This document shows positions 1-64,000 of a stretch of DNA of 64,000 nucleotides, piece by piece. The notes under the pieces are model-generated. The model ran no database searches. It was not told the origin of the DNA and was given only the letters and a program-made list of their open reading frames with translations. Source of the DNA: Limnanthes douglasii subsp. nivea (taxonomy: Eukaryota > Streptophyta > Magnoliopsida > Brassicales > Limnanthaceae); assembly GCA_036936605.1 (NCBI GenBank), contig JAUPFV010000001.1, positions 320,938,250-321,002,249 on the forward strand, written 5' to 3'. The stretch's first letter is position 1. Each line of letters begins with the position of its first letter. Made by a program: the position numbers and the translations under genes.

Positions 1-180
1 TTAACTAGTCTTTTAACCATCCATATTTTTGAACAAATAGTTTTTGGACTAAAAATCTTCGATATTAGTTCCTTAACTATCTAATTTGGATGAAATTGCA
101 ATAAAAAGCAATGAACCAAAACCTTTTCAATTTTATAAGGTGGTTATTATTATTATTTTTCAAAAAAATAGTGTAGTATT
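1..180. other. AT-rich flank, no gene
   Basis: No plausible coding frame, repeat end or RNA gene is visible in this stretch. It is the sequence into which the first gypsy element appears to have inserted; the last bases before the LTR read GTATT. Confidence 0.5.
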
Positions 181-556
181 TGGGGTGGATTATTTTCAAC
201 TGAGGGTAATTTGGTCAGGTGTTTTGTGGTGTTTCAAAGGTATTTAATGTTTAAGTGGTTTGTAGTAAGAGATTTGAGTTGTCTGGATGTATTAAATGTT
301 CATTACCTTCATTAATGAAAGTGGTTGGGTATTTATACCCCTAATTATGGGCCACATAGGCTTTCGGGTCAAACTTATGAAAACGGGTCGAGTTCAAAAA
401 CCCATTAGTTTGTTAAGCAGATTAGCAATTAGCTTAGTCACAATGTGATTAGCTATTAATACTTTAGTCCAGTTGGGATGGTTCAGTGGGTGGTTTATAT
501 CTGAATTGCCCCTCTCCGGTTTCTACAGCGAATGGTGAAAATATCCGGACTCATCA
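181..556 (-). repeat. 3' LTR of the first Tat element
   Basis: In plus orientation it starts TGGGGTGGATTATTTTC and ends GGACTCATCA, so on the element strand it begins TGATGAGTCC and ends in CA. The outer 343 bp match 10080-10422 with about 19 differences. The TGATGAG end is fixed by the adjoining polypurine tract and by the same junction in the sister copy near 61539. Confidence 0.85.
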
Positions 557-560
557 GTAG

Positions 561-570
561 CCCATTTTTT
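561..570 (-). other. Polypurine tract of the first Tat element
   Basis: On the minus strand AAAAAATGGG lies just inside the 3' LTR. The sister copy has AAAAAAGGGG at the same place. This is the expected plus-strand primer for reverse transcription. Confidence 0.65.
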
Positions 571-999
571 AGGTTATGTTCGAAGGCCTTTGGCAAGACC
601 TAAAAAATTGATATTGAGCACTTGCGACATTGTCCGGACCGATTTTGAATTGAGTAAAAGACTTATCCGGACTGACAAAACTTTCCAGAAGCTCAAAGGT
701 TTTTCCATGGATTGTGGGACACGTGTCCCTCTCTAATTCGCCTCACCAGTCGTTTTTTTCCCTAAAATAGCGCTCCCACTCATTTCAAAAAGTAACCTCT
801 TCAATTGATGCTTGTGACGTCAGTGCTGTCTATAACCATTACTTCCATCTTTTCGAATTCTCCTAGGTTTCTAGGTATCTTTTGTTTCTTTAGTATAAAT
901 CAACTCATTTTTCACTGTTTTACCATCTTCAACACCTTTTCACTCTTATTCTCCAAATCTTTTATCTATCTTTTCAAAAACCCTTTTTGGTGTAAGTTT

Positions 1000-3885
1000 A
1001 TGTTTACAGCAAGAAACGCACGTGTAAAAGGTGGGTGGCTTAATCTTTCGGAGTTAGAGAAAGCACAAAGAGTCGAACGAGAAAGGCGCATTGCTGCAAC
1101 ACCAAGCTCAGAGCCTGATCGAGGTTCGTCTTCTGGCAGAAGCTCTAAACCTAGAAGGTTATTTCAACCTAGTCTTTCACCGATCATCTCAGGCTCATCG
1201 GTCCAGGAGTCACAGCCTATTGTTGAACAAGACCAAGCAGTTACAAGTACCAAGAGACCCTCCCCATTCATAGCCATGGGATCGGATGCTGACATCTCCC
1301 CAGAAAAGTTAACGCTTCGACGAAGAGCTCGCTTAGTAAAAGGCCAGGCTGTGGCTCCACAGTCTAAATTTCCAAAATCAGTAGCCTCTAAGTCTGGGGC
1401 CAAAGACAAAATTATAGGGTCAGAAGCGCCCATCAAGGCTCCTAAGGACAAATTGTCTGGTCCGGAGGCCACTAGTTTAAGCCTTCAAAATGAACCCTCC
1501 GGATCTGAGCCCTAGCCGGACTCCAGACCACCAAAGGAAAGTGATGCTCAACCATCCTGACAGCTTAGTGAGCCAACCACCAGCACTTCTCTCCCAAAAA
1601 CAACTGACAACCTTTCCATGGTATTGGAAGACGTAATGGAGGACATTGTTGAAGAAGCCCCTTTTGAGACTGATGTCTCCGGGCAAACGAGTGAGGCTGC
1701 CATTGTCAAGAAAAGAAAGGGTAAAGAGAAGTTGTTTTTAAAACACCCAGACTTGCCGAAGTACCTTGAAGGAAGAGTGGGACCTTGCTTCCACAAAGTG
1801 AGTGTAAAGTATCTGCTAGCTATGCAGGACATCAATTATGCTTTCATTCACACAGCTGAACTAGGCTGGATCCGGACGAAGTGAGGGATCCCAGAATCTG
1901 TTAAAGTGAGGATACCGGTCGATCCCAGACGCCAATGGATTGCAAGCTCAGTGAGATAGTTTTCTACATGGAGTTATTCAACTAGGGGCTTAGATTTCCC
2001 TTGGACCCAGAGATCGTCAGATATTTCCATCTGATAAAGCTCTGTCCAAGCCAACTGAGCCCCAACGCTTGGTTCACACTCATGACCTGCATCATGGCCT
2101 CTAGGCTCTCCGGAATCCCGCTTCCGATGGAGCAGTTCGCAGCTATGGCTAGCCTCTGCAAGAACCACATCATTCCTTCTACCATTTTAACATGGGCGAC
2201 AATTACGAAGTGGTGGATGATCTGCTTGAATCGGAGAAAAATTGGAAAACCCAAGCATGCTTACCAGCAGATGGAAAAGCACAGGTTTAATTTTTCATCA
2301 TGTTTGTTTTTCTTTCCTTAAAAAATTTGTTTACTTAAACATTCTTCTTCTTCTTTTGGTAGTGCTGCCGAAGGAGTTCAATGACTACTTAGAGGACGGG
2401 CAGACTACTTGCGCCAAGCTGAATGCTTGGTCTGCCGAAAAATGGGGAAATCGATTCCATAACTGTTTCACCGGTGGCAACTTGGTAAGATCCCATCTCT
2501 GGAACACCACCGGCCGGAGAGACTTGTCTTGGGAGGAATTAACCACTCCGCCCCCTCCGGAGGTCATTCTTCATAAGACAGATGCAAAGGATGCAAAGCT
2601 AGCTTTGTTGGGATGAGCTAAAGCCCCAAGCAAAATGAAGGGCAAGAAAGGAAAGACTAAGCCAGACGTAGCTGAGGTCAACCCAAGTGGTGTTAAGGAG
2701 ACTGTCCCAGCAAACGAGGAGGCGCAGGACCAAGGAAGGATTGACGCTGCTCTGCTTCAAGTGGTAGAAAATGAGAGCACCAAAGAGGTAGTTGGACCTC
2801 CAGAAACCCCAAAAGCTCCCAACAAAGACAGAAAACGGGGAGCAGAAGGTGGAGATAGGGAGGCCAAGAAGAAGAAAACCTCCAACGGAGATGAATTTTC
2901 TCTCCGGCCTCCAGATTCTCTTCCTCCGGTCGACCTAACAGACCCAACTCAAGCAGAAGAAATTCCAAGTGACTTTCACACTGGAGAGGGCGCCGGAGGG
3001 GATATCAACATTGATGGAGTAGACATCATTGGCCTTCAATGGATTGGTCTTTACTTTGGTGACCTTGAGAAGGACGACTTTGCTGGACCTTACCTCCCCC
3101 CAAGCTCTTCGAACATTGTCACTTTCAACGGTAAATCTTTTTCTGTTTCAGGAGAGAAGGACGTGGTGACCCATTCCTTGTTGAGCAATATTCAACCGGT
3201 GCTCAACTTGGAGAAGCAGGTGCGAAATCAATCAGCCATCATCAACACACTCACCTCTGATAAAGAGAGTTTGTCTAACAACCTCCTTATTGCCAACCAA
3301 AGTGGTGAGGCATTAAAGAGAGATAATGAGGAGCTGAAGAGGGGGGATGAGGATTTGGCCACCAAGCTGGCCACTTCGGAGGGGGTTGACAAAGAACTTC
3401 AATCCAAGTAATCTGACTTGGAGAAGAATCTTTCTACTTCAAAAGAGGAGGTGAAGGCCAAAGACAACGTCATTCAGACCCTAACTAGTGACAACATTTT
3501 GCTTGAAGATTCTGTGTCCAAGGCTAAGGAAGAAAAAGATAACTTGTTAAAAGAGAAGGAGAAGACAACCCAAGCCAGGATTGATGCATACACCAACTAG
3601 GTGATAGACTCCCAAGAATAAAGGTATGTTGAAGTCAAATCAGACATGTTCTTGCTCTTTCATCAGAAATTTCTGAAGAGGACACTAGGAGATCTATGGC
3701 GATTCGTGGAATACGAAGACCTTCCTCACCATACCATGACCGATGGTGATAAGCACTGCTATTCCAGTGGTTGGGATGACACTACTGATGAAGACGAAAG
3801 GACCGGAGAGAGTCCAGATGAGGAGACCAAGGATCCCAAGAAGAAACCAAGTGAGGCTGGGACATCTAAGAAAGCTCAACCTTAA
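1000..3885 (+). pseudogene. Antisense gene of Tat element (PF04195-like, coiled coil), broken
   Basis: A plus-strand gene lying antisense to gag-pol, between integrase and the 3' LTR. The start ATG at 1000 (MFTARNARVKGGWLNL) is chosen because the sister copy at 61979 begins the same way; the longer open frame upstream is not conserved. The order is a basic, serine-rich leader; a domain near 1780-2250 (PEIVRYFHLIKLCPSQLSPN and similar) that I place in PF04195, 'putative gypsy type transposon'; a 78-bp GT-AG intron at 2285-2362; an acidic-basic linker with KKKK runs; a coiled coil at about 3180-3590; and an acidic tail. The role is unknown. In-frame stops at 1513, 1558, 1882, 2614, 3409 and 3598 plus frameshifts near 1900-2240 break it. 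It ends about 150 bp from the convergent pol stop. Confidence 0.75.
2285..2362 (+). other. Intron of the antisense gene
   Basis: GT at 2285, pyrimidine-rich tail and AG at 2361-2362. Removing it joins a frame ending SRWKST to one beginning LPKEFNDYL, which matches the sister copy across its own intron at 63311-63390. Both are phase 1. Confidence 0.7.
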
Positions 3886-3934
3886 AGTTTTAACTATGTT
3901 TCTATTTTTCTTTAATTTTTGTGTCAGACTAAAG

Positions 3935-4032
3935 TCCTTGGATGGCCAAGGAAATTTTGTAACCGTGTCCGGCCCTTGTCCTGACAAATCTTCTCTTTTA
4001 AAACTTCAAATTCCTTGGATGGCCAAGGAATT
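3935..4032. terminator. Paired hairpins between convergent genes
   Basis: The phrase CCTTGGATGGCCAAGGAA occurs twice (from 3936 and from 4013). The second is the core of a perfect 10-bp stem with a 4-nt loop (4009-4018 with 4023-4032) that abuts the pol stop at 4033. It lies between the ends of the antisense gene and pol. A role in 3'-end formation on both strands is inference. Confidence 0.45.
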
Positions 4033-5262
4033 TTACAACCGGAGGTGTTCAATGTTCCAGGAGTGATTCAAAATCCTTCCATCTTTATCTTGAAGCCTGT
4101 ATGTCCCAGGATTAAGCTTTTCACTGACCACATAGGGTCCTTCCCAAGTTGGAGCTAGCTTTCCGAACTGCCTTTCCTTAGTATGCAAGAAGACTTTCAT
4201 CAATACTTTATCCCCTGGTTTAAAATACATTCTTTTGATTCTGGAAGCAAACCTGCTTCTCATCAAACCCTGATAATGTGTGGTTCTGAGGTGATCCTTA
4301 ACTCTTCTTTCTTCTATCAAGTCAAGTTGGCTTCTGATTGCCACTTCGTTAGCTTGTTCAGAAAAATTGTGGACTCGAAATGAAAGGAGAGTGGCCTTTA
4401 TGGGAGCTATTGCATCCATACCATATACCAAGGCAAATGGGGACTCTTGTGTTGCAGCCCCGAGAGTAATCTGGTAGGCCCATAGTACTTCTTATAGATA
4501 GCTTGGCCATTTTCCAGCAGCCCCTTCTAGATTCTTTTTAAGACCGGACAGGATGGTCATGTTAGCTACTTTAACTTGACCATTTTCCTGTGGGTGGAAA
4601 GGAGAAGAGAATCAGTGTTGAATGCCTTTAGAAGCACAGAAATTCTCCACATCCTTGTTATCGAACTGCGGCCCATTGTCTGTAGTTATCTTTTGAGGAA
4701 CTCCAAACCTGCAGCAAATATTAGACAGGATGAATTTTATAACAGCTTTCAAAGTAGTTCCTGCCAGTGGGGCTGGTTCTACCCACTTTGAGAAGTAATC
4801 AATAGTAACAATTATAGTTCTGCACCCTACGGATGCCATGGGTAGATGTCCCACCAAATCCAGTCCCCATCGAGCAAAAGGTATTGGCTCAGAAATTGAC
4901 TCTAAATGGACAGCTGGGATATGAATTTCATTACTGTATCTTTCGCACGGATCACACTTTTTCACCAATTCCTTGGCATCTTGCATTATGGAGGGCCAGT
5001 AGTACCCAGCTAAAAAGACTCTTATTGTTAGAGCCTTAAACCCACAGTGTGTTGATCCCTCGCCATCGTGTAACTCGGACAGAACTATTTGGGACTCTTC
5101 AATCCCCAAACATCCTAAGAGAGGTCTACTAAAATATTTCTTGTAAAGAACATCTCTAAGGATGACAAATCCACGAGCCTTAAATTTAAATTTTATTTTG
5201 CCACAACTTTTTCCGGAGGCAAAATGCCATCTGAGAGGTATTGGAAAAGAGGAAATCTCCAA
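4033..5262 (-). pseudogene. Integrase domain of Tat pol, broken
   Basis: This part of pol inserts the cDNA into host DNA. Reading downward from about 5262, an HHCC zinc-binding motif is visible (two His near HDGEGSTHCGFKAL, then CDPCERY). The core follows with the first catalytic Asp in RWGLDLVGHLP and the second in TTDNGPQFDN. The frame stops after SKGIQH at 4612, before the catalytic Glu region. The C-terminal part resumes at 4431 with MVYGMDAIAPIK and the usual FKPGDKVLMKV and GKLAPTWEGPYVV segments, ending at 4033. The break between the two parts shows that the element can no longer make active integrase. Confidence 0.85.
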
Positions 5263-5928
5263 TCTTGAGGTTGTTTTATTTGTATATTCAAACTTTCTTC
5301 TTCGTTATTCTGATCGATTTGAATGGATGGGAATTCTTGCACATGAATCCAAGGGTAGGACTCAGAATAGGCTATGGTTGCCAAGGAGTCTGCTAGGGTA
5401 TTTTCTGTTTGGGGTATGTGCTCATAGGTGATGTTTTTGAAATTAAGTGCCACTTCTTTAAGAAAAAATAAGTATTTAACCAACTGCTCCTTTTTTGCCT
5501 CGGATTGACCTTGTGCGGTGGATAAGAAGCTGAGAATCGCTCATTAACCTGACCATTTTGGCTCCACAAATGAGAGCTAATTTCAAGCCAGCTATAGCAG
5601 CTTCATACTTGGACTCATTATTGGAAGCCCTGAAAGAAAAACATATAGCCTGGTACATTTTGTCGCTGTACAGAGAGGTTAAACATATCCCAGCACCACA
5701 ACCCATGGTACTTGATCCACCATCAATCCGGACAACCCATACTTTTTTAGTTTTTTCACCTGTTGCTTGCTTAGTGTCTCTGTCCGAATGGAATTCAACT
5801 AGGAAGTCAGCAAAAGTCTGAGCTTTGACTGCTGTTCGAGGGGAAAAATCAATATCGTAGTCTCCCAGCTCCACTGACCATTTGGTCATTCTGCTTGAAA
5901 TGTTTGCCTTTTGAAGAACGTTTTTCAA
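5193..5928 (-). pseudogene. Second, archaeal-like RNase H (aRNH) of Tat pol
   Basis: A second RNase H between the normal RNase H and integrase, the diagnostic domain of Tat elements. Visible motifs are RIDGGSSTMGCGAGI (first acidic residue), NNESKYEAAIAGLKLA (Glu) and LMSDSQLLIH (Asp), then after a frame change IPQTENTLADSLATIAY (His/Asp region). The linker in front (VELGDYDIDFSPRTAVKAQT) is typical. A frameshift near 5480 separates the last motif from the rest. RNase H degrades the RNA of the RNA-DNA hybrid; why Tat elements keep a second copy is not settled. Confidence 0.85.
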
Positions 5929-5980
5929 GGGAAAAGATATCCGGAAAACAATGAAAATAAGACTGAAAGTAGGGCCTCAT

Positions 5981-6441
5981 TTACCTAGCAGCAATTACTA
6001 GGGCCAGTGCTAATTTTTCAAGTTTTAAATACCTTTTTTCTGCATCTATCAAGCTCTTGCTGATGTAGTACACCAGACGAGGATAATTATCCACCTCCCT
6101 TACTAACATTGCACTTATGGCACAATCAGAAATTGCTAAGTATATGTAGAGAGTCTCTCCATCAACAGGTTTAAACAAAGTTTAGGGGAAGACAAGTGCT
6201 TCTTAATTTCATCGAAAGCCTTGTCGCACTGTGAAGACCAATTAAATTCTTTTGCTCCTTTCAAAGTTTGAAAAAATGGGGCACACCTATCCGAAGACCT
6301 TGAAATAAAACGGTTTAGAGCAGCTAACCTCCCTGTCAATCTTTGTACTTCTTTAATATTCCGAGGAGGCTCCATTTGTAATAAAGCGCTAAGCTGGTCT
6401 GGATCAGGCTGTATCTCTTTCTCACTTATCACATACCCCAA
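5981..6441 (-). pseudogene. RT connection and first RNase H of Tat pol
   Basis: The upper part (MGYVISEKEIQPDPDQLSAL, then PPRNIKEVQRLTGRLAALNR) is the region after the RT palm. The lower part (YIYLAISDCAISAMLVRE, then YYISKSLIDAEKRYLKLEKL) is a decayed gypsy RNase H. A frameshift near 6170 separates them, and the frame is lost again before the aRNH. The normal catalytic residues of this RNase H are hard to find, as is usual for the first RNase H of Tat elements. Confidence 0.8.
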
Positions 6442-6474
6442 GAATTTTCCGGATTGTACTCCGAAAACACACTT

Positions 6475-7035
6475 CTATGGATTCAACTTTAAATTTACGT
6501 TTACCAAGTTGGCAAAGGTTTCTTGGAGATCTGTTAAGTGTAGCTCTTCTTCCACACTCTCTACCATCATATCATCGATATAAACTTCCATGTTTCTTCC
6601 AATCTGATTAGCAAAAGCCTTGTTTACTAATATTTGATAAGTAGACCCAACATTCTTTAACCCAAATGGCATCACCTTGTAACAATGGAGGCCTTTATCA
6701 GTAACAAATGTAGTATGATCTTGATCCTTTGGATCTACTTGAATCTGATTATACCCGGAGAAGGCATCCATAAAGGACAATAGCTTGTTCTCAGATGTGG
6801 AGTCCACTAACTGATCAATTCGTGGGACCGAATATAGATCTTTTGGGCAAGGTCTATTGAGATATGTAAAATCGATGCACATACGCCACTTTCCATTTTT
6901 CTTCTTTACTAACACCGGATTGGCTGTCCATAAAGGGTACTGAGATTCCTTTATGTGCCCCATCTTAGTAAGTCGGTCAACCTCTTGAACTATGATATCA
7001 GATTTCTCCTTAGAAAAAGCTCTTCGTTTTTGCAC
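6475..7035 (-). pseudogene. Reverse transcriptase core of Tat pol
   Basis: Gypsy RT fingers and palm. Seen in order: VKKKNGKWRMCIDFTYLN, PRIDQLVDS, LSFMDAFSGYNQI (first catalytic Asp), MPFGLKNVGSTYQ and the catalytic box VYIDDMMV. The open stretch ends just after LKLNP. The upstream linker to protease (7036-7394) is still readable in the protease frame but has several stops, so the polyprotein cannot be made whole. Confidence 0.9.
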
Positions 7036-7394
7036 AACAGGTGTTATCCCCTCCGGATCGACAGTTGGTGTGATATGATGTCTGCTGGTACTCTGGTTAC
7101 ATCAGCATTGCACCAAGCGAAAACATGCTGATGGTCTTTCAAAAAAGCTAACACTTTACTCTTTAATTCCGATGTTATTCTGGACCCGATCTTGACACTT
7201 CTTTCTTCAGCCAGAGAGTGAGTTTCAACTTCTTCAATTGGTATTAAAATACCAGGGGTCTCTCTAGGGTCATCAATTTCACCCTCTCCCCCAGAGGGCC
7301 CCTCAAATTGCTAATCCTCACTGATCCGAACTGGCCCCAAAGTTCGAGGGGCCAGTGCTGTTGCATAACACTCCCTTGCTACCTTTTGACTACT

Positions 7395-8294
7395 TCAGAC
7401 AACTCCCACTTGCCCTCGTACAGCGTATTTTAAACATTGGTGGACTGTCGAAGCCACAACATCCATCATGGAGAGCCAAGATCTCCCCAAAATGGCATTG
7501 TAACATGTGGCACAATCCACCACAATGAGAAGTATTCTGACCATCTTCTTAAAAGGGCCCTTGCCCAATAAAACCTCCTCCTCAAACTCCCCAATAACAT
7601 CTACTGAGCTTCCAGTGAAACCCACAATTGACCTGTTCGAACGTTGTATTACTGCTGGATTATTTATTTGTTTGTAAGAAGTCAAAAAGAGGATATTGGC
7701 TGAACTACCGGTGTCCACCAAAATTCGTCTAATGTCATTGCCCCCAATGGATGCTCCTATCACAACATCATCTTCACAGGGACCAGCTATGTCCCTCAAG
7801 TCATCCTCATCAAAGACAATGAAGAGAAAATGAATTTGTGATTGATAGGAAGTCATGCCTCCTTCGAGTTGGGTAGCTAGAGTATGAACATGCCTATTTC
7901 TCAAAGAAGCAGTTGGTGCAGCCATGGTGTCTCTCCCAAATATTGTAAGTGACTCAAAAAAGCTTATAAGTCCGGACACTGTCTTGTAGTGTTCTGTGAT
8001 AACTCCCACCTTATTTCGGGTTGGATCAGGATCCAAATATTCTGACTCTACATCAAACCTTTCAATTATCACTATAGCCCCATCCGGAGCCGATGGCCCT
8101 ACATTGTTTGGGCCAGTCTGATGAGCATTATCAGGCCTATTTCCACTTCTTCTTTTAACATAAGCCCCCAACTTCCCTCTCTCAATCAAATTCTGCACTT
8201 TTTGTTTCAACGCGATGCAATCTTCAGTGTTATGGTCAGTATCATAGTGATACTGACATAAACAATTGTTATGACTCTCTCTGGGAGATTGCAA
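7395..8294 (-). pseudogene. Zinc knuckle and aspartic protease of Tat gag-pol
   Basis: The open stretch begins in a degenerate zinc knuckle (CQYHYDTDHNTEDCIALK) and contains a retropepsin active site, RRILVDTGSSANILF, with the flap-side segment YNAILGRSWL about 80 residues later. The protease cuts the polyprotein into its parts. It is the longest unbroken minus-strand stretch of the element (299 codons). It ends in a stop inside the linker that in relatives continues into reverse transcriptase. Confidence 0.85.
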
Positions 8295-8392
8295 TGCGGC
8301 TTTTTGAAATGTACTTCGTCTTTTGTTTTGTCATAAATGGTGGCTACGTTCTCTTTCAACTCAGCAAACCACTCCGCTTGAACCCAAGGTCC

Positions 8393-10052
8393 TCACTTAT
8401 TTCTAGATTGCTGGCTCTGAGCTGGTGCAGCTGGGTAGGATTGAGCCTTGGCCCTATTATGACCCTGTCTGGATTCCTTGACCTTGTACCCGGACTGATT
8501 CTGGTTTTGATTTGGTGCAGCTGGGGCAGACCTCACTTGCCGGTGCACCCTGGTTTTCTTTGTTTCATCCACATTAATCTGTTTGCTGACCTGATTCAGT
8601 AAACCACCCCACGTTATAGCCTTTTTTCTGGTTACTGAATTAGCCAAATTGCTAGGGTTCAAACCCTGTCTTAGAGAAGCTATTGTTACTTGTTCAAAAC
8701 AATCATCTAATCCATTTTTGGTATTCACAAAACGACTTATATATTTCTTTAAAGATTCATTTGGTTCCTGGGCACAATGGATAATGGTGTCTCCATTGCC
8801 TTTCACTTCCTTACTTCCAACGAACTGCCTCCGGAAGGCCACCCAAAACGTATCAAAATTCCTGATGCAGCCCTGTGGCAGACTATTGTACCACTTCAGA
8901 GCACTCCCCATAAAATACTGGGAGAACGCTCGACATAGTAACTTATCGTTGATGAGAGAATAAATGACAAAAGGGAATAATATTGGATCTTGGACCTGAC
9001 GTGACTAAGGCTCAATATTCTAGAGAGAGAAAGTAAAAAGAGAATATTATATTCAATTGTCTCACCTACCAAGAATAATGGGTCTCCTTTTATAGTGGGG
9101 AATGGTGGACCCATTTATGTCTTTGGTGGTCTTGTTTTATTTCTCATTTGGTCCTTTATAAAACACTTTGTTTACAAATCACCCTCTAATAAATAATAAA
9201 TACTGTAACAGGCCTATTAATCTCCTTCTATTTACAATTGACTCATTTTCTATTAATATCGGCGAATTGCTCCCTTATCAGTCGTCATCGTCAAAATTCA
9301 TCATAATTTTTTTGAATAGCTCGAGATGGTTATCCGGATCTTTACTCCCATCATATTTTTCTATCTTTGTACTCTCAAACCTCTTAGGAAGGTTTCCGGA
9401 CAGTATCTTGGAGGATAATGGAGATTGTCTCCAATTCCAGCCACGACTAAACACAGTATCTTCGTTGGGAGTTGCAAAGATACATGGTTCATCATGAAAA
9501 GCGAAAGGATCCATTAATAACCGGTCTACATGTCTCCGATCATGGCTGTGGCTATGAGTCGACCCTTTCCTAGGTGCCTCTTCAACCTTCCATGCATGTC
9601 CCTCTTTCTTGAATATGTTTTGACCAACTTCTATTTCTTCTTTGAACGGCCTTCATCACTGCTGGATGATAGGGATTCTTCAACTCCATCTTCGTTCGAG
9701 GAGCTACTCGAGGACTCTGAGTCTGAATCTGAGCTCTCCACTGGTTAGACCGGTGAGACTTCTTTGAGCTAGCATGAGTCTTTTTAGTACTCACATGGGT
9801 CTTTGATGGCTCATGCTCTATTGGATTGTCAGTATGGTGTACTGCTGACACTTTTGACTTTTCTTTCAAGCCCATCTCTGCCCTTTTAGCAGCCCTCAAG
9901 GCTCCTATCTCAACTTTTAACCTGTCTCGCTCCTCGATCGTATATTCATCGTTTTCTCCCACCACTTCTACCAAAGTTGGTGGCACTTCCTGCTCGTCCG
10001 GATTCATCCGAACTGGTTTTTCTTGATGGTTTCGAATGTTAGATTCAGGCAC
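8393..10052 (-). pseudogene. gag of Tat element, split by a solo LTR
   Basis: Structural gag. It starts near 10052 (MPESNIRNHQEKP), about 10 bases inside the primer-binding site, with a charged N-terminal part and a frameshift near 9600. Then come KIEKYDGSKDPDNHLELFKK (start of the conserved gag domain) and, beyond the insertion at 8950-9280, KWYNSLPQGCIRNFDTFWVA and the rest of the retrotransposon gag domain. A glutamine- and asparagine-rich tail ends at a stop at 8393. The two halves of the conserved domain would be in frame if the insertion and one copy of its 5-bp duplication were absent, so the insertion came after gag was fixed in this copy. Confidence 0.85.
8950..9280 (-). mobile_element. 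Solo LTR inserted in gag
   Basis: A 331-bp block with ends TGATGAGAG and CCCTTATCA interrupts gag. Flanks are ATCGT on the left and GTCGT on the right, a 5-bp duplication with one mismatch. On the minus strand a TATAAAAGG box lies at 9086-9094, so the LTR most likely points minus. No internal domain is present, as expected after recombination between two LTRs. Confidence 0.75.
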
Positions 10053-10060
10053 CTTCTTCT

Positions 10061-10077
10061 CCCACTATGGTCGCCAA
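10061..10077 (-). other. Primer-binding site of the first Tat element
   Basis: On the minus strand the 5' LTR ends in ACACCA, followed by AA and then TTGGCGACCATAGTGGG. The position is right for a tRNA primer site. I do not assign the tRNA. Confidence 0.55.
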
Positions 10078-10079
10078 TT

Positions 10080-10422
10080 TGGTGTGGATTATTTTCAACT
10101 GAGGGTAATTTGGTCAGGTGTTTTGTGGTGTTTCAAAGGTATTTAATGTTTAAGTGGTTTGTAATGAGAGATTTGAGCTTACTTGATGTATTAAATTTTC
10201 ATTACCCTCATTAATGAAAGTGGTTGGGTATTCATACCCCTAATTATGGGCCACATGGACTTTCGGGTCAAACTTATGAAAACGGGTCGAGTTCAAAAAC
10301 TCATTAGTTTGTTAAGCAGATTAGCAATTAGCTTAGTCAAAAGGTGATTAGCTATTAATACTTTAGTCCAGTTCGGATGGTTCAGTGGGTGGTTTATGTC
10401 TGAATTGCCCCTGTCCGGTTTC
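10080..10422 (-). repeat. 5' LTR of the first Tat element, outer end missing
   Basis: It starts TGGTGTGGATTATTTTC and follows 181-523 base by base with about 19 differences. Similarity stops after CCGGTTTCT, about 25 bp before the expected terminal TCATCA, so the outer end was deleted or replaced. Confidence 0.85.
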
Positions 10423-10551
10423 TCCTCCATATAGAAAATTTGTATTTCTCACTTGTTGTATTCCTACTCGTCTTTGATCAATGTTCTTTATATAGAATAA
10501 CTAGAAATTCTAAAATCTCATGATTGCAAACATTTACAAAAATTACTACCA
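10423..10551. other. Short spacer between gypsy and MULE, no gene
   Basis: AT-rich sequence with no coding frame. It ends at the 9-bp duplication that marks the MULE. Confidence 0.5.
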
Positions 10552-10560
10552 TTGATTATT
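10552..10560. repeat. Left 9-bp target duplication of MULE
   Basis: TTGATTATT, repeated exactly at 25174-25182. Mutator-type elements make 9-bp duplications. Confidence 0.85.
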
Positions 10561-10583
10561 GGGAAAAATGTCACACTAAATAC
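10561..10583 (+). repeat. Left terminal inverted repeat of MULE
   Basis: GGGAAAAATGTCACAC, then CTAAATAC. It pairs with the right end at roughly two thirds of positions if a 2-nt gap is allowed. Further in, GTACCCGAA (10611) may match GTACCCAAA on the opposite strand at the right end. Confidence 0.6.
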
Positions 10584-11686
10584 CTTCTGACCAAACTTAT
10601 TATCATCTAGTACCCGAACTTTCTTTTATGCCTACTAAATAACTATCTCAGCAAACTAATTCCTTTTTAATACTCAGCTAATATTTTCATTCCTGAAATA
10701 CCCTCAACATTTGGGTCAATATATTTTCGAACCAAAATTTAAATTTTGAATTCTTAATAGTACAACCTAGTCTGCTATTTTTAAAAGTTGTCATGGACCT
10801 ATACCTTACCCTAAGAAACCATTTTGAAACAATCTCCTTGTTTAAACTGGTTCGTGAAATCAGAAAACAGGTAATATATGAATATTGCTATAGACCTATT
10901 TTGCTTCAACCCGATTCGAAGATTTTATCTGTATTTCTTCTTCGCAGCTGGGTTTTGTATTTTTTTCCACGAGTAGAAGCTTTTATCAAACATCGGTCTT
11001 TAAGGTTTATTTGCTTTTGTTCTTTGGAGGTGGGTTTTGTTTTTTTTTCAACCAGTAGAAGCTTTTGTTAGTTCCTGGGTCTTTAAACTGGGTTTTGTTA
11101 ATTTTTTTAAGATTTCAACTTTGTTCTGTTTATATTAAAGTCTCGCTTAGTTTCTGTCTAGCTGAAAATAGGGTTTTTTAAGTTGTGTCATAGTAGAGCT
11201 GAATCCAGGTTCTATAATGGCATTTTGTTCTTACATGTCGTTGGCTTGAAGACGGTACCTGTATTTGACGTTTGCATGTTACGTTATTTTCAGTAACGCG
11301 ATGCACTCTGTAGTTTGTGTTACGCGAGTTGAAGTGTCTAGCATTCCACGTCTCCCGCGACCTGTTAACTTTTTTTTGTTATTTTAAATATGAAGCGATA
11401 TAGGTTTGCACCCAAACCCTTTGAAGGAAACACGATTTAATTGAGTTTTTCGCTCGCGAGTCACCGGAGGAGGTAAGTCACATATATCTCGCGACATTGC
11501 GAGGGTATTATATTTTTATTTTTTATCTAACACGATTTACTCGTGTCGGATTCGCGCGAGTTATAAGAGTTTTCCCCTAACGTGAGTCACTCAAATAGTT
11601 AATATCACATCTCGCGCTTAGCCTGACGCGATTTATGGTATCTCTCTCACCTAGCCTAATTCTGTTTATCATTTGCAGCGTACTAG
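10584..11686 (+). other. MULE 5' leader, no clear gene
   Basis: Open frames around 10793-11071 look like chance reading of T-rich DNA with repeated phrases (TGGGTTTTGT with TAGAAGCTTTT, about 90 bp apart). From about 11280 on, motifs such as ACGCGAGTT, CTCGCGAGTC and CTCGCGACAT appear. The region probably holds the transposase promoter, but no box is convincing. Confidence 0.4.
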
Positions 11687-14163
11687 ATGTCTAAGCAAAA
11701 AGTTTGTATTTTCAGATATTTGAAGCAGACCTCAATCGTTCATTTGAGCGAGTTTGAAAACTTTGAATCTCTTGAAAAATATATTGAAGGTAGATGGGAT
11801 GATCTGGTTAAGGGTTGCTGCACTATTACCTACTCCTATGGCGGTCAAAATTACTGTTTGTTTAATAATGAGACTGATTTCATTGGTTTAACTGTTTATC
11901 TTGATGTGGAGCGTCTGAAAAGCGTTAGCTTCTTTATAGAATAATAAGTAGTTGAAACAGATGCGCATGACATTGGTAAACAACCTACCGTAAGATTTCT
12001 GGAACCCTATGATGATCATTTATTAAGTGGGGAGAGTAGTAATGGTTTAATCTGTTCGAAACATAAAAAAAAAAAAAAGACATCTTGCCACTAGGGGTTG
12101 GGTTTCTGCTATCACAGGAGTTGGTCAGACATTCGCTGATGGTGCCTCCGGTGTAAGGTTATCTTTATGCCGATATGCTTTAGAGCTTGGTTTTGCTTTC
12201 AAGTATATCCATAATACATCCACTAAGATCACTGCTTACTGTGTCAACAAAGAGTCAGGTTGTGAATGGCGGCTGTATGCATCAATAGATTCTAGCACTG
12301 GTTTGATGATGATCAAGCGCTTTGTCAACACCCATTCATGTAGCTCGGTATTTTCCAAGAAAAAAATTAGGCATTTGATGTCTGATTTAATCGCGGATGA
12401 AATACATGAATCAATTAGGACAAGTTATTCTTTAACAGCAAAAACTATTCAGTGTTCTGTCAAACAAGACTATGGTTTAGATATATCGTACCGTTTATCA
12501 TGGAATGCGTTAGAGAAGGCGAGGAGGGAAGTTTTTGGAGACAATAATACTTCGATTGGCTTGCTCAATGCTTATTTTAGAAGATTAAAAAGTCGAGATA
12601 TTACTACTGATTGTCATTTTAAGGTTGGTTTTGGGAATATCTTTAGGAGGTGCTTTGTGGCCTTCGGATCATACATTCAAGGATTTCACTCATGTCGACC
12701 ATTGATGTATGTGGACGGTGCCCATTTAAACGGCAAATATGGTGGTGTTTTGTTGTCTGCAGTGGCAAATGATGGCAATAACAGTGTGTTTTAAACCTTC
12801 ATTTCACTTTGGTTTTTGTGTAAATGTAAATCTATATGTGTGTTAATAAGATAGAATAATGCGTATCTCATCAATCCGATAATAAGCTTACTTCTAACAC
12901 GAGTTGTTATATAGCCAATGTTTATGATTTGCGCATCGTCGAGTAGGTCATCCCTAGCAATCACGCGATGCTTCTTTTGTTTATAGTTACACATCGCGCG
13001 ATACATTATATATTATATGTACCACCGCGCAAGATAGGTGCTGCCATCATAACAATTGCGCCTTAATGGATTCATATATCCTTATATTATGGACTCCCTA
13101 ATCCTATTTTCATATTGCAGCTATTTTTCGAGTTGCTTTTGGTATTTTCGGTGGTGAAGATTCTGATAACTGGATGTGGTTTATGTAATGTCTTAAACCT
13201 CATTTGTTAAACCGTCAAATCACTTTTATTTCTGACAGACATTCTGGCATAATTAATGTTGTTTCTGTTGTTTATCCAAACTGCTTTCATGCTTACTGTA
13301 TATATCATCTCCTTAATAATTTGAAGACAGCTCTTGAGTGCACTAACCGCGAGTTTAAGAAGAATATGTTGAAGCGATTCAAAAGTTGTGCTTATGCTCC
13401 CACAGTTGAACTTTTTAATGAGAGACTTTCCAAGTTTTTAAGTAGAGGTGGTAAAAAGATTAAGGTTTTCATCGAGAATTTACCTCCCGAAAAGTATGCC
13501 CAGCCATTCGTCATTGACAAACGTTACGGGGCAATGGCAGCATCTGCTGCCGAATCCTTTAACAATCAGATTAAAAAGTTTTGCAATCTACCAATTGTTG
13601 AAATGATAGACAAGATTAGAGTTATGCTAATGACTCAGATTTCTAGACGTTATTCAGAAGGGCTAAGCTGGAACAGTTATTTATGCCCCGAATATGAGAA
13701 GCAGTTTAAGGAGAATATTCTAATCGGTCGAACCTGGGTGGTATCTAAGTCTTCTGCAAGTTCATTCAAAGTTTATTCTGAACCAGTTATGGTTGTCAAC
13801 ATACTTGATTTTAAGTGTTCATGTGGTTCGTGGAAGCAAGAGTGCTTTCCATGTGCTCACTCATTGGCTGCAATAACATCCGTTAACAAAGATCCTATGA
13901 CGTTGGTAGAACCATTCTACACTATAAGTAATTATAGATCGTGCTACTCGTTTAGCATACCTGCAATAACCGAATATGGTGAAAGTTCATCATCTAGCGA
14001 ATCTAAAGGACCTGTTGTTCTACCTCCTAACATAAAAAGGCAAGCTGGAAGGCCAAGGAAGAAGAGGATTCCATCTAGAGGAGAAATATCATCTACCCAC
14101 TTGCGTTGTGGCCTTTGCTTTAAATTTGGACACAACCGAAGGGCATGTGATATCACACTATGA
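11687..14163 (+). pseudogene. MuDR-type MULE transposase, lightly broken
   Basis: It cuts and inserts the element. The start MSKQKVCIFRYLKQT opens an N-terminal part of about 85 codons, ending in two stops (11942-11947). The frame runs on to an A-run at 12065-12078 where it shifts. From 12081 there is a MuDR-type DNA-binding domain (SLCRYALELGFAFKY, CEWRLYASI, NTHSC). The MULE catalytic core starts at VDGAHLNGKYGGVLL (first Asp). A 337-bp intron (12784-13120) follows, then FRVAFGIFGGEDSDNW, a single stop at 13186, ITFISDRHSGI (second Asp), a conserved CIYHLLNN, and further on YGAMAASAAESFNNQIKKF (third acidic). A SWIM zinc finger (CSCGSWKQECFPCAH) and a CCHC knuckle (CGLCFKFGHNRRAC) end it. 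Only two stop sites and one slip prevent reading. Confidence 0.9.
12784..13120 (+). other. Intron of MULE transposase, filled with CGCG motifs
   Basis: GT at 12784 and ATATTGCAG ending at 13120 join codons in phase 1 exactly between NDGNN and IFRVAFG, which is continuous in MULE transposases. The intron contains CACGCGATG, ACATCGCGCGATAC and CACCGCGCAAGATAG, motif types that are absent from the flanking exons. Confidence 0.8.
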
Positions 14164-14307
14164 GCTTCCCATCCTAATCTTATTTTGTTTTCATCTGTTT
14201 TATTTAGTACGTATTAACTTGATTCCACTTGTTCTGTATCTTTCTCGCGTCATTATCCCAAACTTTTTGAGTTGATACGCTTTAAGCGTCATCTATTTTC
14301 ATCTGAT

Positions 14308-14829
14308 ACGCTAGATGAGTTGAACTTTCCTAAATCACTCTAGATGTTCTTGTAATATGACGCTAGATGAGTTGAACTTGCGTAACTCACGCGAGATGTT
14401 CGTGTAATATGAGGCTAGATGAGTTGAACTTGCCCAACTCACGCGAGATGCTCGTCTAATATGAAGCTACATAAGTTGAACTTGTCCAAAGCACACGAGA
14501 TTTATGTGTGCTACGACGCTAGATGAGTTGAACTTGCCAACAATACGCGAGATGTAAGTGTAATATGACACTAGGTGAGTTGAACTTGTCCAAAGCACAC
14601 TAGATTTACCTGTACTACGACGCTAGATGAGTTGAACTTGCCAACAACACGCGAGATGTACGTGTAATATGACGCTAGATGAGTTGCACTTGCTTAACTC
14701 GCGCGAGATGTTTGTGTACTATGATGCTAGCTGATTTGCACTTGCCAACATCACGGTAGATGTTCGTGTAATATGGAGCTAGTTGAGTTTTACTTTCCTA
14801 AATTACGCGAGATGTTCGTGAACTACGAC
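14308..14829 (+). repeat. 52-bp tandem array A, 10 units
   Basis: Ten units with strict 52-bp spacing (14308, 14360, 14412, 14464, 14516, 14568 and so on). A typical unit has ACGCTAGATGAGTTGAACTT in its first half and CACGCGAGATGTTCGTG in its second, so ACGC(T/G)AGATG occurs twice per unit. Units differ from one another in a fixed order that is repeated in array B. The array starts 145 bp after the transposase stop. Confidence 0.95.
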
Positions 14830-15453
14830 GCGCAATCCGTTGCTATAGAACTAGGCATCCCTCTGATCATGGATTGTGTGATTAACATTAGTGTGTCGAT
14901 GTCACGCGTGAGTTATTAAGGAGATATAGCGCGTGACAAGTAAACTTCCTATTCATCTCTACTATATTCTGTCTATTAATTACCTACTGTCACATAGACT
15001 ATAAAAATATTGCAGCCAAACCATCGAATCGCGTTCATTGCTCGTAACTCGAGTCTAATGGAAGTGTATCATAACACGCGATGTTAAATAACTATAGCGC
15101 GCGATATGGTGCTACCATTCTAACAACCCATCCCAGAGATCATATTTGTGATTAAAATTAGTTTCTTCATTCCTTTGTGCGAGTCGTTAAGGATATACAA
15201 TGCGTGACAAGTTAATTTACTATGCATCTCTACTGTATTATGTCTTTCAATTAGAGGCTGTCACATACACTATCAAACTATCGCAAGCAGACCATCAAAT
15301 CCATTTATGATTTTAACATTGCAAAAGGAAGGAAGACGAACTTAATACATATCAATAACAAAGGGCCTACGCATGCCCAAATACTAAACCCTAATAAAAA
15401 AACAACAAAATGTTATAGGGTTTAACAATTAAAATTTCAAAAAACTACTACAC
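14830..15453. other. Spacer with scattered CGCG motifs, no gene
   Basis: Non-coding. It contains GTCACGCGTGAG, AACACGCGATGTT, AGCGCGCGATAT and similar motifs, and an imperfect duplication of about 310 bp (the part around 14875 resembles the part around 15150). Confidence 0.5.
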
Positions 15454-15897
15454 TTAATAATCTGAAGAGTTACCCTTCTCTTCAGTGTCCTCGTCATCCT
15501 CAGACTCCTCTTCACACTCTTCCTCCTCCTCCTCCTCTTCATTCTCCTCTTGTTCCTCGTCGTCGATTTCCTCGCCCCAGTAAGAATCGTCTGATGAATC
15601 CTTGGAAAACTTCCTAGGAGTTATCTTCCTCCTTATCGTCTTCGTCTTCTTCTTCTTCTTTGTTATCCTTCGTTGTTTAGGATTCCAGTCGTAGTCAGAA
15701 TCCTCGTTCGGCCACGACATAGAGTATTCTCAGTCATATTCATGCTCTGGTGAAAGTGAGGAAGAGAAAGCATCTGACTCTCTGTCGGAAGAGTACTCTG
15801 TGGTAGTCTCACGCTTGTAGTCGGAGAACCTCGAACTCACGTCGGAAAACGCACCGTCAGAAGCTTTGTTGTTGTAGGAGTCGTCTGAACCGCTCAT
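15454..15897 (-). pseudogene. Small acidic Ser/Asp/Glu-rich protein of MULE
   Basis: The ATG at 15897 begins MSGSDDSYNNKASDGAFSD. The frame runs 148 codons with one stop (TGA at 15730-15732) after about 55 codons, then continues with MSWPNEDSDYDW, a basic stretch with KKKKKTKTIRRK, and a long Glu/Asp run ending NSSDY. Serine and aspartate-rich at the start, basic in the middle, acidic at the end: probably disordered, perhaps chromatin- or DNA-associated. I do not recognise a family. Its conserved frame across the single stop and its codon composition speak for a real former gene of the element. It could also be a distant exon of the Myb/SANT-like fragment at 17395-17777. Confidence 0.55.
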
Positions 15898-16336
15898 GGT
15901 GGTGTTTTGCTTTTCTAAGGACTACCCTAGTGAGCAATTAATGCACATATAATGAGTAGTTTAGGTACCCAAGTCACATCGTGCATTGATAAACCCAATG
16001 CAATTAGTGAAAAGACAACCCATTGTCTTTTCACTAGCCAGTAATTATGACGCGATTTAATTTTGATTCACGATAACCAACGCGTACTACTACGACATCT
16101 CTCGTCTTATTAATTAATTATAATTAAATTTTTTGTTTAGTTTATTATTAGTAAATGCTTGATTAATTAAATTATATATAGTTAAGTACATTATAAACAA
16201 CTGAATAATGTACCTTGGTTAACTGAATAATGTAGCTTGGTCCAGTTTATTAGTTAAATTATATATAGATAAATGTGTCCATTACCCCGCTAGTTGCGTT
16301 CTATAAGTTGTAAACCCACAAGTAACCCCCAAGTAA
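15898..16336. other. Spacer, no gene
   Basis: AT-rich. TTAATTAATTA-type runs and a duplicated phrase AACTGAATAATGTA with TTGGT (16200-16240). No coding frame. Confidence 0.45.
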
Positions 16337-16675
16337 TTTCACGCGAGATGTTCAATTCATGTGACGCTAGATTTATTAACCTTTCTCCTATCACGCGAGA
16401 GTTTCATGTCCTATAACGCTAGAATGATGAAACTGGACACTAACGCGCGTGATGAGGTTAAACCATAACGCGAGTTGAACTAAACTGGATACAATAACTG
16501 GAGACGTGGATTTAGTATAACGATACATGATATAAACTGGACCCTATCACGCGCGATGTTTAGTTCATGTCACGCTAGATGTATTAAGTTTTCTCCTATA
16601 ACGCGAGCTATTGATGATGGATAACGCTAGTTGTGTTAAACTGGACCATATCAAGCGAGATGTTCATGAAATACA
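16337..16675 (+). repeat. Divergent lead-in of tandem array B
   Basis: Irregular repeats of the same motif family (TCACGCGAGATGTTCA, ATGACGCTAGAT, TAACGCGAGTTG) without a fixed period. They merge into the regular 52-bp units at 16676. Confidence 0.7.
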
Positions 16676-17195
16676 ACGTTAGATGAGTTGAACTTGCCTA
16701 AATCACGCTAGATGTTCTTGTAATATGACGCTAGATGAGTTGAACTTGCATAACTCACGCGAGATGTTCGTGTAATATGACGCTAGATGCGTTGAAGTTG
16801 CCCAATTCACGTGAGAAGCTCGTGTAATATGACGCTAGATGAGTTGAACTTGTCCAAAGCACGCGATATTTAGGTGTATTACGACGCTAGATGAGTTGAA
16901 CTTGCCAAAAGCACGCGAGATGTAAGTGTAATATGACGCTAGATGAGTTGAACTTGTCCAAAGCACGCTAGATTTACGTGTACTACGACGCTAGATGAGT
17001 TGTACTTGCCAACTTAACGCGAGATGTAAGTGTAATATGACGCTAGATGAGTTGCACTTGCCTAAATCACGCAAGATATTCGTGTACTATGATGCTAGAT
17101 TAGTTGCACTTGCCAACAACACGCGAGATGTGCGTGTAATATGACCCTAGTTGAGTTGGACTTGCCTAATTCACGCGAGATGTTCTTGTACGATG
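16676..17195 (+). repeat. 52-bp tandem array B, 10 units
   Basis: Regular units at 16676, 16728 and each 52 bp on, ending at 17195. Unit n of array B is closest to unit n of array A: for example units 4 and 6 in both arrays have TGTCCAAAGCAC and end in TACG, where most units end in ATATG. The two blocks therefore derive from one 10-unit block copied as a whole. Confidence 0.95.
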
Positions 17196-17394
17196 ACGCG
17201 CGAGACTGGCATTGTTCGTAATCTCGAGTTAAAATCTGGGCAATCATTAGGTAACCATTTCAAGAAAATTACACTAAAAATAAATTCATACATTTTTATC
17301 ATTACTAAATGTATTCCAGTACATCCAATTTAAAGAATAATTTCTTTTTTGAATGAAGTTACATTTTTAAAGTCATTAAAATTAAAGCCTTAAT

Positions 17395-17777
17395 TCAACA
17401 ACCACGGTTATCATCAACCGGTGAACAATTGGCAATAGCATCTTCTCTCTCTGCAATCGCTTCCTTTAGGTACACAATCATATCTCTTGATATCCAATCA
17501 TTAAGTTCCCACTTCCATAAGTTTGCTGCCTTTTCGCGCAAAGCTAGACAAAGATCAGAAATATGTAGCAAGGGTTCGGATTTTAGTTTGTTGTACCTCG
17601 AAGCGACTTCTTCTCAGCTGCGAACGTGGGGGCCGACAAATCCAAGCCTCCCATAGTCAAAGTACATCCTGCATATCACTTGATCGAAAAAACATCGGTC
17701 GTTTCATCCGAATTTGTTGTCTTCACATACTTCACGGCTTGAAGCAAGTGTTGGTCTTCATCGACGCACCAACTCAT
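17395..17777 (-). pseudogene. Small Myb/SANT-like coding fragment of MULE
   Basis: The ATG at 17777 (MSWCVDEDQHLLQAVKYVK) opens a frame that looks like the first helix of a Myb/SANT-like DNA-binding domain (W, acidic residues, LL). After a stop and frame change near 17680 it continues as FDYGRLGFVGPHVRS, a stop, then EEVASRYNKLKSEPLLHI, an alpha-helical stretch with WKWELNDWI, ending at TGA 17395-17397. The pattern of two disabling changes in an otherwise protein-like frame suggests a decayed gene. The Myb/SANT label rests on the overall pattern only and is weak. It lies between array B and the protease gene on the same strand as the latter. Confidence 0.45.
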
Positions 17778-18231
17778 ACTGGTTTTCTATTTGGAGTGTG
17801 TTAATTGTTTCAGTGTATACTATATGCTGTTTTGTGGAGGTTTATATGGGGGCGAAAAATTTGGTGGGTAACTAGGCGGGTACTATTTAGTAGGTCTAGG
17901 TTTTGGCGGGACAATATCAATCACTAAATAATTTTTTACGGGAGTTGAAGAGATAGTGCATCACGCGAGATAATGAGTAAATAATTATATCTCGCGTCAT
18001 AAAATATTAAATGTTGATTTGTTACAAACTTAACACGTGTGATCCACCGAGAGGCATACATATTTATCACGCGTGATATGGGACAAAAAATGAAATTGTG
18101 ACGTGAGTCATCTACAACATACAGTGCTAGTTAACTTACAACTTTCAATTCAATGGTTCGTGTATTACCCAATAACCAATCCAAATGAAATTAGATACAA
18201 AGAATTTGCTCTGGTGAATTGAACTTAACAG
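17778..18231. other. Spacer with CGCG motifs, no gene
   Basis: It contains TCACGCGAGATAATG, TATCTCGCGTCAT, CACGCGTGATATGG and similar. No reading frame of note. It separates the 3' end of the protease gene from the fragment at 17395-17777. Confidence 0.45.
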
Positions 18232-19969
18232 TTAGGCATCCGACACCCTTATATTAGTATTCTTATCATTCAGGAAGTGGTTAAAAATTTCTGCGCGTGC
18301 TTCAGCTGGCAGACACTTGCTATATTTCTTCTGTACAAACCTGTGCTGGATAATGTCTTTGACATACTGACAGACGAACAATCGACAGTCAAGTAAATCT
18401 TTATCTTGCTCTGGAATATCTCTAGCAGCTCTAACTTTGTATCCATTATTCACACGTGGTATGCATCTCTTCCTCATACAATAGTTCAGCTTGTCAAATA
18501 AGAAAAATGTTAGTTTATTTTTTTTGAGATAAATGTGAACACGTAATGTTGCGAATCACTTTACATTAGGACGCGAGTTCCATCCTTTATATGTGATTCG
18601 CACACACACTAACGCGAGACGCGTGCAATGCCCATTACGGTGCGATTCACCATCACGCGTAATGGATAATAAGCCTACAAACAATGAACATACATCATCA
18701 TCCAATAAGGTTTCATACTACTTACCAAGGAGTCGCCCGTTTTCCTAGTGTCGTCTGCAGTGAATTTGCTAAGAGGGAACAGGGGATTGTAGTTTTTTTC
18801 CAAACAATTCTCCATGTCTAATACCAACAACGTCCAGTGGTTAGTACCTTTTTCATTTATGGTGCATACCGAAATGAATGCGATAAATGTGTCGTCTGTC
18901 ACGATTTCAAAAACTGCGTCAATAACGTTTGTAACATCTCCTTTTTTGGCTAGTAATGAACTTCTGGTTCACTTTAAATGGGTATTTAATAATTAGATAC
19001 TAACCATTGCGACACCTGAAATCTGAATAGCTTTATATCTACAGTTGTACACATCATCGAGCCCTTTGAAAGGTACAGTCCAGTTTGATTCTTGAAGCAG
19101 CTTATATATCCAGGCATCGATGATCTACAACACATAAAAATCATCGCTATATCTAGCGTAGTTGTCAATTATTTGTGTTATATCAAGTTTCTAAACTTTA
19201 CCTTGAAATCTAACTCCCCTTCGTATGCTACGGCCATTAGCTCTGTCACACTAACACTTAGCCGGTTTGTAAATTCGTGTTCTGGAAAATACCATACTTC
19301 AGAGTCTAGTTGATCTTCGTTTTCTTGTATTTGAAGGACCTTGCGGTATTGACTAACGTCTATTAACTTTGTAGTTGTTGTTTTTGTTTCCCAAGTTTGA
19401 TAAAGAGCTCTTGCCTGTTGCGACTGTGTAAGTGAATCCCAATTTGGATAAATGTTATTTACTAACTGTAAAACGACATAAATTATGTTAAATAATAATC
19501 AACATGTTACAACTCAGTATATGATCATTAGCATAGTTTAGAAATTATCATTGGAGGTGCATCTTGTAACAAACTTTTCGATGCAGTACTGCCACCCGAC
19601 TTTCCTCCACTCGAGTGTATAGCCGCCGCCTTATCAACTTCGTCAAAAAATGATTGTGTACACATTAGGAATGCATCATCAAGGTTTGGAAGATCAAAAC
19701 AATCTGCTTCCACTTCCCCTACTGGTTGTAGTTGTTCTCTTATTTCAGGCTCTGTTAGTACTTCCACCTTTGCTTTGCGTTGCACTTCCAACTTCGGTTG
19801 TAACTCATTTGTTGATTTTATAGCAGCTTCCAATTCCACTACGGTTTCAGTCTTTGGTTTTTTATTAATAGTTCCTTGTGCGCATTGATGTATTTATTTC
19901 TTTAATCTTCTTTTTTTTACATTACAAACCTGTCAAAATATAACCAACGATGCGGGTTATATTATCCAA

Positions 19970-20240
19970 TGACACGTGACATGTTTACTCTGGCTTACCA
20001 CGCGAGTTACACAATATAAAGTAGTCTTACTATACTGGTTTACCACGCGCGTTACACAATAAACAGTACTCTTAAAAGACTTTGATAACACGCGAGTTAC
20101 GCTATGAATTTTAGTCTTACTAAACTTTGACACCACGCGAGTCAGACAAGTAATAGTAGTCTTACGCGATGCAGCCAACGCGAGGTAGGTAATAAATAGT
20201 AAGTTCACCCGATTTTTCTTTAACAACGCGAGTTAGGAAA
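19970..20240. repeat. CACGCGAGTTA repeat cluster in protease gene
   Basis: Six copies of (C/A)ACGCG(A/C)G(T/G) about 45 bp apart, each followed by a related phrase such as TTACACAATA and then TAGTCTTAC. They lie in a non-coding interval of the protease gene. A minus-strand open frame here is only the translation of the repeat. Confidence 0.75.
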
Positions 20241-22199
20241 TAAATAATACACTGACACGACTTAGACAACACTAGTGTTTTGTTATTCACTAAAACCTAA
20301 ACATAAGTTTAATTTAACTACTTTGTTTCACATAAATACAGCATGCGATTCACCCATGCCTCCATAGAACACAAACTATTGTTTTTGTTGGGGTTTTTTG
20401 GCTTTTACCATGACGTGATATCAAAAAGAGAGATGGTATAATATTCCACATGCTTAATGCGAGTTAGGAAAATGTCAAGTTTTAAAACTGCAAAAATACT
20501 CACATAATAGCTATAACAAAAAATCTGCAGTACTTAAAAATTTAAAAACATCCCGTGATGTAATAAACAACCATTAAAACCCCCTATTAAAATCCGAAGT
20601 TTAAAAAACAACAGCTTGGCCAAATTAAAAACAAAGCAACTATAAGATAGCTATAAGAAGTTGAATCTTAATATTTTAAGATCCACTTACATCTTCATGT
20701 CCTTGTTCCATGGGCTTGGGTACGCTACTGCAACGTTCATGTGGCTCAGCTATATTCATTTCTGTCCCACTTGTTAACTCACCAACATCAGCCTCAGTAT
20801 TGTTTGAAGCACCCGCACCACAATATACATCATCTGCAGCCTCTGCGCGATTTTCTTCTCCCACAATCTCATTTGTACTCCCTTTTTCTACAACAACATC
20901 TAGCTGTAACTCTTGTGCAGTTTCAGCTATGATCACATTTGGTTATGCTTCTATGAGTATTGGTTCAAGTACTGCTGCCATAATATCATGTTGCTCAGCT
21001 TGGTCTACAAACTCTTGTGCAGTTTCAGCTACGACAATATTTGGTTCTTCTTCTATGGGTACAATAGCAATTTGCACCTCAGCATCCGCTCCTACTGCAC
21101 CCCCACCAATATCTGCCCCATATGTGGTTACTTCCTCATCTTTTTTCCACATTTTCAATTCCAGATCAACCTAGTACACCGGTAATAGAATTGGCCATGA
21201 CAAGCCTACATTTGTCAACTCCCAAAACATACAAAGTTTTTTCATTTGCCTGCCCCTCCCCCGATGTCTCAGTAACATCATTCCGTCCATCAGCAGCTCC
21301 AGATTCATTCTTCTCCTCATCCATTGCACCTCCATCTTCTACCCCCTCCTCTGTGTCTTCTTCATTGTCGTGAGGTGTAGAACCCTCTACCAATTCTTCT
21401 TCTTTATCATATTTTTATGTCCTGCTTCTAACTTTTTGAACCCATGTTTTCTTAAGACATAAACTATGGTTTTAGGAACTTCATCCACTGTTACTGATAC
21501 CTCTACTATTTTCTCTGGTGACTCCTCTTCTACCGAACAGAAAGGGAGTACACAAACCTTCTCTAGTGCTTCATTAATCCCAACATCTTCATCATCTTCA
21601 TTACCTTGATCAGCTTGTTCTTGAAGCTTCAAAGTCAACAAAACAACCTCCCTTTGGAGTTCTTCAATCTGTGGTGAAATTCAACAAGTATTAGCCAAAG
21701 TTATGAAAATTCATCATTAAAATTGACAACCTCTTAAACGACTTACTTGTCTATTCTTTCGTGCAAGAGAAATCTTAAGCCTTTTGTTTTCTACCAAGTA
21801 TTTGTATTTTCCACTGGTTATCTTCTTGACATATTCCATCCTCTTTAAATAAAATACTACAAGCGCTTGGATTGTAAACTTTCATCCTCTTCGTACGAGT
21901 ACTTGACATGCCCCCTTTCTCGGGTGTATTTTTATTCTGATCCAACCACCCCCGCAGCTGTTGACTGTAATCCTCATCCACTCCCCTGTAATCAACTGTT
22001 CCAGATGTCTGCCCAATTTCCATCTCATTTGTTTCCCCTCCACTACAATACTTTGATCGCTTCCCTCTTCTACTGATCATCGTCTTTTTCCTTTTGCTTG
22101 TCAACTTCCTACCAGACCCTGCATTGGTCTCCCCGACCCGAAGGCCATTTCTTCAACTTCTGTTAATTTTACCTCACCTTCCAATATCTGCAACATGCA

Positions 22200-22632
22200 A
22201 CATGTATGTTCAAACAAACAGCAGACACGCACGTATAAGACGCGTATCATTCGAATGAAGTGACACTAAGATGCGAATCATCCACTAATGATTAAGTAAA
22301 TATCTCGCGATGCAAGTCATACAACCGTAGACCCCATGCGCGAGTCACATTCGTATCCTTCGATGCGATTCGTTCTCCCATCAAGAACATACGACGTAAT
22401 GTGTGCAGTACTGACCTATATGTCGTGTTTTTGCCATGCAGCATACGATGCGATTATCTAACGAGCATCACATACCAACTACGTGATTGGATGTATAGAC
22501 CTCTCACTAAACTCTAGAAGGCAGACATATTCATATCACGATACAACAATTACCAATTGATATAAATTGCGCTACATTAGTATTGTCTCACGCGAGTCAC
22601 TACATAAATAACATGCGACGGCCATATATTAC
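22200..22632. repeat. Dispersed CGCG motifs in protease gene intron
   Basis: Between two coding exons the sequence holds AAGACGCGTATC, ATATCTCGCGATGCAAG, CATGCGCGAGTCAC, TTCGATGCGATTCG and CTCACGCGAGTCAC at irregular spacing. No coding frame. Confidence 0.6.
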
Positions 22633-23889
22633 CTCATCATCGGGGAGCTTCCTCAGCTTTTTAACAAGCGCAATAGTGGACTCCTTGCACTCGAGCCCCC
22701 ACCATTTGTAGCAGTTAGGAATCGTGTTTGGCCTTACCAAATCTTCCCCTAGCGTGGTGTGCTCCATTATGAAGGGCTAGGAAAAAACAGGTCACACTCG
22801 TATCATTTTTATAAGAAAACAAAATAATACAAACAGCAAGTTCAATACTCACCAATAACACTGCTACGCACCCGATGACGTGATAAGGGGTCCCTTTCTC
22901 CAAACAATTAACCATAGACTTCGTCAGTTTCTCAACAATTTCTCCCGACCAATCATAGTCATTAATTTTGAGCATGTCTTCTACGTAGAAAACCATTGTC
23001 AAGCCCATGATATCTCCAGATACAGAGTAGAAAAGGGTAGAACAAATGAAGAGTATCAAAAGCTTCCCAACGTCGGTTACTGATTCCTCACTCCCATCAT
23101 TTGTTGTTATTTTTATTGCTTCATGTTTCAAAACAGACAGTAGTTATTTAATTGTATATGCTAAACATGGCTAGCTTTTGTAATCTGTTATTTCTACCTT
23201 TATCATCGCATTTGAAACAGCCTTTTGGTTTGACGGTCCACTTTTCCTCGCCCTTGGACGCAAGAAATATTTCTGCATCAGTGGAGACTGGTTCTCCGCA
23301 CCATCGGTAAATCCTCCAGTAAAAGTTCAAGTTCTGTTCATCATCATTTCCTCCGTTCCGTGTTTACGACCGAAGATGGATTTAACATCGTTTTTGGTCA
23401 GTTTAACCCTCTTCGAACCTATTCTAAAACTCTCATTCTTTACAGAATATATCTTTATAATCTCTTCTATAACTTTGTTAAACTTCTTCTTTGGCGGATC
23501 TTCGTTCCTTAGCATGAAGGAAGTTTTCAGCAACGTATAAAATGGCGTGTTCTTCGTAGCCTTGATATGCTCCTCAGCCACTATGTCTTTCTACAGCAAA
23601 TTTAATATGCTGACCAAACCAGACCTGCAAAAAGTACTTTTGCCCATAGCAGAACCTGTACACACAAAAGAACACCCATGTTAGGTTTTAGTTTACATAT
23701 CTCCTTCTAGAACTTATTATAAATCCAACATAAATGAGTCAACATATACAACACGTGATATACCAAACATGTTGCGCGAGATAGACGCCAATGACCCATA
23801 TTATAGCCACATCGAGCAACCCTATGATGCGACATGCTCACTACATGTTGCGCGTGTTACCCTTTACTAATTACCCCAGACAACTCCCA

Positions 23890-24440
23890 TCATTTACCAC
23901 GCGAGATATAACAACGATATACGCGAGATATGACAACGATATATGCGAGATAGGAATTACAAAACCATTTACATACGCGAGATAGGTATTAAAAATCCAA
24001 TTAAATACGAGAGAGGGGTATTACAAATCCAATTAAATACGCGAGATGTGACCGTTCCATGGGCGAGACACATCTAAGAAACACAAAACTCATCAGCCAC
24101 TACAGACCCACACGATACATAATGCTAGATGGCAACCATTCCATATGCGACACACGACCATCAAACGCCCAACGAGCTTTCAATTACATAACCCAATAAA
24201 ACACTACGCGACATGGCTCGCTTCTCATCATTGAGATACACATAACAAACGCAACCTCGACTACCATATCAGACTCCACGACACAGATAACGAGATGTGA
24301 TGACCCCATATGCGAGATACGGTAATAAAACAGCAAACTCATCTTTCAATCTACGACCTATGATACGCGAGACACATGCTAAAACTACTGCAAACATGAT
24401 GCATAAAAACACCAAAGCAGACGCGATATAATCTATATAC
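23890..24440. repeat. TACGCGAGATA repeat cluster upstream of protease gene
   Basis: Closely spaced copies of (T/C)ACGCGAGATA or variants, 23-36 bp apart at 23895-24060 and looser to 24440, with spacers such as ACAACGATA and ATTACAAATCCAATTAAA. It lies 5' of the first recognised protease-gene exon. Confidence 0.75.
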
Positions 24441-25150
24441 ATGATGAACTCCCCAGGTTTCAATTTCCAGACAAGAATGCACGTACAGGAAATCAGAAAA
24501 CCATGCGAGCCTGACAGCACGCCTGAATCCACATGTTACGCCTACCTACAACTAAAACCAGCCGTAGGTGCAACTAAAGAAGAAATTTGTTTCTCCCTCT
24601 CAAACAACATACATTTGACCTTACAAAAAAAAGATAACATATAATCACCGGCCTGAGAATGTAAACCCAGTAGTTTCCTGATAACGCAGTTATCGAACAA
24701 AAACGGTCTATAGCGATAGCATCCAACAAGCGGTCGACTAAACTCGATTAATAAAAAAAGTAATAAATAACTGTCACGTACCTTAACGATAGTTTCGACT
24801 AACGAACTCTGCCGGCCCCGGTGGTTCTTGCTTCACACGAGGAAATGAAGATGGAGTCGGGCGATTGCTTCGTACCACAGTTTTTCTAGACTCGTCGGAG
24901 TTTGTTCGGTAAAAACGAGATAGTCGACAGAGTTCTTTTAGGGTTAAACTTCTTCTCTGACTTTCTTCTATGGTCTTTTCCGTTTCTAAAAGTTATTGGA
25001 ATTTGGAGGGAAAAGTAAAAATTAAATTAATAATAACCTACTTTCTCTTTCTTCTAGTATTAGGGCTAATTTGGTAAAACAAATTGGCTTCTTAGTAGTA
25101 GTGGGGAGGGGCTAATATTTGGGTACTTATTAGGAATTTCATACTTGAAA
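24441..25150 (-). other. MULE right-end leader, no clear gene
   Basis: Probably the 5' region of the protease gene. The CGCG motif stops about 24430, and from 24780 to 25000 the sequence is ordinary mixed DNA. No coding frame is convincing. Confidence 0.4.
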
Positions 25151-25173
25151 ACGTATTTTGTGGTACTTTTATC
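25151..25173 (-). repeat. Right terminal inverted repeat of MULE
   Basis: On the minus strand it reads GATAAAAGTACCACA then AAATACG, the counterpart of the left end. Confidence 0.6.
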
Positions 25174-25182
25174 TTGATTATT
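25174..25182. repeat. Right 9-bp target duplication of MULE
   Basis: TTGATTATT, identical to 10552-10560. Confidence 0.85.
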
Positions 25183-26265
25183 TACGCTTTACGGTTAGAT
25201 TGATATCTATATATCTCCTACTAATTCTATTATTTCAATATGAGCATTTGTCTTACTTTACTTCAATATATTCAAATTTTCTCATATTCTTCAATTTTTT
25301 CCCTTTCATGTAAGTGTATAGTTTGGATTCGTTATAATTTTTTAGTATTATCGAATGACCTTTTGGATAAAAATATATATTTAGAATCAAAATAGGAAAG
25401 AGTTAAATACATATCTATGAGGGTATCGAACAGTAAATCGTCCATCGACTATCACGTTTGGTGGCTAATAGTCTTTTACTTTCAAATGTCCGTTGACAGT
25501 CCCTGGACTCTCGCATTTGAATAAAGTTAGTCCACCAGATCCTCTGATCCATGAGAGGCTGCCACCTGTCACCATAGTCCCCAGATTTTTGTATCACCAC
25601 TAGTCCCTTGAGTTTAGGTCAAACCTAAAATGTAGAATATTACGGAAAACTAAACTCATAATGTTAACATGTGTATAACTAATCAAATTATATAATATAT
25701 CTGAAACCATATATACATCGAAAGAAACAATTGATTTATACATAAAAACTTATAAAAGTAAATATTTAGGTATTGGACTTATAGTTTTCACCGAAATCTC
25801 GATCTATTTTTTTATCTCTCTATGAACAAGAATTAAAATCAATTTTCGGTGGATTTAAAACTTAAGAATGACCTACTACTATACACATACTATACACCAC
25901 CTTAACATAATGGCCATCAAGTTCATCTACAACCACGAATGCCCACAACAGAAATTTTCTCAATATCCTCCAGTAGGTCAAAATGTGCAACAAAAGTTCC
26001 CCCAAGATTCTTTAGTTTATATATAGGTTTATCAAACTACCCTTTCCTCCAACAAAAACACAAATCAAGTCGGCCAAAATTTCCTTTAATAGTTGTATAA
26101 GGCCCAAGAGAGCCCTTCAAAAATTCCTATTGTAAGACAACCAAGATTATACAAGGCCCACTACCACCTCTATTCGTTTATGGTTACAAGCCAAGAATCA
26201 AGAAAATAACACTATTATACATTCAATCACTCAACATCATATTCAGCAGCAACTTCCAAGGACGG
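25183..26265. other. Flank of MULE, no gene
   Basis: AT-rich. The part at 25385-25630 (GTCCGTTGACAGTCCC, GGATCAGAGG-like phrases) looks like a worn repeat, but I cannot place it in a family. A G-run (GGGTGGGGGGGGGG) lies at 26263-26278. Confidence 0.4.
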
Positions 26266-26890
26266 GTGGGGGGGGGGGTTGGAGGGAGGGGGACTCAAAA
26301 CTACCATAGTATTTATTCTGATGACCAAAGTCTCGGACATATTGAATCTCCATTGAAACCGCTAAAGTTAAATAATCACAAGATACATAAGTATAATGGT
26401 AAAGGTGATCCTCAGTACGATATAGATAAATTCAATAGTGAAATTATGTGATATGGATGAGGCAACATGCTCTCATGTAGAGAAATCTCCATGACCTTCA
26501 GAGGTAGCACATGAACTTGGTTAACCATCATTCCATAGTTATAAAATGAGAAGCTGATTATATAATCCACTTTAAACAGAGGTCAAATGATAGTCTCTCA
26601 GACAATACTCAGCATTTCATGAGAACAAAATAGGATTTAAAGAGCCCATGGTTTGATGGTAGTTGTACCCTACAAATAACGGATTGTGGCGGGACTTTTA
26701 GTAGAAAATATAATAAAGAAGAAAATAAATTTGGTGATTTATCAGCCCGGGTGGAGGAGAAATAAAAGTAAAAAAGGTTATAAGAGCCAGGATGAATTGA
26801 TATACTTCAATGGTTGGAGTTCCAAACGGTTATCCTCATTACCATCCTCTACAAATACCAATGAGCCACTTTCACTTTTTCAAGTTAGCA
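26266..26890 (+). pseudogene. Decayed gypsy gag fragment
   Basis: A short frame with LNNHKIHKYNGKGDPQYDID resembles the start of the gypsy gag domain (Y-D/N-G-x-G-D-P). Beyond the stop at 26451, phrases in shifting frames continue the gag pattern faintly. It may be the 5' part of the plus-strand pol relic that starts near 29560, with the minus-strand relic lying between. Confidence 0.45.
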
Positions 26891-27479
26891 AATAAATTTA
26901 CCATTAAGCTTTATCTTCCAAGTACAGTACAACCAAATTCTTGGCAAAGTCGAGATAATATAACCAAGGTCAAAGCTTAAGGGAAGGCCATGAGGGAACT
27001 TTATTAACAATAATTCCAGTATTAGTTGAAGGCTAAAACGCTTCAATAAAGAATAATACACAACTTTGAATGAAAATTTAGGGGTGATATGTGAAAGGAG
27101 TAATGATATAGTGAAGTTTTGAAGAATAGAGAAAATGTTTTCACCCATAACAAAGAGACAAATTTTTCTTTTTTCGAATTCGATAACGACATAGGGCATT
27201 CAATACAAGCTTGTTGGGTTTTGAATAATGAAGTTCAAAATATGATTCATAAATGCAAGCTTTTAGATTTTTAAAAAAGAAAGCTTAAATGGTCTGTCCC
27301 GATCAAGAGTCAATTTTCTAACATTTTTCTCTCTCGTCTCTCGAAACACCTTACTTAGCATAAGATCCTTTTTTGTAAAGTCATCATCCTCATCTTTTTA
27401 TTATAGTAACTTTACATTAAAATCCTATAGTGCTAGGCTCTGACCTGAGGTTGATCTCATTGTTCCTCTATCAAATTAA

Positions 27480-28880
27480 TGATAACTTGTTTTTCCATAT
27501 CTTTTGAGTATTAATATTGAATTCAATGACTAAGAATCACAATTTATGCTAGAAAATTGACTTTCATTACATACACCATGGCAAACAGAGTTTTATTTAT
27601 AGCTGCTTTAGGAGTGGATGCACACAAAACCTCATTAAGAAAATCAAGCCACTTTACCTTGGCCAACTCAAGATTTCTCACTATCACATGCAATAGAGTT
27701 TTGTTTCTAGCATCTACTTCTCTATTTGCCTCTGGATTATATGGAGTAGGAAAATATTTCCATTATCATTTTGCAACTATAGACAATTATCTGTCATTAA
27801 TACCATCAGAATTTCAAAACGAATCAAAATACTAAACTCCAAAAACTCACAAACCTCTTGAGACACTGTTTTTACTAACGATTTCGCTTCAACTCATTAT
27901 ATGAAGTAATCAACATTTACTATTAAAAACTTCATTATCCGCATCCCTTTAGGTAGTTGTCCTACCAAGTCAATTTCACATTTATAAAAAAGACATGGAG
28001 AACGATTTGATCTCATTTCTTGAGTATGTATATGACTTTTTCTTGCAAAACACTGACATGAATCATATTGTTGAACCATCTTATTTGCATTCTGCAAGTG
28101 TTGGCGAATAATATCCAGCTAAAAGAGAGTATCGTATCAGCCCTCATTAATAAAATCAACCAAAGCTTGCTCTTTCATCGTTGTTTGGCCTAAAATTTAA
28201 TCTCATATTCACCCAACTCAATCGATCATCTTAGTAGTCTTTCACACACATTTGGTTTTTTAGGCGCATTCTTCAAAGGAAAATATGTTCACAAAATTAC
28301 TATGTGTGCTTGAAAGTAAGGTCGTGTATTCCTCGTATATATAACTAAACTAAGAGCCAATTTCATTAATTTTAAGTATATGGTTTCAACATGAACCTGC
28401 CAGTTACTTAATATTTCTCTTTGAACTTCAGCGTATTCGTTTACAAGAACAACACTAACAGAAAAACTCAAAAACATTAGATACAAGTTCAAATACATAG
28501 TCTCTTTTTCCATTGGTGTAGATAAAATATCCGGTGAAGTTAAAATACTCTTTCAATTTGTTAAACGCCACAATGCAGTTATCATCCCAAGCAAAAACAA
28601 TTATTTTAAAATATCGAAGAATAACTCACCATTATCGGACGCTTTAGAGATCAGTCTCGACAATGCTTTGAGTCAACCTTTAATATTTGAATTTTTTTTA
28701 ATCGATTTTGGTGGAGGCATTGCTAATAATTCTTTCAACTGACTTGGATCAGGATCAATCCTGCTCCTAGTTATCACAAAACCAACGAACTTTCCTGATA
28801 TAACCCTGAATGAACACTTTAAAATATTCAACTTCATATAATATTTCCCCAATTTTCAAAGGTTGTAATCAATGATGACA
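27480..28880 (-). pseudogene. Decayed gypsy pol fragment (RT end, RNase H, integrase)
   Basis: Read downward on minus: ISGKFVGFVITRSRIDPDPS and MPPPKSIK (region after RT palm, about 28830-28690), a worn RNase H (LVNEYAEVQREIL, LKLMKLALSLVIYTRNTRPY, 28513-28289), integrase zinc region and core (YDSCQCFARK, EIDLVGQLPKGMRIMKFLIV, 28097-27897), then PYNPEANREVDARNKTLL and WLDFLNEVLCA (27780-27600). Many stops. Its direction is opposite to the relics on both sides, so it is a separate insertion or an inverted piece. Confidence 0.7.
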
Positions 28881-29559
28881 CATAATCGTTTTCTTCATTA
28901 CATTTGATTACAAATTGTTTTATATAAGCCTTCATATCTTTACTCAAGTGGTTGAAAACTTTTGGGTGATTAGAGAAAATCATAGCGATTCAAGAGAGTG
29001 TTATACAACTTTCTTCAAACTTAAAAAATATCACTCTGAATTAGGCTCAAACATATTTGATAAAATGGATAACGTCGGAGAGTCTCCATTTCTCATATAA
29101 TCAATTTAAAAGAGGAAGTGGAAGTATTTATATGAAAGAAAACAAACTTTTTTGTCTTGATCGAGAATACCTACAACTTCAAGTATAACATACTCAATGT
29201 TTTTATAAATAAATTTAAATATGTTTGCTTTGACTGCCCTTGACGTAATAAAAGTCTCGTTAGAATTAATGTGCCACAAATTATCCATAGATAACAGTTT
29301 CAACCATAAAGAAGAATATACGATCATTCTCCTAACAAAAAAACTCAACCAATAGTGGGAGAATGGATAAATTCAATATTGTAGACCACATCAGGGAAGC
29401 ATATTATTTAATATAAACAACTAACCCAATGGTAGTAAAGAAGAATAATAGAGAAAAAAGGATGTATTTGGATAAATGAGGATATGTGTCAACTTCACTA
29501 ACTTAAAAAACTTGGTCGAATGATATTTTCCTTCTTCTAATAATTGATCAAGTGGGTGC
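28881..29559. other. AT-rich stretch between opposed gypsy relics
   Basis: Short open frames here (28915-29100 plus, 29106-29348 minus) show no motif I trust. Probably worn parts of the same elements. Confidence 0.35.
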
Positions 29560-32330
29560 AGCATCATGGAATAAGATGTTATCCTTTGCGGATGCTTATT
29601 TAGGTTACAAAAAAATCCCAATTAATCAAAATGATTAAGAACATGCAATCTTCATTACCGATAGGGGAATTCATTGATACAAAGCTATGCATTTTAGGCT
29701 TAAGAATTATGGGGGCACATATCAGATTATCAACAAATAAATTGTAATGCAACTTAGCAAAAACCTTCAAGATTATATTGATGATATGTTGGTCACTAGT
29801 ACATAATATGGAGACTATTTGGTTGATCTTATCGAAACCTTTGCGAACTTAAGAAGAAGAATTTTAAAGCTCAATCCAGATAAGTGCACCTTCAGCATAA
29901 TGTCTGAGAAATTATTAAGTTACATGGTCATTGAAAGAAAAAGTTCATATAAAACTCTCCAACTTGTGTACAATGGATCATCCCCAAACCATAAAATAAG
30001 TTCAAATACATGAAGGATAACTATGCAAAAAATATTTATTCAAGATCTTCACATAAGTGTCAGCCATTCTTCCAATTATTAAAAATATATGTGATATTTA
30101 GTTGGAGTACAACCTGTGATGAAGTTCTTAATAATATTAATAAGTTCATGACATACGTATAGGTGTTAAAAAAATTGAAGTTGGGTGAGCTTTTAATTTT
30201 TTTTATTTAGAATTTTTGGACCTTGTTGTTAGTGCGGTCATAACTAGAAACAAATGAAACAAAATTAGGATTGTATGTTATGTAAGTAGATCTTTATTAG
30301 AATTCGAGACTTGCTACCTAACACTAGAAAAACTTAATCTAACCTTAGTAGTTGCGGTAAAAAATAAGGTCTTACTTTCAGGCTCATACTATCGTAGAAA
30401 GAATTTAATTCCCCTTAAGATGTGTACTATGAAAACCTAATGTGTATGGAAAACTAACTATATGGTAAGGGAGTTAGAGGACTACAACATAAAATTTGAG
30501 AGAAAAATTATAATTAAGAACATATACCCTAACAGACTTTCTAAAATTATTCCCATAAAAAAGATATGTGGCGTCAGCAGAATAACCAAAATAAACATCT
30601 CATGTAAAAATAGATAGAGAAAGCAACCAGTTAGACTTTAGAACAAGAAATCAGCTAATGTATCCAACATGATAAATCGTTTGTTAGTCTATAAAATTTA
30701 GTTTATATGCTTATGAGAATGAGGGTACGAGACTTATTTGTGGATCCAGAATAGTAAAACTCCTCATGGATTCTCAACTTGCAGTAAATCAAGCCTAAGG
30801 CCAAAGAGATGCTAAAACATTTAGTATAGTACTTAAAGACGTCGTCACCATGAATCTTTATTTGAGAAATTCATCTTTGAAGAAGTATCAATGATAAATA
30901 ACATATATGTTGTTTTTTAGGAATCTTCAACCCATAAAAATTTAGAATTATGATTAATTCTCTAAGAAAAATCATTAATCACCATACTAAACAGCTTATT
31001 GGTAAATGTCTTGACATCGAGGGTTATGTTTATTGAAGAAAGTAAGAAAAAAACTGGATAACATCAATAAGAATATCTTACAAAGGGTAAACTTCTACGC
31101 TTAAAGCGAAACATATAAAAATGAAGGCAACAAGACAGCCTTATATAGGCAGGGACTCTCTAAACTTTTATTTTGATGTATCGGACCTGAAGATGTAGGG
31201 TTTGTATTAGAATAAATCTGTGATCAAGAAATAAGTAGTCAATATGGTACAAAGTTGTACACAAAAGAATCATGCTGGAAGGGTATTTATGGCCTATAAT
31301 CTCATAAGATGCAAAAAGAAAAATTGTAAAAAATGATGATTAGACCAATATTTTTCCAAAATGATACAAGCCTCGACTGCTCTTTTCAAGACGATCTCAG
31401 AGGTTATTCCCTTTGATGGATTGAGTCTTGACATTATCGGACCATTTTTAAGGCTTTAGAAGGAATGAAGTTTTTATTGATAGTTGTCGACTATTTTTCA
31501 AAGTGGGTAGAATCACAACCAATAGCGAGGATCACATCAAATGAGCTCCTAACTTTTAAAAACTAACATGTGTTTTATATATAAAATTTTAAGGTTCATT
31601 ACAACAGAAAACATAACACAATTCCAAAAAGATAAAATATCATTAATTTCCAAAACAAAAGACACATATAGAAATATCCCCTACCATTTCCATCTTCAAG
31701 CAAATGGAAAAGGTAAATGTTACGAACAAAATAATAACATATAACTTAAAGAATATTATAAAATGAGCAATAGTGAGTTGGCCTAATTTTTTATGGGAAG
31801 TTTTATGGTTATACAAAACTACCCTAAAAACTGTAACTACCAAAACATATTTTGCTTTGGTGTATGGGATGGAGTCAGGATTCCCAAATAAAACTAGTAT
31901 TCCCTCGTACATAATATCAATATATGAGGAATGAATAAACCGTGAATTAAGAAGAGAAAAATTTAAGGTTATTGAAGAAAAAAATAAGGCTCCCCAAAGA
32001 TCATAACACTATAAAAATCTTATAAAAAATATATACAAGAGAGTGTTCCTCTATATTAGAGGCATAGATCTGAGAAAATTGGACCAAATTGAGAAATGCA
32101 ATATACAATAAAATCAAATATCAACCCTGAAATATCCAAATTATTGGATGGGGAAGGAAGTGGAACATAGAGAATTTGAAGTTATAAAACTCATAATAAT
32201 CTTGGGATATTATTTTAAAAATTAGAATTGTATATTTTTATCAAACTTTCATTTTAGAATGCATTTTTCCTACCTCGGTGGGGCGAGAATTTCTTAATGA
32301 GGCATCCTTCAAAATATTTCACCATTTTTA
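29560..32330 (+). pseudogene. Decayed Tat-type gypsy pol relic
   Basis: Read upward on plus: RT with LSFADAYLGYKKIPINQ, FRLKNYGGTYQ, the catalytic box DYIDDMLVTS near 29780, and FANLRRRILKLNPDKCTFSI (29840-29900). Then a worn RNase H follows, and LLMDSQLAVNQ at about 30760-30795, which matches the second (archaeal-like) RNase H and so points to the Tat lineage. Integrase core phrases (PFDGLSLDIIGPF, LIVVDYFSKWVESQPI with one change, near 31410-31540) and later pieces run to about 32200. Stops are frequent; this is an old copy. Confidence 0.7.
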
Positions 32331-32364
32331 TCCCAACTCTTAAGATGAATTATCATGATAAACA

Positions 32365-32545
32365 CTTCAGGAAGTCTTGACACCTCTCAAACAAACAAAA
32401 GTCAAATGCATGATGATTTGAAAAGTAATCATCAACACATGAGGGAGTCTCAACACCCCTTAAACAATCAAAAGTGAAGTACTGTATAATTTCAAAAGTA
32501 ATGCTTAGCACTCTTGGGAGTCTCAGTGCCCCTCAATTTTTAGAT
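32365..32545 (+). repeat. Tandem repeat of about 75 bp, just over two copies
   Basis: The phrase GGAAGTCTTGACACC or GGGAGTCTCAACACC, then (A)AACAA(A)CAAAAGT and a variable TTTGAAAAGTAAT..., recurs at about 32371, 32443 and (partial) 32516. It sits at the 3' edge of the gypsy relic. Confidence 0.6.
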
Positions 32546-32549
32546 GAGA

Positions 32550-33690
32550 TTGCAAATGGTCCTCATCCGCATCAGTCCGCTCATGTGTGTAAGTCCACTA
32601 AAGTCCTTCATTTTGAGCATTTGCTTAATAGTAATAAATTTTGCTATCCTCTTTGGTAGGTTGATATGGCTGATGGACTTATTGCTCTATACCATATTTA
32701 TATATGATATTTGGTTCCACTAACATCGAGAACACATAAAATTAGTTTTTGTTGGTCTACCAAACTAAAACAAAATCCTATATATTTGTTGAACGATATG
32801 AAACCCGGTTTATTGCTAGTGGTCATTCCTAAGAGTATAGTATCGAAAAATGAGAAAATTTTTCTTATGTTTTAATATAATGATTGTTTCCACTCTGATT
32901 AATTTTTCTTATGTTTAACGATCAAGAATATTTCATATGGGTAAGTTTATATGAAGCCTCTTCCAGGTGGTGCCCATTTGTTGGGTGCAGTTTGCAAGCT
33001 TAACATAGATCTTTACAATCTCAAACAAACGTTTACTTGCTTGGTTTGAAAGTTTTTTCATCATGATTACTTTGATTGGATTTTTATCTATTCATCATGA
33101 TTCAGCATCACTGGAATACCTTATTTGTTTGATAATGATCGACTCATTGGCACCATGAATGTTGATATTTCCCTTGAAACTAAATGTTTGATACTCTTCA
33201 TCGGATAGTATCTTTTGGATAATTCCATTATCTTTTGTACCACTCTAGGCAGTTCAGTTTATCTACCGTGAGTCGTTCAGACATGATGCATGATGTTCAT
33301 GTGGTTAATCATTTTGTCATCGCTTTTCATATTTCATCGGGTTTCTACAATACTCAAATTTCTAGTTTTTATTACCATATGCGTCCTCGTTAGAGCTGCA
33401 TACTTAATCTAATGCAGATTTGGCTGATAATCCTATAGATCGCAAGTCGGTCAATGATTTATATTTTTCTCGTTGAATCGCTTATTTTATTAAAGAACAA
33501 GAAATATGATGTCATTTTTTGACTTTTTAAGGACCTTGACTAACTATGAAATAATTTACTTACGCCGACTACTCGTTCGTGTGGTCATTTCTTTTGATAT
33601 GGTCACTCATGTTTATTATATTGTAATAATGAGAGTTATTTTGATTGCACAAAGTTCAAATTTTTTTGCAATGGACCAAAAATGTTGAGA
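32550..33690 (+). pseudogene. Decayed copia RT-RNase H fragment
   Basis: KLNIDLYNLKQTF near 33000 is the worn RT phrase normally followed by a tryptophan-rich turn. Near 33415-33500 ADNPIDRKSVNDLYFSR and then FIKEQE match the copia RNase H segment. Frames change often. No LTR could be assigned. Confidence 0.6.
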
Positions 33691-34250
33691 TTGATTTTTA
33701 TATCTAACAAAGATGACACCCTCACATGTTAAAAAAACACATTTTTCTGTATTTCTCTTTCATGTTCTCATAAAATCCAAATATAAATTTTTTAATATTT
33801 TGTTTTTCAATATCTTCCCCTCGTACTTATAAATTTTGCAAATATTTATTTATTATATATTTCCACAATAGATATGAATTAGATTGAGTTTTGGTTTATC
33901 TATTTTTGTTTATCCAATAGTTGAGGGCGCATCCTCCAATGTATGTAACTTATTATATAATCTAATCTAATCTATTATCTCTCATGTATCATCTATGAAA
34001 CGTTTATCTAAAAGAAATTATTTTAATTGTAACTAATATCCTTTTCATTTTATATATGTATCTTACGTTGGGAATAATGTTTGATTTTTTGAATAACTTT
34101 TGAATTTTTATAAACAATTTTGTATTAAAAATATTTTGGTAATTATTTTAAATTTTAATCGGATAAAATAAAAAAAATCATTAAAGAATGAAAATTGTTA
34201 CGTTTTTTCTTTTTAGACAATCATTTCAATATGTATTTCGACCCATCAAC

Positions 34251-34512
34251 AAAACTGTTTTTCAATTGTAAAATACAATTTTGGTTCAATAAGCGGTCGT
34301 TTTAAACTTAAATTAAAAAAATGATCATTTTAAAAAATATAAAATTTAAACACAATTTTATAATATTTATGCACAACATACAAAACTGTTTTTCAATGGT
34401 AAAATACAATTTTGGTTCAATAAATGGTCGTTTTAAACTTAAATTAAAAAAAATAAGTATTTTAAAATATACAAAATTTAAACACAATTTTATAACAGTT
34501 ATGCATGACAAA
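34251..34512. repeat. 131-bp direct tandem duplication
   Basis: Two copies starting AAAACTGTTTTTCAA at 34251 and 34382. They share GGTAAAATACAATTTTGG and AAACTTAAATTAAAAAA, with scattered differences in the last third. Confidence 0.85.
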
Positions 34513-34927
34513 ATAAAAAAAATCAAGCTACAAAAAGGTCCGGTCTTTAGATTTTTTGGAACATCCTAGAACATATTTTACACATAAAAATAATTATTAT
34601 TTTCAAAAAATAAAATTATAACCATTGATATAAAAAAAATATGTATATTTACGTTTCCAATGGAATAAACAAGTTAGTGGAGTAAAGCATGCTTGTGACC
34701 AAAGATCATGAACTCGAATCCCTCTACAAACACTTTCTTGGCTAAACCTACCACGTTGTGTGGACGTGAATTTGCCGCTTATATCATTGGATTATATATT
34801 GGATTATATGATAATCTAAATTTTTTGAAGTATAAATTTTTTTTATCCGTATTTATGGGAGCACCTATCTGTCAGCTCGACCCGTACTACGGTTATGACC
34901 AATGATGTTGAAATATGAAATGAAACC

Positions 34928-35061
34928 TACTATCAATTAATGTTTCGCAGAAAAAGGCCATTAACCTAATGACATTTGATAACCACCCAGCGGTGCACCG
35001 TACTATCAATTAATGTTTTGTTAAAAAAGCCATCAACCTAATGACATTTGATAACCACCCA
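34928..35061. repeat. 73-bp direct tandem duplication in promoter region
   Basis: TACTATCAATTAATGTTT starts at 34928 and 35001; both copies end in GATAACCACCCAG. It lies 130-260 bp upstream of the hydrolase start codon, just above its likely TATA box. Confidence 0.85.
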
Positions 35062-35088
35062 GTACCAAACCTTTTATATCCTTTTATT

Positions 35089-35097
35089 TATATAAAT
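35089..35097 (+). promoter_or_regulatory. Likely TATA box of hydrolase gene
   Basis: TATATAAAT about 95 bp upstream of the ATG at 35189 leaves a plausible short 5' UTR. Predicted from sequence and distance only. Confidence 0.5.
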
Positions 35098-35188
35098 TAA
35101 TTTAACCATTTCTTTTTATCACGCTATATCTTTATTGTAATATCAATCATTTAAACCCTCTCTAAAATAGAGTGAAACCAAGAGGACA

Positions 35189-38100
35189 ATGGTGAATCTT
35201 GTAGCAGCACTAAAGCCATTACTAAAAGCCTTAATGAAAATGGCAGGAGTCATACCACACCAAGTCGAAATCGAACCAGGAACCAAGATGCAATTCTGGG
35301 TTCCAAAAGAAACAATAAATAAAAAGTCCAAAAATAGCGAAACAATTATACAGAAACCAAACAAACCAGTAGTTGTGTTGGTACATGGTTTTGCAGCCGA
35401 AGGAATAGTGACATGGCCGTTTCAAGCTGGTCCATTGTCCAAAACATATTCAGTTTATGTCCCTGATTTACTTTTCTTTGGTAGATCCATCTCCGACAGA
35501 CCGGGCAGGTCACCGGAGTTTCAGGCTGAATGCTTGGTTAAGGGTTTAAAGTTAATTGGTGTCGATAAGTTTTGCATAGTCGGGTTTAGCTATGGAGGTA
35601 CGCACATAATATTTCTATATCATTGCAGCCCTTGTTATATATTATCCGAAATCGCATCAAATAATATATAACAAATCGCGGAAAAAATAATAAAACCCTT
35701 TGCTAGATTCATCTATAGAAGAAACAGAAAATCAAGAATACTTACGGGTTTGCCTGCTGCTATCCATCTAGTATTCTCTAGCGTTCTTTAGCGATTCCAC
35801 GTTCTCCGGTGATTCCGTTTATGAAACTAAGAGACCTGCAGAATCAGATTAGATAAGAGGGAAATGTTTCCAGACACTAAGGAAGCGGCCGTATTTCTGA
35901 TTAGGGTTTAGAGTGATGAAATACCTAAACCTAGCCCCTTATTTATAGATTTTACAATGTGAAGCCCAACATTGTAAAGCCCATCCTATGTTACTTCCTT
36001 GTGTCCGGGACCATAACCCAATAAATTGATAATTCAATTTATATCCCTGATTTATTAATTCAGGCTTAAGTGTTGAGATTTGGGCCCTCTTCATCACAGT
36101 GCCCAAATTCAACCCGGTTACCACACTTGAGCCCATAACGCCTTTTTACCCATAGGTCCAATTTAGTTAATTAAATAATTAACTCGACTACTTTTAATTT
36201 GGACTTCCTTAAGACAATAACCGAATATGTTTATTTAGCATATCGGTCCAAATTATTATTAGTCTATAAATATATTAAATAAATATATTCCAACAATCTC
36301 CCACTTGGACCGTCATATGCTACTCAAGAATACATATTCAACTTTAATGGGATCCCTATATTCATTGTCAATGGGCAAACGGTACAACCCCGTACATGAT
36401 TGATAATAATAAAGGACTAAAGACCTCTTTCTCGTAATGTGAACAATAGGATGCAACAGTAATCACATTACCATAATCAATCAATTACTTGGGCCAATTA
36501 TGGAGGGTGGTCTAAGAGTAATATGGCTTGTAATCGTACATATCTACTCTTAAATGGTTCCTACTTTTGGAGATCCAATACAGTACAGATATCAATAAAT
36601 ATTTCCAAGCATATACATTGCAATAAACTTTAATGTGCACAATACTGCAAAATACAACATCAGATCATATTACAAACTCTCCCACTGAAACTAAAATCCT
36701 CTAAATCAACTACACCCATACTGATGGTGTGTCCCTGGAAAACCTTAGGCAAAACCGCCTTTGTTAGAGGATCTGCTATCATGGAGTTTGTTCTGATGTG
36801 CTCTATACTTATCTGACCCATCTGTACTCTTTCTTTAACAGACAGAAACTTTATGTTTATGTGTTTGGATTTAGATGCGCTCCTGTTGATGTTAGAGTAC
36901 TGCACTGCGGAATTGTTATCGCAATATAACCTCATAGGGATTTCTATCCCTTATACAATGCGTAATCCAGTAACAAAATTCTGCAGCCATAGTGCCTGGT
37001 TTGATGCCTTAAAGCATGCAACAAATTCTGCTGCCATGGTGGACGATGCAATAAGTGTTTGCTTTACACTTTTCCAGGATATTGCACCTCCAGCCAATAA
37101 GAATATGTTGTCTGACATACTTTTAATGTGTCTGCGCATCCACCAAAATCTGAGTCGGAATACCCGATGATCTCCAGTTTATCCGACTTCCTATATGTCA
37201 ACATGTGCCCCTTTGTTCCTTGCAGATATCGGAGTACTCTTTTAACTGCTTTCCAGTAATCCATTCCTGGGTTACTAACATATCTCCCCAACATGTTTAC
37301 AGCAAAGACAATGTCCGGCCTAGTACAAACTTGAGCATACATTAAACTCCCAACTGCAGAAGCATAAGGGACCGTTTTCATTTCCTCAATCTCAAGTTTT
37401 GTCTTAGGACATTGACTCGGACTAAGTCTGTCACCCTTTGCTATAGGGGTACTTAGAGGTTTGCAATCTGCCAATCCGTAACGTTGTAACACACTTTTAA
37501 TGTATGCTTTTTGTGATAATCCAAGAATACCACGAGAACGATCTCGATGTATCTGGATTCCTAACACAAAAATGGCATCACCAAGATCCTTCATATCAAA
37601 CTTGTCTGATAGAAATCTTTTGTAGTGTGTAACAATTCCTTATTGTTCGAGGCAAGCTATATGTCATCCACATATAATATAAGAAATATGAAATTACTCC
37701 CACTGAAATTGTGATAAACACAATCCTCAACCGAGTTGATCTCAAAGTCATAACCGACTATCACCTCAAGGAATTTGTGATACCATTGACGAGAAGCTTG
37801 TTTAAGCCCATAAATGGATTTCTTAAGTCTGCAAACCAGATCTTTTGAGTTACTTTCTACAAAGTTTTCTGGTTGCATCATGTAGATCGTTTCCTCAATA
37901 TTACCATTGAGAAAAGCGGTCTTAACATCCATATAATGAAGCTCAAGGTCAAAATGTGCAACTAATGCCATGATTGTTCTAAAGGAATCCTTCGTCGATA
38001 CTGGAGCGAAACTTTCTTTAAAATCAATCCCTTCACGCTGAGTATAACCTTTCGCTACAAGACGTGCTTTATGTCTTTCCACATTACCCAGGGAATCGCG

Positions 38101-41100
38101 TTTGGTTTTGTAAACCCATTTACAACCAATTGCCTTTTTTCCTTCAGGTAATGGGACAAGATCCCATACCGCATTATCCTGCATTGATTTATACTCTTCT
38201 TTCATAGCGTCAATCCACTTTTGAGATTCAGAGCTTGCCATGGCCTGTTTGTAGGATGAGGGATCATCTACAGTTCCAACACATAACTCATCATGCTCCT
38301 GAAGATATACTATAAATTCTGGACCTATAGTACTCTTCATTTCTCTAGTGGACCTTCTTAATGGCACTATTTCCTCCTGTTGCACTTCTTGAGGAGGTAG
38401 AGTTTGATCATTATGAACGATGTCATTTTGATTCCCTTGTGGAAGATTATCTTGAGGTTCCTCTTGTTCTACCTGAATCTCTGTATCCTGGTTAGAACCC
38501 TCAAGTGGAGCATCAGTGTTAATCTGAGGATTACCTTGTTCTAATGGGATCGAAATGATTGGCATTACCGCCCAATCTTCAGATATCTCAGTATCCCTAT
38601 TAAAACCTTCATGAATCTTTATGGATTCTTCCTCAAAATCAACATATGTGCCCTTATTCTTCCCCCCAAACTCAACATCCTCTAGAAACTTGGTCGTTCC
38701 TGTCTCAAATATTGTACCAGTGAGAGAATCATAAAACTTAAACCCTCTAGAATGTTCGGAATAACCTATGAAGAAACAACTAACTGTTTTTGGGTCCAGT
38801 TTCTTTTCTTGAGGTTTGTAAGGCCTCGCCTCAGCTGGACAACCCCACACATGCAGATGCTTTAAATTAGGTTTACGCCCGTTCCAAAGCTCATATGGAG
38901 TCCTAACAGTAGCCTTTGTGGGTACTCGATTGAGTATATAAGCGGCACATTTGATGGCTTCCCCCAGAGAGATAATGGTAGAGATGAGTGACTTATCATG
39001 CTTCTAACCATATCTTTTAGTGTTCGGTTCCGTCTCTCAGATACACCGTTCATGCGAGGTGAACCAGGCATAGTGTATTGATGGACTATTCCACACTTCT
39101 CTAGGTACTGTGCAAAGGAACCTGGACGTTGTTAACCCGATCCGTCATATCTACCATAGTATTCACCACCACGGTCAGATCTAACGGTCTTAATGCTTTT
39201 ACCAAGTTGTTTCTCAACCTCGGTCTTAAAAGTTATGAACTTGTCCAGGGCCTTATACCTTTCTTGTTGACCGAACCTTGACCTGGTCCTTTGCCATATG
39301 CCTTCCGCTTAGGTCCTGCCTTATTTGGTGATGTAATCACATTAGCCTCAAGCGCTGTGCCTTTAAGTCTTTCCTCCTCCTGTGCAGCGTGGGAAATCAA
39401 TTCATTGATATTCCACTTTTCTCGCATGCAGTTATAGGTGGACTGGAAATACTTAAACCGGTCTGGCAGCGAATGAAATGTGAATCCCACTATGCATTCC
39501 TCAGGTAAGTCTAAACCGATTGCCTTTAACTTTTGGCAAATCATCAACATTCCCAGAATGTGCTCCCGGATTTTATCTTTGCCATTATACTTTTTTTTTG
39601 TAGCTAGCTCGATGAGCAAACGCTGCATCTCTACCTATTCATTTTCATTTTTATTTTTATTTTTATTTTTTTTGGCAAAGGCTTTCTCAATCTTCGTGAG
39701 AAAGACCGAGGCAGTGGTAACACCTTTAGGGACAGCCCCACGCAATGCTACTGCTATTCCCTGTAACAAGAGCGCCATGCATAACTTATTTGACCTTTCC
39801 CACTTTTCATCAGCCTTAGTTTCATCCGGTGTACTTTCCGGACTAAGGGGAGATGGTTTGGGAGTTATCAGTGCATAGTCGTAATCATGTACAGATAAAA
39901 ACAGCAACACTTCTTCCTTCCACAATTGGAAGTCCGAACAATCCAACGTCGGTGGACGATTCCCCAAAAAATTGTAACCCATGGATACTATAATAGGAAC
40001 AAACAACACAAAGCACATCTAGCATTTTGACATATAACTGAAAACATGTGCATAAACATGACAAATACATGTAAAACATAAAATTCATTGATAATAGATA
40101 CCGGAGGGCAAATCAAATTAACATGAAATTTTATGAGTTTGAGAAAATTACTATGATCATTATTTTAATTTTCTAATTGCCAATGAGACCTTCCGGAGGG
40201 CCGATGTCATTTATATATATTAAAATAACCATAATTTGATTTTCTTAAGTACCGGTGAAACCTTCCGGAGGGCCGATTTCACCTACTTAAAATCAAAAAA
40301 TTGTAAGGCTGAATTTAATTTATCCTAAGTACCGATGAAACCTTCCGGAGGGCCGATTTCATCTAATTAAAATTAAAATCAGCACAAAGACCATTTTCAA
40401 TAATTTTCTCCCGTTCATAATTAATTTAAACCCAAACGTGAACCTTCCGGAGGGCCGATAATATTTGAATTTAAATTAATCCCCGAACCTTTCGAAGCCT
40501 AGGATCCTTAAGAAAATTAATTTTAACCTTCCGGAGGGCCGATTAAATTAATTTCTTAATTTCACCTACCGGTCTACGAAACTTTAGTCATGCATCGTCA
40601 TTTAATCATTCACACACATACAATTTAATTCACAAATACACATACAAAAAAAATATCAAAGTATCATTTTTGTGAAATATATTGTTCAAATATTTTCAAA
40701 TTAATAATTTTTTTTTATTTTTTTTTAAAAAAAAAAATAATTTTTATTATTTAACTTAATATTTGCAGCAGCCTGCACGTGCAGCAGGCTGCTGCAAATA
40801 TTAAGCCCTGCTGCAATTTGCAGCAGGCGCAGCAGTCTACCGCTGCTGCAAATTGCAGCAGCTTACCTGCCTGCTGCAATTTGCAGTAGGCTGCAGGTCC
40901 TAAACGGGCCCACCAATTGTTTTGGGTGGGTCCAGCCTGTATTCATATGCTGTTATTATCGTTTGGGTATTTTTTTTTTGTTGTCCCTATTCTTTTGGGG
41001 CTACTGTGTTTATCGCCGGACAGCCTTCGGTCAGCGTTAACATCAGGGGTTAAGCTGTCGATGAGCCACTGTCCCAATAATTTTGATTTTATTCGTTATT

Positions 41101-43524
41101 TAGGGTTGATTTGATGCTAATTTTGGGATAAAAATTCCAGACATCAATAAACCCTAATTTTACCCGAAATAAAAAAAATCCCCAAACTATAAAAATTGCA
41201 ATTTCCTGATAATAAAACATGTGTTTCAATATAATAAATCACATAACATGCTTTTCATACAATCCCTAAATCCATGCCCTACCAATTCAATTAACACATA
41301 ATCCCAATGACATGGATTCTTTACGATTAAGAAAAATATGCATCTTTGTCTATCAATACTCAATTTGATTATTCCACTGAATCCAAAAAGGGTTTATTTG
41401 GCTCTGATACCAATTGTTATATATTATCCGAAATCGCATCAAATAATATATAACAAATCGCGGAAAAAATAATAAAACCCTTTGCTAGATTCATCTATAA
41501 AAGAAACAGAAAATCAAGAATACTTACGGGTTTGCCTGCTGCTATCCATCTAGTATTCTCTAGCGTTCTTTAGCGATTCCACGTTCTCCGGTGATTCCGT
41601 TTATGAAACTAAGAGACCTGCAGAATCAGATTAGATAAGAGGGAAAAGTTTCCAGACACTAAGGAAGCGGCCGTATTTCTGATTAGGGTTTAGAGTGATG
41701 AAATACCTAAACCTAGCCCATTATTTATAGATTTTACAATGTGAAGCCCAACATTGTAAAGCCCATCCTATGTTACTTCCTTGTGTCCGGGACCATAACC
41801 CAATAAATTGATAATTCAATTTATATCCCTGATTTATTAATTCAGGCTTAAGTGTTGAGATTTGGGCCCTCTTCATCACAGTGCCCAAATTCAACCCGGT
41901 TACCACACTTGAGCCCATAACGCCTTTTTACCCATAGGTCCAATTTAGTTAATTAAATAATTAACTCGACTACTTTTAATTTGGACTTCCTTAAGACAAT
42001 AACCGAATATGTTTATTTAGCATATCGGTCCAAATTATTATTAGTCTATAAATATATTAAATAAATATATTCCAACAGCCCTTACTAATTGTATAATTCG
42101 ATAATTTATTGTCGCAATCATGCAATAATCTTGTAGGTATGGTGGCATTTAAAGTGGCTGAATTGTACCCTGAGGCTGTTCGGGCCATGGTCGTGTCTGG
42201 CTCGAGTATAACGCTGACTGACTCGACCAACGAGATTAACTTGAGCGAGATGGGGTTCAATTCTTTGTCCGAGATGTTGTTGCCTAATACAGTCAAAGAA
42301 CTTAAGGCACTTTTGGCGGTTGGTGTTTACAAGAAATTTTGGTTTCCTAGTAGACTTTATAAGGACTTTATGGAGGTTATTTTTTTAACCCTAACTTGAT
42401 GTTTAGTTTTCGCAGTTAAAAGGATAAATATAATTTTATATATATATATATATCAATTGTCACATTTTTATATTTTATATTTATCTTCGTTACAATTGTC
42501 TTACCTATTTCAATAATTTTGTATTTTAATCTTCATATTTATCTAATATAACCAAATTGATCTTTATATTTTTCTAATCTCGTCAAAATTATGTTTCAAT
42601 AAAATTACAGTTTAAATTATGTTTTTTCTATCTATCAAATAATTGTTTATGTTTCAATAAAATTTAGATGTATGTTTTGTTTAAAAATAAACCGAAAATT
42701 AAAATGCAGCATTGTTTAACAAACATGAAACCCAGTTTTAAAGTAAACATACAATATGGTTTCTCTGAGTTGGTATACATTGTCGATTATATTTGTTTTT
42801 CAAGCCAGTTTTTCCTCAAATAATGTTTCTATATCATTCCAGGTTTGCGGGTCGGGAAATTTTATATATTTGAGTTAATCAAAATAGAAATGAACATGAT
42901 TTCAGAAATTAAATATAAAAATATTAATAACATATAAATATAAACATATTTCAAATTAATAAAAGTTTCTTTTACAAGAGTATAAAAACAAAAATATCAA
43001 AATAAATTGAATATAGTTTTCATTTTGACAAGTTTGGTTGTTGCAGGTAATGATCACCTACAGGAAAGAAAGAGGTGAACTCTTGGATGCATTGGTAGTT
43101 AAGAAGAAGGACAAAGTCATTACACCCAAATTTCCACAAGTAAATAAGTTTCTATTTATCTTAAATTGAAATGGATATCATAAAACATGAAAACCTAAAA
43201 TTAGCTTTAACCCTTTAGTTCTTTTGTAATGCAGAAAATACATCTCTTGTGGGGTGAGAATGATCGAATTTTCAAACTCGACTTCGCTCAAAACATGAAG
43301 GAGTAAGTAGATTTAGTTAACTCGAACTAAATAAAATTCTTTTTTGTTTAGATTTTTAAAGAACCAAACAAGGCATAAAAATAATGGGTTTGGCTAATGT
43401 TAATGGCAGGCAATTAGGAGAGGAAGTGACGTTAGAAAGCATAAAGGGAGCAGGTCATTTAGTTCATCTAGAGAGACCTCGCGTCTACACAAGATGTCTT
43501 AAAAAGTTTCTTGCTTCTATTTAA
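35189..43524 (+). CDS. Alpha/beta-hydrolase superfamily protein, 307 aa, five exons
   Basis: The only intact protein gene seen. Exons 35189-35597, 42137-42375, 43047-43139, 43235-43302 and 43410-43524 join to 924 nt, exactly 308 codons with the stop. All introns are GT-AG. The product is a cytosolic-type plant alpha/beta-hydrolase of the sort annotated as lipase- or esterase-like. The oxyanion-side motif is VLVHGFAAEG (residues 64-72), the nucleophile Ser134 is in VGFSYGG, the acid Asp257 in LLWGENDRIF, and His286 in GAGHLVHLERP. The Ser box is split by intron 1, which now carries a 6.4-kb copia element. No signal peptide is seen; the N-terminus (VAALKPLLKALMKMAG) is a short amphipathic helix. 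The substrate cannot be told from sequence. Confidence 0.9.
35628..35632. repeat. Left 5-bp target duplication of copia element
   Basis: GCCCT directly before the LTR start TGTTATAT; repeated at 42078-42082. Confidence 0.9.
35633..36295 (-). repeat. 3' LTR of copia element
   Basis: 663 bp, same length as the other LTR. By eye the differences are G/A near 35714, T/A near 35866 and C/A near 35937. Confidence 0.95.
36296..36308 (-). other. Polypurine tract of copia element
   Basis: On minus, AAGTGGGAGAT adjoins the 3' LTR start TGTTGG. Typical copia tract. Confidence 0.75.
36660..37600 (-). pseudogene. Copia RT end and RNase H, frameshifted
   Basis: After the catalytic box, MKDLGDAIFVLGIQIHRDRS begins the RT C-terminal part. 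VPYASAVGSLMYAQVCTRPD and VKRVLRYLQGTKG follow. RNase H begins at GYSDSDFGGCAD, loses frame near 37140, continues in SWKSVKQTLIASSTMAAEFV and, after another break, in MRLYCDNNSAVQYSNI and HIRTNSMIADPLTKAV, the usual end of copia pol. At least three frame breaks. Confidence 0.9.
37620..39265 (-). pseudogene. Copia integrase C-terminal half and RT
   Basis: From about 39262 on minus: LGKSIKTVRSDRGGEYYG (second catalytic Asp of integrase), a stop near 39133, MNGVSERRNRTLKDMVRS (catalytic Glu), a frameshift near 38860, a linker (EARPYKPQEKKLDPKTVSC) and a low-complexity hinge rich in Gln, Asn and Glu. RT follows: WVYKTKRDSLGNVERHKARL, MDVKTAFLNGNIEETIYM (first catalytic Asp), KKSIYGLKQASRQWYHKF and the box LYVDDI, after which one codon has become TAG (37657). 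The integrase zinc finger and first catalytic Asp are absent: the copy is fused directly to gag. Confidence 0.9.
39233..39982 (-). pseudogene. Copia gag, truncated and joined to integrase
   Basis: The ATG at 39982 (MGYNFLGNRPPTLDCSDF) is preferred to the open frame further upstream because copia gag proteins begin with a short leader before the substrate-like W (FQLWKEEV). The gag domain continues with IPLLLQGIAVAL-like helices (read here as CMALLLQGIAVAL) and FLTKIEKAFAKK, then a simple Lys-Asn run from a TTTTTA microsatellite and one TAG stop (about 39638). MQRLLIELATKKKYNGKD, HILGMLMICQKLKAIG and ECIVGFTFHSLPDRFKYF follow. The usual zinc knuckle never comes: after GPGQGSVNK the sequence passes into integrase with a one-base frame change. 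Confidence 0.85.
40160..40565 (-). repeat. Five hairpins with identical apex in copia leader
   Basis: CCTTCCGGAGGGCCGAT occurs five times (from about 40189, 40261, 40341, 40443 and 40527 in plus orientation), once per 70-100 bp. Each copy sits at the centre of an imperfect inverted repeat whose arms are different in each case: for example GGTGAAA with TTTCACC, GATGAAA with TTTCATC, AATTAATTT with AAATTAATT. The apex contains the self-complementary hexamer TCCGGA. Position: between primer-binding site and gag on the element's own strand. Confidence 0.85.
40755..40895 (-). repeat. GCAGCAG palindrome cluster in copia leader
   Basis: A perfect inverted repeat with 22-nt arms and 7-nt loop spans 40755-40805 (arms begin CTTAATATTTGC and end in CAAATATTAAG). 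It is followed by three further near-palindromes of the type CTGCTGCAAATTGCAGCAG up to about 40895. An A/T run palindrome precedes it at 40700-40755. Confidence 0.9.
41400..41412 (-). other. Primer-binding site (initiator Met tRNA) of copia element
   Basis: On minus, TGGTATCAGAGCC follows the 5' LTR end after AT. This is the standard complement of the 3' end of plant initiator methionine tRNA. Confidence 0.9.
41415..42077 (-). repeat. 5' LTR of copia element
   Basis: 663 bp, TGTTATAT to TTCCAACA in plus orientation. On minus it contains a TATA box (next entry) upstream of the leader. Confidence 0.95.
41721..41729 (-). promoter_or_regulatory. TATA box of copia 5' LTR
   Basis: TATAAATAA on the minus strand in the downstream half of the LTR, the place expected for the element's promoter. 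The same box is kept in the other LTR near 35941. Confidence 0.6.
42078..42082. repeat. Right 5-bp target duplication of copia element
   Basis: GCCCT, matching 35628-35632. Confidence 0.9.
42376..43046 (+). other. Intron 2 of hydrolase gene
   Basis: 671 bp, GT-AG, phase 0, AT-rich with a (TA)n run at about 42437-42452. No insertion recognisable. Confidence 0.8.
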
Positions 43525-43617
43525 GCAGACGAAAGTTCGAAATGATTATAAGTTTTATTATTGTTTCTGCCGGCAGTGGGTTATCATTATTTTATTCCGA
43601 AAAAATAATGTGATATT

Positions 43618-43741
43618 TGTTAGAGATATCAGTCCATTAACTCAAATCTTATGTTTTCTATAAGGAAGAGCTTTACATATAATGTAATCGGTAAGGTTTT
43701 TAAATAAAACCGAAATTTTAGTTGTTTTTTTTCATTTTGCA
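43618..43741 (+). repeat. Short 5' LTR-like end of decayed copia, with primer site
   Basis: TGTTAGAGATATC to TTCATTTTGCA, followed at once by TGATATCAGAACTGGTTCG, a two-base-worn copy of the methionine-tRNA primer site. It is shorter than usual, so perhaps partly deleted. Confidence 0.5.
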
Positions 43742-46700
43742 TGATATCAGAACTGGTTCGATTTTTGGAATAATACGATTGATTTTTCCGTCATTTATGT
43801 TGTTTAGATTTGGTTTTTTTTATTTTATTTCGAATTTGTTTTTGTTTGGGAATTTACTTTCGCTTTGGTTTTAGAGATTGTTCTGATTTGATTTTGTTTC
43901 AGATCTAATATCGTTAGGAATCTGCTTTTGATGTTAGATATTGTATCAATTTAATTTTATTTTGGATCTATTTTCGCTTGTGAGTCTGCTTCCGCTTTGG
44001 TGTTTGAGAATATTTCGATTTTGTTTATTTCGGAACTGTCTTTGTTTGGAAATTTAGACTTCGTTTGTAGCAAATATCACAGGAAATGATTACTCTATGT
44101 AGTCTATAAGTACCCAACTCGATGGAAAAGCTATTCTTACTAGAGATATGTCATGAAAAATTTTCTTCGTAGCAAACACATCTAGGGATATGTTTCATGT
44201 ACAAAACTTCAAACTTCTGATACAACTAGTAATGAGAACTATGCTATGCTCCTTGAGACATGGGAGACAGATAACACGAAGATCATCACTTGGATCAATA
44301 TCTGTTGTAAATCAGTTAATTGGTACTCAGTTGGCTAAGTATGAACCAACAAAAGAGTTTTGGGATCACTTGGAAATATTGTATACTTAGTTCAATTTTA
44401 CTAGGCAATACCAGTTAGAAATTAATATATGTTCTTTACAGCAGAACGACTTGATTATTTCATATTTTATGTTGTCATGTCAGATTTGTGGGATCAATTG
44501 GCACTTACGGAATCTGCAGAATTGAAGGTATTCAAACCCTATGTTGCTAGAAGAGAAGAGAAGAGCAAAGATTAGTACTGTTTTATATGGCCTTACGCTC
44601 TGAGTTTGAAGGATAACATAGAACAGTTATTCATCGATCCCCTTTTCATACGGTAGATTCGGTTGTTCATGAGGTTATTGTAGAGGAAGCATGACTCAAA
44701 ACCTAAGTTGACAAGAGGTCCAAAGTGACCAATGCTTCTACTGTGTTTGATGTTCCAAGCCAGTCTAGACTAACACCTAGTAGAGCAAGGGTTTCATTTA
44801 ATGAGCGTGTATTTTGTAAAAATAAGAATCATTAGAAATCAAAATACCCAATACTGAGAGCAAAACAGCAACAATCCTCTCAGTAGCAAACACCTCAACG
44901 AGGATCTCCTCAACAACGTTCTTTTCAGCAACAATCATTTCAGCAACATACATGTCTTATTCAACAATTGCTTCGTCTATTTTGTCATCCACAATTTAAT
45001 ATTGTTGCAGCATCATTGGAATATAATGATAGCACCATGTTACCCTCTATAATGGACCTCCTATATTATGGAAACTCTTAGACAGTTTCATACTTCATGT
45101 CATGCAGCCATTCTTATGTCAATGTCTCACACAGGTCTATTTTCGTCTTCCACTTTAGGTATTCATTTATCTTTGTGGATTTTAGATTCTAGCGTGCCTC
45201 ACTATGTGTCTTTTTAGATGTCATTATTTGCTTTTTTGTCTCTTGTTTCACCAATATCAGTTTTGTCTGCCAGTGATATATCAATTTCAGTAGAGGGTGT
45301 TGGTTCTATTTTTACTCCTCATGTACCGCTTCCTGATGTTTATTATGTTCAAAAACTTTCTTTAAATCTTGTTTTAATCAATCAGTTGTGTAAAACTGAT
45401 CATTAGGTCTTCATTGTTTTATTATGTCTGTGTTATATAGGATCAACATACTCAAATCGTTATTGGCATAAGTCGTAGATTGGGAGAACTTTATATCTTG
45501 GATGAAGTTAAAGTCGTTAATGTCGCAGCTTCTAGTGTCGATTTGTATTCTTTTTGTTTGAGTATGTCGTTATTTATTTTTAATTCCGACATTCCCGTTT
45601 GGGACATGTTTTTGTGTCACGTCTAAATTTTTTAGTCTCCACATTTTTTAGGTCAATTAAACACTTGTAATATTGTTTTTATTGTAGTGGTTGTAAATTG
45701 GCAAAATTTTCTGCTTTACCGTTTAATCAAAGTGTCTTTAATTCTATTTCTTATTTTGATATTGTTCACTCTGATGTCTGGACTCCATTTTATGTCTCCA
45801 CAAAAGATGGTTCGTCCTATTATGTGATGATTATACTCGACACACTTGGGTTTATCTTACGAAATAAAGGTCAGATTTCCTTGGAATTCATAAAGAATTT
45901 TGGGCACTTGTTAAGACTCTACATCCTGTTGTAATAAAAATGCTTCAGGTGTGACTTAGATGGTGAATATACATCCAATTATTTCACTCAGTTACTTGAA
46001 TCTGATGGTACGATACATTAGTTCTTTTGTACTGATACCCCTCTGCAGAATGGTTAGAAAGAAAATATCGTCACCTTATTGAGACTGCTCGTTCTTTGCT
46101 TTTACCTGTTGCAGTTTCTACTGTTTTTTGGGAAGAAGAAATTTTGAATGTTGTATATGTGATTAATCGAATTCCAACTGCACATAATTTAGGGTGTCTC
46201 CCTTTCAGAAGTTATACGGACAACTCCCACATTATTCTTCCTTACTAGGGTTTGGATGACATGTTTTGTGTTTCATCATCATGTAGAATGCAAAACATTG
46301 GGTCATAAAACCGTTATATGTGTTTTTTTTGGGTTATGGTGTTAGACATAAAGGTTCTCGTTGTTTTGATTCCACCATTCCGAAACTTTATGTATCTCGA
46401 CATGTTATAATTCTTGAGCATATCCCGTTTTATTCGATTCTATCAAAATCACGTGATGTAACAATCATCGAACTTTGGATTTTTTATCCTTTTATAAATA
46501 ATAGCGACATACCCATTCTTATTGATGTACCAGCTCATGAGACATCGACGACAGTTGACACTACTTCTATTCCATGAATGCCTAAGTCAGGTCCTTCCTA
46601 TGGTTAACCAACAACTTCAACCCTCAGAAGATCTAGTCTTACAAGTAAGTTTACCAAACTGCCAGATTTTGCATATTTTTCTTATTCGACTCTTTTTCCT

Positions 46701-47960
46701 TCTTGCATAGCAAACATATATGATTTCTATGAACATCTGTCGCTTAAATAAGATCTTTGTGATCTTCGTTGACAAAATGCTATATTCGAGGAGCTTACTG
46801 CTCTTTATAAAACTCGTACATGAGATATAGTCGAACCTTTATCCAATAAGCATATAATTGGTTCTCGTTGGGTTTTTACAATTAAAAAACAATGTTTGAT
46901 GGGTCTGTTAAAAGATATAAGGCCCATCTTGTAGCAAGAGAGTATTCATAAATGTATGGTATGGATTATGAGAGATATTTGCCACAGTGGTAAAAATTAT
47001 GACAGTTCATACTCTTATTGAAGTTGCATTCGTTCGCCAACAAAAGATCTTCTAACTGGATGTCAAAAATGTGTTTTTGAATGGTGATCTTCATGAGGAG
47101 GTTTACATGACTCATCCCCTGGGTTTCGCTCACTGACCAGGTGAAGTCTTTCGATTTATTAAAGCTTTGTACAGTCTAAAACAAGCTCATCGTGCTTGGC
47201 TTAAGAAATTTTATATGGCTATTACTTCACTTGGTTTTCTTGCTAGTAATCATGATTCAGCCTTGTTTATCAGATATGTGAGTGCAAGATGAATTGTTTT
47301 ATACCTGTATGTAGATTATATGATCATTACAGATGATAATTTTGATGGCATTGAGGCACTGAAATGTGATAAAAGAAATGGGACTATTATGTTATTTTTT
47401 AGGTATTGAGGTGACTCAATCTCCAAAAGGTTATATCTTCTCTCAGATATATATATTCCAAGCAAGCACGAATTTTTGATAACAGGGCGGTTGATACCCG
47501 TCTTGAAACCAATACTCGGTATTCTTAAACTGATGGTGTTCCTTTGTCAGGCCCAACTCTATATTGTACTCTCGTTAGGAGCTTTTATATCTTACAGTTT
47601 TTTGTCAATATATAGCTTATGTTGTGTATGTGGTTGGTCAGTTTGTTACTACTCCTACATTCGTCCATTGAGGGTTTGTTTTTCGAATATTGAGATATAT
47701 TTGTGGCACTCAATTCTAGAGCATATTATTTCCTTCGACCTCTTCATTTGAACTGTGTGCCTATAATGATGTTGATTGGGATAGTGATCCTCGTGATTGA
47801 AAATATACTACTGGTTTTTATGTTTTCCGTTGATATTCATTAATATCATAGAAAACAACAAACAATATGTTGTCTCTATATCTTACACTAAACTGAGTAT
47901 CGTGTTATAGATGTGACCACATGTGAGATTCGTATGGCGATCTTCCTAAGAAGAAAAATG
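43742..47960 (+). pseudogene. Decayed copia element body
   Basis: Read upward on plus in changing frames: gag (NQLIGTQLAKYEPTKEFWD, about 44310-44370), a protease site (LWILDSSVPHYVS near 45180, worn from D-S-G-A), VPLPDVYYVQKLSLNLVLIN, integrase (SYFDIVHSDVWTPFYVST near 45760 with a first catalytic Asp, then a poor core), a hinge near 46340-46900, RT (GSRWVFTIKK near 46870, later a worn VDVKNVFLNGDLHEEVYM equivalent and LYSLKQAHRAWLKKFY) and RNase H fragments to about 47950. Stops are dense, so it is an old copy. It begins about 95 bp after the hydrolase stop codon. Confidence 0.75.
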
Positions 47961-48042
47961 AGAACATTGGTCAGACAAAGCAGAGTTCCCGTCAGGCAGA
48001 ATATTTTATATGTTGTTTCTTTAAAAAAGAAAGACCCCATGC

Positions 48043-49612
48043 TTGACAACCTCCTTGAATAAATCATCTGCTATCGATACATCTGGGAAAAAGAAAATTT
48101 CCACCTCTCTGGATAAACAAGACTTTGGTGATAATAATCAAGACCATACCGTCAAGAAAAAACCCATTACTCCCTCTAAAAGAATTGTTATTAAAGAAAA
48201 CTCTTCTATTATACCCTATGATCCCCAACAAAGGAAAAATACCTGCTAATACTGAAACACCTCTTGACCAACAAAAAAGAAAATAAAAATTTATCATTCC
48301 CAACAAACCAATCAACTTAGACCCTTACCAAAATAAAGAAAAAGGTTCAGGTTCCTCGGGTACTTCAAGTCAAAATGACAATCCTCCTATTGCTCCTGTT
48401 GCTACATCCTCCAATTGTTAATCCCTCAGATAAACGAGTAATGCCTATTGGAAGCCTTGATCAACACCCTAGCACAAAAATTGTTCAAAGTCCATCGATA
48501 CTGATTCCCGTGAACAACTTAAACATTACGCTAATTTAATGCATTATAATAGCATGAGCATGGCTGACATCTTGCAAATGCATCTTAAACTTCACATAGA
48601 GGTTACTTTTACACACGTTATTTTTATTACAATTTTTATTTGAGATTATTTTACTGATTACTCTTTTCTTTTCTCTTTTTAGATTTACCACAACTCGATT
48701 GTTCTTGCTTACCAGTCAATAACCGCATCAGATATTGATAAAATGCATAATCATAAGTCAAGGTCGATGGTGTTAGGATCGATCATATTTTACCAAAGAT
48801 TTGGCTAAATTCCAAAAGGAGTAGTCTGCTTCGAAGCAACACTCTGATAAGCTGACCAAATAAAAAATTGTAAAAGATAATCTAGTTGCTGCCTTATCTG
48901 CAGAACATGATAATTTAAAAAAAGGAAACTTCATAGTTAATTTCTCAAAGGACAGAATTTATTACTCAAATCACCAACCAACTCTCTTTAAATAAAGAGC
49001 TTATCTCTTAGAATGTCTATTTAAGTAAAGCTAGCGCTAGTTTATCAATTCATCTTAATACTATGACTACTACTCATTTATGATAACACTAGTTTGAAAT
49101 TTGAAAATGCTGCTTTGGAGTCTGATGTCAAAATACTTGAGGAGAAGCTAACTAGTTTTAAAGTGAAGAAGGCTGAAGAAATTTTAAAATATGTGAACGA
49201 TGTTGTAAGATATGTTAGAAAGAAATTCATGAATAAAATGTTTAAAATAACGATGGAAAAAGATAGAGGAATTATAGTTGTTGCTACAAACATGTTGACA
49301 GGTATTGAGAAATAAACTATTCTAAAACTTTGGCAGAATAATCCTAACATGGTTTTAGAAAATCTTATACATAAAAACATTAAGGATGAACATCATATGT
49401 CATTTGAGAAAGATGATATTGATGAAGGTTCCACTGATGATGAGATTATCATATTGCCAACCCTTTCGCTTCTGTTAGAAATGAAGATAATTATATCAAC
49501 ACAACCCTTTCTCGTGCCAACCCTCCAAAAGGAAATTCTCCTTGTTATATTTTTAAAAAAAATAAGTGTGTTACTCTTTAAACTTTATATTTTGTCTGTT
49601 GTACTTTCCTGA
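48043..49612 (+). pseudogene. Relic of Tat antisense gene (coiled-coil part)
   Basis: A low-grade plus-strand frame with a Lys/Ser/Asp-rich start (SGKKKISTSLDKQDFGDNN) and, near 49095-49250, a coiled coil (FENAALESDVKILEEKLTSF). An acidic end follows (DDIDEGSTDDEI). It lies just beyond the integrase end of a minus-strand Tat relic, exactly where the antisense gene lies in the element at 181-10422, and has the same order of basic linker, coiled coil and acidic tail. No sequence identity strong enough to be certain. Confidence 0.5.
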
Positions 49613-49740
49613 GGACCGTTGGATGGTTTATTGCATTCCTTAACTGTTTACTCCAGGTTTAATCTTTTACTCCTCTTATTTAGGTAAAATATTCCTTATA
49701 TTTGATTTATTGTGAGGATCATTATGTATGTTTGACTTTT

Positions 49741-50100
49741 TAGGTCAGAGCACAGTACGGCCACTTGCGTTCCCGATGATTTTTAAACCATATGCCTAGT
49801 TATTTTGACCATTTCGATTATTTGATATTTTAAGTTAGAGCACAATATGACTACTTGCGTTCTTAATGGTTGTTCGAGTATATGCCTGGTTATTTTAACC
49901 ATTTCCCTTATTTGATATTTTAAGTCAAGGCATAGTATGGTTATTTGCGTTCCCAATGGCTTTTCAACCATAGGCTTGATTATTTTAACTATTTCCCCTA
50001 TTTGACATCTTAAGTCATGGCACGGTATGGCCATTTGCATTCCTAATCTTTTTTCAACCGTATACCTAGTTATTTAACAATTTCTCTTATTTCTCGAAAC
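49741..50100. repeat. 90-bp tandem repeat, four copies
   Basis: Units begin TAGGTCAGAGCACAGTACGG, TAAGTTAGAGCACAATATG, TAAGTCAAGGCATAGTATGG and TAAGTCATGGCACGGTATGG at 49741, 49831, 49921 and 50011: exactly 90 bp apart. Each includes TTGCGTTCC(T)AATG and CC(A/G)TATGCCT. It lies in the 3' non-coding part of the minus-strand Tat relic. Confidence 0.93.
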
Positions 50101-50312
50101 ATATCGGATCATCTTTTGTGTAACTTTCCTATCTGATTGGTTGGTCTTTATAACAGAGATATTTGCTTGTTTTCTCCTTCTCAAATATCTAACTCTTCCA
50201 TTTACTAATAAAAAAACATTTTGTTTATCTCAAAAGAAACTTATTTATTATTAGCTTATAATATGACTCATTAAATCGCGCCACAAAGAAGGAAAAATAT
50301 TACATATATATA

Positions 50313-53300
50313 TTACATATTTCCCTTATACCACTTTAGATGACTAATTTTACATGGGTGCTTTAAAATATTTCCATCCAGATCATCTAGCCGATACGCT
50401 TGATAATGCCTAGTGGAAATAACTATATACGGCTCATCCCCATTTGGAGCAAGCTTCCCTGCATTCTTATCTTTCGACCTTTGAAAGAATTTCTTCATAA
50501 CTAGGTTGCTTTTTTTAGAGTTCTGGCCTCTAGTTTTAAATCAAATTATATCTTTGTCAAACTCTTGTAATGTTATGCTCTAGCATGCACCTAATCTTTT
50601 TCATTTTTTAAACAAATCAATAATTATTTGCCTTCCCTTATGGTTATCTTCTTCCGAATAATTGAGTATTCTGTGATTAGGAATGATTATTTTTGCGAGG
50701 ACTACCTATTCCATACCTTATACCAATAAAAAAAATTTCTTAGTAGTTGATTTGGGAGTTGTTCTGCAAGCTAATAATACCTAAGTTAACTTATTAGGTC
50801 ATTTTCATTTAGCTCTCTCTAATTTTGTTTTTCTTTATTTCATCCATCATTGATAAAATTATCAACTTCTTGAGCTTTGAATACTATTTGTGATTTATAT
50901 AAAATTTTATGTTCTCCTAATTTGACTGACCATGGAGTGAGCCTTCCTGAAATATCTGATTTCTGCAAAACATTTCTCAAATAAAACGAAATTCTTACAA
51001 CAATAGTGTGACTCTGAACATATAGTCTAATTTTTCTAGCAACCACAAGCAAAGCCAAAGCTCATTTTTCCAAATTCAAATATCTTTGTTCTGCATCAGT
51101 CAAAATCTTGCTTACATAATATATTGGTTTTTGAACTTTTCCCTCTTCTCTAACTAGCACTGACAGCAAAATCGGATACAAAAAATATAAATATAAGAAC
51201 TCACCTCTTATTGGAGCCGATAAAATTTATAGTGAAGTCAAAAACTCCTTAAAATCATTAAAGGCTTTGTCGCAATCATCATTCCACTTAAACAACTTCA
51301 AAGAAACAATTATGTATATCAGATACTTTAGAGAAATCTTGATAATGCCGCCAAGCGCCTTGTTAACCTCTGAACTTCTTTAACGATCTTTGTTGGCTCC
51401 ATGTTCAAAAATTCCTTCAATCACTTAGGTTGAGCTTCAATACCATTCTTACTAACTACATAACCGATAAATTTTCCACTTCGCACACTAAAAGAACATT
51501 TCAAATGATTAAACCTAAGATTATATCGCCTTAATTTCTTGAATATCTCAGAATATACTTTGACCTGCTGATCTTTACTATTTCTTTTCACTATCATATC
51601 ATCTATATAATCTTTCATTTTCTTACTCATCATATTCTCAAAAATTCAATTAACCAGCCTTTGATAGGTTTCCCTCGCATTCTTCAACCCAAAAGGCATA
51701 ACTTGGTAACAATATAAACCTCTGTCAGTCTGAAAATCGTATCTTCTTTATCATTATAAGGCCTATGAATTTGATTATATCCAAAATATACATCCATAAA
51801 TGAAAGAAAGTCATGCCCTGAGGCAGCATTCACTAACTTATCAATACTAGACAATAAGAAATCATCATTTGGACACGCTCTTTTAAGATCAATGGAATCT
51901 ATGCACATCCGTCATTGCCCGTTCTTTTTATTTACTAGTACTAGATTAACAACCTACGTTGGGTATCTCAATTCCCTGATATTCCTGAGTTTCAAAATAT
52001 TATTTACCTCTTTAACAACTACTTCTGCTTTTTTTAGGAGAGAAATCCCTTCTTTTATAACGATCCGGCCTCAGTCTTATGTCAATTGATAATTTGTGGC
52101 AATTAACATATACACTAACCCCTGAAACATCACTAAGCCCAAGCAAAAATGTCAAAATTTAGTTTTAAAAGTTTTATCAACTTCATTTTAAAATCCAGAT
52201 TCAAAAAACTTCCAATTTGCACTATCTGGCCATCTTTTATTACTTCCTCGGTTACTTCACTCAATAAATCCTCACACTGTATTTCTTCCCTAGGGTCATC
52301 AAATTATTTTTCACACTCAATGTTCTTATCTTGTTGACGACTATCCTCTTCTCTTTTGACTGCTATGCTTCGACTTATTCAGTTTCAACAAAATTTCATA
52401 ACAACTTCTTGTTGTTCTTTGATTCCCCCTAATTATACCGACTGATCCTCCTACAAGATACTTTAACAATGCCTGGAAGTGCAAACCGGTTATAAGGATT
52501 GGTTTTATCAGAGTTCATGAATAAACTCCTTACTATATTTTCATTGTTGTTGTAGCCTACAATCAGTTCAAACCGAAGTATTCCCTTCATAGCTAGCGCT
52601 ACCTATCAGTCGGTTTGTATGGAGGTACACCTTGTATTTGATTATAATAACTTTTAAAAATGATATTAGCTGAACTTTGATTATTGATCAAAACTCTAGA
52701 TATCAGCACTTCATCAATGTCTAAAGTTATTATTAAAGTATCTTCATGGGGAGTCACGACTCTTCTTAAATCACGATCTTTGAATGTCAAATCAACCACT
52801 GGCTTACGATAGTGATGGTACGATGACTCTTCAACCAGACGAATTTATAAATCCCCTTTATGTTTTTTTTCCTTGAAGATGAATCATTTCTTAACATCAT
52901 ATCCGCCCCCATAAATGATAAAAATGTGTTACTGTTTCCCTTATCTTCTCTTCTCCTACCTTCATCTCCATCTTTATATTCTTATTTACTCTTCAATTTT
53001 CTCCCTCTCTTCTGCTTTGATGACTGTATAAAATATTTGTAATCAATAAGTCTCTGGATCTCGTCTCACAAATGCCAAAATTCGATAGTAGGATGTCCAT
53101 GCTTATTGTGGAAAACAAGAAATAACCTTTGCGGCCTATCATTACCCGAAGCCATCATCAATCGATGAGGGTTATATTTTGACCACCCTTTTCTCTTATA
53201 GAAAATAACCAGAGTATTCTCGATTATACGGGTATATTTTTTAGTTAGATTATCATAATACAAGAAATTTGATCTGTTAGATGGTCATCTTTACCCCTCA

Positions 53301-53870
53301 CCATGTTTAAAGTTTTCCATCTTCTTTTGCTCGGGTAATACAATTTTAGAATCTTGAATTTTAGGAACAGGTGAGGCTTCTTTCTTACAATATTCAAGCC
53401 TAATTTTTTTTTCTGACCTTTCCAAAATATCATTCAATTCTTCTATATGAAACCTTATCAGATCTTTGTACACCTTTCTCTCATAATCCAAACCTCTTTT
53501 AAGTGCAGCCCATCAGCTCGTTTTTTACTTTTAACCAAACTATTCACTTATTTTACAAACCTTCGAACATAAATCTTCAATGACTCCCGTATCTTCTTGT
53601 ACATGCTCATAATTGAATCAATATCCTTCTTGTTTTCTCAGTTACTTATAAAATTGTTCATAAAAGCTCTCTACTGTTCTTCAAAGTTTCGAATTGATCC
53701 TTCTCGAAAGCTATTGAACAAACCCAAAGTGTTTCCCTTAAAAATCATAGATAACGCTCTACATAACAACACATTATCGGGATTGAATCTCATCATCATG
53801 CTCCTAAATTGTTCCAAGTGATGCTCAGAATCCCATAAACCATCGTAGGTTGCCATCATAAACATATCAA
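50313..53870 (-). pseudogene. Decayed Tat-type gypsy gag-pol
   Basis: Read downward from about 53865: gag (MATYDGLWDSEHHLEQF, LLCRALSMIF), zinc knuckle (FHNKHGHPTIEFWHL, worn), protease (SRVLINNQSSANIIF near 52690, active-site Asp changed), RT (MCIDSIDLKRACPNDDF, FLSFMDVYFGYNQI, YIDDMIVKRNSK, GYVVSKNGIEAQPK), RNase H end and linker (VKLGEHKILYKSQIVFKAQ) and integrase C-terminus (GKLAPNGDEPYIV, LKHPCKISHLKWY) ending near 50313. Second RNase H and most of the integrase core are deleted between about 50840 and 50780. The linker in front of the lost part marks it as Tat. Confidence 0.75.
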
Positions 53871-54703
53871 ATTTCCTTAGAATTATCCCCTAAAGAATCT
53901 TCTTAACAAATTGAGATTCTTGGATCATATAGTCGTCGTAGATTGCCATCGTTCATTCTCAAGCTTTTTTATTTGTACCCAACTTCATTTTTTATATTTT
54001 TCTATTTCGTTATCAAATTACTCGACTAAACTTTGATATTAGAATTTTTTCCATTTTTATTTTTTCACTTTTATTTTATTGCTCTCTTCTAACTGAATAA
54101 TGGCCCTTTGTTTTCCTTCCATGAAATTCATCTATCTTTATTTTGTTTTTAGCATGATTGGCCTTGCTGTATTTCACATTCAACTTCATTTTTCCTTTGT
54201 TTTTCGAAACCATTTCTTCTGATAACAACTATAACACTTCTATTTATCTTTCCATTTTTTTTGCTTCACGATCTCTCTCAGATTTTATAGAATTTGATTT
54301 AGCTTGTTCTTGTTTCATTTATTCAATCTAAAGCTCTAGAATCTGTATACTAGAATGCGTAAATAGAATACCTTGATTTTGAATGTTTTCACCTTGAGCC
54401 GATGTAAAATAACCATGTGCACGAGTTACCGATCTGGTTGGATGATTTACCTTTGGTATAACTACTACCGGAGTCCTCTACTTTTGAATTATTGGAATAC
54501 GACACCAACTGTCATACCATAAGGTTGAACTTGCTCTGGATTACCTCTACCAGTTGATAAACTTGTTATAATCCCTGGAAGAGATCGAATCATTCGAATC
54601 ATTGAAGTCTCTCTTTCAATTCATGGTCTTATCATCATCATTGGTACTTGCTTAAGAAATTTAATCTTTGAAAATAAAATTTCCCACGAAAGGAGCCAAA
54701 CTT

Positions 54704-55800
54704 TGATGAGGGAAAATCTTTATCAAATGTTAAGCCAAAGTAATGAATTGCAATTAGAAAATAATAACTCACAATTAATTGCTTTTCTCTCTCTTTATTC
54801 ATGTGGTCTCCTCAAATTGAGATTTTAGTCTTTATCTGTATAATTTACGTTTTTATTTCCTCCAATCAATATATTACATGTATCACAACAGATAACCTAT
54901 CTTGAGGATCTATTGAATACTGACACGTATTTTTCAACTGTAACTTTCCCACTCTTTTGTATCACTTTATATTTCCATCACAACCTTCAGATATAGTTAT
55001 TTGAAAGGATCTCGTCTTCTTAATTTCATTTAACTATTGTATAAATACTTCGTCAAGATCTGTGGCTAAAGCTTTTTAGATGACTCTCAGTCCTCGTCTT
55101 CTTACTTCCAGTTATCTCTCGTCTAAATATTAATTTACGATCATCGTCTAAAGTCTTTTAGATGTCCTTCGACTAAAGTTCTTTGGAAGACCCTCGTCTT
55201 TTTACATTCTTTAGCCCATCATCTAAATATTTAATTACGATCATGGGTTAAGTCTTTTAACTGTAACTTTCCTGCTCTTTTATATCACTTTATATTTCCA
55301 TCACAATCCTCAGTTAGAGTTATTTGAAAGGATCTCATCTTTTTACTTTCATTTAACTCTTGTATAAATAATTCTTTAAGATCTGTGGCTAAAGCCTTTT
55401 AGATGACTCTCAGTTAAAAGTTCTTTGAAAGACTCTCGTCTTCTTACTTCCAGTTATCTCTCATCTATATACTCATTTACGATCATCGTCTAAAGTCTTT
55501 TAGATGACCTTCGACTAAAGTTCTTTGGAAGACCATCTTTTTTTTACTTCCGGTTATATTTCGTCTTAATACTCATTTACGATCATCGTCTAAAGTTTTT
55601 AGATGAAGTTCGACTAAAGTTCTTTGGAATACCCTCATCTTCTTACATTCGTTATCCCATCATCTAAATACTTATTTATGATCATGGGCTAAAGTCTTTT
55701 AGAGGACCCTGGTCTATTTATCTATGTTTTTTGTCATTTGTTTGTTTTTATTCCTTTTATTTAGAATCCTCTTCTTTGCTGCATCTTATCCCCTTATTAG
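54704..55800 (-). repeat. LTR region with 323-bp internal duplication
   Basis: On minus the LTR ends CCCTCATCA (54704 in plus), followed by AAG and TTTGGCTCCTTTCGTGGG, a likely primer site in front of the gag relic. Within the LTR, ACTGTAACTTTCC...TATTTCCATCACAA begins at 54937 and 55260, a 323-bp direct duplication. Phrases such as GATCATCGTCTAAAGTCTTTT recur further at about 55140, 55480 and 55580. The outer end is not clear and the extent is approximate. Confidence 0.6.
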
Positions 55801-55899
55801 ATTTTAATATGAATATGACTCGTCAATATAATAAATATATATTACCTATATGATATATCTTTATCATAAGCTAACCAACCTAGATTTTTGTATTATGAT

Positions 55900-58800
55900 A
55901 ATGCAAGTAAAAGGATTGCACCGCTTACAGAGGGAAGTTTATAAAATAAATGATAATGTTAGTTATAAACCTCATAAGATTATATTTTCTTTATAAAATA
56001 AAAGATCTAATTTTTATGCTTATCATAATGATCCTGATCATACGACATGAGACTGTTTCAATTAAGAGATGAATTCCAAAATTTAATTGATAATGGTGAA
56101 AACTGATTAACTTCATTAAACATTAGGGTTTGAGAAAATAGAAGAAAAAGACAAGTATAATGATCCAGAAAAGAATCAAGGGAATAAACAAATACTATAT
56201 AAGATAAATTGAGGAGATACTTTGGCTGTAATTTTTCAATCATCTAGAAAATATTATCGAAGAGATTAGAGTATATATTGTTGATGATTTTTTGCACGTA
56301 AAAAAGGTCCCAACGCCATTATTAATTTTTCATAATGATGACTTAAGTAGTTTGGTTACTCCTCGTGAAGATGATTTGTTGGTTACTTTGGATATTGTTG
56401 GGGTAATAATTAGAAGAGTTGTGATAGATATAGGAAGTTCGGCTAATATTTTATAGTGAGGTAGTTATGAGGAAATGAATGGGGTAGCTCTATATGAAAA
56501 TATTGAAATACATTTATTTAGTGTCTCATGAAGATCGATCGTGTGTACTGGGGAAGTAGAGTTACAAAAAAATTGGTTTTGGTAAGACAAATATGGCAGT
56601 GAGCACATTGTTTATGATAGTAGATACAAAAGTTTGCATAATGCAATTTTAAATCGTTTAGGGCTACATAAAATAGAAGTTGTTGTTTCCTCTTATCATC
56701 AATGTGTTAAGTATTCTGTTGATAATCAAGTAGGAGTTATCAGAGAAAGTAAAATGGTGGCTTGGGATTTTTATTCAGTATCACTAAGTCCAAAAATATT
56801 GACAAATACCAATTATAGAGTACATTAAAGGATCAACAGTTGGTAAATAAAGATGAACCTTTTGTGGAAATTTAGATATAAGAAATTTATGATCCATGTG
56901 GTTCTTTACAGTTAGTAAAACCATTAGAGGGAATAAATAATATAGAAATTGTTTAAAGAAAAAAAAATAGTAGCCATTTAAGTTTTCAGTTTAAATATAA
57001 ACTTGTTAACTTTTTTAAGTTAATTTTGTATATGTTTTGTTGGAGTACCGAAGATGTACCTGAAGTTAGAAAGTCAGTGATTTTCCTTGAAATAGATATT
57101 GATACAATATTAAGATCAGTTAGTAAAAAATAAAAAATTTCTCCAGAGAAATCTTAGGTTATTATAAAAGAACTTGAGATTCTGCTTAACGTGGGTCATA
57201 TTATGGAATCTAAATATCTGACGTGGGTAGCGAATCTATTTTTGGTTAAAAATAAAAATGGTCATTGAAGGATATGTGTAGATTTTAAATATCTTAATAG
57301 AGCTTGCCTAATTAATCTTTTTCTTTTTCCTCGTATTGATCAATTAGTGGATGTTACAGTGGACCATGAGTTGTGGTTTTTTTATGGATGCATATTCATG
57401 GTATGATCAAATAAATATGTATACTAATGATGAAAACATACTGATAAGGCTATCATTATAGATAGTGTATATTCTTTATAATGATGAGGTCAGCTTATAT
57501 TGAAGACTAACAAAGGGGTAATTTGCAGGTAATACAATGAAACTAAAAGACAAAGTGAACATTGACGAGACAATGGTAATAACCTACCAATCAAAGGTGA
57601 AGAAGGTAATACAAGACAACCAAAAGGTGAGGCAAGCATGCACAGAGAAAAAGAAAAAAGGAAAATCTGAGATAACCAAATGCAAATCAAACATATGTAT
57701 AATTAGGGTCACAAGAAGTACAAGACGAGGGAAACAATTTACCAGACGAGGGTACAAGTCGATCCCGAAAAGTGGTACAAGATGAGGGAAAAACTCTTCA
57801 AGATGAGGGTACAATGCGAGCGTAGAAAATAAACGTTCAAATGTTTATTATAGGAAAACATGTATCACTGTAGCATATGTGACCTAGAAACGTGTTTACG
57901 TATTTATTAGGAAATGTGGCCATCATTTAAAGCACGTTAACATGTTCAAAGTAGTAAAAAATGGAAAATTAAATAAGGGTAAAACCCTTTATGTAAAAAT
58001 ATCACAATTGGATATAAAAAGATTACTCGACTCATAACCATTTTCTTTCTCAGCTTTTTTATTATCTTGCCACTGTATTTGAGAAATAATTTTAATATCA
58101 CATACAATATTTTTTACTAAAAGAGGGTTATATTATTATCAGGTGTTGTCTTTTGGGTTAAATATACTAGGTTAACGTATCAAAGGCTCGTCAATCATAC
58201 TTTCACAAAACAATTAGGGAAGAGTATGGAAGATTGCGTTGATGATATAACTATAAATAATAATTACGATTATAGACATATAATGGCATTGTCATAAACT
58301 TTGTATAATCTTATAAAGTATAATTTGAAGTTGAATCTTTTAAGTTGTTCATTTGATGTATGAGCTAAAAATTATAGTATATGTAATTAGTAAGAAAGGT
58401 ACTGAATTTGATCATGTTCAGTTAAAAGCATTGCTGAATGGCCTTACCTAAACCTATTAAAGATGTGCAAAAGTTAACATGTCGACTAACGATTTGTCTC
58501 ACTTTATTTTTAAAGTGTATGGTACGATTTGTACAGTTTTGTAAAAACATTTAACTAAAGCGATGGGTGTGTTGATGTTTTTTATATTTAAAGCAATATT
58601 TAACTTCTACATAAATTTTGTTTGCATCTGCGCAAAAAAAAACTCTTTCTATATGCACTTCTTGGTTTTAGATTTTGATATGAGTCTTGTGTTGGTGCGT
58701 GAAGATGATTAGGTTTGGAAACCAATTTACAATGTGAGTAAATATTTAATATATACAAAAATAAGGTATCTTAATTTGAAAAATTAGCATTAGGCTTGGT

Positions 58801-60600
58801 TGTACCGACAAAAAAAATATTTTATATTTTCAAATCCATGTTATTATAGTTTGTACATCATTTCCTTTTATGAATGTTTAATAAAAGCCCATTGCGTCAG
58901 GTCGTCTAACACAATGGTATATATAGCTTATATAATATGAAATCGAGTTTGAGACTCAAACAACAATTAAAGCACAAGTGATAGTAATAATTAGCGATTT
59001 TCAATAATACATTTTAAGTTGAGAGGAGAGAAAATTGAAAACTTGCACATAAATAGTTAGAATGAATTATAAAAAGGGAAATTATTCATGAGCAAATAGG
59101 TTAAAATGGATTAAATTAGTTTGCAAACTATGTGTGGAGAATAAATTAAGTAATCTATTACGTTAGATTTAAAGGTAACAAATAATGAAGATGGATATAA
59201 AGCAATTCTAGCATGAATGAAATTAACTCGTATTTGTAGAGAAAAAAGCCTAAAAATGATTTCTGATTCACAACTTGCAATCAATCACACTACATGAGTG
59301 TTTGAAGCAAAGCAATAAAATATAAGGAGTTATTTAGAAGTGTTAAAACAATTGGAAATATAATTTTATAATATAATATATGAGTGTAAATCTTTAAGCC
59401 AAGTTCGGTTTCTTAAAAAATCGCCATCTGATAATAATACAAGAGCATCTTTCATACCAGATATAGGTTGATATTTAAAAGTTTATTGGTAAATAAATAT
59501 AACGATTGGTATCGGGAATAAGTTGATACTTTTCAAGGATAAAAAAACCTTAAGATAAATCTATTGCCAGAACTTTGATTATAAGAAAAAGTAAATATTT
59601 ATATAAAAAGTAAAATAAAACCTTTGTTGAATTTTTTAGGAAAATATGAGTCAGTGTTCGTCTTAAAGGATTTATGTTAAAGAGAGATTGGAGCTCACTA
59701 TGGTTATAAATATTTAATACAATGTTTCCTCTGGGCAAGATATTATTGGCCTCGTCTAGAATTTGATGTAGCTATGGTGAAAATTTGGGATCCTTTAGAG
59801 ATTCGCATATACAAGTCATTTACCAAGTTAAGCCATGGCAAGAGTTCATTATCCATGCACATTGTATAAGTGAAGAATTAATTTAGTAGGACCATTACAT
59901 ATTGTAACATGAAAACACTTTTTTATAGTGATAGTAGATTATTTTACTAAATGGGTGGAAGCTAAAATTTTATCAAGAACCCGTACACAAGATATTTGTG
60001 AACTTTATAGAATAATATTTTAATAATAGTCCTTAGTTCCAAAATGATATGGTTACAGTCTTTTGTATAAACTATAAAGTAGATCAATATATTTCTACCA
60101 TCTAGTATCTTCAAGTTAATGGTCATGTAAAGGTTACTAATAGGATCATAATCATTGGTATTAAAAAGAAATTCAAATTAGCTAAAGGTAAATACTAGAT
60201 TTTTTGCAAGTGGTTTTATGGGCATATTCGACGACTCTAAAAGTGACCACAAGTGAAACCCCATTTTCTTTGGTTATATGATGACAGTAGTGATTCCAAC
60301 AAAATTATAATCACTATTAATAGATTTACATTTTATTTTTTAAAATCAAATTATGAGGAACAAAAAAAATTATATTCAATAGCTTAAAAATTAAGCCCAA
60401 GTACGAGCTGAGCATTATATGGGATTTATGAAGAGTGGATTTTATTCAAAATTAAAGATTAGAAGTTTGAAATAGGGGATCGGGTATCCAGAAATATTTT
60501 TCATGGGTCGAATGAGAAAAATGTTGGAATGTTGAAACATAATTAAGATGGCCGGTTAAAGTTATTTCAAAATAAAAACTCAAAATGTGAAAGATGCACT
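55900..60600 (+). pseudogene. Decayed Tat-type gypsy gag-pol, split by an insertion
   Basis: Read upward on plus: zinc knuckle (FYAYHNDPDHTT near 56015-56050), protease (RRVVIDIGSSANIL near 56425), RT first half (SKYLTWVANLFLVKNKNGH, PRIDQLVDVT up to 57480), then after the insertion RT second half (LSFGLNILG, VNHTFTKQLGKSMEDCVDDI near 58230). RNase H fragments (SLVLVREDD, KPIYNVSKYLIYTKIRYLN) follow, then the Tat linker (YEIEFETQTTIKAQVI near 58960), second RNase H (SLKMISDSQLAINHT near 59250-59295) and a worn integrase to about 60560. Dense stops; both RNase H copies are recognisable, which places it in Tat. Confidence 0.78.
57482..58141 (+). mobile_element. LTR-like 660-bp insertion in gypsy RT
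   Basis: RT is interrupted between 57481 and 58142. The inserted block has ends TGATGAGG and TTATTATCA, typical of the Tat LTRs in this window, and a GGATATAAAAAG box near 58010. It has ACGAGGG repeats (57715-57830) like those on the minus strand of the LTR at 54704. No flanking duplication is preserved, so a solo LTR is likely but not proven. Confidence 0.55.
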
Positions 60601-60616
60601 ATTTCAGTCTCTAGAC

Positions 60617-60800
60617 ATGAGAAACACGAATCAAGTTATAAATATATTTTTCAAAACACGATTCACCATTTATACAACAATGTGAATTAAGTTATAAATA
60701 TGCTTCATGAAACGTGAATCACTATTTATACAAGAATATGGATCGGGTTATAACTATATTTTGCAAAACGTGAATCATTATTTATATAGCAAACGTGAAT
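60617..60800. repeat. Tandem repeat of about 57 bp, three copies
   Basis: Unit: (A/G)(C/T)GAAT(C/T)(A/G)(A/G)GTTATAA(A/C)TAT, then CAAAACGTGAATCA, then TTTATAC(A)AC. Starts near 60621, 60682 and 60738, with a partial fourth. It borders the end of the gypsy relic. Confidence 0.75.
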
Positions 60801-61058
60801 AAAAAATAATCATTAATTATTATAAGCACGTTATAAATATTTGTTACTCTTTCTCTTTTCAATTCTTTAAGCACACATCTGATGTTTATTTTTAACTTTT
60901 CAATTTTATTCAGAATTTTCCATTTCTGACTTTCCAAATAACTACATGATTTAGATACCTAAATATTTGTGAAGGAGTTCTTCTCTTTGTAGTAGTAGGT
61001 ATTCTTGAAGTAGAAACAATTGTTTGTGTATGATTTATTTATTTTTTGTAGTAAAATT
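60801..61058. other. Short spacer, no gene
   Basis: AT-rich, no coding frame or repeat recognised; it abuts the LTR at 61059. Confidence 0.45.
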
Positions 61059-61539
61059 TGGTGAGGATAAAAGTAGCCTGAGGGTAGGCTGGTAATTTCA
61101 AGCGGAGTTTTAAGGCGGTGTGAGGGTGTTTCACGGTGATGTGTGGGTGTTTAAGGGTGTTTCAAAGTGCTTTTAATGTGGAGAGAGAATTAAGCAGCTT
61201 GGCAGCAGTTAATTTTTCTTACCCATAGTTAATGCTGGTGGTTGGGTATTTATAGTATGAAATTTGGGCCCTTATGGGCTTTCGGGTCAAGTTTAATGGA
61301 CCCGGGTCATGTTTAAAGACCCATGAGTGTTAAGCAGATGGGCAGGTAGCTTAGTCAGATAGTGTTTAGGTTTTTTAGTACTTTAGTCATAGTTCGAACT
61401 GCCTTAGGCTTGCAGTGTTCGAAGTCATCTGCCCGGTTCATAAGTCCTGTCCGAATTAAGTTCTTGGAGCTTGTCCGGTTTACGGAGAGATTTACTTTGG
61501 GCTGCCCTCCCGGGGAGCACTTCGAATTCGGACTCATCA
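61059..61539 (-). repeat. 3' LTR of the second Tat element
   Basis: Starts TGGTGAGGATAAAAG and ends GGACTCATCA. It shares with the first element the phrases GGTTGGGTATTTATA, GGGCTTTCGGGTCAA, TTAAGCAGAT and the terminal GGACTCATCAGGAGCCCC-like junction. Confidence 0.8.
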
Positions 61540-61543
61540 GGAG

Positions 61544-61553
61544 CCCCTTTTTT
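61544..61553 (-). other. Polypurine tract of the second Tat element
   Basis: AAAAAAGGGG on the minus strand, four bases inside the LTR. Confidence 0.7.
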
Positions 61554-61978
61554 AGGTATTTGAACAAGTGTCCTTGTCAAAGAACTGAAAAACAGTCCGA
61601 TTTAAGAAGTGGTTTTTCAATTCGAAGAGAGTTGAGGACGGACCCGGACAGACCAATCGTTACGAATCCCAAACGGTTCTTGTCAGAGTTAGTGGGACAC
61701 GTGTCACTCTCTGGTTGGTCAATTTAGCCGTTTTTTCACCTTGAAATTCGCACCACTTTCTCGAACAAGTTACCTCTTTTAAATGTCATTAATTACATCA
61801 GCGTCGTCTTTTAATCATTGCCCAACTTTTCGGATTCTCCTAGGAATCAACCCCTTTTTTCACATTTACTATAAATTCTATTCACTTTTCACTGTCTCAT
61901 TATCTCTTTCAAACTTTACTCTGCCATTTTACCCAAAGCTTTATCTCTCTAAAACTTCAAAATTTCCTTAGCTGTTTT

Positions 61979-64000
61979 ATGTTCACAGCAAGAACAGCAC
62001 TGATCAAGGGCGGTTGGCTTAACCTTTCAGAATTGGAGAAAGCTCAAAGAGTTGAAAAATAAAAAAGACTTGCAGCAGGGCTTCCAGCGTCGCCCGTCGA
62101 GAAACCAGCCCCTTCAATCGAAGAATCTGACAGAGGTTCATCTTCTTCTAAAGGTACAAAACCTAGAAAACTCTTTCAATCAACACTCTCCCTATAGTAT
62201 CTGGCTCTTCAGTTCAAGAGTCGATCCCTATTGTTGAACCGGGGGTCACTGCCACAAGTGTTAGGAAAAAATCCTCTTTCATTGCTATGGGGTCCGACTC
62301 CGACCATTCCCTGGATAAACTAATCATGAAAAGGCCAAGTAGGTTGGTTAAAGGGCTTTCTTCCAAAAATACTAGCGAATCAGGGTCCGGGGCAACTAAT
62401 AGGACTCTCCGGGAAAGGCCGGCCGGTCCGGGGGCTAGCAGTCCTCTACCTCCCAAAGAAACTTCAACCTCAGAAGCTCAAACTGAGGTGATAAGTCGAA
62501 AACATTCAGAGGGTCAACAGCCCGGAGGATCAGCTCTGCCAAGCCTCAATCCTCCCCGGACTATTTCTACTAAAGCTCCCCCAACGATTATGGAGGAGAG
62601 GATGGAGGACTCCGCTGAGGAGGTTAGATTTGAGTTGGAGTCCTCCGGACAGGCTGAAACTGCTATCGTTGTTGCCAAGAAGGGCAAAGAGGACTTGTAT
62701 CTGAGGCGTCCGGACCTGCCGGAGAGCCTTGAAGGGAGAGTGGGGCTATGCTTTCATAAGGTGAAGTTCAAGTACCTTTTGGCTTTGTTGAAACCCAAGT
62801 ACGCGTTCATCCACACTTCAGATCTGGGCAGATTGCGCACAAAGTGGGGGATCCCTGAGAATGTAAAGATTCGAATTCCCATCGATCCAGAGACCCCGAT
62901 GGATTGCAAAAGAAATGAGATATTCTTCTTTACGGAGCTATTCAATTGGGGACTTAGGTTCCCACTGGACCCGGAGATAGTGCGATATTTTCATCTAGTC
63001 AAACTCTGCCCCTCACAGTTAAGCCCCAATGGCTGGTTCACCTTGATGTCATGTATTATGGCGTCTAGGCTATCCGGAATCCCTCTTCCTATGGAAGAGT
63101 TTGCAGCTGTGGCCAACTTGTGCAAACACCATCAGTTCCCCTTCTACCATTTCAACATGGGGAACGATCTTAAAGCTGTCGATGATCTCCTGGAGTCGGA
63201 GAGCAAATGGAGGATCCAATTCTTATTTGTCAGTGACTCATGGGAGAATGGCAAGAAAATCGAGGTCAAGGAGAATCCTAGCCTTCTTCGAAGCAGATGG
63301 AGGAGTGATCGTAAGTTTTTAATTTATGCTCCTGTTCGAATCTCTCTTTTCTTCAAGTTTATGCTAATTAGTTTCTTTTCGTTTTAACAGAGCTGCCAAA
63401 GGAGTTCGGGGACTACCTATAGACCGGACAGACTACATGTGGCAAAATTAACGCTTGGGCTGCAGAGAACTGGGAGAACCGGTTCCACAAAGCCTTCACT
63501 GCTGGGAACTTAGCAAGGTCTCACCTGTGGAACACCACAGGTCGAAGAGACCTAACTTGGGAGGAGTTCTCCACCCAACCTGATGAAGACATCGTGCTGA
63601 GAAGGTCTCACGAACTGGATGGGACTCTCTTCCTTCCTGCCCGGGCCAAAGCCCCAAGTAAAATGAAGGGCAAGAAGAAGAAAGGCAAGAAAGCGGTAGA
63701 GGATACTGAGAAAGAGGCCCCAACAGACTCAGAGGTGCCAGCCCAGGTTCAAGCTGATGCAAACCTTCTACAAGTGGTAGAACAGGAGAGCGAGAAACAA
63801 GGAGTGAATCCCCCAAAACCTTCAAGGGCTTCCAAATGGGCTCGTAAGCAAGCAAGTGACAGTGCTGACAGGGAAGTCAAAAAGAAAAAGACTTCCCAAG
63901 GAGAAGAGCTCGCTCTCCGGGATCCGGAGCCCACTTTCCCAACCGATCCGACGTTAGCCGAAGAGATCCCAGGGAATCTTAATGAAGGGATTCCAATGGA
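61979..64000 (+). pseudogene. Antisense gene of second Tat element (PF04195-like), partial
   Basis: Starts MFTARTALIKGGWLNLSEL at 61979, matching the first copy. A TAA at 62060 and a frame change before 62287 break the N-terminal part. From 62287 a 366-codon open stretch covers the serine-rich linker (from MGSDSDHSLDKL), RRPDLPESLEGRVGLCFHK and the PF04195-like domain (FFFTELFNWGLRFPLDPEIV, CPSQLSPNGWFTLMSCIM, SGIPLPMEEFAAV). An 80-bp GT-AG intron (63311-63390) follows, then exon 2 (LPKEFGDYL, one TAG at 63420, then WNTTGRRDLTWEEF, KMKGKKKKGKKAVED). It runs off the window before the coiled coil. It is better preserved than the first copy. Function unknown. Confidence 0.78.
63311..63390 (+). 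other. Intron of second antisense gene
   Basis: GTAAGTTTTT at the donor and CGTTTTAACAG at the acceptor. Same position and phase as the intron at 2285-2362; the two intron sequences share little, while the exons on both sides align well. Confidence 0.8.

What the first reader, a model, noticed from the sequence alone, without database searches (positions are those of the whole stretch)
40160..40565. Five leader hairpins with constant apex and changing arms in a young copia element
The same 17-nt apex (CCTTCCGGAGGGCCGAT in plus orientation) lies at the centre of five successive inverted repeats. The arms differ in sequence between copies, but within each copy the left arm pairs with the right arm. 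That is the signature of selection for structure plus a fixed loop. The apex contains TCCGGA, which is its own complement, so loops could kiss between two RNA molecules. The location, between primer-binding site and gag, is where retroviruses keep dimerisation and packaging signals. That role is inference. I know of no described plant element with five such units.
Basis: partly seen in the sequence, partly recalled or inferred. Interest (0 to 1): 0.88.

Follow-up and report, generated by a model that had tools for sequence, protein, structure and literature searches.

The report
Hairpin array inside retrotransposon leader intron
A young plant jumping gene carries a row of RNA hairpins with one fixed tip, placed in what looks like a removable intron together with the site where its copying starts, so only the uncut, genome-type RNA would carry them.

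Summary
Five exact copies of an 18-nt apex (sense ATCGGCCCTCCGGAAGGT) sit at the tips of five hairpins; a sixth, decayed unit (F, 40077-40135) was missed. With the apex fixed, the six hairpins fold better than arm-shuffled controls (sense z -6.2; antisense -3.1). Own arms pair better than swapped arms (best of 120 permutations). The own genome holds 2274 exact apex cores. Subfamilies carry five or three units, and 19 of 20 copies chosen by their gag carry an array in the same place. Variants shared among copies are rarer at paired than at unpaired positions.

The interpretation needs one large change. The 'leader' looks like a 1540-nt intron: donor CCC|GTAAGT in U5 of the 5' LTR, acceptor TATAG| five bases before the supposed gag ATG. 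Joining them puts an LTR start codon in frame with gag. Where aligned, the donor GT is kept in 27 of 27 copies, the acceptor AG in 59 of 64, the old 'gag ATG' in only 37 of 64. PBS and hairpins would thus be carried only by unspliced RNA. A packaging/dimerisation signal restricted to genomic RNA is the best single reading (about 0.45); splicing control is the main rival. No function and no RNA were tested.

The parts
41415..42077 (-). 5' LTR of the copia element (contains putative exon 1)
   Evidence: 664 aligned bases with 3 differences to 35632-36295; trimmed to TG...CA by the duplication
35633..36295 (-). 3' LTR
35628..35632 (.). target-site duplication GCCCT, one side
42078..42082 (.). target-site duplication GCCCT, other side
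41528..41549 (-). putative exon 1 coding part, ATG to ACCC (MDSSRQT)
   Evidence: only AUG between 30 nt after the TATA box (41730) and the donor; 7 of 10 distinct changes among 25 ungapped copies at third codon positions
41522..41527 (-). putative splice donor GTAAGT in U5
   Evidence: GTAAGT in 26 and GTAAGC in 1 of 27 copies aligned there; no place counted twice
41401..41412 (-). primer binding site TGGTATCAGAGC, inside the putative intron
   Evidence: sequence; match to initiator tRNA is recalled, not tested
40755..40890 (-). GC-rich palindromic hairpin cluster (GCTGCTGCAAATTGCAGCAG type)
   Evidence: very stable on both strands; not found in 31 of 66 loci by blastn
40508..40559 (-). hairpin A, apex 40526-40543 (an outer stem reaches 40490-40581)
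40413..40488 (-). hairpin B, apex 40442-40459
40308..40383 (-). hairpin C, apex 40340-40357
40231..40301 (-). hairpin D, apex 40260-40277
40156..40232 (-). hairpin E, apex 40188-40205 (weak fold)
40077..40135 (-). hairpin F, sixth unit with decayed core GCCCTCCGG at 40101-40109
39988..40002 (-). putative splice acceptor TTGTTCCTATTATAG
   Evidence: AG kept in 59 of 64 aligned copies, AA 3, GG 2
39233..39987 (-). putative exon 2: gag, with an in-frame stop at 39635-39637 in this copy
37064..39131 (-). broken pol pieces (integrase core, SH3-like, RVT_2)
   Evidence: the integrase match is below its curated cut-off

Best explanation
The array is an RNA element that marks the unspliced transcript as genome. 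Transcription starts in the 5' LTR. Splicing from U5 to just before gag removes PBS, array and 34 upstream AUGs and fuses an LTR start codon to gag, giving a translated mRNA that cannot be primed for reverse transcription. RNA that escapes splicing keeps PBS and array. There the repeated hairpins, identical at the tip, give several equal docking points for Gag and/or for a second RNA molecule through the TCCGGA tips, so that only genomic RNA is paired and packaged. Shown here: the sequence anatomy, the conserved splice-site motifs and frame, hairpin folding above controls, fewer shared variants at paired positions. Inferred: splicing itself, Gag binding, dimerisation, packaging.
For: Sense-strand folding and arm specificity; covariation among the five units (4 of 500 shuffles reach it) and co-located changes in C, D, E; fewer shared variants at stem than unpaired positions (25/264 against 32/144, p 0.0006); array in 19 of 20 gag-selected copies; donor, acceptor and frame conserved; the second ATG not conserved (37 of 64); a young but coding-defective copy, presumably mobilised in trans.
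Against: No RNA or protein data. Uncompensated arm changes; C/D/E-only covariation test not significant; E within chance; one copy without units A-E; half of the hexamer is paired in the fold; the array near the acceptor could as well serve splicing; another strong donor-like site at 40866; 5 of the 20 copies fetched for the purpose gave no donor alignment.
Confidence: 0.45

Rival explanations
1. Splicing control. The hairpins sit about 70-590 nt upstream of the putative acceptor and slow or tune removal of the intron, setting the ratio of genomic RNA to gag mRNA. They need not bind Gag.
For: Position of the array next to the putative acceptor in the copies read; conserved donor and acceptor; GC-rich tips in a T-rich intron.
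Against: Does not by itself explain why the tip is identical while arms vary; unit number varies from five to three between subfamilies.
Confidence: 0.25
2. By-product of tandem duplication. One hairpin was copied several times; pairing is inherited or restored by template switching at palindromes, with little or no function today.
For: C, D and E are tandem relatives and short copies have one unit in their place; several shared changes break pairs; a copy without units A-E exists.
Against: Tip identical in five units while arms of A and B are unalike those of C-E; fewer shared variants at paired positions; better folding in sense than antisense.
Confidence: 0.15
3. DNA-level regulatory repeats. 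The CGG-N4-CCG tip is a binding site for a host transcription factor, as proposed for Sirevirus repeats; the hairpins are incidental.
For: CGG-CCG palindromic repeats are described in Sirevirus LTRs and linkers (PMC2829016 section 9).
Against: Arms pair and the sense RNA folds better than antisense; no tip-like site elsewhere in the window with up to 3 mismatches, so none in the LTRs.
Confidence: 0.08
4. The hairpins are a source or target of small RNAs (host silencing), with no benefit to the element.
For: Hairpin-like structures in maize genes and transposons correlate with small RNAs (PMC10760457, title and abstract start seen in the listing).
Against: No Rfam family reaches its gathering score at 39900-42100; a cost to the element does not explain a tip kept in 2274 exact places.
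Confidence: 0.05

Closest known systems
Retroviral dimerisation/packaging signals (DIS, psi)
   Same: Leader hairpins with a self-complementary six-base tip, near PBS and gag; carried by unspliced RNA if the intron is real. That psi lies downstream of a splice donor in several retroviruses, and that HTLV and foamy viruses have a donor in R, is recalled.
   Different: Five to six units with one tip; the LTR start codon makes gag depend on splicing, while retroviral Gag comes from unspliced RNA (recalled). No dimer or Gag binding shown.
BARE and Arabidopsis copia (EVD) splicing
   Same: Copia elements whose translated and genomic RNAs are separated, in part by splicing (PMC3735527 and PMC8892269, passages).
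   Different: BARE's intron is a 104-nt intron in gag and EVD's makes a short gag RNA (same passages); here the putative intron is the leader and holds the PBS.
Sirevirus palindromic repeated motifs
   Same: Many copies of a short CGG-CCG palindrome in noncoding DNA (PMC2829016 section 9).
   Different: Located in LTR and pol-LTR linker; no paired arms described in the section read.

Membership tests
Ty1/copia LTR retrotransposon | copia-type gag and RVT_2, integrase before RT, LTRs with target-site duplication | tested here: met
   PF14223 and PF07727 above cut-off, rve_3 below its cut-off; LTRs and GCCCT
Retroviral-type dimerisation signal | leader hairpin with a self-complementary loop | tested here: met
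   TCCGGA in the tip of five hairpins; two of its bases paired in the predicted fold
Retroviral-type dimerisation signal | drives RNA dimers through the loop | not testable with these tools
   needs gels
Packaging signal (psi) | present only on unspliced genomic RNA | tested here: inconclusive
   conserved donor, acceptor and frame in sequence only; no RNA data
Packaging signal (psi) | bound by Gag and needed for packaging | not testable with these tools
   no assay
BARE/EVD-type copia splicing | intron within gag or gag-pol | tested here: inconclusive
   the putative intron found lies in the leader; no search for a second intron in gag-pol was made
Sirevirus repeated motif | motif in LTR or linker | tested here: not met
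   no further site with up to 3 mismatches in the window
Rfam families | score above gathering threshold | tested here: not met
   26 matches up to E 1 at 39900-42100, none at its gathering score, none within 40060-40590

The most novel reading that the evidence does not exclude
A copia lineage whose single transcript is sorted by a leader intron: the start codon of gag lies in the LTR, splicing removes PBS and a multivalent array of identical-tip hairpins to make the mRNA, and the unspliced remainder is genome, condensed and packaged through tip-to-tip RNA contacts whose number changes between subfamilies.
Probability: 0.3. Interest if true: 0.85.

Novelty: new variant of a known kind. Interest (0 to 1): 0.68.

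Why it matters
[quoted passage not shown] This family gives a compact hypothesis that can be checked in RNA: an intron that carries both the PBS and a repeated hairpin element, with natural versions of five, three and, in one copy, no units besides F. If right, it separates translation from replication by splicing and offers natural variants for testing what counts as a packaging or dimerisation signal in a plant element.

Tried and rejected
Relatives outside the genome: 47 viral stretches with the 15-nt core hold one match each and were not studied further; no copia RT relative and no double apex in viral contigs; one double-apex match in a planctomycete contig, not followed; the gag protein search found nothing at E 0.001. 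So cross-species conservation is untested and the plant is not identified.

Kissing as the sole explanation: not preferred, since the fold pairs two of the six bases. The accessibility printed is for CTCCGG, one base off the intended hexamer; only the opening cost is used.

Results against the reading: covariation on C, D, E alone in the inner helix is not beyond shuffles (score 56/500, paired cells 50/500). For five units, 'pairs with change on both sides' (66/500) and 'further pair types' (264/500) are not unusual. In one search (47 distinct arms out of 167 C/D/E/X-type units) the covariation score 0.1525 is exceeded by at least one of 500 shuffles (maximum 0.1593), while paired cells (0.837, maximum 0.826) and double-change cells (25, maximum 24) exceed all 500. 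Sequences are related, so none of these counts is a clean probability. The stem-versus-unpaired difference is not significant for G/C positions alone (p 0.23), and apex-versus-unpaired is p 0.06-0.08. Sliding 100-nt windows gave modest z-scores at the array and far stronger ones at the GC-palindrome cluster. The 6-to-0 excess of G-U over A-C in arms is carried by unit B (4 of 6).

Published precedent: searches (listings) and the tip as text (one bovine paper) showed me no description of this array or of a copia leader intron holding the PBS. Most subscription papers are not held, so this is weak.

Not done: no lineage assignment of the element, no R-scape, no dating beyond LTR differences. One search read a wrong column and showed no alignments; redone.

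Full report
What is there. The element runs on the minus strand from 42077 to 35633, with LTRs of about 663 bases that differ at three places and a GCCCT duplication on each side. It has copia domains in copia order but a broken gag and pol; no CCHC or protease domain was recognised in the eight pieces scanned. In sense, an 18-nt string ATCGGCCCTCCGGAAGGT occurs five times without a change between PBS and gag. A sixth, decayed core GCCCTCCGG lies at 40101-40109 with arms of its own.

Are they hairpins? The 531-nt stretch folds at -138.6 kcal/mol in sense, z -4.06, none of 100 shuffles as good; antisense z is -2.32. All five apices sit at hairpin tips with a common inner structure: pairs A-U, U-G, C-G, a GG/AA internal loop, two C-G pairs and a CUCC loop. 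With apices kept and arms shuffled, the six-unit sum gives z -6.19 in sense and -3.09 in antisense; B, C and D carry most of it, and E is within chance (73/500). Swapping arms among the five units, the true set is the best of all 120 permutations. Strand-neutral alignment of arms shows 6 mismatches that are G-U in sense and none that would be G-U in antisense, 4 of the 6 in unit B.

Compensation. In the five units, four pairs of the inner stem show changes on both sides; covariation is 0.233 against 0.110 in shuffles, 4 of 500 reaching it, and all six slid versions are lower; other measures in the same call are unremarkable. In C, D and E, which share two bulges, changed left and right bases fall at the same pair more than chance (P 0.016, 0.007, 0.004), with pairing kept at four positions (5, 6, 15, 17); five of 20 positions are broken in at least one unit. 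The test on C, D, E alone in the inner helix is not significant.

The family. The own genome (1.78 Gb) holds 1199 + 1075 exact 15-nt cores, and none of the same string reversed but not complemented. A 406-nt array query gave 2126 candidates, of which 40 were scored, all at 99-100%. I took 40 further stretches: 39 around sites in the list of the first 100, all on C1, and one place listed. Of 55 copies compared (window copy left out), 38 span the long form, 15 match only its first 287 bases and 2 are partial. Three of those 15 were read: they have one unit where this copy has C, D and E; its outer left arm resembles C and its inner and right arms resemble E. So the number of hairpins changes between subfamilies.

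A look not biased by the tip. Those copies were found by the tip itself. I therefore searched with the gag side of a diverged copy (1911 candidates, 40 scored, one the query itself) and read the sequence upstream of gag for 20 of the other 39. Nineteen of 20 hold at least two tip sites with up to 4 mismatches (0.0075 sites expected per stretch from shuffles); L184 holds none, only the F core; L187, from a partial hit, is cut inside the array.

Constraint. Among the 55 copies, variants shared by at least three copies at non-CpG positions number 25 at 264 stem positions, 8 at 70 apex positions and 32 at 144 unpaired positions; stem against unpaired p 0.0006, and shared against rare variants p 0.010. 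It survives leaving out homopolymer surroundings (p 0.002) but not restriction to G/C positions (p 0.23). One subfamily difference in unit C/X is a double change, G-C in 34 copies and A-U in 12, with 3 G-U; several other shared differences break pairs.

The leader looks like an intron. The stretch between PBS and gag has 34 AUGs. The only AUG between 30 nt after the TATA box (41730) and the donor is at 41549, in U5; it opens MDSSRQT before GTAAGT (41527), and unspliced it stops after 11 codons. An ATG overlapping the TATA region lies upstream of any expected start. The acceptor TTGTTCCTATTATAG ends at 39988. Joining the two keeps the frame: MDSSRQT-LSMGYNFLG. Of the copies aligned across the donor, 26 of 27 have GTAAGT and one GTAAGC, and the exon-1 ATG is present in the 26 ungapped ones and in the indel copy L167. 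The 27 are separate places, window copy included. Twenty stretches were fetched for this test; 13 aligned, 2 of the others come from copies counted through another stretch, and 5 gave nothing, either not reaching the site or diverged. The acceptor AG is kept in 59 of 64 separate places (3 AA, 2 GG). In 25 ungapped copies other than the window's, 7 of 10 distinct changes in exon 1 are at third codon positions (p 0.015). The stretch is T-richer and GC-poorer than its flanks, as plant introns are (PMC3735527, passage). My splice-site weights are rough and recalled; they rank CAG|GTAAGC at 40866 and others above the U5 donor, so other splice forms are possible. The 40866 site was found in 3 of the 6 loci where PBS and array could both be placed.

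How it would work. If the intron is real, spliced RNA has neither PBS nor hairpins and serves as mRNA; unspliced RNA has both and cannot make Gag from the LTR start codon. A repeated hairpin element confined to that RNA is what one expects of a packaging or dimerisation signal, and this broken yet young copy was presumably moved by proteins of other copies, which asks for working cis signals (inference). The tip TCCGGA can pair with itself (-8.7 kcal/mol), but two of its bases are paired in the hairpin and opening costs about 3.7. A role in setting the spliced fraction is the main rival and may coexist.

Known systems. Copia splicing is described for Drosophila copia and BARE (the 2013 BARE paper calls its case the only one demonstrated in Copia aside from copia itself; PMC3735527, passage) and for Arabidopsis copia elements such as EVD (PMC8892269, passages). 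In the passages I saw, none is a leader intron that holds the PBS. Palindromic CGG-CCG repeats are known in Sirevirus LTRs and linkers (PMC2829016, section 9). I regard this as a new variant of known kinds of leader signal and splicing strategy, with the function open.

Noticed in passing
window 40755-40890: Second cluster of near-perfect GC-rich palindromes in the same putative intron; far more stable than the array on both strands, but not found in 31 of 66 loci, young ones included.
   Followed up: partly
window 14204-17287: Two blocks of a 52-bp tandem repeat, about 1.8 kb apart.
   Followed up: no
window 178-477 and 10077-10376: Direct repeat pair 9.9 kb apart, 95% alike over 300 nt, possibly LTRs of another element.
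   Followed up: no
window 35171-35671 and 42097-42399: Plus-strand open frames on either side of the element look like one hydrolase-like gene (name by eye, no search), so the element may sit inside that gene in reverse orientation.
   Followed up: no
G000:C1:302851768-302939111 and G000:C441:128085493-129557642: Local groups of copies with the same altered unit or spacing, some on C1 about 14 kb apart, suggesting segmental duplication.
   Followed up: no
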